Below, one piece after another: positions 1 to 64,000 of a DNA stretch of 64,000 bases. The position numbers and the translations under genes are program-made. The notes beneath the pieces are model-generated. The model searched no databases and was not told the origin of the DNA. It saw only the letters and a list, made by a program, of their open reading frames with translations. Source of the DNA: Cobetia amphilecti (GTDB taxonomy: Bacteria > Pseudomonadota > Gammaproteobacteria > Pseudomonadales > Halomonadaceae); the NCBI RefSeq assembly GCF_020217465.1, contig NZ_CP084115.1, positions 1,240,001 to 1,304,000 of the forward strand, read 5' to 3'. How positions within the stretch are numbered: position 1 is the first letter of the stretch; each line of letters begins with the position of its first letter.

Positions 1-1101
1 CAGGTGGCGGAGCAGATGCTGGAGCGACTGCAGGAGCCGCTGGAGCTTGAAGGGCGAACGCATCAGTTGACCGGCTCGTTGGGCATCACGCTCTATCCGC
101 GTCATGAGGAAGGCTATGGCGCCTGCTCTCAGCAAGTGTTGCCGGCTGGCAAGGCCGAGCATGACGAAATTGATAGAGAAGAGAGTGATGCCTGGAGTCA
201 CCTCCTGCATCAAGCGGATATCGCGCTCTATGAGAGCAAGGGGGCCGGGCGTGCACGGCTGTGTTTCTTCGCGCCCGAGATGCGCCAACGCATCATCGAT
301 GCCGCTCGGATGGAACACGCGCTGCGTGAGGCCGTGTCTCGCCAGCAGCTGAGTGTCCACCTCCAGCCGCAATTTTCCCTGCCCGAAAGTGGTGAGCCGC
401 AATTGTGTGGCGCCGAGGCATTGCTGCGTTGGCATGACCCGCAGCTTGGGATGGTCTCGCCAGCGACCTTCATCCCCATCGCGGAGGAGTCCGGCCTGAT
501 TCTCGAGCTGGGACATTGGGTGCTGGAGCAGGTCTGTCGCGAGCTTGCCGCCATGACCGCTCGAGGCTATGCGCTACCGATGGCGGTCAATGTCAGTCAG
601 GTGCAGTTCCGTAGCAGCGAGTTCGTGCCGCAGGTCACCAGGCTGTTGGCGCAACATGACTTCGCGCCTGAGCTCTTGCGTATGGAAATCACCGAGAGCC
701 TGGCGACGGATGATGAAGCGGCAATGCTCGAGAAGATTGACCAGCTGGCAGCCTTGGGCCTGAGCTTCTCGATTGATGATTTCGGCATCGGCTACTCGAA
801 TCTGTCGCGTTTGCGTCGTATGCCGCTCAAGGAGCTGAAGATAGATCGCAGCTTCATCAATGACCTGTCTCATGAGGAATCGCCAGACACGCATACCACG
901 GGCAACGAGATCGTGCGTGCCATGCTGATGATGGCGAGCGCCCTGTCACTCGATGTCGTGGCGGAAGGCGTGGAAGAGACGGAGCAACTCGAAGTCTTGC
1001 GGCGCATGGGTTGCTCGCGAGTTCAGGGTTACCTGCTGGGGCGCCCGCGCCCGATGGCAGAGGTGATTGGCGACGCGGAGGCCCGATTGTCGAAAGGATA
1101 G
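1..1101 (+). CDS. Cyclic-di-GMP phosphodiesterase (GGDEF/EAL protein), 5' end outside window
   Basis: The reading frame is open from the first base, so the N-terminus and the GGDEF signature itself lie upstream. What remains is the tail of a GGDEF domain (SLGITLYP, then ADIALYESKGAGR, separated by an unusual insert of about 28 residues) followed by a complete EAL domain. The catalytic set looks intact: EALLRW, the Asn in VNVSQVQF, MEITES, DDFGIGYSNLSRL, LKIDRSFI, VAEGVEE and the final QGYLLGRP. By family knowledge it hydrolyses c-di-GMP to pGpG at the membrane or in the cytosol, controlling motility and biofilm. Whether the upstream GGDEF half is active cannot be judged here. Confidence 0.93.
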   Translation, partial: QVAEQMLERLQEPLELEGRTHQLTGSLGITLYPRHEEGYGACSQQVLPAGKAEHDEIDREESDAWSHLLHQADIALYESKGAGRARLCFFAPEMRQRIIDAARMEHALREAVSRQQLSVHLQPQFSLPESGEPQLCGAEALLRWHDPQLGMVSPATFIPIAEESGLILELGHWVLEQVCRELAAMTARGYALPMAVNVSQVQFRSSEFVPQVTRLLAQHDFAPELLRMEITESLATDDEAAMLEKIDQLAALGLSFSIDDFGIGYSNLSRLRRMPLKELKIDRSFINDLSHEESPDTHTTGNEIVRAMLMMASALSLDVVAEGVEETEQLEVLRRMGCSRVQGYLLGRPRPMAEVIGDAEARLSKG

Positions 1102-1250
1102 GGAAGGCATGTTCATGAGGCTGTCTCAGCCAGCCTGGGGCATGACACCGAAATCAGGCGTGGAGCATGCCTTCAGGTTATTGCTCCAGCGCCTCCAGCA
1201 TGTGGATGACGACGAAGGGGCGTGAAGCAGGCGGTGCAGCAATTGTCGGG

Positions 1251-1279
1251 TTTATCTCGCCACTTCAATGGCTTATACT
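1251..1279 (+). promoter_or_regulatory. Putative sigma-70 promoter of tRNA-Arg
   Basis: TTTATC (1251-1256) and TATACT (1274-1279) are separated by 17 bp, and the -10 box ends 12 bp before the tRNA. The -35 is weak. This is inference from motif and position. Confidence 0.4.
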
Positions 1280-1291
1280 TCCGCTCGCTAC

Positions 1292-1368
<77 letters not shown>

Positions 1369-1630
1369 GCAATCCCACCTTCTGGACGCCGTCGTCTGTC
1401 CTGCCTTCTGCGTCATCGCCTTATCGTCTTCTCTGCACCGTTCGTTGCGTGCTCGGCCCTTGCTCTGTGAGCAGCGCCCGTCCTGGCTTCAGGCCCGGAG
1501 TAAGAATTGCCGCACTTGATCTTCCTATCCGATTACTCGTTCAACAATGTCCTGGCTCTTGGTCTGGACATCGCATCGTCTTGCCAGCCAATCGTCCTGC
1601 CAGTTCAGCGTCGCGGGAAGGCGCAAGAAC
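1369..1630. other. Intergenic stretch with no gene seen
   Basis: Short open frames occur on the plus strand, but none has a ribosome binding site or recognisable protein features. I see no attachment-site copy of the tRNA end and no mobile remnant. Confidence 0.5.
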
Positions 1631-1668
1631 AAGCCCTGCAAGAGAGTCTCTCGATAAACGCAGGGCTT
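1631..1668 (-). terminator. Hairpin terminator of the glycosyltransferase gene
   Basis: AAGCCCTGC (1631-1639) pairs with GCAGGGCTT (1660-1668), with a nested GAGAG/CTCTC in the loop. On the minus strand it begins 6 bases after the stop codon and is followed by a T-rich stretch. Confidence 0.6.
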
Positions 1669-1674
1669 TGGGTG

Positions 1675-2844
1675 TCAGCGGGAGTCTGATGTCACGGCAT
1701 CAGTGGGCAGGGACAGAAACTCCTGCATGATGCGGGTATCGCGGAAGCGTTCGATCAGCTCCGGATCCGAGTCGAGTGCCGGCGGGTTGGCGAGACCTTC
1801 ACGAATCTTGGCTGCCAGCGCCTCGATGGAGTCTTCGGAGATCAGGCGCGCCTGATCATGGATCAAGACATTGCGAATGCCGCCGGGGACATCCGGTGCC
1901 ACGCACGGCGTGCCACAGCACATGCTCTCCACCAGCACGATGCCGAAGGCCTCACTGCGTGAACTGAGCACGAACAGACGGGCGTGCTTCATCCACGGGT
2001 AGGGGTTCAGGCGGCTACCGATCAGGTGGACCCTGTCGCCGACGCCCAGCTCGCGGATCAGTGCTTCGGTGGCTTCCCGCTTGGGGCCATCGCCGACGAT
2101 GACGAGGTCTTCCTCGATGCCTGAGGCGAGGTATGCCTTGATCAGCACATCCTGACGCTTGACGTCCGAGAGACGACACACCTGCACCACGTAAGGGCGG
2201 GAGGGCAGTTCCACCTCTTCCTCTGCCATGGCGGCGATGGCATCCAGATCACAGACATTGCCGATGGTCGCGAGTCTCGCCGCCTTGATCCCGTGATGGT
2301 CCAGCAGGTTTTCCAGTTGCTGGCGCACATTGTCGGTGTTGCACACGACCTGTTTGCCGCTATACAGGCGGCTCAACAGGAAACGTTGCCGCCAGCCCTC
2401 TTTCAGGTCGCCGGGCCATGACACCGCCACCTGCCACAGGCGAGGGTCCCGCCACGACCAGAAGGTCTCGAAGGCGCCCTGGCCGCGCGTGATGACCCGA
2501 TCGATCGGGCCGTGTTCCTTCTCCAGGCGCGCGATGAAACGGCGCAGATAGTGGCCGCCGTAATAGCCTCGCCAGACGTATCCTGAGCCCTTGATCCACG
2601 GAGCCAGCAGCAGGCGGGTGAACAGGTCGTAGAACAGGCCGATGCCCGTCTTGCGAAATGCCTTGTCGAAGTCGACCTGATGAAGGTGCACGCCGGCATC
2701 CGGGACGAGTTCCAGTTCGCCTTTCAGTACCAGTACATGGACCTCATGCCCTTCGCGGTGCAAGACATTGGCGAGATTGACGGTATTGCGTTGGATGCCG
2801 CCGATGTTGAGCTTGCGGACGATTAGCAGGACGCGTTGTTTCAT
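1675..2844 (-). CDS. GT4-family glycosyltransferase
   Basis: A 389-residue GT-B fold protein. The N-terminus carries the donor/acceptor Rossmann start with NIGGIQRNTVNLA (residues about 13-25). The C-terminal half has VCRLSDVKRQD, a VGDGPKR loop and the retaining GT4 signature SEAFGIVLVE, whose two glutamates contact the nucleotide sugar, followed by CCGTPCVA. By family it transfers a sugar from an NDP-sugar to a lipid or glycan acceptor at the inner face of the membrane, probably for surface polysaccharide or LPS core. The gene is monocistronic here, so its substrate cannot be assigned. Confidence 0.85.
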   Translation of the reverse strand: MKQRVLLIVRKLNIGGIQRNTVNLANVLHREGHEVHVLVLKGELELVPDAGVHLHQVDFDKAFRKTGIGLFYDLFTRLLLAPWIKGSGYVWRGYYGGHYLRRFIARLEKEHGPIDRVITRGQGAFETFWSWRDPRLWQVAVSWPGDLKEGWRQRFLLSRLYSGKQVVCNTDNVRQQLENLLDHHGIKAARLATIGNVCDLDAIAAMAEEEVELPSRPYVVQVCRLSDVKRQDVLIKAYLASGIEEDLVIVGDGPKREATEALIRELGVGDRVHLIGSRLNPYPWMKHARLFVLSSRSEAFGIVLVESMCCGTPCVAPDVPGGIRNVLIHDQARLISEDSIEALAAKIREGLANPPALDSDPELIERFRDTRIMQEFLSLPTDAVTSDSR

Positions 2845-3156
2845 GGCTGAGGTCTATGTCGGAAGTGGAGTCGATGTGCACAAGTCAGTCACGTTGAAGC
2901 CTTGGCTGCTCAAGTCGATCAAGTGTCGGTCTTTCTCTGCCCCATGACCTCTTTCCTCGCCATGTGCCGTTCCTTGGCCCCTCGATGCAGGCGCCATTCT
3001 ACGCCGATCCATTTGGCGGAGGAAATGCGTGGCGGCGGGCCGTCAGCGGCATCAGTGGGCGGTTCATCCGCACCGAGAAGTGCCTTTGGCGAGTGAGTGA
3101 GGCATTATCTGCACCATCGCTTCGTCAGTTCTTTCTCCTTCGCCAAGATATTCTCC
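2845..3156. other. Intergenic region between divergent glycosyltransferase and cmoM
   Basis: About 310 bp that must hold both promoters. No convincing -35/-10 pair, hairpin or gene is visible. Short open frames here lack ribosome binding sites. Confidence 0.4.
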
Positions 3157-4098
3157 ATGCCTGAGCCGAAAACCTCGTCCCGCGCTGGCGCCTCTCGCGT
3201 TCGCCGTGCCACCGCTGATCGTCATTTCGACGGTCTGGCCGACAAGTTCGAACGTGGTTTCTACACCACGGAGCGCGGCCGTGTTCGTCTTGCGCTGACC
3301 CAGCGTCTGATGGATGAGAGTTTCTCGCACCTGCCGCCTTCCCCGGTACTGGAAATCGGTGCGGGGCTCGGGCAGACCGCTCACTGGTGGCTCACGCGTG
3401 GGCACCACCTCACGCTGGTCGAACCCTCTGGCGAGATGCGTGAGCGCGCGAAACGCTTCCTGAGCACTGCCGCGCCGCAAGGCCAGGGGCTGTCCGCTGG
3501 TTCGACGGCTGATCCATCCCGGGCGGCTCAGGCGGCGTCAGATCCGCAAGTGCCTGGTCACGCCGACGCGCTGTCGAATGATGAGCCGTTCGCTGGGCGA
3601 CTGATCTGGGAGGGGCGTGATCTGCAGGGCTTCGCTGCTGAGACGGACAAACAGTGGCCGGTGGTGGTGTGCCATGCCGTGCTGGAGTGGCTGGTCGATC
3701 CCCGGGAGGGGTTTGCATTGCTCGCGAAGTTGCTGGCGCCCGGCGGCGTCATGTCGCTGAGTGTCTTCAATCGCGATGCGCTGGCGTTTTCCAATGTCAG
3801 CAAGGGCAATTTCGACAAGGTACTGGAAGGGCGCCTGGCAGGCTGGGGTACCGGCAAGCGCTTGACGCCCATCTCACCGCTACGCGATGGCGAGATACGT
3901 CAGTGGGCCGCGGAGGCGGGGCTTGAGGTGCGTGAGCTGACCGGGCTGCGCGTCTTCCACGACTATCTGCGTTCACGCGACCCGCTGAGCGAGGCTGACA
4001 TGCAGAAATTGCTGGCGCTCGAGTGTCAGCACTGGCGCACGACCCCCTTCGTCTATCTGGGCCGCTATCTGCACTATGAGCTGGTGCGCCCGGCCTGA
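3157..4098 (+). CDS. cmoM: tRNA 5-carboxymethoxyuridine methyltransferase CmoM
   Basis: A SAM-dependent class I methyltransferase of 313 residues from the ATG at 3157; an in-frame start 20 codons upstream gives a non-conserved leader. Motif I is PVLEIGAGLGQTAHWW (about 63-78), followed by the acidic LVEPSGEMRERA and CHAVLEWLVDP. The family methylates cmo5U34 of tRNA to the methyl ester mcmo5U, using the product of CmoA and CmoB, both of which are also in this window (15.7-17.5 kb). An alanine/serine/glycine-rich insert of about 40 residues (104-145) makes it longer than the roughly 260-residue enteric enzyme. Confidence 0.88.
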   Translation: MPEPKTSSRAGASRVRRATADRHFDGLADKFERGFYTTERGRVRLALTQRLMDESFSHLPPSPVLEIGAGLGQTAHWWLTRGHHLTLVEPSGEMRERAKRFLSTAAPQGQGLSAGSTADPSRAAQAASDPQVPGHADALSNDEPFAGRLIWEGRDLQGFAAETDKQWPVVVCHAVLEWLVDPREGFALLAKLLAPGGVMSLSVFNRDALAFSNVSKGNFDKVLEGRLAGWGTGKRLTPISPLRDGEIRQWAAEAGLEVRELTGLRVFHDYLRSRDPLSEADMQKLLALECQHWRTTPFVYLGRYLHYELVRPA

Positions 4099-4179
4099 GG
4101 CGGTACCCGCACAACCGCATTGTTTCGATATCCGGCGCCCTCGCCGTTGTCCGTATCTTCTTACCCTGTTGGAGTCTTC

Positions 4180-5235
4180 ATGTCTGCTCAAACCCCCGCC
4201 TGTCAGCTACTAGAGCGTCAGGACAGTGATTTTCGTGATTGGCTGTGGGTCGCTGCGCCGCGTGATGACTGGTGGCTGTCATCGGACCGCCAGCGGCGTG
4301 TCTGGGGGCATGACACCGGTATCGTGAATGCCGCGCGGGAAGCAGGGCACCGGGTCAGCCATGCGGTGTTCTTCGCCGATGCGCGAGCTGATGACACCAT
4401 CGCGCAAGCCGCGGGCGCCATCGTGTTCTGGCCCAAGGCGCACGCGCTGGGCGAGTGGTGGCTGGTGGCGCTATGCCAGGTGTTGCCGGCCGGTACGCCG
4501 ATCAAGGTGGTGGGCGAGGTCAACGGTGGCATCAAGCGCGCTGAGCGCATCCTCAAGGCGCTGGGGATGACGGCGCGCAAGGACGATACCGCGCGCCGTT
4601 GCCAGCTGTGGTCATCCGCCACGCGTGAGTTGACGGCCGAACAGGCCGCCAGCAGTGAATCGCCACTGGCAGTGGCTGGACAATGGACAGAAGGCTGGGG
4701 CGAATTCGAGGCGCTGGAGATGCGACTGACCAGCCATCCGGGACTGTATGGCAATGCCAAGCTGGACCCGGGTACCGCGCTGCTGCTGGAGAACCTGCCG
4801 ACCCGTGGCTACAAGCGTGCGCTGGATATCGGGGCGGGTGATGGCATCATCAGCTGCTGGCTGGCGCGTCACGGTGCGCGCGTGATGGCAGGCGACGTCA
4901 GTGCCTTCGCGGTGGAGGCGACCCGTCGCAGTCTGGCGCTCAACGGGCTTGAGGCGGACGTACGCCTGAGTGATGTCTTCGCGGCGTTCGAGGGGGAGCG
5001 GTTCGAGGCCATCGTGGCCAATCCGCCGTTCCATCATGAGCGCGATATCGATTACGGACCGGCGGCGCGCCTGATCAGCCAGGCACCGGATCACCTGATG
5101 CCCGGCGGCACCCTGACGCTGGTCGCCAATGCCTTCCTGCCGTATCCCGGTCTGCTGCAGGCGGCCTTCGGCGAGTTTGAAGTGCTCGCGGAAACGCGCC
5201 AGTTCAAGGTCTATCGTGCACGCAAGGCGCGCTGA
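4180..5235 (+). CDS. rsmC: 16S rRNA guanine-1207 N2-methyltransferase RsmC
   Basis: A 351-residue protein. The start at ATG 4180 follows TTGGAGT and removes a 20-codon non-conserved leader. The N-terminal half is the degenerate RsmC substrate-binding domain. The C-terminal half is the catalytic Rossmann domain with DIGAGDGIISCWLARHGA (motif I) and the amino-methyltransferase motif NPPFH (about 285-289). By family it methylates G1207 in the 30S subunit from SAM. It follows cmoM in the same direction with an 81 bp gap, so co-transcription is plausible. Confidence 0.9.
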   Translation: MSAQTPACQLLERQDSDFRDWLWVAAPRDDWWLSSDRQRRVWGHDTGIVNAAREAGHRVSHAVFFADARADDTIAQAAGAIVFWPKAHALGEWWLVALCQVLPAGTPIKVVGEVNGGIKRAERILKALGMTARKDDTARRCQLWSSATRELTAEQAASSESPLAVAGQWTEGWGEFEALEMRLTSHPGLYGNAKLDPGTALLLENLPTRGYKRALDIGAGDGIISCWLARHGARVMAGDVSAFAVEATRRSLALNGLEADVRLSDVFAAFEGERFEAIVANPPFHHERDIDYGPAARLISQAPDHLMPGGTLTLVANAFLPYPGLLQAAFGEFEVLAETRQFKVYRARKAR

Positions 5236-5280
5236 TTCCCTGCGACCTGAGCCTCTGCGGCCTGATGCCCAGCTCGCCGC

Positions 5281-5820
5281 TTATGCCTCCGGCGACTGAT
5301 AGCGGATGGCCGTGATGATGTAGGTCGTCTCGCCACCCGGTGCGGCTACGCTCACCTCGTCATCCAGCCCCTTGCCCAGCAATGCCTGGGCAAGGGGCGC
5401 ATCGACGCTGATCCAGCGGCGCGGATTGTCGGTCTCATCAGGGCCGACGATGCGAATCTCCATCTCCTCTCCCTGCTCGTCCTCCAGCGTCACGAAGGCC
5501 GCGAAATAGACGCGCTCCAGATCCGCGGGCAAGCGATCGACGACTGTCAGCTCATCCAGGCGTTTCTCCAGATAGGCGATCCTGGCGATGGTCTGATTGA
5601 GCGCCTTCTTGTTGTAGGTGTAATCCGCATTCTCGCTGCGATCCCCCATGGCGGCGGCCTCGCCCGTCTTGCGCGAAAGCTCTGGGCGCCTCACACGCCT
5701 CAGGTGGTCGGCCAAGCCCTTCATCTTCGCGAGGCCCTGCGGGGTAATCACGTTGCTCTTCTTTTCCTGGCGCGGGTCCGTCTTGGGGTCGCGCCAGCGT
5801 GTCATGTTGCGACCTTGCAT
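5281..5820 (-). CDS. greB: Transcription elongation factor GreB
   Basis: The N-terminal coiled-coil finger carries the Gre tip motif GDRSENADYTYNKKAL, whose Asp and Glu help place the second Mg2+ in the RNA polymerase active site. The C-terminal domain is FKBP-like (VGPDETDNPRRWISVDAPLAQALLGK). GreB rescues backtracked polymerase by stimulating transcript cleavage. At 179 residues it has a basic N-terminal extension (RWRDPKTDPRQEKKS). ATG 5820 and ATG 5805 are both possible starts; each has a purine-rich stretch upstream. It converges on rsmC with a 45 bp gap. Confidence 0.93.
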   Translation of the reverse strand: MQGRNMTRWRDPKTDPRQEKKSNVITPQGLAKMKGLADHLRRVRRPELSRKTGEAAAMGDRSENADYTYNKKALNQTIARIAYLEKRLDELTVVDRLPADLERVYFAAFVTLEDEQGEEMEIRIVGPDETDNPRRWISVDAPLAQALLGKGLDDEVSVAAPGGETTYIITAIRYQSPEA

Positions 5821-6010
5821 GGTCTGCTCCGCTGATTCTGTGGGTAAGGCTCAAGGCGTCGTGTGTGATGTTCGCTAGCGTTGAGACCTGCGACCAAGGG
5901 TGATTGGCGGCCGATTCAAACGTTCGTTACAGTCAGTGTGTGCTCGCCGGAGCACTTGCGCGTCACCCATGCCGAATCTGCCAACAATAACGAAAATCAG
6001 GGAGCTGTCC

Positions 6011-6700
6011 ATGCCCATGCTGCCATCTTCACACCCGTCTTGCCGTGTCATATCCCGTTGCTGTCGCGTATTGCTCTCCGGGGGCATGGCGCTGGGCATC
6101 ACGCTGGCCGGCATGACCGGAGTCCATGCTGCCCCGGGCGATGATGACGTCTTCCCGCTCTCCAAGCGCTGGGCGCAGATCAATTATCAGGTCTCCGGTG
6201 ATGCTCAGGAAAAGGGCATGGAGGCCCTGGGCAAGGAGGTACGCGCGCTGGCGGATCAGTATCCGGACAATGCCCATGTGCTGACCTGGGAAGGCATCAT
6301 TCTGGCTTCATGGGCCAAGGCGCGCGGTGGCCTTGGAGCACTGGATCTGGCCAAGGAAGCCAAGGCCACGCTCGAGAAGGCGATCACGCTCGACCCCGAG
6401 GGCGACAACGCCTCTGCCTATGTGACGCTTGGCGCGCTCTATGACAAGGCGCCCGGCTGGCCGGTGGGCTTCGGGGATGATGAGAAGGCGGGAGAAGTGC
6501 TGCGCAAGGGGCTTGAGGTCAACCCGACGGGCATGGATACCAATTATTATTACGCCGATTATCTGGCCTCCGAAGGCCGTGATGAGGAAGCGCTCAAGCA
6601 TGCGCGTCTCGCACAGGACGGGCCGCCGCGTCCCAACCGTGAGCTGGCCGATCAGGAATTGCAGAAAGAGATCGCCGCGCTGATCAAGCGCCTGCAGTGA
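6011..6700 (+). CDS. Periplasmic TPR-repeat protein
   Basis: From ATG 6011, preceded by GGGAGCTGTCC, the product has 229 residues. Residues 1-41 look like a signal peptide: a basic start, the hydrophobic run VLLSGGMALGITLAGM, and a VHAA cleavage region. The mature part contains tetratricopeptide-like helix pairs (residues about 90-220: HVLTWEGIILASWAKA, AYVTLGALYDKAPGWPVGFGDD, YYYADYLASEGRDEEALKHA). TPRs mediate protein contacts; the PGWPVGFGDD motif resembles a group of uncharacterised periplasmic TPR proteins. Its partner is unknown and the neighbours do not help. Confidence 0.7.
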   Translation: MPMLPSSHPSCRVISRCCRVLLSGGMALGITLAGMTGVHAAPGDDDVFPLSKRWAQINYQVSGDAQEKGMEALGKEVRALADQYPDNAHVLTWEGIILASWAKARGGLGALDLAKEAKATLEKAITLDPEGDNASAYVTLGALYDKAPGWPVGFGDDEKAGEVLRKGLEVNPTGMDTNYYYADYLASEGRDEEALKHARLAQDGPPRPNRELADQELQKEIAALIKRLQ

Positions 6701-6860
6701 GTCTCTGGCATCCGTATCACTTGCATGGCTGTTGGAGGCGGAGACTGGCTGGAGCGACCATCAGTGAGCCCCGCAAGTGAACGGCAGCGCTGGCGTCAGG
6801 CGCTGTTCTAACAGCCTCGAATGAATTCCCGATTCCCTGAATGACTGAGTCCTTGAGCCC

Positions 6861-6893
6861 CACGGCCCGAGCGGAGATCCCGCTCGGGCCGTG
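6861..6893 (+). terminator. Rho-independent terminator
   Basis: CACGGCCCGAGCG pairs with CGCTCGGGCCGTG around a short AGATC loop, followed by TCGTTT. It stands 160 bp after the TPR gene and 165 bp before nudF. The rest of 6701-7057 shows no gene. Confidence 0.8.
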
Positions 6894-7057
6894 TCGTTTA
6901 TCGCTCTGCGGGTGATAAGTCGCCCAGGTGTCTTCAGGCGGCGCCTTGAATGGCGCTGATGGCTGACTCGGTACGGCGCGGCGAGCAAGTTTGCAGGTGA
7001 CGGGCTGGCCAGTCTCGCGGCAGGACAGGATAATGTCTGCTCAGCCAAGGAGGATGC

Positions 7058-7696
7058 ATGAGCGAGCAACAAGAGCACGTCGCAGGGCAACAGGCCTTCG
7101 CACATGATGATGTCGAACTGGTCGAGGCCAGGGTGTTGCAGGACGGCTTCTTTCGCCTCGAGCAGCGCGAATTCCGCCACCAGCGTTTCAACGGTGGCTG
7201 GAGCGATGTGATCCATCGCGAGGTGCATGTCCGTCACGATGCGGTAGGCGTATTGCCCTACGACCCGGTCAACGACCGTGTGGTCTTCGTCGAACAGATT
7301 CGTGCCGGCATGCTGGAAGACGCACGCACGCCCTGGAGCTTGGAGCCGATTGCAGGGCTGGTGGACAAGGACGAACAGGCCCATGAGGTCGCGCGCCGTG
7401 AGGCGATCGAGGAGGCCGGGTGTGAGCTGACCGACCTGATCGAACTGTACCGCTACTATCCGAGCCCCGGCGCCTGTACCGAGGAGGTCACGCTGTTCAT
7501 CGGTCTGTGTGACAGCAGTGGGCTGGGTGGCGTGCATGGTCTGGCCGAGGAGAATGAAGACATCCGTGTGCATGTGCTCGATTTCCAGGCGGCCCTCACG
7601 CTGCTGGAACAAGGGCGGTTGGGCAACGCGATGGCCATCATGGCCATGCAATGGCTGCTGCGTGAGCGTGCCTCGTTGCGCGTCATGCATGCCTGA
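7058..7696 (+). CDS. nudF: ADP-ribose diphosphatase (Nudix hydrolase)
   Basis: A 212-residue protein preceded by AAGGAGGATGC. The complete Nudix box runs from GLVDKDEQAHEV to REAIEEAGCEL (about 109-131) and contains the REUxEExGU metal-binding core. YRYYPSPGACTEEVTLFIG downstream is typical of the ADP-ribose pyrophosphatase group. By family it cleaves ADP-ribose to AMP and ribose-5-phosphate. The order nudF-yqiB-cpdA is conserved in gammaproteobacteria and supports the name. Confidence 0.93.
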   Translation: MSEQQEHVAGQQAFAHDDVELVEARVLQDGFFRLEQREFRHQRFNGGWSDVIHREVHVRHDAVGVLPYDPVNDRVVFVEQIRAGMLEDARTPWSLEPIAGLVDKDEQAHEVARREAIEEAGCELTDLIELYRYYPSPGACTEEVTLFIGLCDSSGLGGVHGLAEENEDIRVHVLDFQAALTLLEQGRLGNAMAIMAMQWLLRERASLRVMHA

Positions 7697-8021
7697 GGCA
7701 GTGAAGGCGAAGCTTGGCAATCCCCCGTGTCTCACGCAGGCTTCCTCAACCTGCGCGTCAGAGCTGCTATTCTAGAGGCTTGCTGAAAACCGGCAGCCAG
7801 CAACGATCACTGTCTGCGTCCGTATCAGTCTCGGTTTTCGTCTCAGCTTCAGTCCCGAGAGCTGGACTCGAGAGTCGATAGCCGAGAGCTTATCGCCGAC
7901 AGCCTGAGCGCTGGCGCAGCGCTTGATTTATCACACGTCGCCCGCATCTTGCCACGCACGATAGCGGGCGTGCTTTGACAGACAACATGCCAATGTTCTG
8001 AGATTCGCAAGGAGATCGCCC
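7697..8021. other. Intergenic region nudF-yqiB with small hairpins
   Basis: About 325 bp without a gene. AGCGCTGGCGCAGCGCT (7907-7923) forms a short hairpin followed by TGATTTA, a weak terminator candidate. CGCCCGC and GCGGGCG (about 7939-7970) can also pair. No strong promoter was recognised. Confidence 0.35.
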
Positions 8022-8468
8022 ATGCAGGTCAAGAAAGCCTATGTGGCTGACCTAAAAGCACTCCATGCCGAGTGCGGGTCCAATTATCTGCGCCTCACGC
8101 GCATCCTCGGCAAGGCCGAGGCCGGTGACAGCTTCGCCTTCCCGCTGGCGGGCAATCAGGGCCACTTCGGCACGCTGCTGCTCGAGGTGGTCGAATGCGC
8201 GCCCTATACCACCATGGTCACGGTCGCCCAGACCGGCGTGCTGGACCACATCATCGATTCGCCGCGCATGAGCGTGCATCTGTACCACGACGTGCGCATG
8301 GCGGAGGTCACCGACTTTCAGCGCCAGCGTCACTTCTCAGGGCGCAATCGTTACCCGAATCCGCGCATGCACCAGCCGGACGAAAAGCTTCAGCTCAATC
8401 GCTTTCTCGGCGAATGGCTGACCCATGCCCGCGCCTTCGGGCAGGCGGATGTGCCGGAGTTGCCGTGA
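8022..8468 (+). CDS. yqiB: DUF1249 family protein YqiB
   Basis: 148 residues matching the conserved YqiB/DUF1249 family: an N-terminal LKALHAECGSNYLRLTRIL, then EVVECAPYTTMVTV and MSVHLYHDVRMAEVTDFQ, ending in PNPRMHQPDEKLQLNRFLGEWL. The family has no proven function. It sits between nudF and cpdA as in Escherichia coli. The ribosome binding site AAGGAGAT lies 9 bases before the ATG. Confidence 0.88.
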   Translation: MQVKKAYVADLKALHAECGSNYLRLTRILGKAEAGDSFAFPLAGNQGHFGTLLLEVVECAPYTTMVTVAQTGVLDHIIDSPRMSVHLYHDVRMAEVTDFQRQRHFSGRNRYPNPRMHQPDEKLQLNRFLGEWLTHARAFGQADVPELP

Positions 8469-8528
8469 CGTTTGGGGCTGGCATGGCGCACAGGCGCTGA
8501 CACCCGATGGATTTCCCGTCTTGATTGA

Positions 8529-8567
8529 CAGAACCGCGATGGCCCGGCCGTCGCGGTTCTGTTCATT
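8529..8567 (+). terminator. Terminator between yqiB and cpdA
   Basis: CAGAACCGCGA (8529-8539) pairs perfectly with TCGCGGTTCTG (8551-8561), followed by TTCATTT. It ends about 20 bp before cpdA, so cpdA expression would depend on read-through or on a promoter overlapping this hairpin. Confidence 0.7.
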
Positions 8568-8588
8568 TCCCTGCTGCTCGAGAGACCG

Positions 8589-9335
8589 ATGCGACTGATT
8601 CAGATAAGTGATTGCCATCTGCGCGCCGACCCTGGTGCGCGTTCACGGCTGGGCTTCCCCTGGCGTCAGCTGGAGGCGGTGATGGCGCATGCCTCGCGCC
8701 TGCGCCCCGATATCCTGCTGGTGACCGGTGATGTCAGCCAGGATGAGAGCCCTGCCTCCTATCGCATGGCGGCAGAGCTGTTCGATGGCCTTGGCTGCCC
8801 CTGGTTCTGGTTCGCGGGCAACCACGATCACCCTGAATTCATGCAGGAGCTGCGTCCCTTTCATCACGAGCTGGATCTGGGCGACTGGCGACTGCTGTGT
8901 CTGGATTCGCGCGTCACCGGGCAGGCCGGGGGGGAGCTTGGCGAGGAGCAATTGAGCGAGCTTGCGCAGTCACTGGCGCTGTCCGTCGAGCTGGACCCAC
9001 GTCCGATCCTGCTGGCCATGCATCATCATCCGCTGCCGATCGGCTCGGACTGGATGGATGCGCTAGGCCTTGCCGACCGCGATGCGCTGTGGGAAACGTT
9101 GCGCCCGTACCCGCAGGTGCGGGCCGTACTGTGTGGGCATATCCATCAGGCCTTCACGCAACTCATGCCGTGTGGGCAGGGCAGTGTGGCCGTCTATGGC
9201 GTTCCCTCCACCTCCGATCAGTTCGCTCCGCTCAGCCATGATTTCGCCGTGGATGAGGCGGCGCGCCCCGGCCTGCGCGTGGTGGATCTCGATGGCGAGC
9301 ATCTCGAGACCTGGGTGGAGCGGGTCACGCTCTAG
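8589..9335 (+). CDS. cpdA: 3',5'-cyclic-AMP phosphodiesterase CpdA
   Basis: A 248-residue class III metallophosphoesterase with all metal-binding motifs: DCH (8-10), GD in LLVTGDVSQ, GNHD in WFAGNHDHPEF, MHHHP and GHIH. The family binds two metal ions and hydrolyses cAMP, lowering Crp signalling. Context (nudF-yqiB-cpdA) fits. In enterics yqiA and parE follow directly, whereas here they appear only 10 kb further on. Confidence 0.92.
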   Translation: MRLIQISDCHLRADPGARSRLGFPWRQLEAVMAHASRLRPDILLVTGDVSQDESPASYRMAAELFDGLGCPWFWFAGNHDHPEFMQELRPFHHELDLGDWRLLCLDSRVTGQAGGELGEEQLSELAQSLALSVELDPRPILLAMHHHPLPIGSDWMDALGLADRDALWETLRPYPQVRAVLCGHIHQAFTQLMPCGQGSVAVYGVPSTSDQFAPLSHDFAVDEAARPGLRVVDLDGEHLETWVERVTL

Positions 9336-9383
9336 CCAGTCTCGCAAGGAAGGGCGGGCAAGCTCGCCCCATGCGCTGCCACA

Positions 9384-9419
9384 GCGTCAGCATGAATGAT
9401 CTGGGCGTCAGCATGAATG
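9384..9419. repeat. 15 bp direct repeat, two copies at 21 bp spacing
   Basis: GCGTCAGCATGAATG occurs at 9384-9398 and again at 9405-9419, in the region between cpdA and cysD. The function is unknown; it is one of many short repeats in this window. Confidence 0.8.
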
Positions 9420-9499
9420 CCCTCGGTGTCATCAGCGGGGTGCAAGGCCCACAGGTATCAGGTATGCCTTTTTGGTCTTAAAAGATAGTTTCTGATTCT

Positions 9500-9529
9500 T
9501 TGACGTTATCAAGGCGGGGCGAGTACCGT
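9500..9529 (+). promoter_or_regulatory. Possible cysD promoter
   Basis: TTGACG (9500-9505) and TACCGT (9524-9529) lie 18 bp apart, directly after an A/T-rich patch (about 9464-9505) that stands out in this GC-rich DNA. An A/T-rich patch upstream of -35 is where CysB binds in sulfate assimilation operons, but no specific CysB site could be assigned. Confidence 0.35.
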
Positions 9530-9644
9530 GTAACCATTCGGCGTGCTCCCTCGGGGCATCCATCTGTCGCTGACAGAGCGCGCCACTGACTTCACGGGCC
9601 GCCTCTCGGGGCGTGTCCCAACGCTCACGAGGTTGCCGCACGCA

Positions 9645-10556
9645 ATGCTTACCCCCGAACGTCAGACCCACCTCAAGCAGCTTGAGGCCGAATCCATTCA
9701 CATCATCCGTGAAGTGGCAGCGGAATTTGCCAATCCGGTCATGCTGTACTCCATTGGCAAGGATTCCGCCGTCATGCTGCACCTGGCGCGCAAGGCCTTT
9801 GCGCCGGGCGTCCCGCCGTTCCCGCTGATGCACGTCAACACCACCTGGAAGTTCCAGGAAATGATCAAGTTCCGCGACGAGATGGCCGCGGAAGTCGGCA
9901 TGGAGTTGATCGAGCACATCAACCAGGAAGGCGTCGAGGCGGGCATCAACCCGTTCGATCACGGCAGTGCCAAGTACACCGACATCATGAAGACCGCCGG
10001 TCTCAAGCAGGCACTCGACAAGCACGGCTTCGATGCCGCCTTCGGTGGTGCACGTCGTGATGAGGAAGCCTCGCGCGCCAAGGAGCGTGTCTACTCCTTC
10101 CGTGATCAGTACCATCGCTGGGACCCCAAGAATCAGCGTCCGGAGCTGTGGAACATCTACAACTCCAAGATCAACAAGGGTGAGTCCATCCGCGTCTTCC
10201 CGCTCTCCAACTGGACCGAGCTGGACATCTGGCAGTACATCTATCTCGAATCCATCAAGATCGTGCCGCTGTACTACTCCGCCGTGCGTCCGGTGGTGAA
10301 GCGTGACGGCCTCGACATCATGGTCGACGACGACCGTCTGCCGCTCAAGGAGGGCGAAGTGCCGGAAATGAAGTCCGTGCGCTTCCGTACCCTGGGCTGC
10401 TACCCGCTGACCGGCGCCGTGGAATCCACCGCCGCGACCCTGCCGGAAATCATCCAGGAAATGCTGCTGACGCGTACCAGCGAGCGCTCCGGGCGTGCGA
10501 TCGATCACGACCAGGCAGGCTCGATGGAGAAGAAGAAGCGCGAAGGTTATTTCTAA
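9645..10556 (+). CDS. cysD: Sulfate adenylyltransferase subunit 2
   Basis: 303 residues from ATG 9645; the in-frame sequence upstream is not conserved. The PP-loop appears as [18 protein letters not shown] (about 31-48), and [16 protein letters not shown] and the C-terminal [14 protein letters not shown] are characteristic of CysD. With CysN it forms APS from sulfate and ATP, the first step of assimilatory sulfate reduction. cysN follows after 158 bp. Codon usage is strongly biased towards C/G-ending codons, as expected of a well-expressed gene. Confidence 0.96.
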
Positions 10557-10714
10557 GGTCGCCTCAGCACATTGCCTGCAGGCGCCGCCACGCGGCGCTT
10601 GATGACCCGAACGAACAATTCGCCTGATGAGTCGGCTCGCAGCCTCATGAGACACTGGTTCGCGACACTGGCTCGCCACCTCATCAGGCCCATGACAGCG
10701 GCAAGGAGAAGAGT

Positions 10715-12166
10715 GTGTCCCACGCGTCAGACAAGATTTCCGCGGATATCGAAGCCTACCTGCAAGAACACGAGCGCAAGGACCTGCTGCGCTTCATCAC
10801 CTGCGGTAGCGTCGATGATGGCAAGTCGACCCTGATCGGTCGTCTGCTGTTCGATTCCAAGCTGATCTATGAAGATCAGCTGGCCTCCATCACCCAGGCC
10901 TCCAAGACCAGCGGCACCACCGGTGACGAGGTCGATCTGGCCCTGCTGGTCGATGGCCTGCAGTCCGAGCGTGAGCAGGGCATCACCATCGATGTCGCCT
11001 ATCGCTTCTTCTCGACCGACAAGCGCAAGTTCATCATCGCCGACACGCCGGGGCACGAGCAGTACACCCGCAACATGGCCACTGGCGCCTCGTCCGCGAG
11101 CCTGGCGATCATCCTGATCGACGCGCGCTACGGCGTGCAGACCCAGACTCGTCGTCACAGCTTCATCGCCGACCTGCTGGGCATCCAGCACCTGGTGATC
11201 GCGGTCAACAAGATGGACCTGGTCGATTACTCCGAGACGCGCTTCAACGAGATCGTCGCCGAGTACCAGGAATTCGCCAACAAGCTGAACGCGCCGGACA
11301 TCCGCTTCGTGCCGATGTCCGCGCTCAAGGGCGACAACGTCGTCAATCGCAGCCCGTCACTGGACTGGTACACCGTCGATGGCGAAGCGGGCCCGTCACT
11401 GCTGGAGGTGCTGGAAACCGTCGAACTGACCCACGACCAGAACCTCAGCGATCTGCGCTTCCCGGTGCAGTACGTCAATCGTCCCAACCTCGATTTCCGC
11501 GGTTACTGCGGCACCCTGGCGGCCGGTGTCGTGCGTCCGGGAGACAGCGTCAAGGTGCTGCCGTCCGGCAAGGCCTCGACCATCGAGCGCATCGTCACCT
11601 TCGATGGTGATCTCGAGATCGCCTACCCGGGTCAGGCCATTACCCTGACGCTCGACGATGAGATCGACATCTCGCGTGGCGACTGGCTGGTGGCGGCGGA
11701 TGCCGAACTGCCGCTCTCCAATGCACTGGAAGCGGATGTCGTCTGGATGCACGAGAAGCCGCTGCAGCCGGGCCGTCAGTACGATATCAAGCTGGCGACC
11801 CGTGACCTGACCGGTCAGGTCAGCGCCATCGATTACCTCTACGACGTCAACACGCTGGAGCATCACGAGGGCGACAGCCTGGCGCTGAACGCCATCGGTC
11901 GCGTCCAGCTCGAGCTGACCCAGGCGGTGCCGGTAGACGACTACCGCTCAAGCCCGGGGACCGGCAGCTTCATCGTCATCGATCGTCTGAGCAACGTGAC
12001 CGTCGGCGCGGGCATGATTCGCGGCGTGGGTCGCGCCGGCACCCAGGCCACCACCCAGCAGACCGACTGGGCCGCGTTTGAAGCCGACCTCAATGCGCTG
12101 GTGCGCAAGCACTTCCCGCACTGGGAAGCGCGAGATGTGCGCGAGCTGCTCGGCCGCACCAACTGA
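10715..12166 (+). CDS. cysN: Sulfate adenylyltransferase subunit 1 (GTPase), GTG start
   Basis: 483 residues starting at GTG 10715, 7 bases after AAGGAGA. EF-Tu-like GTPase motifs are G1 GSVDDGKST, the DVAYRFF region, G3 DTPGHEQY and G4 NKMD, followed by two beta-barrel domains. It couples GTP hydrolysis to APS synthesis by CysD. Its length shows it is the single-domain CysN and not the CysNC fusion with APS kinase; no cysC is in the window. Confidence 0.95.
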
Positions 12167-12268
12167 TTCCGTCCTGTAGCGACAGCAGCATGGAAGTCAG
12201 CGGAATACCAACAACAACGCTGGACACGCAATAACAACACGGCCTGCTGGAATGAAGCCGGAGAACGC

Positions 12269-12305
12269 AAAAGCCCCCATGGCCGCAAGGCGATGGGGGC
12301 TTTTT
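12269..12305. terminator. Terminator shared by convergent cysN and hmp
   Basis: AAAAGCCCCCAT pairs with ATGGGGGCTTTT around GGCCGCAAGGCG, with T-runs on both sides, so it can serve both strands. Confidence 0.9.
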
Positions 12306-12331
12306 GCATGGTGCGGCTCACACCTGGCGCA

Positions 12332-13549
12332 TCAGGCGACAGCAGTGTCGATGGCGAGCGGGGTGGAGGGGCCGAAATGCTCGTGGTGACATTGGCTGAG
12401 CGGTACGCCGATACGGCTGAGGTGCTGGATCATGCTCTGCATGAAGCCATGCGGGCCGATCACGAAGGCCTGCAGCGACTCGGCGCTGGCACCGGTCGCG
12501 GCGATCTGCTGCGCCAGCCAGTCGCGCTCGATGATGCCCAATTGCGCATGGGGCGGCAGCGTCTCGGCCTGTTCGTAGCAGACCTGATAATGCAGCTGCG
12601 TTGGATACTGCGCGACCAGCGCCTTGAGGGTGGCGTCGAAGGCATGCACCTCGGGATTGCGCGCCGCATGCAGGTAGATCACCTGGCGGCCCGCCGCCAG
12701 CGCCGCCGTCAGCAGCGACAGCATCGGCGTCTGGCCGACACCCGCCGACAGCAACAGCACCGGGGCATCGGCGCTCTGCGGGGCAGCATGCTCGAAGGTC
12801 AGCTCGCCGGCCGGTGGCAGCAGTTCGATCTCGTCACCTGTCTTCAGCGCATGCAGGTACTGGCTGGACTGGCCGTGGGCCTCACGCTTGACCGAGATAC
12901 GGCAGAAGCGCTCGTCCGGCGCGTGGGACAGGCTGTAATGACGATGGATCACGCCCTGGGGTGTCGTCAGGCGCATGCCGATGTACTGGCCCGGCAGGAA
13001 GGAGAACATCGGGCCTTCCACCGGTGCCAGGTACAGCGAGCGAATCTCGCGGCTCTCGTCCTGCGTGCGCACGATGCGGAAGCGGCGCAGCCCCTGCCAG
13101 CCGCCGCGGGTAGCGGCGAAGCTGTCGTAGCGGCCCTGCTCGGCGGCGATCAGCACAGCGGCCAGTTCCCCATAGAGGGCGCCCCAGGCATCGGCGATCT
13201 CCGGCGTGACGGCGTCCCCCAGCACCTCGCCGATGGCGGCCATCAGGCACTCGCCGACGATGGGGTAGTGTTCCGGCAGGATATTGAGCGAGACATGCTT
13301 GCTGACCACGGGCGCCAGCAGGCGGTCCACCGCCTCACGCGAGTGGCGTGCGCCGACATAGGCGAGTACGGCGCCGGCCAGCGCACGGGCCTGGCCGCCG
13401 CTGGCCTGGTGGGTCTGGTTGAACAGCGGCTTCACCTCGGGATAGCGCTCGAACATCAGCGGATAGAAGCGCGCCGTGATGGCATTGAGATGCTCGGCGA
13501 CGACGGGAGCGGTGGCGGCGATCAGGTCTTCCTGGGCGTTGGTCAGCAT
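12332..13549 (-). CDS. hmp: Flavohemoprotein / nitric oxide dioxygenase
   Basis: 405 residues. The N-terminal globin domain keeps the key residues at canonical positions: Tyr29, Gln53 and the proximal His85 in VSKHVSLN. The FAD domain follows (RHYSLSHAPDE) and then the NAD domain (LLLSAGVGQTPMLSLL and the C-terminal HHEHFGP). By family it oxidises NO to nitrate using O2 and NADH. The start ATG 13549 has GAGGTATCGTC before it. It is transcribed divergently from norR, from a sigma-54 promoter at 13584-13598. Confidence 0.96.
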   Translation of the reverse strand: MLTNAQEDLIAATAPVVAEHLNAITARFYPLMFERYPEVKPLFNQTHQASGGQARALAGAVLAYVGARHSREAVDRLLAPVVSKHVSLNILPEHYPIVGECLMAAIGEVLGDAVTPEIADAWGALYGELAAVLIAAEQGRYDSFAATRGGWQGLRRFRIVRTQDESREIRSLYLAPVEGPMFSFLPGQYIGMRLTTPQGVIHRHYSLSHAPDERFCRISVKREAHGQSSQYLHALKTGDEIELLPPAGELTFEHAAPQSADAPVLLLSAGVGQTPMLSLLTAALAAGRQVIYLHAARNPEVHAFDATLKALVAQYPTQLHYQVCYEQAETLPPHAQLGIIERDWLAQQIAATGASAESLQAFVIGPHGFMQSMIQHLSRIGVPLSQCHHEHFGPSTPLAIDTAVA

Positions 13550-13583
13550 GACGATACCTCTGATTGATGTCCCTCCCTCTATG

Positions 13584-13598
13584 GCAAGGGGCGTGCCA
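13584..13598 (-). promoter_or_regulatory. Sigma-54 (-24/-12) promoter of hmp
   Basis: Read on the minus strand the sequence is TTGGCACGCCCCTTGC, an exact match to the TGGCAC-N5-TTGC consensus. The -12 element is about 35 bp from the hmp ATG, leaving a leader of roughly 20-25 nt with the ribosome binding site. The adjacent divergent gene encodes a sigma-54 activator, which makes chance agreement unlikely. Confidence 0.9.
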
Positions 13599-13637
13599 AC
13601 TCTCGAGGCCAGTCGTCATGCGCTTTGCAGGTCTATG

Positions 13638-13698
13638 ATGTCAAAATGACATGGTCATGTGGCGTGTTTTAATGACATCAAGCGTGTCATGATGACAT
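13638..13698. promoter_or_regulatory. Three NorR-type binding sites upstream of hmp
   Basis: Three aligned 15-mers fit GT-N7-AC: ATGTCAAAATGACAT (13638-13652), GTGTTTTAATGACAT (13664-13678) and GTGTCATGATGACAT (13684-13698). Centre spacings are 26 and 20 bp. The nearest lies about 45-50 bp upstream of the -24 element of hmp, the normal distance for an enhancer-binding protein. Three sites are also what E. coli NorR uses at norVW (family knowledge). Confidence 0.85.
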
Positions 13699-13742
13699 CA
13701 ACCTTCAGTCCTCTCACTCCCGATACCCGCAAGGATGACCGC

Positions 13743-15515
<1,773 letters not shown>

Positions 15516-15567
15516 GGCGCGAGGCAGTGCCTGAGACGAGGGGCAGTGTCTGAGGAGAGAAAAGAAG

Positions 15568-15598
15568 ACGGCGATGCTCATGGAGCATCGCCGTTCTT
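15568..15598. terminator. Terminator between convergent norR and cmoB
   Basis: ACGGCGATGCTC pairs with GAGCATCGCCGT around ATG; T-rich on the plus side (TCTTGT) and with A-rich DNA before the stem, so it may work in both directions. Confidence 0.75.
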
Positions 15599-15679
15599 GT
15601 ATCTGTGCCGCCGCTGGCCCTGGCGCGACGAGAAGTCCGTGTCTCTAACGCGCGTTCAGGCGCCCGCTCAGACGCCAGT

Positions 15680-16708
15680 TCAGGCGCGAGTGGCGATCAG
15701 CACCGCACGCCGCGGCGCCGGGTGGCCTTCGCGGGTCAGGCTCGGGTCAGCGGGATCGAGGAAGTCGCTCAGCGAGTGGTAGGTCATCCAGTCGGTGGCA
15801 CGCTGCTCGTCCAGAGTGGTCACGGCTTCATCGACGATGCGCACGTCCTTGAAGCCGGCGCGCTCGCACCAGTGGGCCAGCGCCTGCGAGGAGGGCAGGA
15901 AGTAGACGTTGGGCATCGCGGCGTAGCGCTCGCCGGGCATCAGCACCGTCGTCACGTCACCTTCCACCACCAGGGTTTCCAGCACCAGTTCGCCGCCGGG
16001 ACGCAGGGTGTCGCGCAGCTGGAAGAGGTGGTCCATCGGCGAGGGGCGATGATAGAGCACGCCCATCGAGAATACGGTATCGAAGGCGCCCATCTTCGCT
16101 GGCACATCCTCGATGCCCACCGGCAGGAAGTGCAGGTTGCGGCCCAGGGGGTGGTCCGCGCCGATGAAGTGGCGCACGGCATGGAACTGGCAGTAGAAGC
16201 GCGGTGAAGGGTCGATCACCAGCGTGAAGGCCGCACCTGCACCGACCATGCGCCAGCCGTGGTAACCATTGCCGCCGCCGACATCCAGCACACGGCGATG
16301 GGTGAGGTCCGACAGGTGCGGCGCGAGACGCTGCCACTTCCAGTCGGAGCGCCATTCGGTGTCGATATGGATCTCGTCGAGCTGATAGGGGCCCTTGCGC
16401 CACGGCATCATCGCACGCAGCAGATTCTCGCTCTGGCGCAGCTGGCCGCTAGTCAGGCCAGTGGGAAAGCGTGCACCGACCCGGTCGGCATCCAGCTGCA
16501 CATCGCGCGCGTCGGGCAGGGCGGGCAGCTTTTCCAGCGCGCCATGCCAGGCCTTGAGGTCGGCGTGACGCTTGCGGTCCAGGCCATTGGCCAGTTGCTC
16601 GGGCAGGGCGCCCAGCCAGCGGGCGAAGCCGTCGCCGACGGCGCCTGGCTCACAGGCAAGCTCGGTGAAGGCGCGGTAAAGGTCGCGGTCATACGGGGAA
16701 ATGCTCAT
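15680..16708 (-). CDS. cmoB: tRNA U34 carboxymethyltransferase CmoB
   Basis: 342 residues. The N-terminal region has the CmoB helices (GPYQLDEIHIDTEWRSDWKW). The Rossmann core has VLDVGGGNGYHGWRMVGAGA (about 140-159), then VIDPSPRFYCQF and FSMGVLYHRPSPMDHL. The family transfers the carboxymethyl group from carboxy-SAM to 5-hydroxyuridine at tRNA position 34. It lies 31 bp downstream of cmoA in the same operon. Confidence 0.95.
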   Translation of the reverse strand: MSISPYDRDLYRAFTELACEPGAVGDGFARWLGALPEQLANGLDRKRHADLKAWHGALEKLPALPDARDVQLDADRVGARFPTGLTSGQLRQSENLLRAMMPWRKGPYQLDEIHIDTEWRSDWKWQRLAPHLSDLTHRRVLDVGGGNGYHGWRMVGAGAAFTLVIDPSPRFYCQFHAVRHFIGADHPLGRNLHFLPVGIEDVPAKMGAFDTVFSMGVLYHRPSPMDHLFQLRDTLRPGGELVLETLVVEGDVTTVLMPGERYAAMPNVYFLPSSQALAHWCERAGFKDVRIVDEAVTTLDEQRATDWMTYHSLSDFLDPADPSLTREGHPAPRRAVLIATRA

Positions 16709-16739
16709 GCGCTGGGTCGGGTCCGTGCAGGCGTAGCGG

Positions 16740-17486
16740 TCATTCGGCGGCTTTGAAGGCGACCATCGATGCGAAATTCAGGTATTGCAGCCAGGTATGG
16801 CTGCGCTGGAAGCCGGCGCGCGCCAGGCGCTCGTGATGCGTGTTCAGGCTGTCGGGCTTCATCACGTCCTCGAGGGCCTCTCGTTTCTGGGAGATTTCCA
16901 GATCGGAGTAGCCGTTGGCACGTTTGAAGTCATGATACCGTTCGATCAGCCAGGCATTCTCGATCGGATCATCGCTGATGATCTTCTCGGAGAGGATCAG
17001 CACGCCGCCGGGTTCCAGCGCCGCGAACAGCTTGTCGATCACGGCGTCGCGGTCTTCCGGCGGCAGGAACTGCAACGTCAGATTGACCACGATCATGCCG
17101 GCCGGCTGATAGTCGAGGGTGCGAATGTCGGCTTCGGTGACGTTGATGCGGTGGTCGGGGAAGGCCTCGGCGAGTTCGCGGCTGGCGCGCTCGACCATCG
17201 GTCTGGACAGATCGACGGCTTCGATCTCGATATCCTCGGCGGCCATCTCGCGGGCCAGCGCCATGCTGGCAGCACCCAGTGAGCAGCCCAGATCATAGAC
17301 CCGCGCGCCGGGGCGCAGGTGGGCACGGGCCATCAGGCCCAGCATGGCGATGATCTGACCGTAACCCGGCACCGAGCGGCGCAGCATGTCCGGAAAGCAG
17401 CTGACGACCTGCTCGTCGAAGGAGAAGCTGGCGACACGGTCAAGGGGTGTCGTAAATATCGCGTCACGGTAAGATGCATCACTCAT
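16740..17486 (-). CDS. cmoA: Carboxy-S-adenosyl-L-methionine synthase CmoA
   Basis: 248 residues. The N-terminal FSFDEQVVSCFPDMLRRSVPGY (split here as FSFDEQVVSCF and DMLRRSVPGY) is the CmoA signature, followed by VYDLGCSLGAASMALARE (motif I) and LTLQFLPPEDR. CmoA makes carboxy-SAM from SAM and prephenate, the donor used by CmoB. Together with cmoM at 3.2 kb the window encodes the late mcmo5U34 pathway. Confidence 0.95.
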   Translation of the reverse strand: MSDASYRDAIFTTPLDRVASFSFDEQVVSCFPDMLRRSVPGYGQIIAMLGLMARAHLRPGARVYDLGCSLGAASMALAREMAAEDIEIEAVDLSRPMVERASRELAEAFPDHRINVTEADIRTLDYQPAGMIVVNLTLQFLPPEDRDAVIDKLFAALEPGGVLILSEKIISDDPIENAWLIERYHDFKRANGYSDLEISQKREALEDVMKPDSLNTHHERLARAGFQRSHTWLQYLNFASMVAFKAAE

Positions 17487-17690
17487 GGATCAAGGCTTCA
17501 TCGGGCAGTGGGCCATGGCGACATGCCTGTGGCCGAGGACCGGCCGGGCAGAGCGCCCCGTCGGGCCCGCCATTCTACGCATTCGGCGCCCGTGACGCAC
17601 CCGTCACGGCCGGCGGGTGATGCCTCCATCAATCGATTTCAGGCCGGGCCATGCAGGGCCGGTCATTACACTTCAAGGAGAGAGGTGGCC

Positions 17691-19394
17691 ATGTCCACTC
17701 AATCAGCGGCACGTTCTGCGCGTCGTAATACCCAGGCCTGGCAGGCTCTCGCGCGCCATCATCAAGAGCAGATGGCCGATGTGCATCTGAAGGACCTGTT
17801 CGCCGAGGATGCGGCGCAAGGGCGTGACCGAGTGGCGACCTTCACGCGCTCAGCCGCGGGACTGCGTCTGGATCTCTCCAAGCAGCGCCTCACGGGCGAG
17901 ACCCTGGAGCTGCTGCTGGATCTGGCGCGCGAAACCGGCGTCGAGCAGGGCATCAAGCGCCTACTTGCCGGTGAACATGTCAATCGCTCCGAAGACCGTC
18001 CGGCGCTGCACGCCGCGCTGCGTCTGCCGCGCTCCGCCAGCCTCGAGGTGGACGGCGAGGATATCGTGCCGGCCATCCACGAGAGCCTCGAGCACCTGGC
18101 CGAGATGGTCGACACCTTCCACAGCGGCCAGTGGCGCGGCGCCACCGGCAAGCCGATCACCGACGTGGTCAACCTCGGTGTCGGTGGCTCGGACCTGGGC
18201 CCGCTGATGGTCTCCAGCGCCCTGAGCGATTGCCGTCCCAAGGACATCCACGAGATCGGCGTGCACTTCGCCTCGACCATGGATGGCTCCCAGCTGGCGG
18301 ATTATCTGGAATCCTTCAGCCCGGAAACCACGCTGTTCATCCTGTCCTCCAAGTCATTCTCGACCATCGACACGCTGTCCAATGCCCGCACCGCGCGCGA
18401 CTGGCTGAAGTCACGCCTCGATCCGGAAGGGCGCTTGGAAGCGCTGATCAACCGTCAGCACTTCATCGGCGCTTCCGCCAAGCCGGAAAAGATGACCGAG
18501 TGGGGCATCGCGCCGGAACACCAGCTGCTGTTCTGGGATTGGGTCGGCGGTCGCTATTCGCTGTGGGGCACCATCGGTCTGCCCATCGCGCTCAATGTCG
18601 GCATGGACAACTTCCGTCGTCTGCTGGCCGGGGCGCATGAGCTGGATGAGCACTTCCGCACCGCGCCGCTGGAAGACAACCTGCCGGTGCTGCTGGCGCT
18701 GGCCGGGATCTGGAACAACAACTTCCTTGATATCCGCGCCCACTCCATCCTGCCCTACGACGGTCGCCTGGAGTACTTCGCAAGCTACCTCGAGCAGCTG
18801 GAGATGGAATCCAATGGCAAGTCGGTGACCAATGATGGCGAGATGATCGACTACTCGACCTGTCCGGTGCTGTGGGGCCAGCTGGGGCCGAACGCCCAGC
18901 ACGCCTTCTATCAGCTGCTGCACCAGGGCACCCAGGCGGTCGAGTGTGACTTCATCGCGCCGATGTGCCGTTATGATCACGTCGAGGACGCCGAGACACG
19001 CGCCCACCTCAAGGCGCAGCACCGTCTGACGCTGGCCAATTGCTTTGCCCAGTCACGTGTGCTGATGCTGGGTGATGACGCCATTCCCGGTGATGAGGCG
19101 CAGCCGAACCACAAGCGCTACCGTGGCAATCAGCCGTCGACCACGCTGTTGCTGGAAACGCTGACACCGGAAACGCTGGGTGCGTTGATTGCGCTCTACG
19201 AGCAGAAGGTCTTCGTTCAGGCCACCATCTGGGATATCAATCCATTCGATCAGTGGGGCGTGGAGCTGGGCAAGCAGATCGCCACCGCCACCGAAGCGAC
19301 CATGACCACTGGCGAAGGCTTCGAGACGCTGGATGCCTCCAGCCGTGCGCTGATCGAAGCGGTGTGGGCAGCCCAGGATCAGGACCCGCGCTGA
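17691..19394 (+). CDS. pgi: Glucose-6-phosphate isomerase
   Basis: 567 residues from ATG 17691, preceded by AAGGAGAGAGG; the longer open frame upstream overlaps cmoA and is not conserved. Pgi signatures are present: VNLGVGGSDLGPLMVS, the substrate loop SKSFSTIDTLSNA, GGRYSLWGTIGLPIAL, the catalytic His region NAQHAFYQLLHQGT and the Lys region QWGVELGKQIA. It interconverts glucose-6-P and fructose-6-P. Its location between cmoA and yqiA is unlike that in enterics. Confidence 0.96.
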   Translation: MSTQSAARSARRNTQAWQALARHHQEQMADVHLKDLFAEDAAQGRDRVATFTRSAAGLRLDLSKQRLTGETLELLLDLARETGVEQGIKRLLAGEHVNRSEDRPALHAALRLPRSASLEVDGEDIVPAIHESLEHLAEMVDTFHSGQWRGATGKPITDVVNLGVGGSDLGPLMVSSALSDCRPKDIHEIGVHFASTMDGSQLADYLESFSPETTLFILSSKSFSTIDTLSNARTARDWLKSRLDPEGRLEALINRQHFIGASAKPEKMTEWGIAPEHQLLFWDWVGGRYSLWGTIGLPIALNVGMDNFRRLLAGAHELDEHFRTAPLEDNLPVLLALAGIWNNNFLDIRAHSILPYDGRLEYFASYLEQLEMESNGKSVTNDGEMIDYSTCPVLWGQLGPNAQHAFYQLLHQGTQAVECDFIAPMCRYDHVEDAETRAHLKAQHRLTLANCFAQSRVLMLGDDAIPGDEAQPNHKRYRGNQPSTTLLLETLTPETLGALIALYEQKVFVQATIWDINPFDQWGVELGKQIATATEATMTTGEGFETLDASSRALIEAVWAAQDQDPR

Positions 19395-19405
19395 GCCCAC
19401 GGCGG

Positions 19406-19440
19406 ATGTGAGTGAGAGTGGGTGTGAGTGTGAGTGTGTA
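19406..19440. repeat. GTGTGA-type microsatellite
   Basis: A run of GTGAGT/GTGTGA hexamers right after pgi (for example GTGTGAGTGTGAGTGTG). No role is evident. Confidence 0.7.
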
Positions 19441-19495
19441 AGGGCATGCTGATATGCCATGCAAGACGAGCGGCGGCGTCAGTCGTCGCTCTCTG

Positions 19496-19523
19496 TTGAT
19501 TTATACAGTATTCTCGCTATCCT
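19496..19523 (+). promoter_or_regulatory. Putative sigma-70 promoter upstream of yqiA
   Basis: TTGATT (19496-19501) and TATCCT (19518-19523) are spaced 16 bp apart in an A/T-rich island. The distance to the yqiA start is about 150 bp. TATACAGTA inside it resembles only half a LexA box. Confidence 0.5.
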
Positions 19524-19669
19524 ATAAGCGAATCAATCGTTTACACTAGACAGCACGACGCGGACCGTCGAAAACCCTGCTTCCAGCGTATGAACGCTCG
19601 AGAGATGCCCAGCCATCTTGAGGCGTGGGAGGGGAGGTTTCGCGGTCTGGCGTGTTGTCGGGAGTGCTG

Positions 19670-20422
19670 ATGGCCAATTCCCCCTTTCCGTCAGATACGG
19701 CAGCGATGCACGCCACCGCGCCCGTCAAGGGTCTGCTGTATCTGCACGGCTTCAATTCGGCCAGTTGTTCGCCCAAGGCACGCTTGATGCAGCGCGCGGC
19801 AGAGCAGTTCGGCCTGCCGTGCGTGATGCCGGACATCCCCCCGGAGCCCGGCGCGGGTCAGGCGGCGGTCAACGCGGCCTATCTCACGTTGTGTGAGCGC
19901 CTGGCGCTGGACCCCGCAGACCCTGCCTGTGATGACGCCATCATGGTGATCGGCAGCTCCATGGGCGGCTTTCTGGCTACCTGGCTGGTCGCGCGTGAGG
20001 CCGCACGCCTCGAGGGGCCGGCAGGCCCTTCACAGAGCGTCTGGCGTCAGGGGCCGCGCAGTGTGCTGATCAATCCGGCCGTGCGTCCCGCGCGACTGGT
20101 CAGCGAATGGCTCGGCTCGGTGCATGCCAACCCCTATACCGGCGTGACGTTCACCGTCACCGAGGAGTTCGGGCCTGGGCTGCTCGCATTGGAAGCGGAA
20201 CCGGTCACGGCGCAGCGCACCCTGGTGCTGTTGGCGACGGCCGATGAGACATTGGATGTCAATGATACCGCAGGGCTCTATCAGGGAAGTCGCTTGATCA
20301 TCACGCCGGGTGGCGATCACGGCTTTGCGCAGCTGGCGGAATATCTGCCGGCGATCATGGCGCATGGCGGGCACCGGCTGGCCCCCGCCACCGCAGCGGC
20401 GATGCATGTCGCGCCGGACTAG
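19670..20422 (+). CDS. yqiA: YqiA/YcfP-family alpha/beta-fold esterase
   Basis: 250 residues from ATG 19670, which follows GGGAGTGCTG; a start 15 codons earlier is possible. LLYLHGFNSAS opens the fold, and GSSMGGFLATWL holds the nucleophilic serine of the UPF0227 family. The Asp in LATADETLD and the His in GGDHGFAQL complete the triad. The E. coli homologue is an esterase for short acyl chains with unknown physiological substrate. It precedes parE as in enterics. Confidence 0.88.
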   Translation: MANSPFPSDTAAMHATAPVKGLLYLHGFNSASCSPKARLMQRAAEQFGLPCVMPDIPPEPGAGQAAVNAAYLTLCERLALDPADPACDDAIMVIGSSMGGFLATWLVAREAARLEGPAGPSQSVWRQGPRSVLINPAVRPARLVSEWLGSVHANPYTGVTFTVTEEFGPGLLALEAEPVTAQRTLVLLATADETLDVNDTAGLYQGSRLIITPGGDHGFAQLAEYLPAIMAHGGHRLAPATAAAMHVAPD

Positions 20423-20484
20423 CAGGTCATGCGCGTGGTGCTTTCTGCTACGACACACCACGACCTGGCTGGGCACGGCACCTC

Positions 20485-20514
20485 TTGGCACGACATGGAT
20501 TGGCACGACTTGGC
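20485..20514. repeat. 15 bp direct repeat upstream of parE
   Basis: TTGGCACGACATGGA (20485-20499) is followed by TTGGCACGACTTGGC (20500-20514), with further degenerate GGCACG copies on the left. It lies in the 213 bp yqiA-parE gap. Confidence 0.65.
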
Positions 20515-20588
20515 AGGGCGTTCGATGCTGAACGCCAGGCGCCGGTCTCTCTTTTTTCAGGAATCCGTTGTCCGTCTCGCGCACGTGA

Positions 20589-22517
<1,929 letters not shown>

Positions 22518-22582
22518 TCATCGTGAGCTTCGAGCGCAGCTGAACTTCGAAAGCCAGACAAGCTGCGCGACAGCATTCTTTC

Positions 22583-22614
22583 GGGAGCGCCACAGTCAGG
22601 CGCTCCCCGGTTTT
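22583..22614 (+). terminator. Hairpin terminator or attenuator between parE and parC
   Basis: GGGAGCGCC (22583-22591) pairs with GGCGCTCCC (22599-22607), followed by CGGTTTT. It lies 27 bp before the parC start, so it could lower read-through from parE or sit in the parC leader. Confidence 0.65.
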
Positions 22615-22640
22615 ACGCTCGTAATCAAGGTCAAGCGCCC

Positions 22641-24917
22641 ATGAGCATGGATATCCAGGTCGCGGAGGGTGACGTCGAACGTCTGGCCCTGCGCGACTAC
22701 ACCGAAAAGGCGTACCTCGACTACTCGATGTACGTGATTCTCGACCGCGCCCTGCCGCATGTCGGCGATGGCATGAAGCCGGTGCAGCGCCGCATCGTCT
22801 ACGCCATGCGCGAACTGTCCCTGACGGCCAACGCCAAGTACAAGAAGTCGGCGCGTACCGTCGGCGACGTGCTGGGCAAGTTCCACCCCCACGGTGACAG
22901 CGCCTGTTACGAGGCGATGGTGCTGATGGCGCAGCCGTTCAGCTATCGCTATCCGCTGGTGGATGGCCAGGGCAACTGGGGTAGCCAGGATGACCCCAAG
23001 TCCTTCGCGGCCATGCGTTACACCGAATCGCGGCTGTCGAAGTACTCCGAGGTGCTGCTGTCCGAGCTCTCCCAGGGCACCGTCGACTGGGTGCCCAACT
23101 TCGATGGCACCATGAACGAGCCCAAGGTGCTGCCGGCGCGTCTGCCCAATGTGCTGCTTAACGGCACCACCGGTATCGCGGTGGGCATGGCGACCGACAT
23201 CCCGCCGCACAACGTGCATGAAGTCGTGGCCGCCACGCGCCATCTGCTGCGTCATCCGGACTCCGACAGCGATCAGCTGATGGAGTACCTGCCGGCACCG
23301 GACTTCCCCACCGAGGCGGAGATCATCACGCCGCGCACCGACCTCGCCAAGCTCTACCGCACCGGTCGTGGCAGCGTGAAGATGCGCGCCCGCTACGTGC
23401 TGGAAGAGGGCGATATCGTGATCACGGCGCTGCCGTATCAGGTCTCCGGCGCCAAGGTGATCGAGCAGATCGCCGCCCAGATGCAGGCCAAGAAGTTGCC
23501 GATGGTCGCGGACCTGCGTGATGAGTCCGACCACGAGAACCCGACGCGCCTGCTGATTCAGCCGCGCTCCAATCGTGTCGATATCGAAGGCCTGATGGCG
23601 CACCTGTTCGCCACCACGGACCTCGAGAAGAACGCGCGCGTCAACATGAACGTCATCGATCTCAAGGGGCGCCCGCGGGTGATGGCGCTGCACGAGATGC
23701 TGGCCGAGTGGCTGCGCTATCGTCGTGCCACCGTGCGTCGCCGCCTCGAGCATCGTCTGGCCAAGGTCGAGGACCGTCTGCATATCCTCGAGGGTCTGCT
23801 GACGGCTTACCTGAATCTCGACGAGGTGATTCGCATCATTCGCGAGGAGGAAGACCCCAAGGCCAGCCTGATCGAGACCTTCCAGCTCTCCGAGCGTCAG
23901 GCCGAGGCGATCCTCGAGCTGCGTCTGCGTCACCTGGCGCGTCTTGAAGAGATGAAGCTGCGTGGCGAGCAGGACGAGCTCAAGCGCGAGCGCAAGCACC
24001 TCAAGCATCTGCTGGGCAATGACGAGGCACTGACGGACCTGATCGACAGTGAGCTTGAGCAGGCCGCCACCGACTTCGGCGATCCACGCCGCTCGCCGCT
24101 GGTCGAGCGCGGCGAAGCCAAGGCGCTGTCGGAAGTCGAGCTGATGGGCGCCGACCCGATCACCGTCGCGCTGTCCGAGAAGGGCTGGATCCGTGCCGCC
24201 AAGGGGCATGATATCGACCCCGAAGGCCTGTCCTACAAGGCCGGCGACCGCTTCCATCTGGCGGCGCGCGGCAAGACCAATCAGCCGCTGGTGCTGCTGG
24301 ATGACACCGGGCGTGCCTACACCCTGGCCGCGCACAATCTGCCCAGTGCACGCGGGCAGGGTGAACCGATCACCGGGCGCATGAATCCGGCGGCGGGGGC
24401 GGCGATGGTCGGGCTGCTGCTCGATGCGCCTTCCGCGCGCTATCTGCTGGCCTCCGATGGCGGCTATGGCTTCGTGACCACGCTCGAACAGCTGACCGGC
24501 AAGAACAAGTCCGGCAAGGCGGCGCTGACCCTGCCGCGCGGCTGTGCGGTGCTGCCACCGGTCGAGGTGCCGACAGTGCCGGAGGCTGCCGATGGCACGC
24601 CCGCGGCCCTGGAAGTGGCGGTGGTCTCCAACGAAGGGCGCCTGCTGGTCTTCCCGCTCTCCGAGCTGCCCGAGATGTCCAAGGGCAAGGGCAACAAGAT
24701 GCTGTCGATTCCTGGCGAACGCGCCGCCAACCGCGAGGAGCTCGTGCGCTCGCTGGTGGTCTTGCCCGCCGGCGCGACCCTGGTGGTGCATGCCGGCAAG
24801 CGCAAGACCCTGCTCAAGGGGGCGGATCTCGATTATTATCGTGGCGAGCGTGGCCGCCGCGGCAGCAAGCTGCCCAAGGGCTTCCAGAAGGTCGACCGTC
24901 TGGCCGTCGATAGTTGA
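22641..24917 (+). CDS. parC: DNA topoisomerase IV subunit A
   Basis: 758 residues. The breakage-reunion domain includes [40 protein letters not shown] and the catalytic Tyr in [10 protein letters not shown]. The quinolone-resistance region reads [10 protein letters not shown], the usual wild-type form (Ser followed by Ala-Cys-Tyr-Glu). The coiled-coil arm and a shorter C-terminal domain (about 490-758) distinguish it from GyrA. It pairs with ParE. Confidence 0.97.
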
Positions 24918-25023
24918 ATCCGGGCCGGATGGCCTGGCTTGTTAGCTGAGGTGCGTCGGCGTTGACGCCGACATGCCCCGTGGGCGACACCTTGATGATT
25001 CATTGCTCAGGAATGATTTTCCA

Positions 25024-26235
25024 ATGACACAACGTATCTTGATCCGTGCCACCGGTACGGCTCGTCCAGGACAGCTGGCAGGGCTTGGTCAGGCGCTGGC
25101 GCGCAGCGGCGCACGACTGCTGGACATCAATCAGAGCGTGACCTTCGGGCTGGTGTCGCTGGAAGCGCTGGTGGCTCTCGGCGCGGAGTCCGATCTGGAG
25201 GCCGCGCTGGCCGCCGCCGGTGAACAGCTGGGGCTGGATGTGCAGGCCGTGCAGGTCGGTGCTGAGGAATATGCGCGCTGGAGCCATCAGGCGGAGCGCC
25301 CGCGCTGGATTCTGACGCTGCTGGCGCCGTGTCTGCCGGCCGGCATTCTGGCCGAGGTCGGTGGCCTGACAGCCGAATTCGGCATCACCGTCGAGCTGAT
25401 GCATCGTCTGTCGGGGCGTGAGCCGCTGGATGGCGAGTCACCGGCCGAAGGCGCCTGTGTCGAGTGCTGGCTGCGCCTGCCGGAGAGTGACACCGACATC
25501 AATGCCCTGCGCGAGAAGGCGCTGGCGCTGGGCGCGCTGCACGGTGTCGATATCGCGATCCAGGAAGACGATATCTGGCGTCGTCATCGTCGCCTGATCT
25601 GCTTCGACATGGATTCGACGCTGATCCAGACCGAGGTGATCGACGAGCTGGCGCGCCGTCACGGTGTCGGCGAGGAAGTCTCGGAAGTCACCGAGCGTGC
25701 CATGCGGGGCGAGCTGGACTTCAAGGAAAGCTTCCGCGAACGCATGAGCAAGCTGGAAGGCCTGGATGAGTCGGTGCTGGCCGATATCGCCGCCAATCTG
25801 CCGCTGATGGATGGGGTCGAGCGCCTGATGGCCAACCTCAAGGCGCTGGGCTATCGCACCGCGATCCTGTCCGGCGGCTTCACCTACTTCGCGCGTCATC
25901 TTCAGCAGCTGCTGGGTTTCGATGAGATCCACGCCAATGAGCTGGTGATCGTCAATGGCAAGGTCACCGGTGAAGTGCGCGAGCCGATCGTCGATGCCGA
26001 GCGCAAGGCGCTGCTGCTGCGCGAGATCGCCGAGCGTCATGGCCTGCATATGGAGCAGACCATCGCCGTCGGTGACGGTGCCAATGACCTCAAGATGCTG
26101 GCCGAGGCGGGGCTGGGCATCGCCTTCCGCGCCAAGCCGCTGGTGCGTGAACAGGCGCGCCAGTCGATCTCGACCCTGGGCCTGGATGCCGTGCTCTACC
26201 TGATGGGCTATCGCCAGCAGGATCTCGAGCACTGA
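25024..26235 (+). CDS. serB: Phosphoserine phosphatase
   Basis: 403 residues from ATG 25024, preceded by AGGAATGATTTTCC; a start 17 codons earlier is less likely. Two N-terminal ACT-like regions (about 5-170) precede a HAD domain with CFDMDSTLIQTEVIDEL (nucleophile Asp), SGGFTYFARHL and the metal-binding GDGANDLKM. It hydrolyses O-phosphoserine to serine, the last step of serine synthesis. The long ACT-bearing form is the Pseudomonas/Halomonas type. Confidence 0.95.
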   Translation: MTQRILIRATGTARPGQLAGLGQALARSGARLLDINQSVTFGLVSLEALVALGAESDLEAALAAAGEQLGLDVQAVQVGAEEYARWSHQAERPRWILTLLAPCLPAGILAEVGGLTAEFGITVELMHRLSGREPLDGESPAEGACVECWLRLPESDTDINALREKALALGALHGVDIAIQEDDIWRRHRRLICFDMDSTLIQTEVIDELARRHGVGEEVSEVTERAMRGELDFKESFRERMSKLEGLDESVLADIAANLPLMDGVERLMANLKALGYRTAILSGGFTYFARHLQQLLGFDEIHANELVIVNGKVTGEVREPIVDAERKALLLREIAERHGLHMEQTIAVGDGANDLKMLAEAGLGIAFRAKPLVREQARQSISTLGLDAVLYLMGYRQQDLEH

Positions 26236-26289
26236 TCCGTGATTCAGCCGCTGAACGCCTGCGCTGAGTGACAAGCCAGTGTGTGAGTG

Positions 26290-26323
26290 ACAACGCCCCC
26301 ATCGCCGCCGCGATGGGGGCGTT
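26290..26323 (+). terminator. Terminator of serB
   Basis: CAACGCCCCCATCG pairs with CGATGGGGGCGTTG, followed by TCGTCT. Confidence 0.85.
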
Positions 26324-26385
26324 GTCGTCTGGTCATCAGGTCGCAGAATAGTCCCAAAGCAGCAATGCGCTTTCGGGTGTAAGGG

Positions 26386-26392
26386 CTAGACT
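26386..26392 (+). promoter_or_regulatory. CTAGACT, possible -10 element of the TIGR02647 gene
   Basis: CTAGACT followed by GGAG stands 82 bp before the start codon. It resembles the sigma-S/sigma-70 extended -10 (CTAnACT). The identical 11-mer CTAGACTGGAG occurs at 30622. No clear -35 is visible. Confidence 0.4.
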
Positions 26393-26474
26393 GGAGGGGA
26401 AGCGCCGACGACTCGTCGCTCGTCAGTTGACGCCATACTGAAACGCCACTCGCCACGCCGTCAGGAGTTTGCCC

Positions 26475-26723
26475 ATGCCGTCACCCTATGACGATGAACT
26501 GCACCTGCTGTGCCTTTTTCCGCATGATGCCGCCCTCAAGGGTTTGAAGATTCGCCACGATGCCAGTCCCGACATGGTGGCCGCCGCCGAGCGTCTGCAT
26601 GCCAAGGGGTTGACCACGCTGCCGGATGGCGGCTATCTGACGTCGGTGGGCCGTGAGGCCGCCGAGCACGCCCATCGTCTCAATGACCTGCTTCACGTCC
26701 CGATGGCCATGACGGGCACCTGA
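26475..26723 (+). CDS. TIGR02647 family small protein
   Basis: 82 residues from ATG 26475, after AGGAG. It matches the small TIGR02647 family known from Pseudomonas and Vibrio: LHLLCLFPHDAALKGLKIRH, AAAERLHAKGLTTLPDGGYL and GREAAEHAHRL. The pattern looks like a compact winged-helix-like fold (helix, helix, beta-wing TLPDGGYLT), but function is unknown. It has its own terminator and lies alone between serB and a convergent isomerase. Confidence 0.8.
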   Translation: MPSPYDDELHLLCLFPHDAALKGLKIRHDASPDMVAAAERLHAKGLTTLPDGGYLTSVGREAAEHAHRLNDLLHVPMAMTGT

Positions 26724-26760
26724 GTTCGCCTGTTGGCTGAATCGCTGATCATGAGAAGGA

Positions 26761-26795
26761 AAAACGCCCCGTGGCTTTCGGCCACGGGGCGTTTT
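26761..26795. terminator. Bidirectional terminator
   Basis: AAAACGCCCCGTGGC pairs with GCCACGGGGCGTTTT around TTTCG. It serves the TIGR02647 gene and the convergent isomerase gene. Confidence 0.92.
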
Positions 26796-26832
26796 CGTCT
26801 GCGGCCTCAGGGGCGGTGAGTCACTTTTGCGC

Positions 26833-27192
26833 TCAGGCCTTGTGCTTGCGATAGGTCGCGCGGGTGATCTCGACGATCTCCACGCTGACTTCGCGGGCCG
26901 CCTCGCAGTGAGGCTTGAGGGCCTCCATCAGGATATCCGCCAGGCGCGACTTGTCGTCATCGCTGCGGCCTTCCAGCTGGTGGCAGTGCAGGTTGACGAA
27001 GCCGTGCTTGTGCGCCAGCGGTGCCTGATTGCCGGCCAGACGCCAGTGGCGCCAGCTTTCCGCGCGCACCTTGATGTCGGTTTCCTTGAACAGGCCACTT
27101 TGCATGGCAGCGGCATGCAGGTCATCCATGATCGCGTCCATGTCGAGGCTGGGGGCCAGACTGTCGGCATAATCAATGACGAGATGAGGCAT
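26833..27192 (-). CDS. 5-carboxymethyl-2-hydroxymuconate isomerase (CHMI) family protein
   Basis: 119 residues from ATG 27192, which follows AAGGAGCCCACCAC; the 25-codon extension upstream is not conserved. It begins MPHLVIDYADS, and the Pro after Met is the expected catalytic base of the tautomerase fold. NLHCHQLEGRSDDDKSRLADIL and SVEIVEITRATYRKH are family features. Known members (HpaF) isomerise an intermediate of homoprotocatechuate breakdown, but no other hpa gene is near, so the real substrate is uncertain. Confidence 0.8.
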   Translation of the reverse strand: MPHLVIDYADSLAPSLDMDAIMDDLHAAAMQSGLFKETDIKVRAESWRHWRLAGNQAPLAHKHGFVNLHCHQLEGRSDDDKSRLADILMEALKPHCEAAREVSVEIVEITRATYRKHKA

Positions 27193-27317
27193 GTGGTGGG
27201 CTCCTTGAGCATGGCCACGCCTCTCGGGGCGTGTGCCGATGATGAAATTGGCCAGCGATAGTAGCAAATTTTGCGCAGCACGCCGCCTGTTGTTGCCTCA
27301 CGCTGCCAGTGCGCCAT

Positions 27318-28562
27318 TCACGCGCTGGCGATGATACCCGTCAGGTTGAGCGAAGATGGCTCTCGCTCGTCACCCGCAGGGGAAGACGCCGAAGGGCCAG
27401 TGGTGGCGGCGTCGACTCCCGGATGTGTCTTGGACACTGTGGGCTTGGACAGAGGGGGCTTGGACAGAGGGGGCTTGGAAAGAGGTGTCTTGGAGCGTCG
27501 GCCGGGCACTTCACGTACCAGGCGCGGCATCAGGAAGCCGGGCAGATGCTCAAGCAGCGCTTCCATCAGGTTGCAGGCCTCTTCATCACTGACCGCGAAG
27601 TGGGCGGCACCCTGTACGGGGTCGAAGGCATGCAGGTAGTAGGGCAGTACGCCGCACTCGAAGAGTCGCTCGGCGAGGGCTGTCTGCACTTCCACGCTGT
27701 CATTGACGCCGCGCAGGATGACGCCCTGATTGAGCAGGGTGACGCCGGCGCTCTTGAGGCGAGTCATGGCGGCAGCGACGGCGTCGTCCAGCTCGTTGGC
27801 ATGGTTGGTGTGAATGACCAGCACCTTCTGCAGACGCGTGGCACCCAGCCAGCCGAGCAGCTCGTCATTGACGCGGTCCGGAATCACCACTGGCAGGCGC
27901 GTGTGGATGCGCAGGCGCTTGAGGTGCGGAATCTCACCCAGCGACTCCACCAGCCACGCCAGGCGCTTGTCGGGCGAGACCAGCGGGTCGCCGCCGGACA
28001 GGATCACCTCGTGGATGCGCTCGTCAGCGCGCAGGTAGTCGAGGATATCCTGCCACTGCGCGCGGCTGGGCTGATGGTCGTCATAGGGGAAGTGACGGCG
28101 GAAGCAGTAGCGGCAGTTGATCGCGCAGCCGCCGCTGGCCATCAGCAGCACCCGATTGGTGTACTTGTGGATCAGCCCCGGCAGCGGCGTATGCTCGGCC
28201 TCTTCCAGCGGGTCGGTGACGTAGCCGTCGAGCACGTCGGTCTCGGCGTCCAGCGGCAGTACCTGGCGCAGCAGTGGGTCGTCGGGATCATTGGCGCGGA
28301 TGCGGCTGGCATAGGCCTCGGGCACGCGGATCGCGAACAGCTCATGGCCGTCGCGGGCGCCCGGCAGCCACTCGCGCGCGAGCCCCAGGCGCTCCAGCAG
28401 AGCCTGTGGAGAGCGGATCACGTCGCGTAGCTGTGCACGCCAGTCATTCGGGGCAGACGGGGCTTCAGCGGCAGTTGAGAAGGCCTCTGAGGCACGACTT
28501 TCGTGGCTGGTGTGCGGGATGGTATGCAAGGATGCAGGGGTTCGGGTTATCATGCGCATCAC
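27318..28562 (-). CDS. epmB: EF-P beta-lysylation protein EpmB (lysine 2,3-aminomutase type radical SAM)
   Basis: 414 residues. The radical SAM cluster motif is [15 protein letters not shown] (CxxxCxxC, about 125-139), followed by [15 protein letters not shown] and [12 protein letters not shown]; a PLP-binding region lies in the C-terminal third. It converts (S)-alpha-lysine to beta-lysine for EF-P. It is divergent from efp, with epmA beyond, so the set is clustered. The last 60 residues are a lineage-specific tail with PPLSK pentapeptide repeats (27426-27497). Confidence 0.93.
27426..27497 (-). repeat. 15 bp tandem repeat encoding PPLSK units in EpmB
   Basis: GGGCTTGGACAGAGG occurs at 27441-27455 and 27456-27470, with near copies at 27471-27485 and degenerate ones on both sides. 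It is in frame, so each unit adds one pentapeptide. Confidence 0.9.
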
Positions 28563-28572
28563 TTCTAGTCAT

Positions 28573-28596
28573 GATTGCAGCCAATTGACTGCAATC
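28573..28596. promoter_or_regulatory. Perfect inverted repeat between epmB and efp
   Basis: GATTGCAG (28573-28580) and CTGCAATC (28589-28596) are perfect arms around CCAATTGA. It sits in the 82 bp divergent gap, where it could be an operator for both genes or a hairpin in the efp leader. Confidence 0.6.
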
Positions 28597-28644
28597 TGGA
28601 ATTCATGGCGGGCAAGACCCGTTAACGAGTCGAGAGCGAGCAAG

Positions 28645-29211
28645 ATGGCCAACTATTCTACCAACGAATTCAAGTCCGGTCTGAAAGTGATGCTGGACAA
28701 TGATCCCTGTGCCATCGTCGATAACGAACTGGTCAAGCCGGGCAAGGGTCAGGCCTTCAACCGCGTCAAGCTGCGCAACCTGAAGACCGGTCGTGTATGG
28801 GAGCGTACTTTCAAGTCCGGCGAGAGCATCGAAGCCGCCGATGTCATGGAAGTCGACATGGAATACCTCTACACCGACGGTGAGATGTGGCACTTCATGC
28901 GTACCGATGGCTCCTTCGAGCAGTACGCTGTCGATGGCAAGGCGCTGGGCGACACGGTCAAGTGGCTGAAAGAGCAGGTCGTCTACACCATCACGCTGTG
29001 GAACGACAACGCGATCGCCGTCACCGCGCCGAACTTCATCGAGCTGGAAGTCGTCGAGACGGACCCGGGCCTCAAGGGCGACACCGCCAACGGTGGCTCC
29101 AAGCCGGCAACCCTGTCTTCCGGTGCAGTGGTGCGTGTGCCGCTGTTCATCAACCAGGGCGAAGTCCTCAAGGTTGATACCCGCAGCGCCGAGTACGTGT
29201 CTCGCGCCTGA
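28645..29211 (+). CDS. efp: Elongation factor P
   Basis: 188 residues from ATG 28645; upstream in-frame starts overlap epmB. The modified lysine is Lys34 in VKPGKGQAF, as in E. coli. [21 protein letters not shown] (here [11 protein letters not shown]) and the C-terminal [10 protein letters not shown] and [16 protein letters not shown] are family hallmarks. EF-P relieves ribosome stalling at polyproline. Lys34 should be beta-lysylated by EpmA and EpmB, encoded on either side. EpmC (hydroxylase) is not in the window. Confidence 0.97.
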
Positions 29212-29371
29212 GCCCTTTCGCTCACGTCGTGAACACCCTGATGCCTCGCCTCGTGCGGGGCATCATCGTTTGTGCTGGCCACTCATGCTGGTCATTCGTG
29301 CAGGGCGATCGTGTCGATCAGCCCTCCCGGTTGGCCAATGTCTCCCGCTGATCCCTTCCTCGAGCCTGTCC

Positions 29372-30538
29372 ATGTCTGATGCCGATTCTTCCGCCGCTGC
29401 TTCACCTCTCTCAGCCGCTGCCGCGCCCGGCGCCGCCCTGGCAGAGGACTGGGCGCCCACTGCCACGCGCGAGCGGCTCGTCCAGCGCGCGCGTCTGATC
29501 AGTGAGGTGCGCACCTTCTTCGCCGAGCGTGAGGTGCTGGAGGTGGAAACGCCGGTGCTGGGGCAGGCCGGGTCGACGGATGTCGGTCTCGCGTCATTGT
29601 CACTGACCGCGCAGTTGCCGGGCGAGCGTGAGCGCGTGCCGCTGTGGCTGCAGACATCGCCGGAATTTCACATGAAGCGTCTGCTGGCGGCCGGCAGCGG
29701 GCCGATCTTCCAGATCGCGCGTGCCTTCCGTGATGGCGAGGTCAGCCGCCGCCACAATCCCGAGTTCTGCATGCTGGAGTGGTATCGCCCCGGCATGTGT
29801 CTTGAGGCGCTGATGACGGAGACCTGCGAGCTGATCCGGCGCGTGATGGCGCTCGGGGCACAGCTGACCGGTAAGCCGTCGCTGCTCAGTGAGTCTCAAG
29901 ACGCCCAGATTGGGCCTGCCATCACGCCTTACCGTGCGCTGTTTCGCCGTGTGCTGGCGCTGGACCCCTTCACGGCCTCGCTCGAGGAGCTGCGAGCCGC
30001 CTGTGCGCGAGAATGTGAGGTCGCGGCTGACGACTGGTCGCATGAGACCTGCCTGGATGCGCTGATGAGCCTGGTGATCGAGCCGACTCTTGGCTCAGGG
30101 TCACAGGGCGCGGAAGCACAGGGCGCAGGAGCGCAGGGGCGAGGGGCACAGGGGATAGAAGCGCAGGGAAAAGCTACCGTGGAGCTGGTCACCGAGTACC
30201 CGGCCGCGCAGGCAGCCTTGGCGCGCAAGCATCAGGACAGTGAGGGTGATTGGGTGGCGTCGCGCTTCGAGGCCTACGTGGCGGGCATCGAGCTGGCCAA
30301 CGGCTATGACGAGCTGACTGATGCCAGCGAGCAGGCGGCGCGCTTTGCCGAAGACAATGCCGCGCGAGTCGCCCAGGGCCTGCCTGAGGTAGCGGCGGAC
30401 CAGCGTCTGGTGGCGGCCTTGCAGGCGGGAATGCCAGCGGGGAGCGGGGTGGCGCTGGGGCTGGATCGTCTGATCATGCTGGCGCTGGGGGAGCGCGATA
30501 TCTCGGCGGTCATCGCTTTCCCGGCATCACGTGCTTGA
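29372..30538 (+). CDS. epmA: EF-P--lysine ligase EpmA (GenX/PoxA)
   Basis: 388 residues from ATG 29372. A class II aminoacyl-tRNA synthetase catalytic core without an anticodon domain: motif 2 FRDGEVSRRHNPEFCMLEWY, ELANGYDELTD and motif 3 GVALGLDRLIMLALGE. It activates beta-lysine and joins it to EF-P Lys34. It is about 60 residues longer than E. coli EpmA because of an Ala-rich N-terminus and five GxxxQ pentapeptides (about 241-265). Confidence 0.94.
   Translation: MSDADSSAAASPLSAAAAPGAALAEDWAPTATRERLVQRARLISEVRTFFAEREVLEVETPVLGQAGSTDVGLASLSLTAQLPGERERVPLWLQTSPEFHMKRLLAAGSGPIFQIARAFRDGEVSRRHNPEFCMLEWYRPGMCLEALMTETCELIRRVMALGAQLTGKPSLLSESQDAQIGPAITPYRALFRRVLALDPFTASLEELRAACARECEVAADDWSHETCLDALMSLVIEPTLGSGSQGAEAQGAGAQGRGAQGIEAQGKATVELVTEYPAAQAALARKHQDSEGDWVASRFEAYVAGIELANGYDELTDASEQAARFAEDNAARVAQGLPEVAADQRLVAALQAGMPAGSGVALGLDRLIMLALGERDISAVIAFPASRA
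30092..30166 (+). repeat. 15 bp tandem repeat (x5) encoding GxxxQ units in EpmA
   Basis: Five consecutive 15-mers, each ending in CAG (30092-30106, 30107-30121, 30122-30136, 30137-30151, 30152-30166), encode GSGSQ, GAEAQ, GAGAQ, GRGAQ and GIEAQ. The insert interrupts an otherwise conserved synthetase core. Confidence 0.9.
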
Positions 30539-30621
30539 GAGCCGGCATGAGAGGCAGCTTTTGATGTGATTTGCGTGAATCCCAGCGTTTATTACCAACA
30601 CGCTTGCCGAGCGTGCGTCGA

Positions 30622-30960
30622 CTAGACTGGAGAAGTCAGCGTGGAGGGTTGGCGCTTGCCTGCGAAGCCCGCAGACAAGGTGATGGCAGGACCAGGGCAA
30701 TGGTCGCAGCGGGTCTTCTTTTATCGGGCATGGTGAAAGAAGGCGACAGATGATGGCTCGAACCCTCGGAGCCTTCGAGGCATCATCCGGCAATCGCGTC
30801 GTTAGAGCGCGACGCCCGTCATGGAGGACTCTGATCTGTTTGGGCACTGAAGGTAGTGATCACCCCGATGGCAACGTTCATCGCGGGGCAAGGCAAGAAG
30901 GCGAGGGGCGCGGTCAGTCTCCTGTCGTTAAAAAGGGAAGCCAGGGGCTTCCCTTTTTTT
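30622..30960 (+). ncRNA. Candidate structured small RNA with own terminator
   Basis: A 486 bp gap between epmA and psd. CTAGACT (30622-30628) may be the -10 element. Downstream are hairpins at 30764-30780 (CTCG/CGAG core), 30796-30815 (GCGTCG/CGACGC) and 30863-30888 (CCCCGATG with CATCGCGGGG), then a strong terminator. Short open frames here have no conserved look. Several GGA triplets occur, as in Csr/Rsm-binding RNAs, but not clearly in loops. Expression is inference only. 30539-30621 shows nothing else. Confidence 0.4.
30931..30960 (+). terminator. Strong Rho-independent terminator
   Basis: AAAAGGGAAGCC pairs with GGCTTCCCTTTT around AGG and ends in a seven-T run. It is nearly 400 bp after epmA, so it probably ends a separate or long transcript. 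The A-run makes it usable also for psd on the minus strand. Confidence 0.9.
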
Positions 30961-31025
30961 ATGCCAGGGTTTCATGTGCGGGCTTTATGCACGAGTGTCG
31001 TGCTCGCGCTGCGCCAGGCCTGACC

Positions 31026-31964
31026 TTATTTCTCGTCTGTGGTCGGCGTGTCCTGCGCCGTCTCTGTCGCATGCTCTTCTGGCTCGGTCGGGGCCGGTGC
31101 TGTCGCAGACGGGCGCATGCCGAGTGACTGACCCATGCTGACCTTCTGGCCCGGTGTCAGGGCGTCATCGAACTCGACGCTGTCCGGGAAGCACATCACC
31201 ACGGTGGAGCCGAGCTGGAAGCGGCCCATCTCGGCGCCATGCGCCAGCTCGATGAGTTGATCGAAACGGGTCGTCTCGACATCACCGGAAAGCGGCGTGA
31301 CCTGACCACTCCAGACGGTCTTAATCGCCGCGACGATCATCGCGCCCACCAGCACCATGGCCATCGGGCCGTGTTCGGTCTCGAAGATGCACACCAGTCG
31401 CTCGTTGCGCGCGAAGAGGCCCGGCACGTGCTTGGCGGTGGCTTCGTTGACCGAGAACAGGCGTCCCGGAACATAGGCCATCTCAACTAGGCGACCGGCC
31501 ACCGGCATATGGACGCGATGGTAGTCCTTCGGTGACAGATAGACGGTGGCGAAGCGACCGTTGCGGAAGGGCGCGGCGCGCTCTTCACTGCCACCCAGCA
31601 ACTGGGTCAGCGAGAATGCCTGACCCTTGGCCTGTACGAGAGTGCCGTGTTCGATGTTGCCGAACTGGGACAGTACGCCATCGGCCGGTGACACCAGGCC
31701 TTCGCCGATGGGGCGGGCATCCGCCTTCAGGGCGCGGGTGAAGAAGTCATTGAAGCAGGCGTAGGCACGCGGATTCTCCTCGAGCGCCTCGTTCATGTTG
31801 ACGCCGTAGGCCTTGATGAAGCGCTCGATGAAGGTGTTCTTGACCCACGGATTGGTGCAGGCGGCGACACGGCCGATGAGGCGTGAGATCAGGTGCTGGG
31901 GCAGTGGGTACTGGCTCAGGGAAAACAGCTTGGCGCGATCCACGATGGCGATCCTTGCAGGCAC
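31026..31964 (-). CDS. psd: Phosphatidylserine decarboxylase proenzyme
   Basis: 312 residues. [29 protein letters not shown] (Asp and His of the protease-like triad) and the self-cleavage site [11 protein letters not shown] (Gly-Ser bond, about 263-264) are intact. The proenzyme splits itself to form the pyruvoyl group and makes phosphatidylethanolamine at the inner membrane. The C-terminal 30 residues are a Pro/Thr/Glu-rich tail without conserved features. In enterics psd follows rsgA; here the rhodanese and the permease genes separate them. Confidence 0.95.
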
Positions 31965-31975
31965 TTTCAGGAATG

Positions 31976-32003
31976 AAAAGCCCGCTCCTCGAGAGGGCGG
32001 GCG
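31976..32003 (-). terminator. Minus-strand terminator between rhodanese gene and psd
   Basis: On the minus strand GCCCGCCCTC pairs with GAGCGGGC (one bulge) around TCGAG and is followed by TTTT. It would separate rhodanese and psd transcripts. Confidence 0.7.
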
Positions 32004-32092
32004 TTGGCCGGCAACAGCGGCGGCCAGCAGTTGGGCTGCACCTTAGCCCATCGTCAATAACGGCTCAAGCCTGCGAATTGCCGCAGCCGTGG

Positions 32093-32145
32093 GCCTGGCG
32101 ACAGTTGCCAGGCAGGCCATGCGTGTCATCCCGGCATGGCCTGCC
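32093..32145. other. Two adjoining perfect hairpins
   Basis: GCCTGGC (32093-32099) pairs with GCCAGGC (32107-32113), and GGCAGGCCATGC (32111-32122) pairs with GCATGGCCTGCC (32134-32145). The two share three bases, so they are alternatives. No T-run follows on the minus strand. They lie 50 bp after the rhodanese stop codon. Confidence 0.6.
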
Positions 32146-32195
32146 TTGGCGTGCTGGCGCCGGACAGGGGCGTTCCAGTCTGCGATCAAGCGCCT

Positions 32196-33059
32196 TCAGC
32201 GTTCGATGGGCGTATCGTCACGGTTGCCCCATTCCTTCCAGGAGCCCGGATAGGCGCGCACATCGCTGAAGCCCAGCGCCTGACCCACCAGCCAGGTCAG
32301 ACCGGAGCGGTGATGGCTCTGGCAGTGCGTCACGATGTGCTGTTCGGGGTTGAGGCCGCGAGCGCCCAGTTCCGTCACCAGCTCCGCATAGTCGCGGATG
32401 CGCAGGTTGCGCTCACGGTCCATGGCCTCGGTCCACTCGAAATGCACGGCGCCCGGGATATGGCCGAGGCGGGCGTTCTGGCCCTTCTCGCCACGATACT
32501 CTTCCGCGGAGCGCGCATCCCAGACCACGACGCTTTCCTGCGGGTCCTCGGTCGCCAGTCGATCGAGAATGTCTTCCCGCGTCGCCATCACGCTGGTGTC
32601 CATGTAGGCGGCGTGATACTCGCTGGGGCTCCAGTCGCTGGCGGTGTCACTCAGCGGCAGGCCATCGCCTTGCCATGCGTGCAGGCCACCATTGAGGTAG
32701 CTGTAGCGGGTATGACCGAGCAGCGCCAGGGTCCACAGCAGGCGTCCGGCCCAGCCGCCGCCTTCATCGTCATAGGCCACCACATGGCTGTCGCGGGTGA
32801 TGCCAAGGGCTGACATCACGCCAGACAGTGCCTCGGGGCTCGGCACGCCGGGAATGTCGTCGTCATTGCTGCCGACCAGCTGCTTGAAGTCGAGCAGGCG
32901 AGCGCCGGGCACATGACGCGCATGGCTCTCGGCTTTCAGTGGCACGTCGACGATCACGATATCAGGATGGTCGAGCATCTCCGCGAGCTGCTGCGGTTCG
33001 ACGATCAAGGGCAGCAGGTCGGCTTCCGAGGGGGAAGGGTGTGAAGAATCGTGAGACAT
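32196..33059 (-). CDS. Two-domain rhodanese sulfurtransferase
   Basis: 287 residues forming an inactive N-terminal (about 15-140) and a catalytic C-terminal rhodanese domain (about 170-285). The active-site loop is CQSHHRSGLT: the Cys is present, but the loop is CQSHHR and not the CRKGVT of thiosulfate sulfurtransferase or CGSGVT of 3-mercaptopyruvate sulfurtransferase, so donor preference is open. By family it moves sulfane sulfur to cyanide or thiol acceptors. It lies upstream of psd, as in several Pseudomonas-type genomes. Confidence 0.88.
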   Translation of the reverse strand: MSHDSSHPSPSEADLLPLIVEPQQLAEMLDHPDIVIVDVPLKAESHARHVPGARLLDFKQLVGSNDDDIPGVPSPEALSGVMSALGITRDSHVVAYDDEGGGWAGRLLWTLALLGHTRYSYLNGGLHAWQGDGLPLSDTASDWSPSEYHAAYMDTSVMATREDILDRLATEDPQESVVVWDARSAEEYRGEKGQNARLGHIPGAVHFEWTEAMDRERNLRIRDYAELVTELGARGLNPEQHIVTHCQSHHRSGLTWLVGQALGFSDVRAYPGSWKEWGNRDDTPIER

Positions 33060-33675
33060 GGCGTAATCCTTGCTTCTACGAAGAGAGTGATCTTTCCGGC
33101 ATCATGGCACGTCGGCTGGCACTGTGGTCAAGTCACTGCGATCAAGAGATGCAATCAAGTGACTGCGGCGAGGCGAAGTGTCACCGCGCCAGATTCCTTG
33201 CCATCTTGTCCCCTGAAACGACATGTTTTCAGTATAATGCCGCGCGTCACATTCTGGGGCGAACGTGTGAATGCCCAGTACGGACGCATAACGGTACAGA
33301 CGTGGACGACGCGTGTGCCAGCAGGGCACAGTGCGCGCCATGACCTGACCTTCTGGACAGCCTTCTGGACAGGCTTCTGATCAACTGGCGAGGCCAGCCA
33401 GCAGCCAGTAGATCCAGTAGGTCTTGTAGCCAGTAGGTCTTGTCGAAAGAAGCGCTTGTTTCAGTGCAGCGGGCCTGGGGCGAATGCCACATTCTGGCCC
33501 TCGGGAACCCCCTCTTCGCGGCCCCAGGCAATACACTGTCTGTCGCCAGTGGCGCTGCTGCACTCTTCGAGTGCGGTGCGGGCGCTCAACGTGTGTCATT
33601 TCGGTGCAGCATGTCGGCGTCTCGTCGACGCTGAGCTGCTACTCAATCGCTTCATCCTGAACGGGAGTCATCATC
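33060..33675. other. 616 bp region without a gene upstream of the purine permease
   Basis: It contains a TATAAT box at 33233-33238 (a TTGTCC at 33206 is 21 bp away, so the -35 is unclear), giving a leader of over 400 nt. A hairpin TGTGCC/GGCACA lies near 33314-33330. Short direct repeats are CCTTCTGGACAG-like copies at about 33349-33375 and CCAGTAGGTCTTGT twice at about 33413-33442. I could not match any known purine, xanthine or guanidine riboswitch. Open frames are spurious in appearance. Confidence 0.45.
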
Positions 33676-35010
33676 TTGCTCGAGCGCCTATTCTCACTGC
33701 GTGCCGAAGGCACCACGACGCGCACGGAAGTGCTGGCGGGCATCGCCACCTTCATGGCGTCGATGTACATCATCGTGGTCAATCCCGGCATCCTGTCAGC
33801 CGCCGGCGTGCCATTCAGTGCCGCCCTCACGGCGACCGTGCTGGTCAGCTTCTTCGGCAGCCTGATGATGGGCCTGTACGCGCGCAACCCGATCCTGGTC
33901 GCGCCGGGCATGGGCATCAATGCCCTGTTCGCCTACACCATGGTACTGGGCGGTGGCATGAGCTGGGAGGTCGCGCTGGGCTGCGTGTTCTGGGCCGGCG
34001 TCATCTTCGCGGTACTGGCCCTATTCAACGTGCGCCGCCTGGTGATCGATGCGATTCCCGCTCAGCTTCGCTACGCCATCGCCTGTGGTATCGGCCTGTT
34101 CATCACCTTGATCGGTCTGGTGAATGCCAAGCTGATCGTCTCCAACCCTGTCACCGTGGTCAGTGTCGCGCCGATGACGCCCTCACTGGTGGTCTTCCTG
34201 CTGGGGCTGGCGCTGACTGCCATCCTGGTCGCGAAGCGCATCCACGGCGCTCTGATCATCGGCATCATCGTCACGACCCTGATGGCGACCACCATCGGGC
34301 GTCTGTGGGGGGATGGCAGCGCCTACTTCCCGCCGGAGATCGCTCAGCCGACGCTGGTCAACTTCACCGGTATCTTCGCTGCGCCTGATTTCAGCGGCCT
34401 GCTGGCGCTGGACCTGCTCGGCTCGCTCAAGGTGGCCTATGCGCCATTCATCTTCGTCATCCTGTTCACGGTGTTCTTCGATGCGCTCTCGACCTTCATG
34501 GCAGTGGCCGAGGCGGGCAATCTGAAGGACGAGAATGGTGACCCGCGCAATATCCGTCGCTCGATGATGGTCGATGCCTTCTCGGCGCTGGTGTCCGCAC
34601 CACTCGGCACCAGCCCGGCGAACGCCTACATTGAATCGGCGGCCGGTATCAGTCAGGGCGGACGCACCGGGCTGGTCGCGGTGGTGGTGGCGCTCTGCTT
34701 CCTGCCGTTCCTGTTCCTGGCGCCGCTGCTGTCGCTGGTGCCGTCCATCGCGACCGCTCCGGCGCTGATTCTGGTCGGCGTGTTCATGATGGAGCCGATC
34801 GGCAAGATCCACTGGCACCAGTTCGATGATGCGATTCCGGCCTTCATCGCCATGGTGATGATTCCGCTGACCTACTCCATCACCCACGGTATCGTGTTCG
34901 GTTTCCTGAGCTTCGTGGTCATCAAGCTCGGCGTCGGCAAGGCGCGCGAGATTCGCCCGACCATGTGGGTGCTGTTCGCGCTGTCACTGCTGCTGTTGCT
35001 GGAAGGCTAG
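33676..35010 (+). CDS. NCS2/AzgA-like purine permease, TTG start
   Basis: 444 residues with about 12 to 14 membrane segments. The start is TTG 33676, preceded by GGGAG; a stop codon lies 18 bp upstream in frame and no ATG fits. Signatures: NPILVAPGMGINALFAYTM, FFDALSTFMAVAEAGNL and APLGTSPANAYIESAAGISQ. This branch (COG2252: GhxP, AdeP and relatives) imports adenine, guanine or hypoxanthine by proton symport. The exact base cannot be told from sequence. It is monocistronic with a strong terminator. Confidence 0.9.
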   Translation: MLERLFSLRAEGTTTRTEVLAGIATFMASMYIIVVNPGILSAAGVPFSAALTATVLVSFFGSLMMGLYARNPILVAPGMGINALFAYTMVLGGGMSWEVALGCVFWAGVIFAVLALFNVRRLVIDAIPAQLRYAIACGIGLFITLIGLVNAKLIVSNPVTVVSVAPMTPSLVVFLLGLALTAILVAKRIHGALIIGIIVTTLMATTIGRLWGDGSAYFPPEIAQPTLVNFTGIFAAPDFSGLLALDLLGSLKVAYAPFIFVILFTVFFDALSTFMAVAEAGNLKDENGDPRNIRRSMMVDAFSALVSAPLGTSPANAYIESAAGISQGGRTGLVAVVVALCFLPFLFLAPLLSLVPSIATAPALILVGVFMMEPIGKIHWHQFDDAIPAFIAMVMIPLTYSITHGIVFGFLSFVVIKLGVGKAREIRPTMWVLFALSLLLLLEG

Positions 35011-35071
35011 GCTTCGAAAGCGGTGGTGATGTGTCTCGAGGCTGTGATGTAACTCGAGGGCCTCGAGCATG

Positions 35072-35112
35072 AAAAAGCCCCGCCAGGCAGTCACTGCCTG
35101 GCGGGGCTTTTT
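35072..35112. terminator. Bidirectional terminator between permease gene and rsgA
   Basis: AAAAAGCCCCGCCAGGCAG pairs with CTGCCTGGCGGGGCTTTTT around TCA. Perfect stem with A- and T-runs. Confidence 0.95.
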
Positions 35113-35139
35113 GTTGACGGCTTTTTTGATAGCGCCTGA

Positions 35140-36150
35140 TCAGCTCTCGGTCAGCGAGAGCAGAATCTTCTTGTAGCTCTCGAAGCGCACGCGGCCGATC
35201 TCACCGTTGTCCACGGCCTGAAGCAGGGCGCAGCCCGGCTCCTTCTCATGCTTGCAGTCGCGGAAGCGGCAATAGCCGAGATAGTCGTGGAACTCGCGGA
35301 AGCCGTCGGTGACCTGCTCGGGAGTCAGGTGTACCAGGCCGAATTCGCGGATGCCGGGTGAGTCGATCAGGTCACCGCCATCCGGCATGTGATAGAGCCA
35401 GGCGGTGGTGGTGGTGTGCATGCCCTGGCGTGATTCGGCCGACAGCGGGCCGACACGAACCTCTTCCCTGGGCAGCAGCATGCCGATCAGGGACGACTTG
35501 CCGACGCCACTCTGGCCGACGAAGACCGAGGTGCGGTCGCTGAGCTGGGCCTTGAGGGCATCGAGCCCCGACTCGCCACGCGTGGTACAGGCGACGACTT
35601 CGTAGCCGAGCGCTTCATAGCGTGCCAGCAGGTCGCGTAGCTCACCGCCGCTTTCCGGCAGCAGGTCGACCTTGTTGAGCACCAGCACTGGCGTGATGCC
35701 GGTGGCTTCCGCGGCGATCAGATAGCGGTCGATCAGGTTGGGCTGCGGGGCGGGTTCGGCGGCGAACACGATCAGGATCTGGTCGATGTTGGCCGCCACC
35801 GGCTTGAGCACGCCGCGCATGTCGGGGCGTTCAAGCTCGGTGGTACGTGCGCCACGCGCGACGACGACGCCGCTGGCATCGCTGGCTTCGCGCCAGATGA
35901 CCCGGTCACCGGTGACCAGCGTCTCGAGGTTGGCGCGCAGGTGGCAGCGGTGCAGGCTGCCGGATTCGCTTTCGACTTCCAGGCTGCGCCCGAAGTGGGC
36001 GATGACACGGCCATGCTGCTCCGGGCCATATTCGCCGGCGTCGAGCTTGTCACGGTCCTGCGCCTCGCGCTTCTCGGCGCGCTTGGTACGCTCGGCCTGC
36101 ACCTTCTCGATTCGCCATTGCTGCTGGCGGCTTAGCTTGCGTTTACTCAT
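35140..36150 (-). CDS. rsgA: Ribosome small subunit GTPase RsgA
   Basis: 336 residues from ATG 36150; the open frame continues upstream through orn in antisense but is not conserved. A basic N-terminus (MSKRKLSRQQQWRIEK) and OB fold precede a circularly permuted GTPase with G4 LNKVD before G1 GQSGVGKSS and G3 DSPG. The zinc motif CRFRDCKHEKEPGC closes it. It assists late 30S maturation. It is divergent from orn, as in enterics. Confidence 0.96.
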   Translation of the reverse strand: MSKRKLSRQQQWRIEKVQAERTKRAEKREAQDRDKLDAGEYGPEQHGRVIAHFGRSLEVESESGSLHRCHLRANLETLVTGDRVIWREASDASGVVVARGARTTELERPDMRGVLKPVAANIDQILIVFAAEPAPQPNLIDRYLIAAEATGITPVLVLNKVDLLPESGGELRDLLARYEALGYEVVACTTRGESGLDALKAQLSDRTSVFVGQSGVGKSSLIGMLLPREEVRVGPLSAESRQGMHTTTTAWLYHMPDGGDLIDSPGIREFGLVHLTPEQVTDGFREFHDYLGYCRFRDCKHEKEPGCALLQAVDNGEIGRVRFESYKKILLSLTES

Positions 36151-36333
36151 GCTTGGCTGGTGACTCCGGTCGCCGTTCGTTCGCCAGGGATGGGAGAGTC
36201 TTCCCCCCTTTGCGGCGCGATTGTACCCTTTGCGCCCTCGGGTGTCGTGCGACGCCCCGGGATGGCGTGTGATACTGCTGTCATCGACTGGCGTCCCGCG
36301 CCATTCCATCATCTGCTCAGCAAGGAGTGACCC

Positions 36334-36906
36334 ATGGCAAATCCCACCGCGCAGGCCGACCGCCTCATCTGGATCGACCTGGAAATGACCGGTCTCGACC
36401 CGGCGCGTGAGCGCATCATCGAGGTGGCCACGCTGGTCACCGACGGCGACCTCAACCTGATCGCCGAAGGCCCGGTGTTGGCCGTGCATCAGCCGGACAG
36501 CCTGCTGGAGGCGATGGATGAGTGGAATACGCGCACCCATGGTGAATCCGGGCTGGTGAAGCGCGTCAAGGAAAGTCAGATAGATACCGCCGAAGCCGAA
36601 CGCCAGACCCTCGAGTTCCTGGCCCGGCACGTGGCGGCAGGCGCTTCGCCGATGTGTGGCAACAGCGTGCATCAGGACCGCCGCTTCCTGCAGCACGAGA
36701 TGCCGTTGCTGGAAGAATTCTTCCACTATCGCAACATCGATGTCTCGACCCTGAAAGAGCTGGCCAAGCGCTGGAATCCGGCCGCGCTCGACGGCTTCAA
36801 GAAGCGTGCGACCCACCAGGCGATGGACGATATCCGTGAGTCACTGGCGGAGCTTGCACATTACCGCAAGACCTTCCTCAAGCTGACCCAGCAGGGCATC
36901 GTCTAA
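36334..36906 (+). CDS. orn: Oligoribonuclease
   Basis: 190 residues of the DEDDh exonuclease fold: [10 protein letters not shown] (Exo I), [17 protein letters not shown] (Exo II) and the C-terminal [17 protein letters not shown] (Exo III with His and Asp). It degrades diribonucleotides, including pGpG made by EAL phosphodiesterases such as the one at 1-1101. ATG follows AAGGAGTGACCC. Confidence 0.97.
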
Positions 36907-36951
36907 GTATCGCTCCTTAACTGAAAGCGATAGCCCTGGAGGCAACGCCTC

Positions 36952-38097
36952 TCAAAGCGCGGTGGCCAGGCGGGCGCCGCGCTTGATGGCCTGCTCCTTC
37001 AGCGCCCAGCGCACATGCTCGCGCAGTGGCTCGCTGGGGTAGGCCAGACGGGCGCGCAGCACATGCTCGACCTGCTCCGACCAGGGCGCGTTGCCCAGCC
37101 CGATGGCGATGTTGGAGAGCCACTTCTCGTAGCCGATGCGTCGAATCGGGCTGCCTTCCGTCTTGCTGAGAAATTCCTGCTCCCCCCAGCAGAACAGGCG
37201 GATCAGCTCGATGCGATCCAGATCATGACGCGGCGAGAAGTCAGTCTCCTGGGTCGCCTTGGCGAAGCGCGTGAAGGGGCAGAACAGCTGACAGTCATCG
37301 CAGCCGTAGATGCGGTTGCCCATCGGGCGGCGGAATTCCTCGGGGATGGCGCTATCGAGCTCGATGGTCAGGTACGAGATGCAGCGCCGCGCATCGACGA
37401 CCTTGTCCTCGACGATGGCATCCGTCGGGCAGGCGACCTTGCAGGCGTTGCAGCTGCCGCAGTGTTCCTTTTCAAAGGGGGCGTCCACCGGCAGGGGCAG
37501 GTCGGTGTAGAGTTCGCCCAGGAAGAACAGGCAGCCGGCCTGCTGATTCATCAGCATGGCGTTCTTGCCGAACCAGCCGATGCCGGCCTTCTGTGCCAGG
37601 GCGCGCTCCATCACCGGGGCGGAGTCGACGAAGGCGCGATAGCCGAACTTGCCGACTTCCTTCTCGATCTGCTTGGCCAGATTGGCCAGTCGCTTGCGCA
37701 TCAGCTTGTGGTAATCACGCCCCAGCGCGTAGCGTGACACATAGGCGCGTTCGGGTTGGCTGAGCACCTGAGTGGTCTCGACCTCAGGCGGCAGGTAATC
37801 GAGGCGCACGCTGATGACGCGCAGTGTCCCGGGCACCAGCTCCTCAGGACGAGTGCGCTTGGTGCCGTGCTTGGCCATGAAGTTCATCTCGCCGTGATGG
37901 CCGTTGGCCAGCCAGCGCTCCAGATAGGCCACGTGGGCCGAGAGGTCGACATCGGTGATGCCGACCTGCTGAAAACCCAGCTCGCGCCCCCATGTCTTGA
38001 TGCGCGTCGCCAGTGCCGCCATGGCCTGTTCATCGGCGGCGGGGCTCCCGGTGTCGGCAGGTGAAGCGGCGGCGGTGGATGAGTGCGGAGCAGACAT
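36952..38097 (-). CDS. queG: Epoxyqueuosine reductase QueG
   Basis: 381 residues from ATG 38097; a 56-codon in-frame extension upstream is not conserved and contains the repeat region. Two 4Fe-4S motifs appear, CGSCNACKVACP (about 206-217) and CDDCQLFCPF, with the catalytic Asp region RAFVDSAPVMERALAQKAGIG (given here as VDSAPVMERALAQ) that binds cobalamin and substrate. It reduces epoxyqueuosine to queuosine in tRNA. The gene is divergent from nnr, matching the enteric order. Confidence 0.95.
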   Translation of the reverse strand: MSAPHSSTAAASPADTGSPAADEQAMAALATRIKTWGRELGFQQVGITDVDLSAHVAYLERWLANGHHGEMNFMAKHGTKRTRPEELVPGTLRVISVRLDYLPPEVETTQVLSQPERAYVSRYALGRDYHKLMRKRLANLAKQIEKEVGKFGYRAFVDSAPVMERALAQKAGIGWFGKNAMLMNQQAGCLFFLGELYTDLPLPVDAPFEKEHCGSCNACKVACPTDAIVEDKVVDARRCISYLTIELDSAIPEEFRRPMGNRIYGCDDCQLFCPFTRFAKATQETDFSPRHDLDRIELIRLFCWGEQEFLSKTEGSPIRRIGYEKWLSNIAIGLGNAPWSEQVEHVLRARLAYPSEPLREHVRWALKEQAIKRGARLATAL

Positions 38098-38240
38098 GGG
38101 GGTTCCAGCGAGATCGAGGGCAGAGGCGCGCCACCTTAGCGCAACTTGCCGGTCAGCCCAAGCGTGCTGCCTGACGGCGTGAGCACGGCAGGTAAGGCGC
38201 AGTAGAAAGGAAGGCGGCATGCAGCGCCATGCCTCACGAT

Positions 38241-38316
38241 AGGCAACGCACATCCAGGCAGGCAACGAGCGTCCAGACAGGCAACGAACATCCAGTCAGG
38301 CAATGGATATCCAGAC
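38241..38316. repeat. 19 bp tandem repeat, four copies
   Basis: Units start AGGCAACG or AGGCAATG and end TCCAG plus two bases: 38241-38259, 38260-38278, 38279-38297, 38298-38316. The array ends just before the AAGGAG of nnr, so it lies in the nnr promoter or leader and in the queG upstream region. Confidence 0.92.
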
Positions 38317-38329
38317 AAGGAGTGTAGGC

Positions 38330-40135
38330 ATGACAGCGCACGAATCGACCTCTGACCAGACCTGCCCCCCGGCATCTTCGGCGACCATGACGCTGTGGCG
38401 TTCGGTCAACTGTCTGTGGCCGTTGGCGGCGCTGCGTGATCTGGAGCATTGGATGCTCGCGGAGGAGACCGTCGCCGCTGACAGTGGCCAGAGCGAGGCG
38501 CCGGTGGAGAAGCGCCTGATGGGGCGCGCCGCGCAATCGGCGTTCGATCTGCTGCGTCAGCGTTGGCCGGAGGCGCGCAGGCTGTGCGTGCTGTGTGGCG
38601 GCGGCAACAATGGCGGTGATGGCTATCTGCTGGCGCGCCTGGCATTGCTGGCGGGCTTCGAGGTGCGAGTCATCGCCTTGACGCCGGAGGATGCCTTGAC
38701 CGGTGATGCGCAGCTGGCCGCGATCGCGGCGCGCGAGGCTGGTGTCGAGACGCTGGCATGGCCGAAGGCCGATGAGGAGGCGGCGGATGCGCTGCTCAAG
38801 GGCTGGCCCTTGCTGGTGGATGCGCTGACCGGCATCGGCCTGCGCGATGCGCCGCGCGGCAGTGTGGTCGAAGCCATCGAGCGCATCAATCACGCTCATC
38901 AGCAGGGCGTGCATGTCATGGCGCTGGATGTGCCCTCAGGCTTGAACGCCGCGACAGGCGCGGTCGCGGGTGTCGCCGTGGAAGCGGATGTGACGCTGAC
39001 GTTTCTGGTCGACAAGCCGGGCCTGCACACCGGACGCGCCGAGCTGCACGCCGGGCACGTCAGTCTGGCGCGCCTGGGCGCGGCGCGCGTGTTGCCGGAG
39101 GTGGTCGCGCAGTCGCGAACCGCGGCCTTGCTGGCAGAGGACGCCGTGCAGCGGCTGACACCGCGCTGGCTGGAGTCCGAGCTGGTGCCGCGCTCGCCGC
39201 TGGCCCACAAGGGCGATACCGGCAGTGTGCTGGTCTTCGGCGGCGGGCCGGGGCTGGGGGGCTCGGTATTGCTGGCCAGTGAGGCGGCGGCGCGGGCCGG
39301 CGCCGGCAAGGTCGCGCTGCTGACGGCGCCCGCGCATATCAGCGCCAGCCTGACGCGCTGCCCTGAGGTCATGGCGCGCGGTCTCAATAGTGGCCCTGAG
39401 GGCAGCAACCATGATGGCTTCGCCGTGCTGGAATCACAGCTGGCACAGGCCAGTGTGACGCTGGTCGGGCCGGGCATGGGCACCGAGAGTCTCGAGAGCA
39501 TGCTGTGGGGCTGGGGCGGCATGTCGCGGGTGCTGGCGGCGGGGCAGCCGCTGGTCGTCGATGCCGATGGCCTGAGCCTGCTGGCCTGGCGCGCGAGCGA
39601 AGGCGACATCATCCGTCGCGACGACTGGGTGCTGACGCCGCATCCCGGCGAGGCCGCGCGTTTGCTCGATTGCAGTGTGGCGGACGTCGAACGTGACCGG
39701 ATCGCAGCCGCAAGAGCGCTTCAGCAGCGTTTCGGCGGCAGCGTGGTGCTCAAGGGCGCGGGCAGTCTGGTGGCGAGTCCTGCGGGGGGGCTCGAGGGGC
39801 CGGCGGTGGCGCTCTGCCCCTATGGCAATCCGGGCATGGCCAGTGGCGGCATGGGCGATGTGCTGGGTGGCATCATCGCGGGTCTGGCGGCGCAGGCGCT
39901 CAACGGCGGCTTCGATGCACGCCAGCCGCGTTCCTCCCAGGATGAGGCGGCGCAGGCCCGGCGAGTCACGCGCGCCATGGCGCAGGCGGCCAGGCTTGGG
40001 GTGCTGGTGCATGCCCTGGCGGCCGACCGGGCGGTACAGGAGCGTGGTGAACGTGGCCTGCTCGCGGGTGATCTGGCATCCTATATGCATTTATTGCTCA
40101 ATCCACGGGCCCGAGATGCGCATACTTCTGTCTGA
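38330..40135 (+). CDS. nnr: Bifunctional NAD(P)H-hydrate epimerase / ADP-dependent dehydratase
   Basis: 601 residues from ATG 38330 (AAGGAG at 38317); a start nine codons earlier is less likely. The N-terminal YjeF domain has CGGGNNGGDGYLLARLA and DALTGIGL. The C-terminal carbohydrate-kinase-like domain has HKGDTGSVLVFGGGPGLGG, VVDADGLSLL, TPHPGEAARLL and NPGMASGGMGDVLGGIIAGL. It repairs NADHX/NADPHX. Its 3' end overlaps tsaE by 20 bp. Confidence 0.95.
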   Translation: MTAHESTSDQTCPPASSATMTLWRSVNCLWPLAALRDLEHWMLAEETVAADSGQSEAPVEKRLMGRAAQSAFDLLRQRWPEARRLCVLCGGGNNGGDGYLLARLALLAGFEVRVIALTPEDALTGDAQLAAIAAREAGVETLAWPKADEEAADALLKGWPLLVDALTGIGLRDAPRGSVVEAIERINHAHQQGVHVMALDVPSGLNAATGAVAGVAVEADVTLTFLVDKPGLHTGRAELHAGHVSLARLGAARVLPEVVAQSRTAALLAEDAVQRLTPRWLESELVPRSPLAHKGDTGSVLVFGGGPGLGGSVLLASEAAARAGAGKVALLTAPAHISASLTRCPEVMARGLNSGPEGSNHDGFAVLESQLAQASVTLVGPGMGTESLESMLWGWGGMSRVLAAGQPLVVDADGLSLLAWRASEGDIIRRDDWVLTPHPGEAARLLDCSVADVERDRIAAARALQQRFGGSVVLKGAGSLVASPAGGLEGPAVALCPYGNPGMASGGMGDVLGGIIAGLAAQALNGGFDARQPRSSQDEAAQARRVTRAMAQAARLGVLVHALAADRAVQERGERGLLAGDLASYMHLLLNPRARDAHTSV

Positions 40136-40601
40136 TGAAAACGCCCAGGTTGCCTTCGGCACTCAATTGGGAAATATCCTTGCCGGCCGCGGGCTGGTGT
40201 TCCTTGAGGGTGAGCTGGGGGCGGGCAAGACGACCCTGACCCGCGGCGTGCTGCGCGCCTATGGTCACCAGGGTGCGGTCAAGAGCCCGACCTACACCCT
40301 GGTGGAGCCCTACGTGCTGCCACGGGCCGAGGGTGGCGAGTGGCACATCAACCACTTCGATCTCTACCGCCTCGCCGACCCTGAAGAGCTCGAGTTCATC
40401 GGGGGGCGCGATCTGCTCGCCGCCGACAGCCTGGCGCTGATCGAGTGGCCGAGCTGTGGTCAGGGCTTTCTGCCCACGCCGGATCTGCGCATCACGCTGT
40501 TCGTCGCCGACGAAGGACGCGAGGCCGAATTGACTGCCCTGACACCGCGAGGTGAGGGTTGGTTGGCAACACTGGCCGAGCGCCGAACCTCTCAGGCATG
40601 A
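40116..40601 (+). CDS. tsaE: tRNA t6A biosynthesis ATPase TsaE
   Basis: 161 residues. The ATG at 40116 lies inside the end of nnr, so the genes are translationally close. P-loop GELGAGKTTLTRG (about 32-44), VKSPTYTLVEPY (switch-like), HFDLYRLADPEELEFIG and ALIEWP are family features. It powers the TsaBDE complex that makes N6-threonylcarbamoyladenosine at tRNA A37. Confidence 0.95.
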   Translation: MRILLSDENAQVAFGTQLGNILAGRGLVFLEGELGAGKTTLTRGVLRAYGHQGAVKSPTYTLVEPYVLPRAEGGEWHINHFDLYRLADPEELEFIGGRDLLAADSLALIEWPSCGQGFLPTPDLRITLFVADEGREAELTALTPRGEGWLATLAERRTSQA

Positions 40602-40692
40602 TGACGCCGTTCCGCTTGCGTTGTCTGGCGGCGCAGTGTCCGATCATTCGTTATCTTCATTCATGTTCTTTCTGTCTGGGTCATCCTGTCTG

Positions 40693-42177
40693 ATGCCTGA
40701 AATAGCGTCCAAAATCCCCCGTATGCGTCTGGCGCGCAGCTTCCGTCGCTGGCTGGCGGGTGGCGTCGTCTGCTCGCTTGCCAGTCTGGTGCTGGCGCCG
40801 CAGGCGCTGGCCGCCAAGGTCGAGAACCTGCGCCTGTGGACCGCACCGGACCACACGCGGCTGGTGTTCGATCTCGACAGTGCCGCCAAGGCCAAGGTCT
40901 TCGGCCTCGACAATCCGCGCCGTCTGGTGATCGACCTTGCCGGCAGCGAAGTGGCCAGTGCCGCGGTCGAGCGCAAGTTCGCCGCGCTGAATCTCGAAGG
41001 CAGTGCCATCAAGTCGATCCGCAGCGGGCGTCAGGGGGATGCCCTGCGTGTGGTGCTCGACCTGACGCGCCCGGTCAATCCCAAGGACTTCACGCTGGCG
41101 CCGAATGCCAAGTACGGCAATCGCCTGGTGGTGGATCTCGAGTTCCCCGGCGAGTCGGCGGTCGAGAACCCCATCGACCCCATCGAGGCCCGTATCCGCG
41201 AGCAGGAACAGGCCGCGGCCAAGCGCAAGCTGAAGGGCGAGCCGGCGGAACCTGTGGTCAATACGCAGGCGGCGGCACATCCCAAGCGTGACATCATCAT
41301 CGCGATCGACCCTGGCCACGGCGGGGAAGACCCGGGCGCCAGCGGCCCCAGCGGGACTCGTGAGAAGGATGTGGTGCTCAAGATCGGCAAGCGCCTCAAG
41401 CGCATGTTCGATGCCCAGCCCGGCTTCAAGGCCATCCTGACCCGCAACAGCGATTACTACATTCCGCTGCGCAAGCGCACCGAGATCGCGCGTGAGCAGA
41501 AGGCGGACTTCTTCGTCTCGATTCACGCCGATGCCTTCAACAGCCCGCGCCCGCACGGCAGCTCGGTCTTTGCGCTCTCAAGCCGCGGGGCGACGTCCGA
41601 GACCGCACGCTGGCTGGCCGCCACTGAAAACCGTGCTGACCTGATCGGGGGCGTGGATGGCAATCTCAGCCTGAATGACAAGGATGAGATGCTGCGTGGC
41701 GTCTTGCTCGACCTGACCATGACCGCAACGCTCAATGACTCGCTGGCGGCGGGTAGCGGCGTGCTGGCCAACCTCGGACGCATGAATTCCCTGCACAAGC
41801 GACAGGTGGAGCAGGCGGGCTTCGTGGTGCTCAAGTCGCCGGATATCCCCTCGCTGCTGGTGGAGACGGGCTTCATCTCCAATCCCCAGGAAGAGCGCAA
41901 CCTCAACAGCGGCCCCTATCAGGAGAAGCTGGCGCGCTCGATCTTCTCGGGAATCCAGAGCCACTTCGAGCGCAATCCGCCGCCCGCGAGTCTGCTGGCA
42001 TGGCAGCGCAGCCAGGCACGCGGTGGCAACGGCGGCGAATATCGCGTCAAGAGTGGCGATACGCTGTCGGAAGTGGCCCAGCGCCACAACGTGAGCATGG
42101 CGGCCCTCAAGCAGGCCAACAACATGAGTGGCGACACGGTGCGCGTGGGCCAGCTGCTCAAGATCCCGCGCAGCTGA
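40693..42177 (+). CDS. amiB: N-acetylmuramoyl-L-alanine amidase (AmiB type) with LysM
   Basis: 494 residues if started at ATG 40693; ATG 40723 is also possible, and no start has a strong ribosome binding site. The signal peptide spans RSFRRWLAGGVVCSLASLVL to ALA. It is followed by an AMIN domain (about 45-140), Amidase_3 with zinc ligands in IDPGHGGEDPG, SIHADAF and VETGFISN, and a C-terminal LysM (YRVKSGDTLSEVAQRHNVS). It splits septal peptidoglycan during cell separation in the periplasm. Confidence 0.93.
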   Translation: MPEIASKIPRMRLARSFRRWLAGGVVCSLASLVLAPQALAAKVENLRLWTAPDHTRLVFDLDSAAKAKVFGLDNPRRLVIDLAGSEVASAAVERKFAALNLEGSAIKSIRSGRQGDALRVVLDLTRPVNPKDFTLAPNAKYGNRLVVDLEFPGESAVENPIDPIEARIREQEQAAAKRKLKGEPAEPVVNTQAAAHPKRDIIIAIDPGHGGEDPGASGPSGTREKDVVLKIGKRLKRMFDAQPGFKAILTRNSDYYIPLRKRTEIAREQKADFFVSIHADAFNSPRPHGSSVFALSSRGATSETARWLAATENRADLIGGVDGNLSLNDKDEMLRGVLLDLTMTATLNDSLAAGSGVLANLGRMNSLHKRQVEQAGFVVLKSPDIPSLLVETGFISNPQEERNLNSGPYQEKLARSIFSGIQSHFERNPPPASLLAWQRSQARGGNGGEYRVKSGDTLSEVAQRHNVSMAALKQANNMSGDTVRVGQLLKIPRS

Positions 42178-42340
42178 ACCTGACGTCATGAAGTCGCCCT
42201 GACCGCGCCTTGCGTTGGCGGGGCGCAGACACTGTCCGCTGATGCAGTTCCGGCATGCGTTGCTTGCCGTGGCTGGGTCGGCGGACAGTATCGTTTTCAG
42301 AGAAGCGGCGTTTTTCGCTCGTGTATCCAGGAGTCTATCG

Positions 42341-44671
42341 ATGTCTGACGAGCTGACCGACATGCAGCCCGCTCGCCCTGGCGAGCGACGGATCCGTATC
42401 CTCAATCCGCGCCTTGCCAACCAGATCGCGGCGGGTGAGGTCGTGGAGCGGCCGGCTTCCGTTGTCAAGGAGCTGGTCGAGAACGCCATCGATGCCGGCA
42501 GCACCCGCATCGAGCTGGAGCTGGAAGGTGGCGGTGCGCGGCTGATTCGCGTGCGCGACAACGGCTGCGGCATCACCGAGGAAGACCTGCCGCTGGCGCT
42601 GTCACGGCATGCGACCAGCAAGATCGAGAGCCTGGATGATCTCGAGGGCGTGGCGAGCCTCGGTTTCCGGGGCGAGGCACTGGCCTCGATCAGTTCGGTC
42701 TCGCGGCTGGAGCTGTTCTCGAATGTCTCGGAGGAACCGGCCAATGGCTGGCGGGTGGTGGCGGAAGGGCGCGAGATGGCGCCGCGCGTCTCCCCGGCGC
42801 CGCATCCGCGTGGCACCAGCGTCGCGGTGCGTGATCTGTTCTTCAATACGCCGGCGCGCCGCAAGTTCATGCGCACCGAGAAGACCGAGTTCGGTCATGT
42901 CGAGGAAAGCTTCCGGCGGCTGGCATTGTCACGCCACGACATCGGCTGGACGCTGCGCCACAACCAGAAGGTGGTGCACCAGCTGCGCGCCGGTGAAGAC
43001 ACCCTGACGGTGGAGCGGCGCATCGGTGCGTTGCTGGGGCGCAACTTCCTCGAGCATGCGCTGCATCTGGATATCGAGGCCTCCGGCCTGCGCCTGTCCG
43101 GCTGGGTGGGCTTGCCGACGCACTCGCGTGCCCAGGCCGATCAGCAGTACTTCTTCGTCAATGGCCGCGTGGTGCGCGACCGCCTGGTCGCGCATGCCGT
43201 GCGTCAGGCCTATCGCGATGTGCTGTTCCATGGTCGGCATCCGGTGTTCGTGCTCTACCTGGAGCTCGACCCGACGGTGGTAGATGTCAATGTTCACCCG
43301 ACCAAGCACGAAGTGCGCTTCCGGGACGGGCGCCTGGTGCATGACTTCCTGTTCTCGAGCCTGCACAAGGCGCTGGCCGAGGTGCGCCCCGGTGACAACA
43401 GCGCCGCGCCTACCGGCATCGAGGGGCAGGAGAAGGAAGAGGACCCCGGCTGGCAGCAGCAGGGCATGCGCCTTGGCCGTCAGGAACAGGATGCCCAGCC
43501 AAATGCCGCCACTGAACAGCAACCGTCATCGGCCGGTCCGCAGGCCGGGGGCGACTCGTCAGCCTCGCCAAGCGCGCCTGCAGGCCGCCCTGCGGCCCCC
43601 TGGCAGCCTTCCTCGCAGCTGCCGCCTGCCGGTGATGGTCGCTCCAGCGAACGCCTGAGTGCCGAGCGTGTGCGTCAGTTCATGGCCGGCTATCGGGCAC
43701 TGCACCCCAGCGAAGATCATCTGCTCACGCCGGGTGGCGGCGCAGGCGGCGCGGGCGTGGCCAATGATCCGGCGGCGATCGCCAGTGCCGAACGTGAGGC
43801 ACGGCGTGCGCCACGTGTCACGCTGGGCGAAGGTGGCCGCGAGGGTGACGGGCCAGGGCAGGGCGCAGGACAGGGCGCAGGACAGGGCAGTGCGCAGGCC
43901 GGTGTCGGGGAGTCTGCGCCCGGCTGGCGGGTCGACTCGGCGCCGGCGGGAGCGCCTTCCAGCGACGCAGGGCCTGGCATGTCGGCGCCGTCTGTCTCAG
44001 GCAGTTCGGTCTCGGGTGGTTCGGTCTCAGGCAGCTCGGCAGTGGTGATGCGTGGTCTGCCGGCCCAGAGTGACGACGATGACACGCCGCCGCTGGGCTA
44101 CGCCGTGGCGCAGCTGCACGGCGTCTATATCCTGTCGCAGACCTCGCGCGGGCTGGTGATGGTCGACATGCATGCCGCTCATGAGCGCATCACCTATGAG
44201 CGCATGAAGCAGCACGTTCACGGTGGCGGCCATCTGGAGGCCCAGCCGCTGCTGGTGCCGGTGTCGCTGGCGGTCAGTTCGCGTGAGATGGGTACCTTCG
44301 AGCGCGAGTCCGAGGCGTTCACGCGTCTGGGCGTCGAGCTGGACGCTGCCGGGCCGGAAACTCTGCTGGTGCGTCAGGTGCCGGTCGTGCTCGGCAATGC
44401 CGATGTGGAGCCCCTGGTGCGCGGCATGCTGGAAGATCTCGAGCGCTATGGACGCAGTGACCGCATGGAGGCGCACATGAATGAACTGCTCGCCGACATG
44501 GCGTGTCGCGGCAGCGTGCGCGCTAACCGCCGTCTGACGATTCCGGAAATGAATGCCCTGCTGCGTGACATGGAGCGCACCGAGCGCTCCGGGCAATGCA
44601 ATCATGGCCGGCCGACCTGGACCGAGCTTTCGATGCATGAGCTCGACAAGCTGTTCCTGCGCGGCCAGTAG
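42341..44671 (+). CDS. mutL: DNA mismatch repair protein MutL, long form
   Basis: 776 residues from ATG 42341 (CAGGAG upstream), about 160 longer than E. coli MutL. The GHKL ATPase has [26 protein letters not shown] and [12 protein letters not shown]. The C-terminal dimerisation domain has [12 protein letters not shown], matching the endonuclease motif D(Q/M)HA-x2-E-x4-E seen in Pseudomonas MutL, so it probably nicks DNA itself and no MutH is needed. The linker (about 355-570) is very long and partly made of Gly/Gln and Ser/Gly repeats. Confidence 0.95.
43853..43898 (+). repeat. 12 bp tandem repeat in mutL linker
   Basis: CAGGGCGCAGGA at 43859-43870 and 43871-43882, with partial copies either side, encodes [12 protein letters not shown]. 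The same 12-mer occurs within the epmA repeat (about 30120-30131). Confidence 0.88.
43991..44035 (+). repeat. 15 bp tandem repeat (x3) in mutL linker
   Basis: Units TCTGTCTCAGGCAGT, TCGGTCTCGGGTGGT and TCGGTCTCAGGCAGC encode the Ser/Gly/Val-rich pentapeptides [10 protein letters not shown] and SVSGS. Confidence 0.88.
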
Positions 44672-44731
44672 ATGACGCCCCGTGTCGTAGCGGTTCACCC
44701 CTGATTCACCTCCCAGCCCAGACAATAGGCC

Positions 44732-45715
44732 ATGACCCAGATTCAACCCCCTGAAGATTCCCGACACCACGCGCCTGAGGTGGCTGACAAGCCGCCTGTC
44801 GTGTTGTTGATGGGGCCGACGGCCTCCGGCAAGACCGACCTCGCCATTCGCTGGCATGAGGAGCAGGGCGCGGAGCTGGTCAGTGTCGATTCGGCGCTGA
44901 TCTATCGCGGCATGGATATCGGCACGGCCAAGCCGAGCGCGGCAGAGCTGGCCCGAGCGCCACACCGCCTGATCGACTTTCTCGACCCGCTGGAGAGCTA
45001 TTCCGCCGCCGAGTTTCGTCGCGATGCGCTGGCGCATATCGCCGAGATCCAGTCCCGCGGCAAGATGCCGCTGCTGGTCGGCGGCACCATGATGTATTTC
45101 AAGCGTCTATTGGAAGGCGTGGCGGAGCTGCCGGCAGCGGATGCCGAGCTGCGCGCGGAGCTCGAGGCGCGTATCCAGTCCGAGGGTCTGTCGGCGCTGC
45201 ATGCGCAGCTGGCGCGGCTTGATCCGGCCACGGCACAGCGCATTCGGGCCACTGACCCCCAGCGGCTGACACGCGCGCTGGAGGTCTGTCTGATCAGCGG
45301 GCGCCCGATGAGCGAGCTGCTCGCGGAGCAGCCAGAGGCGGAACTTCCGTTCCGGCCGATAGCGATCGCACTGGCGCCCCACGATAGAGCCGTGTTACAT
45401 GAACGTATCGAGACGCGTTTTGATCAGATGTTGGAACAGGGCTTCATTGCCGAGGTCGAAGCGCTGAAGGCGCGTCCGGAGCTGCATGCGGGCCTGCCCT
45501 CGATACGTTGTGTCGGCTACCGTCAGGTGTGGGATTTTCTCGATGGCCATCTGAGCCGGGATGAGATGCGCGAACGCGGCATCATCGCGACGCGTCAACT
45601 CGCCAAGCGACAGTTGACCTGGTTGCGGAGCTGGCAGGGGATTCACCCGGTAGATTCCATGGGTGTAGATCCTTACAGTGAAACCTTGAAAATCGTGCGC
45701 CAGACCTGCACTTAG
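44732..45715 (+). CDS. miaA: tRNA dimethylallyltransferase
   Basis: 327 residues. P-loop [14 protein letters not shown] (about 26-39), [33 protein letters not shown] and [14 protein letters not shown] are MiaA signatures, with the C-terminal [11 protein letters not shown]. It adds dimethylallyl to A37 of UNN-reading tRNAs. It follows mutL by 60 bp and precedes hfq, in the order conserved in gammaproteobacteria. Confidence 0.96.
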
Positions 45716-45829
45716 CGTAACATGAGCGGTCACGACCCGCGCCCGTGAAGCCCCCTCAAGAGGGCAACCCGGAGCGCTGGCGAACATAACCATACTTACC
45801 TCGAACGAGACATTTTTACGGAGAGTCAC

Positions 45830-46078
45830 ATGTCCAAAGGTCAATCACTCCAGGACCCGTACCTGAACATCCTGCGCAAGGAACGTATCCCGGTCTCGAT
45901 CTTCCTGGTCAACGGCATCAAGCTGCAGGGCCAGATCGAATCCTTCGATCAGTTCGTGATCCTGCTGCGCAATACTGTCTCCCAGATGGTTTACAAGCAC
46001 GCTATCTCGACCGTGGTGCCGTCGCGCAATGTGCGCCTGCCGGCCCAGGATCCGAGCGTGCCGTCCACAGAAAGCTGA
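45830..46078 (+). CDS. hfq: RNA chaperone Hfq
   Basis: 82 residues. [20 protein letters not shown] holds the conserved Gln8 and N-terminal helix, [20 protein letters not shown] is the Sm1 motif and [12 protein letters not shown] the Sm2 motif. The C-terminal tail is short. Hexameric Hfq pairs small RNAs with mRNAs. ATG follows CGGAGAGTCAC; hflX starts 15 bp after its stop, so both are probably one transcript. Confidence 0.98.
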
Positions 46079-46093
46079 AGTTAGAGGCGCTGA

Positions 46094-47464
46094 TTGTTCT
46101 TCGAACGACCCGAAGCCGGTGAAACGGCCGTCCTGGTGCATGTCAATTTCCGGGACGAAAAAGAACGCGAGGATGCCGGTGAGCTCCTCGAACTCGTACG
46201 TTCGGCAGGCGCCGTGCCGGCGACCCTCATCGAGGGTAGCCGGCCCCGCCCCGACTCCCGTACGTTCATCGGAGAAGGCAAGCTTGAGGAAGTGCAAGAG
46301 GCCCTGGCCGTGCACGAAGCCGAGCTGGTCATTTTCAACCATTCATTGAGTCCTTCCCAGCAGCGAAACCTCGAAGCCACGCTCAAGTGTCGCGTCATCG
46401 ACCGTACCGGTCTGATTCTCGACATCTTTGCCCAGCGTGCGCGGACCCATGAGGGCAAGCTGCAGGTGGAACTCGCACAGCTCGAGTACATGTCCACCCG
46501 CCTGGTGCGGGGTTGGACCCACCTTGAGCGTCAGAAAGGCGGTATCGGTCTGCGAGGCCCGGGGGAAACCCAGCTCGAGACTGACCGTCGCCTGTTGCGT
46601 GCCCGTATCAAGTCGATCCACAAGCGACTCGAGAAGGTGCACAAGCAGCGCGATCAGAACCGCCGTGCCCGTGCGCGTGCCGAGATCCCGAGCCTGTCGC
46701 TGGTCGGCTATACCAACGCCGGCAAGTCGACGCTGTTCAACGCGCTGACCACCTCCGAGGTGTACGCCGCCGATCAGCTGTTCGCGACGCTGGACCCGAC
46801 GCTGCGTCGTCTGGAGCTCGAGGATGTCGGTCCGGCAGTCCTGGCCGATACCGTCGGCTTCATTCGTCATCTGCCGCACAAGCTGGTGGAAGCCTTCCAG
46901 GCGACCCTGCAGGAAGCGGCGGAAGCGGATCTGCTGGTACATGTCATCGACGCCGCAGACCCGGAGAATGACCGCAATACCGAGCAGGTCAATCACGTCC
47001 TGAGCGAGATCGATGCCGGTGATGTGCCGCGTCTGTTGGTCATGAACAAGATCGATCGACTCGACATGGCGCCGCGCATCGAGCGTGATGGCTTCGGTCG
47101 TCCGCTGGCGGTGTGGCTGTCGGCACGCGACGGCAAGGGGCTGGATCTGCTGATGCAGGCCTTCGCCGAGCTGCTGTCCGACAACGTCATCTCCATGCAG
47201 CTGACGCTGGGGCCTGCCAAGTCCCGTCTGCGGGCAGGCCTGCATGAGCTGGACGCGGTCAAGGACGAGCAATATGACGAGCAGGGCAATGCGCTGCTGG
47301 ACATTCGTCTCGAGAAACGCGACTTTCTGCAGTTGTTGTCGCATCTTGGTGAATCGCCTGAAGATTATCTCGGCGGTGAACATGACGACCGCGAAGCCTG
47401 GCAGCGTGAGCTGTCCGCCGAACGCGCGGAAAAGCATCGCGTGTCGGTCACGCACAAGTCCTGA
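46094..47464 (+). CDS. hflX: Ribosome-splitting GTPase HflX, TTG start
   Basis: 456 residues starting at TTG 46094, after AGAGG; a TGA directly precedes it in frame, and MFFERPEAGETAVLVHV aligns with the conserved N-terminus, so the rare start is the only good choice. Features: GPGETQLETDRRLLRARI, P-loop VGYTNAGKSTLFNAL, DTVGFIRHLPHKLVEAFQ and NKIDRLD. HflX rescues stalled 70S ribosomes after heat or antibiotic stress. Confidence 0.96.
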   Translation: MFFERPEAGETAVLVHVNFRDEKEREDAGELLELVRSAGAVPATLIEGSRPRPDSRTFIGEGKLEEVQEALAVHEAELVIFNHSLSPSQQRNLEATLKCRVIDRTGLILDIFAQRARTHEGKLQVELAQLEYMSTRLVRGWTHLERQKGGIGLRGPGETQLETDRRLLRARIKSIHKRLEKVHKQRDQNRRARARAEIPSLSLVGYTNAGKSTLFNALTTSEVYAADQLFATLDPTLRRLELEDVGPAVLADTVGFIRHLPHKLVEAFQATLQEAAEADLLVHVIDAADPENDRNTEQVNHVLSEIDAGDVPRLLVMNKIDRLDMAPRIERDGFGRPLAVWLSARDGKGLDLLMQAFAELLSDNVISMQLTLGPAKSRLRAGLHELDAVKDEQYDEQGNALLDIRLEKRDFLQLLSHLGESPEDYLGGEHDDREAWQRELSAERAEKHRVSVTHKS

Positions 47465-47851
47465 TACCGTCTGGTAGCGAGACTTGCGCCGGTGCGCTGC
47501 GCTGCGCTCGACGAGAAGTGGCGCGCGACGCAGCATCGCACCGTTGTCGCATTGCAGTGGCAAGCACTACCCGGCATCCATCGCCGCGCACGAATGACGA
47601 TGGATGCCCTCGCGCAGGGCCTGCCCTGCGCGTCAGAGCAGCGGGCATTCAGCAGGATTGGCTGGATGCCGTCCGACGGACGATGGTCGTCGGGCAGGGC
47701 CATGGCCTTCTCCCGCAAGGGACGCGTCGCCATGCCGTACGAGAGAATCGGTCGCCGGAGGCCATCAGGCTCAAGGCATGGAACCGGTCGCAGCTGGCAG
47801 GGCGGCGTCATCATAATGACGAGCGGAACATCGACTGAGTGGAGACGACGT
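47465..47851 (+). other. 387 bp hairpin-rich gap between hflX and hflK
   Basis: Strong inverted repeats follow each other: GGCATCCATCG/CGATGGATGCC (47573-47608), CGCGCAGGGC/GCCCTGCGCG (47611-47632) and CGTCAT/ATGACG (about 47807-47822). None ends in a T-run. Open frames are merely 5' extensions of hflK or shadows. In enterics hflX and hflK are nearly adjacent, so this spacer is notable. It may be a structured leader or processing region. Confidence 0.45.
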
Positions 47852-49078
47852 ATGGCTTGGAATGAGCCGGGTGGCGGCAACCAGCATGACCCGTGGAGCG
47901 GCGGTGGTCGCAACGGGGACAAGAAGGGGGGCGGGGGTAGCGGCGGTGGCAATGGTGGACCGCCCGACCTCGACGAAGCGCTGAAGAAATTCCAGGACAA
48001 GCTCAACGGCATGCTCGGCAATGGCCGCAAGCGTCGTGGCGGTGCCGGTGGCAATGGCAATGGTGGCAACGGTGGCAGCACCAATGCCTTCGCACTGCCG
48101 GGTATCATCGGTGTCATCCTGGTCGCCATCTGGGCGGCTTCCGGTTTCTATCTGGTCGATCAGTCAGAGCGTGGCGTCGTGCTGCGTTTCGGCAAGTACA
48201 ACGACATCGTCGGTCCGGGCCTGCACTGGAATCCGCCGATCATCGACGATGTGCGTGAGGTCAACGTCACCAAGGTGCGTTCGCTCTCCCAGACCAAGTC
48301 GATGCTGACCCAGGACGAGAATATCGTCGAAGTCCAGATGTCCGTGCAGTATCAGGTGTCCAACCCGCGTGACTTCCTGCTCAACGTCCGTGCGCCCGAG
48401 ATCAGTCTCGAGAACGCCATGGACTCTGCGCTGCGTCACGAAGTCGGCAGTGCCGACATGAACGACATCCTGACCTCCGGTCGTGAACTGCTGGCCAGCA
48501 ACGTCAAGTCGCGCCTGCAGTCCTATTTGGACAACTACGGTGTCGGCCTGACGCTGCAGACCATCAACGTCGAGTCCACCTCTGCGCCGGCAGCGGTCCA
48601 GGATTCCTTCGATGACGTCATCAAGGCGCGTGAGGATCGTCAGCGCACGATCAACCAGGCACTGGCCTACGAGAACTCGATTCTCCCGGAAGCCCAGGGT
48701 CAGGCGCAGCGCATCATCGAGGAAGCCGAGGGTTACAAGGAGTCCGTGGTCGCGAAGTCCCAGGGTGAGGCCAACCGCTTCACGTCCCTGCTGACCGAGT
48801 ACCAGAAGGCGCCGGAAATCATCCGCGAGCGCATGTATCTGGAAACCATGGGTGAAGTGCTCGGCAAGACCAACAAGGTGCTGGTGGATGTCGAGAACGG
48901 CAATTCTCTCATGTACCTGCCGTTGGACAAGCTGGCCAACAAGTCCAGTGCTGCCGCCGAAGACAGCAGTGGCATGAGTCGTAGTGAGCTGGACCGTGTG
49001 TCCCGACAGGCGAGTGATGCCCTGAGCCGCAGCCAGAGCACTGACAGCAGCAACAGCATCCGTCGGGAGGGTCGTTAA
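47852..49078 (+). CDS. hflK: FtsH modulator HflK
   Basis: 408 residues from ATG 47852 (GTGGAGACGAC before it). The N-terminal 78 residues are Gly/Asn-rich (GGGGSGGGNGG), then a single membrane segment (PGIIGVILVAIWAASGFYLV), an SPFH/band-7 domain (SERGVVLRFGKYNDIVGPGL) and a coiled coil (about 260-330: EAQGQAQRIIEEAEGYKES). With HflC it forms a periplasmic cage around FtsH. The stop overlaps the hflC start by one base. Confidence 0.95.
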   Translation: MAWNEPGGGNQHDPWSGGGRNGDKKGGGGSGGGNGGPPDLDEALKKFQDKLNGMLGNGRKRRGGAGGNGNGGNGGSTNAFALPGIIGVILVAIWAASGFYLVDQSERGVVLRFGKYNDIVGPGLHWNPPIIDDVREVNVTKVRSLSQTKSMLTQDENIVEVQMSVQYQVSNPRDFLLNVRAPEISLENAMDSALRHEVGSADMNDILTSGRELLASNVKSRLQSYLDNYGVGLTLQTINVESTSAPAAVQDSFDDVIKAREDRQRTINQALAYENSILPEAQGQAQRIIEEAEGYKESVVAKSQGEANRFTSLLTEYQKAPEIIRERMYLETMGEVLGKTNKVLVDVENGNSLMYLPLDKLANKSSAAAEDSSGMSRSELDRVSRQASDALSRSQSTDSSNSIRREGR

Positions 49079-49959
49079 TGATCAACAATCGCTCACTGAT
49101 GGCCGTCGCCGGTCTGGCCGTAGTGGCCTGGCTTGGTAGCAACAGCCTCTACACGGTTGATGAGACCCAGCGCGCCATCAAGCTCAAGTTTGGTGAAGTG
49201 GTGGAAGACAACATCCAGCCCGGTCTGCACTTCAAGCTGCCGGTCTACAACACGATCCGTACCTTCGATACGCGCGTGTTGACGCTGGATGCCCAGGCAA
49301 GCCGTTATCTGACCCGCGAGAAGAAGGCCGTCATCGTCGACTCCTTCGTCAAGTGGAAGATCGTCGATCCGAAGCGCTACTACGAAGCGACTTCCGGCGA
49401 CGAGCAGATGGCCGAGCGCCTGATCGCGCCGCGTGTCGACGAGAGTCTGCGTAACGAGTTCGGCAAGCTCGAGCTGGTGCAGATCATCTCCGAGCAGCGT
49501 GACGCGCTGATGAAGAAGCCCACCGAAGAGCTCGACGAGGTGATGCGCAAGGAACTGGGGGTGTCGATTCTCGATATCCGCGTCAAGCGTATCGACCTGC
49601 CGGACGAAGTCTCCCAGGCGGTCTACGAGCGCATGAAGACCGAGCGTCAGCGTGAGGCACGTGAGTATCGTGCCCAGGGTCAGGAGCAGGCCGAGAAGAT
49701 TCAGGCCAATGCCGATCGTCGCCGTTCCGTTCTGCTCGCGCAGGCCGAAGAACAGGCGCAGACCCTGCGCGGTGAGGGCGATGCCTCCGCCGCTGCCATC
49801 TATGCCGGTGCCTACGGGGCGGATACCGAGTTCTTCCGCTTCTACCGCTCACTGCAGGCCTATCGCGACAGCTTCAAGGGCGATGGCAACATGATGGTCA
49901 TGCAGCCGGACAGCGAGTTCTTCCGCTTCTTCAAGGACCCGCAGGGTGGCAGCAAGTAA
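49078..49959 (+). CDS. hflC: FtsH modulator HflC
   Basis: 293 residues. An N-terminal membrane segment (SLMAVAGLAVVAWLGSNSLY) is followed by an SPFH domain (VDETQRAIKLKFGEVVEDNI), DSFVKWKIVDPKRYYEA and a coiled coil (REAREYRAQGQEQAEKI), ending FFRFFKDPQG. Partner of HflK. The TAATG overlap indicates translational coupling, ensuring equal amounts. Confidence 0.95.
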   Translation: MINNRSLMAVAGLAVVAWLGSNSLYTVDETQRAIKLKFGEVVEDNIQPGLHFKLPVYNTIRTFDTRVLTLDAQASRYLTREKKAVIVDSFVKWKIVDPKRYYEATSGDEQMAERLIAPRVDESLRNEFGKLELVQIISEQRDALMKKPTEELDEVMRKELGVSILDIRVKRIDLPDEVSQAVYERMKTERQREAREYRAQGQEQAEKIQANADRRRSVLLAQAEEQAQTLRGEGDASAAAIYAGAYGADTEFFRFYRSLQAYRDSFKGDGNMMVMQPDSEFFRFFKDPQGGSK

Positions 49960-50001
49960 GCAGCATCACTCAGCCCGAAGGCTTGCTTTCGGGGATGTTG
50001 C

Positions 50002-50032
50002 GCGCGGCCTCTGGCAGCATCAGAGGCCGCGC
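50002..50032 (+). terminator. Hairpin after hflC without T-run
   Basis: GCGCGGCCTCTG (50002-50013) pairs perfectly with CAGAGGCCGCGC (50021-50032). It is strong but followed by AGTGG, so it may act as a stabiliser of the hflKC mRNA end. Confidence 0.5.
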
Positions 50033-50100
50033 AGTGGATGAACGTCGCTCGAGAGGTCCGCGGGGTTCATCCCACAAGGATTCATGCTAGACTCCTGCAA

Positions 50101-50122
50101 CCGGGCACCGCCCGGTTTTTTT
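50101..50122 (+). terminator. Rho-independent terminator, with CTAGACT just upstream
   Basis: CCGGGC pairs with GCCCGG around ACC and is followed by seven T. CTAGACT (50087-50093) precedes it and resembles a -10 box, but a promoter there would give an RNA of some 20 nt. The simplest reading is the end of the hfq-hflC transcript, 140 bp after hflC. Confidence 0.85.
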
Positions 50123-50307
50123 GTGGCCGCTTTTCATGCACAGGCGCAAGGCCGACAGGAAAGCGTCGAGCAGGACCTTGCTTCACGGGTCTCGGTCGGC
50201 TGCTGTGAAATCCCCCGCAGGCGTCGCGTTCGTCACGCACGCCAGCCGGGTGAATTTCCTCGCGTCACGAGTCACCCCTTGTCATAAATCTCTCGCAGGA
50301 TAGCGCA

Positions 50308-51492
50308 ATGACCATCGCAGATCGCTGGCTCCTCCCGGATGGCATGGATGAGGTATTGCCCCCTCAGGCAACCCGTATGGAGGCGCTGCGCCGCGCGCTG
50401 CTCGACCTCTATCATCGCTTCGGCTATGACCTGGTGCTGCCGCCGCCCGTCGAATTTCTCGATTCGCTGCTGACCGGCACCGGTACCGAGCTTGATCTGC
50501 AGACCTTCAAGCTGACCGACCAGATGACCGGTCGCATGATGGGCGCCAGCGCCGACGTCACCCCGCAGGTGGCGCGCATGGACGCTCACTCCCTGCACCG
50601 CGAAGGCCCGGTACGTCTGTGCTACTGCGCCAACGTGCTGCGCACCAAGGCGGACAAGCACCAGGGCGGTCGCAGCCCGGTGCAGGTCGGTGCTGAGCTG
50701 TTCGGTCACGCCGGCCTCGAGGCCGACCACGAGATCCTGCACCTGGCACTGACCAGTCTCGAGCAGGCCGGCGCCGGTGAATTGCACCTGGCACTGGGCC
50801 ATATCGGCATCTATCGTGCCTTGATCGCCGAAGCCGGCATGAATGACGAGTACGAGCGTGAACTGTTCGCCGCCATCGAGCGTAAACAGTATTCCGCTCT
50901 CGATGCATTGATCGATCGCGTGGTGGGGGACAAGGTAGTGGCGGGCATGCTCAAGGCGCTGCCGCACCTGCACGGTGATGACGAGATTCTTGCCCAGGCG
51001 CGTACCGCCTTCGCCGGCGCACCGGCGGCAGTCGCCAGCGCTCTGGATCAGCTGACGGCGCTGAGCTGCGCGGTCCGCGAGCGTCATCCGCAGGTCACGC
51101 TCTATTTCGATCTCGCCGAACTGCGCGGTTACGAGTATCACACCGGCATGGTGTTCGCGGCCTACGTCCCGGGATACGGTCAGGCGCTGGCCAAGGGTGG
51201 TCGCTACGACGATACTGGACGTGCCTTCGGTCGTGCGCGTCCTGCCACCGGCTTCTCGATGGACCTCAAGCAGCTGGCCTCGCTGGCCGTGCAGGCCCCG
51301 GCCTGCGACGGCATCTGGGCGCCGGCACTCAACGACAGCGCGCTGCGTGAGTGTGTCGATCAGCTGCGTGCCGCTGGCGAGCGTGTCATCGAAGCGCTGC
51401 CGGGCCAGACCACCGGCGCGGATGCACACCGTTGCAATCGTGAGCTGGTCAATGGCGACGGCGGCTGGCAGGTCGTCACACTCGATGCCTGA
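50308..51492 (+). CDS. hisZ: ATP phosphoribosyltransferase regulatory subunit HisZ
   Basis: 394 residues resembling histidyl-tRNA synthetase without the anticodon domain: WLLPDGMDEVLPPQA, LTGTGTELDLQTFKLTDQMTG (here TELDLQTFKLTDQMTG), MMGASADVTPQVARMDAH, then YFDLAELRGYEYHTGMVF and GGRYDDTGRAFGRARPATG. It pairs with a short catalytic HisG (not in this window) in histidine synthesis. It takes the place of yjeT between hflC and purA. AGGA lies before the ATG. Confidence 0.93.
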   Translation: MTIADRWLLPDGMDEVLPPQATRMEALRRALLDLYHRFGYDLVLPPPVEFLDSLLTGTGTELDLQTFKLTDQMTGRMMGASADVTPQVARMDAHSLHREGPVRLCYCANVLRTKADKHQGGRSPVQVGAELFGHAGLEADHEILHLALTSLEQAGAGELHLALGHIGIYRALIAEAGMNDEYERELFAAIERKQYSALDALIDRVVGDKVVAGMLKALPHLHGDDEILAQARTAFAGAPAAVASALDQLTALSCAVRERHPQVTLYFDLAELRGYEYHTGMVFAAYVPGYGQALAKGGRYDDTGRAFGRARPATGFSMDLKQLASLAVQAPACDGIWAPALNDSALRECVDQLRAAGERVIEALPGQTTGADAHRCNRELVNGDGGWQVVTLDA

Positions 51493-51545
51493 GCTTGTAT
51501 GACTGAGCTTGTATGACTGAGCTTGAATGGTTGAGCTTCGGTGAT
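51490..51545. repeat. 14 bp tandem repeat (x4) beginning at the hisZ stop codon
   Basis: TGAGCTTGTATGAC at 51490-51503 and 51504-51517, then TGAGCTTGAATGGT and TGAGCTTCGGTGAT. The first TGA is the hisZ stop, so the repeats appear to grow from the gene end. Confidence 0.88.
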
Positions 51546-51575
51546 CCGAGAGCGATGGCAGCGAGTGACAGATAG

Positions 51576-52976
<1,401 letters not shown>

Positions 52977-53028
52977 TCATCACGCATGGCTCACATGAGC
53001 CTTGCATGACGGCATGATGGCGTGACCA

Positions 53029-53062
53029 AGACACCCCGTCGGGAATTCCCCGGCGGGGTGTC
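53029..53062 (+). terminator. Terminator of purA
   Basis: AGACACCCCG pairs with CGGGGTGTCT across a GC-rich inner stem, followed by TGCGTTG. Just after it GCGTTGTAGAG-like motifs recur (53065-53128) in low-complexity DNA. Confidence 0.75.
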
Positions 53063-53221
53063 TTGCGTTGTGGAGGGGCGCGCGTTGTAGAGATGACTTG
53101 TGTTGCAGGTAGGGCTTGCGTTGTAGAGAGGGTGGGGCTGCCGTCATCGCTTACCTGGCGCGCACGGGATTGTTGTACAGGGCACCTGGTCCCTAGGGCA
53201 GGGCTGGTAGATATTTTAAAT

Positions 53222-53240
53222 GGGAATGATTGTTATTTTT
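53222..53240. promoter_or_regulatory. Fur-box-like A/T-rich site upstream of suf
   Basis: GGGAATGATTGTTATTTTT partly matches the Fur consensus on the minus strand (CAATCATT core). suf operons of E. coli are Fur-regulated, which makes this worth noting; the match is imperfect. Confidence 0.3.
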
Positions 53241-53315
53241 GTTGTGATCGGCGGCTATCTTGTCGGCAAACTGGTTGCCCAGGTCGCAATTCGACGTTTT
53301 CGGTGGGGTCCCCGC

Positions 53316-53344
53316 TTCACATCGTTCTGATACAGGACTAAAAT
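53316..53344 (+). promoter_or_regulatory. Sigma-70 promoter of the suf operon
   Basis: TTCACA (53316-53321) and TAAAAT (53339-53344) each differ from consensus at one base and are separated by exactly 17 bp. The predicted start is about 30 bp before the regulator's ATG. Confidence 0.7.
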
Positions 53345-53354
53345 GGTCCCCAAT
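53330..53354. promoter_or_regulatory. IscR-type-1-like operator over the suf -10 box
   Basis: The core GACTAAAATGGTC (53336-53348) within ATACAG...CCCCAAT fits most positions of the E. coli type-1 IscR consensus (GACTRWWWYAGTC core). It covers the -10 element, so a bound Rrf2 protein would block the promoter. The regulator is most likely the gene directly downstream. Confidence 0.6.
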
Positions 53355-53379
53355 TAATCTTCCCGTGGTGGAGGCCAGC

Positions 53380-53886
53380 ATGCTGAAGCTTTCCAAGATG
53401 ACCGATTATGCCGCTGTCGTGATGGCGCGCATCGCCCGCGAGCCGGACTCGGCCCATGCGGCGATCGATCTGGCCGAAAGCGTGCAGCTGCCGCATCCCA
53501 CCGTGAGCAAGACGCTCAAGGCGCTGGTGCGGGCAGGGCTGCTTGAGTCGCGGCGCGGCGCGCTGGGCGGTTATCGCCTGGCACGCCCGGCCAGCCAGAT
53601 CACGGCCAGCGACATCATCAGCGCCATCGAAGGCCCGGTGGCCGTGACCGAGTGCAGCCACGCCGACGGCGATTGCGAGCTGGTCAACACCTGCGGGGTG
53701 GCCGACAACTGGCAGCGCGTCTCGTACGCCATCAGTGAGCTGCTGGGCAGCGTGACGCTGGCGCATCTGGCGTCATCCGCGCCACTGCGCATGCCGGTGC
53801 AACTGCCGATTCAGGCCATCAGCCTGTACGGGGATGACGAACCGCCCCCCATGGCCACGGCAGCCGACAGCACCGGTAAACGCTGA
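53380..53886 (+). CDS. Rrf2-family SUF system regulator
   Basis: 168 residues from ATG 53380 (GTGGAGG before it). Winged [37 protein letters not shown] and [16 protein letters not shown]. Three cysteines, C-x6-C-x5-C in [14 protein letters not shown], are placed to hold an Fe-S cluster. The family (SUF regulator TIGR02944, related to IscR) represses suf when clusters are plentiful. It starts the operon ahead of sufB. It occupies the place of nsrR in enterics but its sequence looks like the SUF type. Confidence 0.88.
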
Positions 53887-54005
53887 ATCCGTTGCCGCGC
53901 GACACACGTCGCCGTGGCAACACGAACATTCGAACTTCGCTGCGATTCGGGCGGGGTGATCAGGCATCTGAACAGACCCGGAGCTCTCCGGGAGAGGAGA
54001 CCAGC

Positions 54006-55448
<1,443 letters not shown>

Positions 55449-55522
55449 TCCCGCCGTCCCTTTCGCATTCACCCCATTCTTGAAGGCCGCTCGCGGGCGG
55501 CCTGTCAGCAAAAGGTATCAAC

Positions 55523-56272
55523 ATGCTCGTAGTCAAAGATCTGCACGTTTCGGTGGAAGGCAAGGAAATCCTCAAGGGTCTCGATCTGACCATCAACAAG
55601 GGTGAAGTCCACGCCATCATGGGGCCGAACGGCGCAGGCAAGTCCACGCTGTCTTCCGTGATCGCCGGCAAGGACGGCTATGAAGTGACCTCGGGCACCA
55701 TTACCTATGAAGGTGAGGATGTGCTGGAGATGGAAGTCGAAGAGCGTGCGCGTGCCGGCATGCTGCTGGGCTTCCAGTACCCGGTGGAAATCCCGGGGGT
55801 CAAGAACGTCTACCTGCTCAAGGCGGCGCTGAATGCCAAGCGTGAAGCCGAAGGCCTGGGCGAGATTCCGGCCCCGGAATTCATGAAGCTGATCCGCGAG
55901 AAACTGGCCTTCATGCAGATGGACGCCAGCTTCCTGCAGCGCGCCGTCAACGAAGGCTTCTCCGGCGGTGAGAAGAAGCGCAACGAGATCCTGCAGATGC
56001 TGGTGCTGGAACCGAAGCTCGCCATGCTCGACGAGATCGACTCCGGCCTCGACATCGATGCCCTCAAGGTCGTCGCCAAGGGCGTCAACTCGCTGCGCAA
56101 CGAAGACCGCGCCGTGCTGATGGTCACCCACTACCAGCGTCTGCTCGAGCACATCGTGCCGGACCAGATCCACGTGCTGATGGATGGCCGCATCGTCAAG
56201 TCCGGCGACAAGTCGCTGGCACTCGAACTCGAAGCCCAGGGCTATGACTGGCTGCAGGAGGAAACCGCGTAA
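55523..56272 (+). CDS. sufC: Fe-S assembly ATPase SufC
   Basis: 249 residues of an ABC-type ATPase. Walker A GPNGAGKSTLSSVIAG, Q-loop LGFQYPVEIPGV, signature FSGGEKKRNEILQ, Walker B LAMLDEIDSGLD and H-loop VTHYQRLL are all present. Soluble partner of SufB and SufD, not a transporter. It overlaps sufD by one base. Confidence 0.97.
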   Translation: MLVVKDLHVSVEGKEILKGLDLTINKGEVHAIMGPNGAGKSTLSSVIAGKDGYEVTSGTITYEGEDVLEMEVEERARAGMLLGFQYPVEIPGVKNVYLLKAALNAKREAEGLGEIPAPEFMKLIREKLAFMQMDASFLQRAVNEGFSGGEKKRNEILQMLVLEPKLAMLDEIDSGLDIDALKVVAKGVNSLRNEDRAVLMVTHYQRLLEHIVPDQIHVLMDGRIVKSGDKSLALELEAQGYDWLQEETA

Positions 56273-57684
56273 TGACAGCACTTGCTACCGCGTCCGTCCC
56301 CGGCAGCGAAGCCTTCGCCAGCGAATTCGCTGCCCGCAAGGCCCGCTTTGCGGCTGACCCGAGCTGGATGGCCGCCCGCCGTCAGGCCGGCATCGCCCGC
56401 TTTGAAGCCCTCGGCCTGCCGACCCGCAAGGTCGAGGCCTGGAAGTACACCGACACCCAGGCACTGGGTCGTCAGCAATATCGTCTCGCCGACGATGCAA
56501 GCCTCGCGCCGGCCGTGAAGGATGCGCTGGCTCTCGACGTCGACGCCTACCGTCTGGTGTTCGTCGATGGCCTCTACAATGCCGAGCTGTCCGATGTGGC
56601 AGGCCTGCCCGACACCGTGCGTGTCGTGCCGCTGTCTGACGCCATCGTCAATCAGCCGGAAGTCATCGGCGGCTCGCTGAACCGCCTGACCGGCATCGAC
56701 TTCACGCCGTTCGTGGCGCTGAACTCCGCCTTCACCGAAGAGGGTGCGGTGATTCAGGTCGGCCCGCGCACGGTGCTCGACAAGCCGGTCTACGTGCTGT
56801 TCCTGTCGCGTGCCGCCGTCGAAGGCCAGCCCGTGACCATGAGCCACCCGCGTCTGCTGGTGCAGCTGGGCAGCCGCGCTGAAGCCAGCGTGATCGAGCA
56901 TCACATCGGTGAGAGCGGCGCGACCAACTTCACCAACATGGTCAGCGAAGTGATGCTGGAGCGCGGCGCCGTGCTCAATCACTACAAGCTGGGCGAAGCC
57001 GCCACCGGCGAGACGCATATCGCCTCGCTGCAGGTCGAGCAGCCGCGTGACAGCCAGTATCGCTCCATCAACCTGAACACCGGTGGTGGTTTGGTGCGCA
57101 ACGACATCGTCTGCGACCTGAACGGCAACAACGCCCATGCACGCCTCGATGGCCTGTTCTTCGGTCGTGATCGCCAGCACGTGGACACCCACTCGCTGGT
57201 CAATCACAACGAGGCACTGACGTTCTCCGACGAGAACTACAAGGGCATCCTGGCCGACCGCGCCCGCGGCGTCTTCAATGGCCGCGTGCTGGTCAAGCGC
57301 GACAGCCAGCAGATCGAGGCGCATCAGAACAACGCCAACCTGCTGCTGTCGGACCGCGCCGAGATCAACACCAAGCCGGAACTCGAGATCTACGCCGACG
57401 ACGTCAAGTGCTCCCACGGCACCACGACCGGTCAGCTCGACGAGACCGCCGTGTTCGCGCTGCGCGCCCGTGGCATCGATGAGCAGACCGCCCGTGGCCT
57501 TTTGACCCTGGCCTTCGCCAACGAAGTCATGACCGGTCTGGGCATCGACGCCATCGCCGAGCGCATCGAGCGCAGTGTCGCGGGACGCCTGCCGTCACGC
57601 TTCCACCTCGATGAGCTGGTCGATCTCAGCGTCGAGCTGGGCGGTGGCGCCGTGGCGGTGGCACGTGATGAGGACTTTGCATGA
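56272..57684 (+). CDS. sufD: Fe-S cluster assembly protein SufD
   Basis: 470 residues. RKVEAWKYTDTQAL near the N-terminus, then the beta-helix core and NANLLLSDRAEINTKPELEI, DDVKCSHGTTTGQLDE and ARGIDEQTARGLL are SufD/SufB family features. It stabilises the SufBC2D complex and helps iron entry. Overlaps with sufC (1 bp) and sufS (4 bp) imply translational coupling. Confidence 0.96.
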   Translation: MTALATASVPGSEAFASEFAARKARFAADPSWMAARRQAGIARFEALGLPTRKVEAWKYTDTQALGRQQYRLADDASLAPAVKDALALDVDAYRLVFVDGLYNAELSDVAGLPDTVRVVPLSDAIVNQPEVIGGSLNRLTGIDFTPFVALNSAFTEEGAVIQVGPRTVLDKPVYVLFLSRAAVEGQPVTMSHPRLLVQLGSRAEASVIEHHIGESGATNFTNMVSEVMLERGAVLNHYKLGEAATGETHIASLQVEQPRDSQYRSINLNTGGGLVRNDIVCDLNGNNAHARLDGLFFGRDRQHVDTHSLVNHNEALTFSDENYKGILADRARGVFNGRVLVKRDSQQIEAHQNNANLLLSDRAEINTKPELEIYADDVKCSHGTTTGQLDETAVFALRARGIDEQTARGLLTLAFANEVMTGLGIDAIAERIERSVAGRLPSRFHLDELVDLSVELGGGAVAVARDEDFA

Positions 57685-58925
57685 GCGCACTCGACAACCT
57701 GATGCTCGACGTCGTGCGGGTACGCGAGGATTTTCCGATCCTCGAGCGTCGCGTGCATGGTGATGTGCCGCTGATCTATCTGGACAGCGCCGCCACCAGT
57801 CAGACGCCGACCGCCGTCATCGACGCGATGAGCGACTACTACCGCAAGACCAATGCCAACATCCACCGTGGCCTGCATACCCTGGCGGATGAGGCGACGG
57901 CGGCCTTCGAAGGTACGCGTGAGAAGGTGCGCAGCTTCATCAATGCGCGTCTGACGCGGGAAGTCATCTTCACGCGTGGCACCACCGAGGCGATCAATCT
58001 GGTCGCCAACAGCTGGGGAGCCAACTGGCTGAATGCCGGCGATGAAGTGCTGATCTCGGTGATGGAGCATCACGCCAACATCGTGCCGTGGCAGCTTCTG
58101 GCCGAGCGTCTCGACATCGTCATCAAGGTCATCCCGTGTGACGACGATGGCGTGCTCGACATGGCGGCTTACCGCGACCTGCTGGGCGAGAAGACACGCC
58201 TGGTCTGCGTCAATCAGGTTTCCAACGCCCTGGGCAGCATCAACCCGGTGGCCGAGATGGCGACGCTGGCGCACGCTCACGACGCGCTGATTCTGGTCGA
58301 TGGCGCCCAGGCGGTGCCGCATCAGCAGGTCGATGTGCGCGAGATCGATGCTGACTTCTATGTCTTCTCGGGCCACAAGATGTACGGCCCGACCGGCATC
58401 GGTGTGCTCTACGGCAAGGAAGCGCTGCTGGAGGCGATGCCGCCGTGGCAGGGTGGCGGTGAGATGATCCGCACGGTGTCGTTCGAGAATGGCACCCTGT
58501 TCGCGGACCTGCCGCACAAGTTCGAGGCCGGCACGCCGCCCATCGCCGAGGTCATCGGGCTGGGCAAGGCCATCGACTGGCTGGACTGCACCCACATGGC
58601 GCTGATCACGCGCTGGGAACAGCAGCTGATGCGCCATGCCAGCGAGCGCATGCGCGAAGTGGACGGCCTGCGCATCATCGGCAACTCGCCTGACAAGGCA
58701 GGCGCGATCTCCTTCGTGGTCGATGGTGCCCACGCCCAGGATATCGGTCTGCTGATCGACCAGCTGGGGGTCGCCATCCGTACCGGCCACCACTGCGCGC
58801 AGCCGGTGCTGCGTCGCTTCGGTGTCGATGCCACCTGTCGGGCCTCCTTCGCGGCCTACAACACGCCGGAAGAGATCGACATGTTCGTCGATGCCCTGCA
58901 GCGTGTGCTGACCATGGTGCGCTGA
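57681..58925 (+). CDS. sufS: Cysteine desulfurase SufS
   Basis: 414 residues, type II PLP-dependent desulfurase. IYLDSAATSQTP, EHHANIVPWQ, LVDGAQAVPHQ and FSGHKMYGPTGIGVLYG (PLP lysine) lead to the catalytic Cys372 in IRTGHHCAQPVLRRF. It takes sulfur from cysteine for cluster assembly. Type II enzymes need SufE or SufU as acceptor; neither is in this operon. Confidence 0.96.
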   Translation: MSALDNLMLDVVRVREDFPILERRVHGDVPLIYLDSAATSQTPTAVIDAMSDYYRKTNANIHRGLHTLADEATAAFEGTREKVRSFINARLTREVIFTRGTTEAINLVANSWGANWLNAGDEVLISVMEHHANIVPWQLLAERLDIVIKVIPCDDDGVLDMAAYRDLLGEKTRLVCVNQVSNALGSINPVAEMATLAHAHDALILVDGAQAVPHQQVDVREIDADFYVFSGHKMYGPTGIGVLYGKEALLEAMPPWQGGGEMIRTVSFENGTLFADLPHKFEAGTPPIAEVIGLGKAIDWLDCTHMALITRWEQQLMRHASERMREVDGLRIIGNSPDKAGAISFVVDGAHAQDIGLLIDQLGVAIRTGHHCAQPVLRRFGVDATCRASFAAYNTPEEIDMFVDALQRVLTMVR

Positions 58926-58959
58926 GCACCACCCTGCGGTGGCCCTGACGGGCGCTGAT

Positions 58960-58990
58960 CAATGAGGCTCGCGCATGGCGGGCCTCATTG
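58960..58990 (+). terminator. Hairpin between sufS and sufT
   Basis: CAATGAGGC pairs with GCCTCATTG across a 13-base loop. Only a weak T context follows; may reduce sufT expression relative to sufBCDS. Confidence 0.55.
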
Positions 58991-59091
58991 GTATCGGCAC
59001 TTGCCAGGGGATGTTGTCACCCGCACGTCTTGAGTGAACCAACAGAATTCACGAGCCGCATGCCTGTCATGCGGCTCGGCAAGGAGAGGGC

Positions 59092-59667
59092 ATGAGCCAC
59101 ACTGAAGACCAGCTGGCCAGCCTCGGCAAGGGCCAGAAGATGCCGTTGCAGCGGGACGTGGAGGGCATCTCGGTACCGTTCGGCAAGTCGGTGACCCTGC
59201 ACGAGGACTCGGTGGTCGAAGTCATGCAGGCCAAGGGCAGCACCGTCAGCGTCGCCTTCGAGGGTCGCATGTACCTGATCGAGAGCTTCAGCCTCGATGC
59301 GCTGGGGCTGGACGCCGTGCCGCGTCCGCATCTGCCTGCCGGCCAGAGCGATGCCGACATCGAGGCCTTCGTCTGGGCCCAGCTGCGCACCTGCTTCGAC
59401 CCCGAGATCCCGGTCGACATCGTCGAGCTGGGGCTGGTCTATGGCTGTCGTATCGACACCCTGATCAGCGGCGAGAAGATGGTCAATCTCAAGATGACGT
59501 TGACCGCGCCGGGCTGCGGCATGGGCAACGTGATCGCCGAGGACGCCAAGCGCAAGATTCTTGGCGCCGAGGATGTCTCCAAGGTCCATGTCGAGATCGT
59601 GTTCTCGCCTGCCTGGTCGCGCGAGATGATGAGTGAGGATGCCCGCCTGGAACTGGGCATGTTCTGA
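59092..59667 (+). CDS. sufT: SufT-like Fe-S maturation protein (long form)
   Basis: 191 residues. The N-terminal 80 residues are typical of the long SufT form (QRDVEGISVPFGKSVTLHED). The C-terminal half is a DUF59/MIP18 domain with FDPEIPVDIVELGLVYGCRI and LTAPGCGMGNVIAEDAK, including the conserved Cys. Members help mature specific Fe-S enzymes. It lies 166 bp after sufS with its own AAGGAGAGGGC, probably in the same regulon. The name rests on family resemblance. Confidence 0.88.
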   Translation: MSHTEDQLASLGKGQKMPLQRDVEGISVPFGKSVTLHEDSVVEVMQAKGSTVSVAFEGRMYLIESFSLDALGLDAVPRPHLPAGQSDADIEAFVWAQLRTCFDPEIPVDIVELGLVYGCRIDTLISGEKMVNLKMTLTAPGCGMGNVIAEDAKRKILGAEDVSKVHVEIVFSPAWSREMMSEDARLELGMF

Positions 59668-59921
59668 ACATCATCAGCGCCCCTTAGTCGTCTGCTGTTG
59701 TCGCCCTTTATTGTCTGCGGCCCCCTGGAGGCCTTGCATGGCCGTCAGTCGCAGTAACACTTGGGCGAGATGCAGCAAACGCAACCGGATGGGCGGGAAC
59801 CTCTCGTCCATCCGGCTATCCAATTCACGTTGCTGAGCGTCCGGGCAAGTTGCTGCCTCGGGCCGCGTCGGCACGTCCGTTTGACGGTTTCCGTATCACC
59901 TGCCTCAAGGAAGACTCCCCA

Positions 59922-60527
59922 ATGCGATTCCAGACTGCGCTGCGCACCCTGACCGCCACCCTGATCCTGAGCACCGCTGCCAGCGCGCAGGCCGCCTGGA
60001 AGCTGGATGGCGATGTGTCACAGCTGAGCTTCCAGACCACCAAGATGGCCAAGTCGGGCGCCAGCACCGTCGAGACGGATGCTTTCACCTCCTGGCGGGC
60101 GCGCGTCAATGACGCCGGTCAGCTGTCGGTGGAGATCGACCTCGACTCCGCCAGTACCGGCATTGACATTCGTGACCAGCGCGTCAGCGAGAAGCTGTTC
60201 GAGTCCGGCACCTATCCGTTGGCCGTGATGACCGCCAGTCTCGACATGCCGACCCTCAAGGTGATGGAGCCGGGTGATACTCAGAAAGTGGATGTCGAAG
60301 GCCAGCTGACGCTGCACGACAACACCCAGAACCTGCCGATGAGCCTGCAGGTGACACGCCTGCGTGGCGATCGCTGGCTGGTGCAGACCCTCACGCCTGT
60401 GATGGTCGACGCTGAGCAGTTCGCGCTGGTTGATGGCATTCGCACCCTGCGTGACCTGGCCGGGCTTGGCAACATCGCGACCCAGGTGCCAGTCAACGTC
60501 AAGGCCGTGATGGTGCAGGAAGACTGA
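59922..60527 (+). CDS. YceI-family periplasmic lipocalin-like protein
   Basis: 201 residues from ATG 59922 (CAAGGAAGACTCCCC upstream). Signal peptide MRFQTALRTLTATLIL to AQA, then YceI features: WKLDGDVSQLSFQTTKMAK, EIDLDSASTGIDIRDQRV, FESGTYPLAVMTA and MSLQVTRL. YceI barrels bind isoprenoid or fatty ligands. Function in this host unknown. The 254 bp before it shows no convincing gene. Confidence 0.85.
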   Translation: MRFQTALRTLTATLILSTAASAQAAWKLDGDVSQLSFQTTKMAKSGASTVETDAFTSWRARVNDAGQLSVEIDLDSASTGIDIRDQRVSEKLFESGTYPLAVMTASLDMPTLKVMEPGDTQKVDVEGQLTLHDNTQNLPMSLQVTRLRGDRWLVQTLTPVMVDAEQFALVDGIRTLRDLAGLGNIATQVPVNVKAVMVQED

Positions 60528-60665
60528 GCGGAGTCACCCGCATGCGTGGCCGGGGAACAGTCAGTGCTGGCAGAGCCTCGGCCGCTTGGGTAGGCTGGGC
60601 GCTCATGCCTGCACGATGTGACGGTAACGGCAGGAAAGACAGGCAGGGATGGGCGTGAGGAAGAG

Positions 60666-61616
60666 ATGCAGCGAGTGATCATGCGGGCTGGCTGGACCAT
60701 CGTCGGTCTGCTGGCCGCCGGTGCAATGACGGTGGTCGGGCTCAACCTCTGGGTCGTGATGGCAACGCACGATCGCATTGCCACGTCACCGCTGACCTGT
60801 CAGAGCCGTGAGGTGGGGATCGTGTTCGGCACCTCCCACGGCCTGGTGGGCGGGGGCAGCAATCCGCACTATCAGGCGCGCCTCGATACCGCCGCCCAGC
60901 TCTACCGCCTGCGCCGCGTTTCCAACCTGCTGCTCTCGGGAGACAACCGCACGCGTTACTACAATGAGCCGATGACCATGTGGCGTGATCTGCGAGCACG
61001 CAACGTGCCGCAGGAGTTCATGACGCTCGATTACGCGGGCTTCTCCACCTTCGATACCCTCGTGCGAGCGCACAAGGTCTTCGGTGTCGACGAGGCGGTG
61101 CTGGTCACCCAGCCGTGGCACCTGCCGCGCGCGCTGTTCATCGCCGATGCACTGGGTCTGGAGGCGGTGGGCTGTCCGGCCATCTCCGAGCGCCAGCCGC
61201 CGGGGCTCAAGCTGATGCTGCGCGAGTGGCTGGCCCGTGCGGCGACAGTGGGTGATCTCTACCTGTGGGGGCGCAAGCCGCGCTTCCTCGGGCCGCAGGA
61301 GTCGCTGCCGACGCCGGTGTTGTCATCGCACTCATCATCGCATCCCTCATCATCTCACTCCTCAGACAAGCACGTGATGTCGACGCGAGAGGACTCCGTG
61401 ACAGCCGGAGCAGGGCAGCAGGCCGCTCCCAATCGTGATGTGGCGGATGGAGTGGAAGTGGCGGATGGAGTGGATGTGACGGATAAAGAGAATGCTGCCG
61501 ACACGCCGGACCCGCATGCCCTCGCGCGTCAGGCGCAGGCAAGCCTGCTGGCCAGTCTGCCCGGAGTGAAGCAGGCATTGCTCCAGTGGCTGCCTGTCAG
61601 GTCTGATACGAACTAG
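60666..61616 (+). CDS. SanA/YdcF-like DUF218 membrane protein
   Basis: 316 residues from ATG 60666 (GAGGAAGAG before it). One N-terminal membrane segment (WTIVGLLAAGAMTVVGLNLWV), then a DUF218 domain: IVFGTSHGLVGGGSNPHYQARL, LLLSGDNRTRYYNEPMTM, LDYAGFSTFDTLVRAHKVF and VTQPWHLPRALFIA. This matches SanA, an envelope-barrier protein affecting vancomycin tolerance. The C-terminal 95 residues (after KPRFLGPQ) are extra, low-complexity and repeat-encoded. Confidence 0.85.
   Translation: MQRVIMRAGWTIVGLLAAGAMTVVGLNLWVVMATHDRIATSPLTCQSREVGIVFGTSHGLVGGGSNPHYQARLDTAAQLYRLRRVSNLLLSGDNRTRYYNEPMTMWRDLRARNVPQEFMTLDYAGFSTFDTLVRAHKVFGVDEAVLVTQPWHLPRALFIADALGLEAVGCPAISERQPPGLKLMLREWLARAATVGDLYLWGRKPRFLGPQESLPTPVLSSHSSSHPSSSHSSDKHVMSTREDSVTAGAGQQAAPNRDVADGVEVADGVDVTDKENAADTPDPHALARQAQASLLASLPGVKQALLQWLPVRSDTN
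61323..61475 (+). repeat. 12 bp and 18 bp repeats in the SanA-like tail
   Basis: TCATCGCACTCA-like 12-mers at 61323-61358 encode SSHS/SSHP/SSSH, and GTGGCGGATGGAGTGG at 61440-61457 and 61458-61475 encodes VADGVE and VADGVD. Both arrays are in frame. Confidence 0.85.
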
Positions 61617-61657
61617 CCGCGCATTGGCCTCGTCAGACGCACAAGGTCAACACGAAA

Positions 61658-61689
61658 ACGCCCCGCACTTCCTTTGGAAGGCGGGGCGT
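61658..61689. terminator. Terminator between sanA-like gene and convergent small gene
   Basis: ACGCCCCGC pairs with GCGGGGCGT, with CTTCC/GGAAG inner pairing; A-run on the left and CTTGCGTT on the right, usable on both strands. Confidence 0.85.
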
Positions 61690-61721
61690 CTTGCGTTCAC
61701 GGCCTGGCGGCGGGCAGGTGG

Positions 61722-62180
61722 CTAGCCGGCGCGGCGGCGGGCGGCCTGACCTGTCTGGTGACGGTACAGCTCGCGGATCAGATGGCGGCAGTTGTGGAAG
61801 ATGCCTTCCAGTACCTTTTCCATGCTGTCAGGCAGTGGATGCGTGAAGGCGGTCGAGCAGGCCTGCATCAGGACGCGTTCCTGTTCGAGCAACTCGTTGA
61901 TCAGCACCTGATTGTCATTGCCGACGATGCTCTTCAGGCGACTCCATAGCCACATGTAGTCATCGCGCTCGACATCGGCGTCGCGCGGCATCAGGCTCAG
62001 ATGCTTGCGTGTCTCGACTTCCAGGGCCTGTTTGAGCTCGACACGGCTCGCATAGAAGGGCTCGAAGGCCTTCAGGAGCGCGGGACGCAGCCGTTCGGCG
62101 TTATCCTCGAAATAATCAAGACTGTCTGCCAGGGCTTCCTGGACGCTATCCATCGCCACCTGGCGATTGTCGAGAAACAT
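61722..62180 (-). CDS. Hypothetical all-helical protein
   Basis: 152 residues with an excellent ribosome binding site (GGAGGAGGTGA, nine bases before ATG 62180), so it is very likely real. I do not recognise it with confidence. It is predicted almost entirely alpha-helical (SVQEALADSLDYFEDNAERL, LKSIVGNDNQVLINELLEQE, MEKVLEGIFHNCRHLIRELY), with no signal peptide or membrane segment. The helix layout loosely resembles four-helix-bundle families such as DUF2383. A basic C-terminus ARRRAG ends it. Neighbouring rimK does not suggest a role. Confidence 0.75.
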   Translation of the reverse strand: MFLDNRQVAMDSVQEALADSLDYFEDNAERLRPALLKAFEPFYASRVELKQALEVETRKHLSLMPRDADVERDDYMWLWSRLKSIVGNDNQVLINELLEQERVLMQACSTAFTHPLPDSMEKVLEGIFHNCRHLIRELYRHQTGQAARRRAG

Positions 62181-62406
62181 GGGCGGTCACCTCCTCCGTC
62201 AGAAGAGATTGTGCGGGTGAAAACAGTGTTTTTCTACCCCTGAAGGGCAGAAAGTCAGGATATTTATTCCCGCACTGTCAATCCCTGCAGTTTACGACAA
62301 TACAATGACGTTCTGGTGACGATCATCGTTGCCTTTCAGGCGCTGGCCTTGCCCTGTTTCCATCGCTCACGCTTGTGCACGCGCGGCCATCTGACCCAGA
62401 GACGCC
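62181..62406. other. Intergenic region upstream of the helical protein gene
   Basis: An A/T-richer block (62215-62320) probably holds its promoter on the minus strand. No clear -35/-10 pair or gene was recognised. Confidence 0.4.
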
Positions 62407-62434
62407 AAGGGTGCAGTCATGACGACCTGCACCC
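62407..62434 (-). terminator. Possible rimK terminator
   Basis: AAGGGTGCA pairs with TGCACCCTT, 70 bp beyond the rimK stop. Weak T context. Between them CAAGCCCTCAGCCCTCAGCCC-like low-complexity DNA (about 62480-62515) includes 7 bp repeats. Confidence 0.5.
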
Positions 62435-62502
62435 TTGATCAAGCGTTGCGCGCAATGCTCTCAGGCTTCAGCGCTAAGGCTCAAGCCCTCAGCCCTCAGC
62501 CC

Positions 62503-63411
62503 TTAGCCCTTGGGCTTGGGCGGAATCTTCTTGGCCGGCGCGGCGGACTTGGCGATGTGATCGATGATCAGACCGGCGATGTCCTTGCCGGTGGCCGTCT
62601 CGATGCCCTGCAGGCCCGGCGAGGAGTTCACTTCCATGATCACTGGGCCATGATTGGCGCGCAGCAGGTCGACACCGGCGACGGACAGGCCCATGGCCTT
62701 GGCGGCGCGGATGGCGGTGGAGCGCTCTTCCGGCGTGATGCGGATCTCGCTCGCGGTGCCGCCACGGTGCAGGTTGGAGCGGAACTCGCCATCGGCCGCC
62801 TGACGCTTCATGGACGCCACCACCTTGTCACCCACCACCAGGCAGCGGATGTCGGCGCCACGCGCTTCCTTGATGTATTCCTGCACCATGATGTTGGCTT
62901 TCATGCCCATGAAAGCCTGGATCACGCTCTCGGCGGCCTGGTTGGTCTCGGCGAGTACCACGCCGATGCCCTGGGTGCCTTCCAGCAGCTTGATGACCAG
63001 CGGCGCGCCCTTGACCATGGTGATCAGGTCGGGGATGTCATCCGGCGAATGCGCGAAGCCGGTGACCGGCAGGCCCAGCCCCTTGCGCGACAGCAGCTGC
63101 AGGGAGCGCAGCTTGTCGCGTGAGCGGGAGATGGCCACGGAATCATTGACCACGTAGGTGCCCATCATCTCGAACTGGCGCAGCACGGCGCAGCCATAGA
63201 AGGTGACCGAGGCACCGATGCGCGGCACGACCGCATCGAAGTGCTCGATCTCGGCACCCTTGTAATGGATGGACGGGCGGTGCGAGGCGATGTTCATGTA
63301 GCAACGCAGCGTGTCCACCACGCGCGCGGTGTGGCCACGTGCCTCGGCGGCCTCGATCAGGCGACGGGTGGAGTAGAGGCGTGAGTTACGCGACAGGATA
63401 CCGATATGCAT
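62503..63411 (-). CDS. rimK: Ribosomal protein S6--L-glutamate ligase RimK
   Basis: 302 residues of the ATP-grasp fold: [76 protein letters not shown] and the metal-binding [15 protein letters not shown]. By family it adds glutamates to the C-terminus of ribosomal protein S6, altering ribosomes. The C-terminal KKIPPKPKG tail is variable. The zinc-protease-like gene lies upstream, a common pairing. Confidence 0.95.
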
Positions 63412-63608
63412 GAAATCCTCCGGAGCCGAATGGGCCAGACAGAGATAGGAATGAATCAGAAGAAGACTGACGTGATGCCCGTCAGGAGGCGTGGTATTCG
63501 CCGGTGAAGCCTTTGTCGAATCGAGGCGTCACGCGATGCAGATGGCACCGGGGCCAGCGTCTTGAGGCGAGATGCCGAAGCATGCCGCCGCGCGCCTGGC
63601 TGGTGCCG

Positions 63609-64000
63609 TCAGGGTTCGCCGTGCAGATAGGCGGCGCCCGGTGCGACCAGCAGGCGACGCAGGGCACGGCGCCCCAGCAGAATGGGGTGACGCATCTGGG
63701 AGCGGTCCACCAGCGTCATGTCGATATCGTAGTCGAGCCCGGCCAGCTTCATGCGCGAGCGAATCGCGTAGCGCCACTCGGCCTGACCATTGGATGAGCG
63801 CACGCGGCGGCGATCATGCACCGGCGTCTCGACCGTATGCGGCGGGGAGTCGCTACCGCCGGTCCGGGTGATGAAGCGAACCCACAGATCATCGTTATGT
63901 TCGAAGACCTCGATGCTCTCGGCATGCAGCGCACTGGAATGCGCACCGGTGTCGATCTTGGCATTGAGGTGCAGCTTGAGTTCCGGCAGCTCGATCAGCT
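63609..64000 (-). CDS. RimB-like ATP-dependent zinc protease (retropepsin-like), 5' end outside window
   Basis: Open to the window edge: about 130 C-terminal codons are visible. The frame reads NAKIDTGAHSSALHA, the aspartic-protease-like DTG motif of the PF05618 family, then RRVRSSNGQAEWRYAIR and HPILLGRRALRRLLV. RimB proteases trim poly-glutamate tails made by RimK in Pseudomonas (family knowledge), and the rimK neighbour supports this. The N-terminal end is not seen. Confidence 0.85.
   Translation of the reverse strand, partial: LIELPELKLHLNAKIDTGAHSSALHAESIEVFEHNDDLWVRFITRTGGSDSPPHTVETPVHDRRRVRSSNGQAEWRYAIRSRMKLAGLDYDIDMTLVDRSQMRHPILLGRRALRRLLVAPGAAYLHGEP

Follow-up and report, generated by a model that had tools for sequence, protein, structure and literature searches.

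A candidate structured RNA of the genus Cobetia in the gap between epmA and psd

The window analyzed in this study is a stretch of 64,000 nucleotides from the genome of Cobetia amphilecti, which comprises 4.16 Mb in a single contig. The gap considered here (30539-31025) lies between the stop of epmA (30538) and the stop of psd (31026). The left neighbor was assigned as EpmA with TIGR00462 (352.5 bits against a cut-off of 286.9), and the right neighbor, psd, encodes phosphatidylserine decarboxylase (PF02666) and is convergent to both epmA and the RNA described below; the RNA is thus flanked by two ordinary housekeeping genes. The window's EpmA contains an insert of low complexity rich in Gln, Gly, and Ala (30099-30175), which is shorter in the relative G030 and absent in the relative G068.

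The initial annotation had found no credible gene in the gap, and our results agree with it, as none of the three open reading frames tested matches a protein family. These frames would encode 125 amino acids (30750-31127), 106 amino acids (on the minus strand), and 60 amino acids, respectively, and all three are interrupted by stops and by indels not divisible by three in the divergent relatives G057, G068, and G006. In G030 and G045, which are nearly identical to the window here, the 106- and 60-amino-acid frames are uninterrupted and the 125-amino-acid frame contains a stop. A protein gene in the gap was rejected, given the lack of a family match and of a conserved reading frame. The features that we assign to the gap are listed in Table 1.

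Table 1. Features assigned to the epmA-psd gap (window coordinates)
Feature	Position	Strand	Remarks
Imperfect dyad GCGTTTA-N6-ACACGCT, candidate activator site over the -35 position	30585-30604	+	Invariant, with fixed spacing, in 6/6 genomes
CTAGACTG, candidate -10 element (TAGACT, 4/6 to TATAAT)	30622-30629	+	Invariant in 6/6 genomes
Predicted RNA, ~328 nt (roughly 330)	30635-30962	+	Both ends predicted; start placed from the -10 element
P0, 5' hairpin	30635-30653	+	6 pairs; 94.4% of cells paired; both-side changes in 2 pairs
P1, core hairpin, 13 pairs, invariant AUCGGGCAUG around the loop	30713-30744	+	97.4% of cells paired; both-side changes in 3 pairs
P2, core hairpin, two helices flanking a mismatch, loop end formed by invariant UCGGAGCC	30749-30787	+	91.1% of cells paired; both-side changes in 8 pairs
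P3, core hairpin with GGC/GCC at its base, then a bulged A and a further helix	30789-30816	+	95.0% of cells paired; both-side changes in 2 pairs
GGAGGA purine stretch, 3' of P3	30823-30828	+	Invariant in 6/6 genomes
P4, hairpin in the 3' part	30866-30883	+	6 pairs; 100% of cells paired; both-side changes in 1 pair
Intrinsic terminator, 13-bp stem with T7	30930-30960	+	T runs of 7, 7, 7, 6, and 7 in five uncut copies

A promoter-like block, GCGTTTA-N6-ACACGCT-N17-CTAGACTG, is located, in the window, 47-91 bases past the epmA stop codon and is invariant, with fixed spacing, in all six genomes of the genus, while the intervening bases vary. In every copy, CTAGACTG begins 17 bases and TAGACT 18 bases past ACACGCT. 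The -10-like CTAGACT that the initial annotation had pointed out is indeed present (30622-30628), and it resembles CTATACT, the -10 sequence of the stationary-phase sigma factor. When TAGACT is taken as the -10 element, the center of the dyad falls near -41 of the predicted start, the position near which class II activators sit. A standard consensus scan (29400-32300) found no sigma-70 promoter, and a canonical -35 element is absent at normal spacing. The RNA is likely to be made from its own promoter. The dyad pattern was also searched across the genus genomes as a marker of a regulon, and no regulon was found, because each of the other matches is in coding sequence, in the groES-groEL interval, or in a hairpin that resembles a terminator. 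The match between groES and groEL is a GCGTTT-N7-AAACGC dyad observed in G068 and G006 (L134 1501-1519 and L129 1501-1519).

The terminator was likewise placed correctly in the initial annotation, at almost 400 bp from epmA (~390 bp in our measurement). It is the only one detected between 29400 and 32300, as against a mean of 1.4 in shuffled sequences, and the same scan found none between epmA and the RNA. Its T run is T7 on the plus strand versus T5 on the minus strand, and the latter suggests that it may serve psd too. The RNA was placed on the plus strand because of its wobble pairs, with the longer T run pointing the same way: G-U occurs in 32 cells of 12 pairs on this strand and would read as A-C on the other, and the reverse case (A-C on this strand) occurs in 3 cells of 2 pairs.

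P1, P2, and P3 are adjacent and form a core (30713-30816), in which 94.3% of the 228 cells pair in the six-sequence alignment. Both-side changes were observed in 13 of the 39 core pairs (18 cells), a level reached by 0 of 500 shuffles, although the structure was drawn by us from the same six sequences, which favors it, and these sequences represent approximately three groups, so that the independent events are fewer than the cells. The compensated changes are found in each of the three hairpins and across these approximately three groups of the genus. When the partners were slid as a control, only 33-59% of the cells paired and only 1-4 pairs had both-side changes. A five-sequence count on a poorer alignment gave 89.7% pairing and seven both-side pairs, which 3 of 500 shuffles reach. 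Essentially these three hairpins also emerge when the cores are folded singly and unaided, in four cases out of six (z = -2.68 to -4.24), and RNAalifold likewise predicts P1-P3 on the full RNA. The GGAGGA stretch is unpaired in our model; in the RNAalifold prediction it falls within a hairpin of 3 bp, partly in the loop and partly in the stem. Covariation gives less support to P0 and P4: 97.2% of their 72 cells are paired and three pairs have both-side changes, which 11 of 500 shuffles reach, and the number of changed cells is reached by 76 of 500.

Identity to the three divergent relatives, in 25-base bins, is 0.56-0.88 over 30711-30835 versus 0.08-0.32 over 30536-30585, and the 5' part of the RNA is also poorly conserved (0.12-0.48 over 30636-30685); the sequence around the core has drifted while the three hairpins keep pairing. 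The 5' part of the G057 copy contains approximately 48 extra bases (L012 1058-1105). The case from the window sequence alone is weak. The fold of the predicted transcript in the window (330 nt) is only moderately stable (z of -2.87, a stability reached by none of 100 shuffles), and the 110-nt core ranks 21st in GC-corrected stability against 1162 overlapping segments; it is conservation in the relatives that indicates more than chance stems. Taken across these genomes, the sequences make it very probable that the epmA-psd gap holds a structured RNA under selection.

The initial annotation had proposed an undescribed structured RNA at this site and had named stems that mutate without compensation in relatives as evidence against it. 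The comparison supports the proposal, in that all three core hairpins are compensated, the promoter-like block and the terminator are conserved, and no Rfam family matches. The stems themselves needed partial revision. Of the three that had been drawn, the one at 30863-30888 is real, its conserved part being P4, while CCTCG/CGAGG (30764-30780) and GCGTCG/CGACGC (30796-30815) are alternative registers that the relatives do not keep, pairing as P2 and P3 instead. P1, the largest conserved hairpin, had not been recognized.

The core was found with a covariance model in all six Cobetia genomes, with one match in each (E = 7.6e-30 or better). Five copies are located at the epmA-psd site, and the sixth, that of G006, is cut by the contig end; this assembly break falls inside the terminator (L099 1; L014 2457). 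When 201 genomes of the family were searched at the DNA level, the RNA region was recovered at 97-98% in G045 and G030, a part of it at 67% in G068, and no more than the terminator part in G057 and G014; G006 was missed. The covariance model gave no credible copy in 269 other genomes of the family (best matches, E = 0.029-0.098 in six genomes) or in samples of 390 genomes of the order and 274 of the class (weak matches, E = 6.4e-4 to 0.0077 in five genomes); among the sampled genomes are that of the window itself and some from the family. The number of weak matches outside the genus is about that expected by chance for so many genomes, or smaller. Eleven weak loci were checked, of which 10 yielded alignment rows, and most of the invariant letters are absent from the six alignments shown. 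One locus of an order member (G541, L109 1501-1582) has a P1-like hairpin with nearly the same loop letters and lacks P2 and P3; the resemblance is probably due to chance. Since the searches of more than 40 genomes used stricter filters, remote homologues may have been missed by them.

Where epmA and psd are neighbors in other genera (17 loci), the gap is occupied by other sequence and has no copy of the RNA. Inspection by eye of the sequence past psd at 27 related loci, only 22 bases long at one of them, showed no copy either, and nothing above 12.2 bits was found with the covariance model in 29 related loci. The RNA has no match in plasmid or phage collections and no exact-pattern match in viral contigs, and there is no sign of a mobile origin. 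It is present once in this genome and is confined, among the genomes searched, to the genus Cobetia. With so narrow a range, a single genus, it exemplifies a regulatory RNA that arose recently or evolves fast while its neighbors are conserved housekeeping genes.

Neither the gap nor its counterparts in the five relatives match any Rfam family at the gathering score, and the entries listed when lower scores were admitted fall well short of the cut-offs. 6S RNA, which is likewise a stable structured RNA gene, was rejected as an identity; its fold differs from that of the Cobetia RNA, and the one RF00013 match of the genome is elsewhere (G000:C1:31169-31351, 105.5 bits). Membership in CsrB/RsmZ (RF00018 and RF00166) was also rejected, since no covariance-model match was obtained at the site and the window RNA has no excess of GGA. 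The two families resemble the Cobetia RNA in having several hairpins and a few GGA motifs, and CsrB is of similar length (model of 356 positions). In the titles and abstract openings of the literature searched, no small RNA of Cobetia is described. As far as these and the Rfam searches show, the RNA represents a previously uncatalogued family, and a well-supported RNA gene, with coordinates, a covariance model, and testable loops, is hereby added to a genus without a small RNA in that literature.

If the gap held no RNA gene, the stems would be due to chance or the site would be a small protein gene. We regard this as very improbable: the 125- and 106-amino-acid frames are open in the window and the 106- and 60-amino-acid frames in the near-identical relatives, but none has a family match, all are broken in the divergent genomes, the 125-amino-acid frame is stopped even in the closest ones, and the hairpins carry compensated changes. 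It is also quite unlikely that the hairpins belong to the 3' untranslated region of epmA, transcribed by read-through and serving mRNA stability or the release of a 3' fragment. The common strand, a gap that begins at the epmA stop, and the lack of a detected terminator between epmA and the RNA would suit such an arrangement; however, conservation in the gap is among its lowest immediately past epmA, the RNA is preceded by the promoter-like block with its invariant letters and fixed spacing, and the 17 loci with the same gene pair in other genera have no copy.

A protein-sequestering RNA of the CsrB/RsmZ type, whose GGA-bearing loops and GGAGGA would titrate CsrA, seems just as doubtful. The loop of P2 has an invariant GGA in addition to the GGAGGA stretch, the loop of P0 has a GGA in the sequences aligned by RNAalifold, and A-N-GGA occurs somewhat often in two of the relatives (24 and 10 of 300 dinucleotide shuffles reach it, respectively). 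On the other hand, GGA occurs in only one loop among P1-P3, and in the three of the six sequences counted it is not enriched in the window RNA (6 against 8.2 in shuffles) or in G057 (8 against 11.5), the count in G068 being 10 against 7.3 (42/300). The invariant block also lacks the GacA box (TGTAAG-N6-CTTACA), and the site has no Rfam match. The CsrB and RsmZ models, the only two among CsrB, CsrC, RsmX, RsmY, and RsmZ searched genome-wide, found nothing above the cut-off in the six genus genomes; as the RsmZ model reached its cut-off in 0 of 14 control genomes, a vacant post is at most hypothetical. A structured RNA that acts without pairing, such as a ribonucleoprotein scaffold or a small-molecule sensor with a core that binds protein or ligand, is rather unlikely. 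The core varies in its stems and keeps its loops unchanged, a pattern also seen in RNAs that bind proteins or ligands, whereas no known family is matched and no downstream gene on the plus strand is available for control in cis, psd being convergent. Invariance of the loops would suit protein binding no less than pairing. A bolder proposal, which we hold to be unlikely, is that of a genus-specific RNA class in which the three-hairpin core is a protein- or ligand-binding module under an activator-dependent promoter and fills a global regulatory post, such as that of CsrB/RsmZ, with an unrelated RNA.

A small RNA that acts in trans, with the invariant loops and GGAGGA as contact sites, is the simplest interpretation. 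That the RNA is an independent, structured regulatory small RNA of ~328 nt acting in trans, probably assisted by Hfq, is the account that we moderately favor, and we give an even chance to trans base pairing as its mode of action. A regulator binding to the dyad near -41 would switch on transcription, and the RNA would end at the U-rich terminator, which could hold Hfq. The hairpins would then present AUCGGGCAUG, UCGGAGCC, and GGAGGA as seeds for pairing with target mRNAs in trans. The RNA shares with Hfq-dependent trans-encoded small RNAs an intergenic unit of its own, a promoter-like block, conserved loops, and a Rho-independent terminator with a U run (T7 in the window and T6-T7 in four relatives). 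It differs from them in that it matches no Rfam family and its link to Hfq is a predicted one, and it is longer than most Hfq small RNAs. hfq is encoded in all six genus genomes. In the window, it is found at 45848-46033 on the plus strand (G000:C1:1285848-1286033), approximately 15 kb past the RNA, and in G057 it is approximately 1.5 Mb from the RNA on the opposite strand, a sign of rearrangement.
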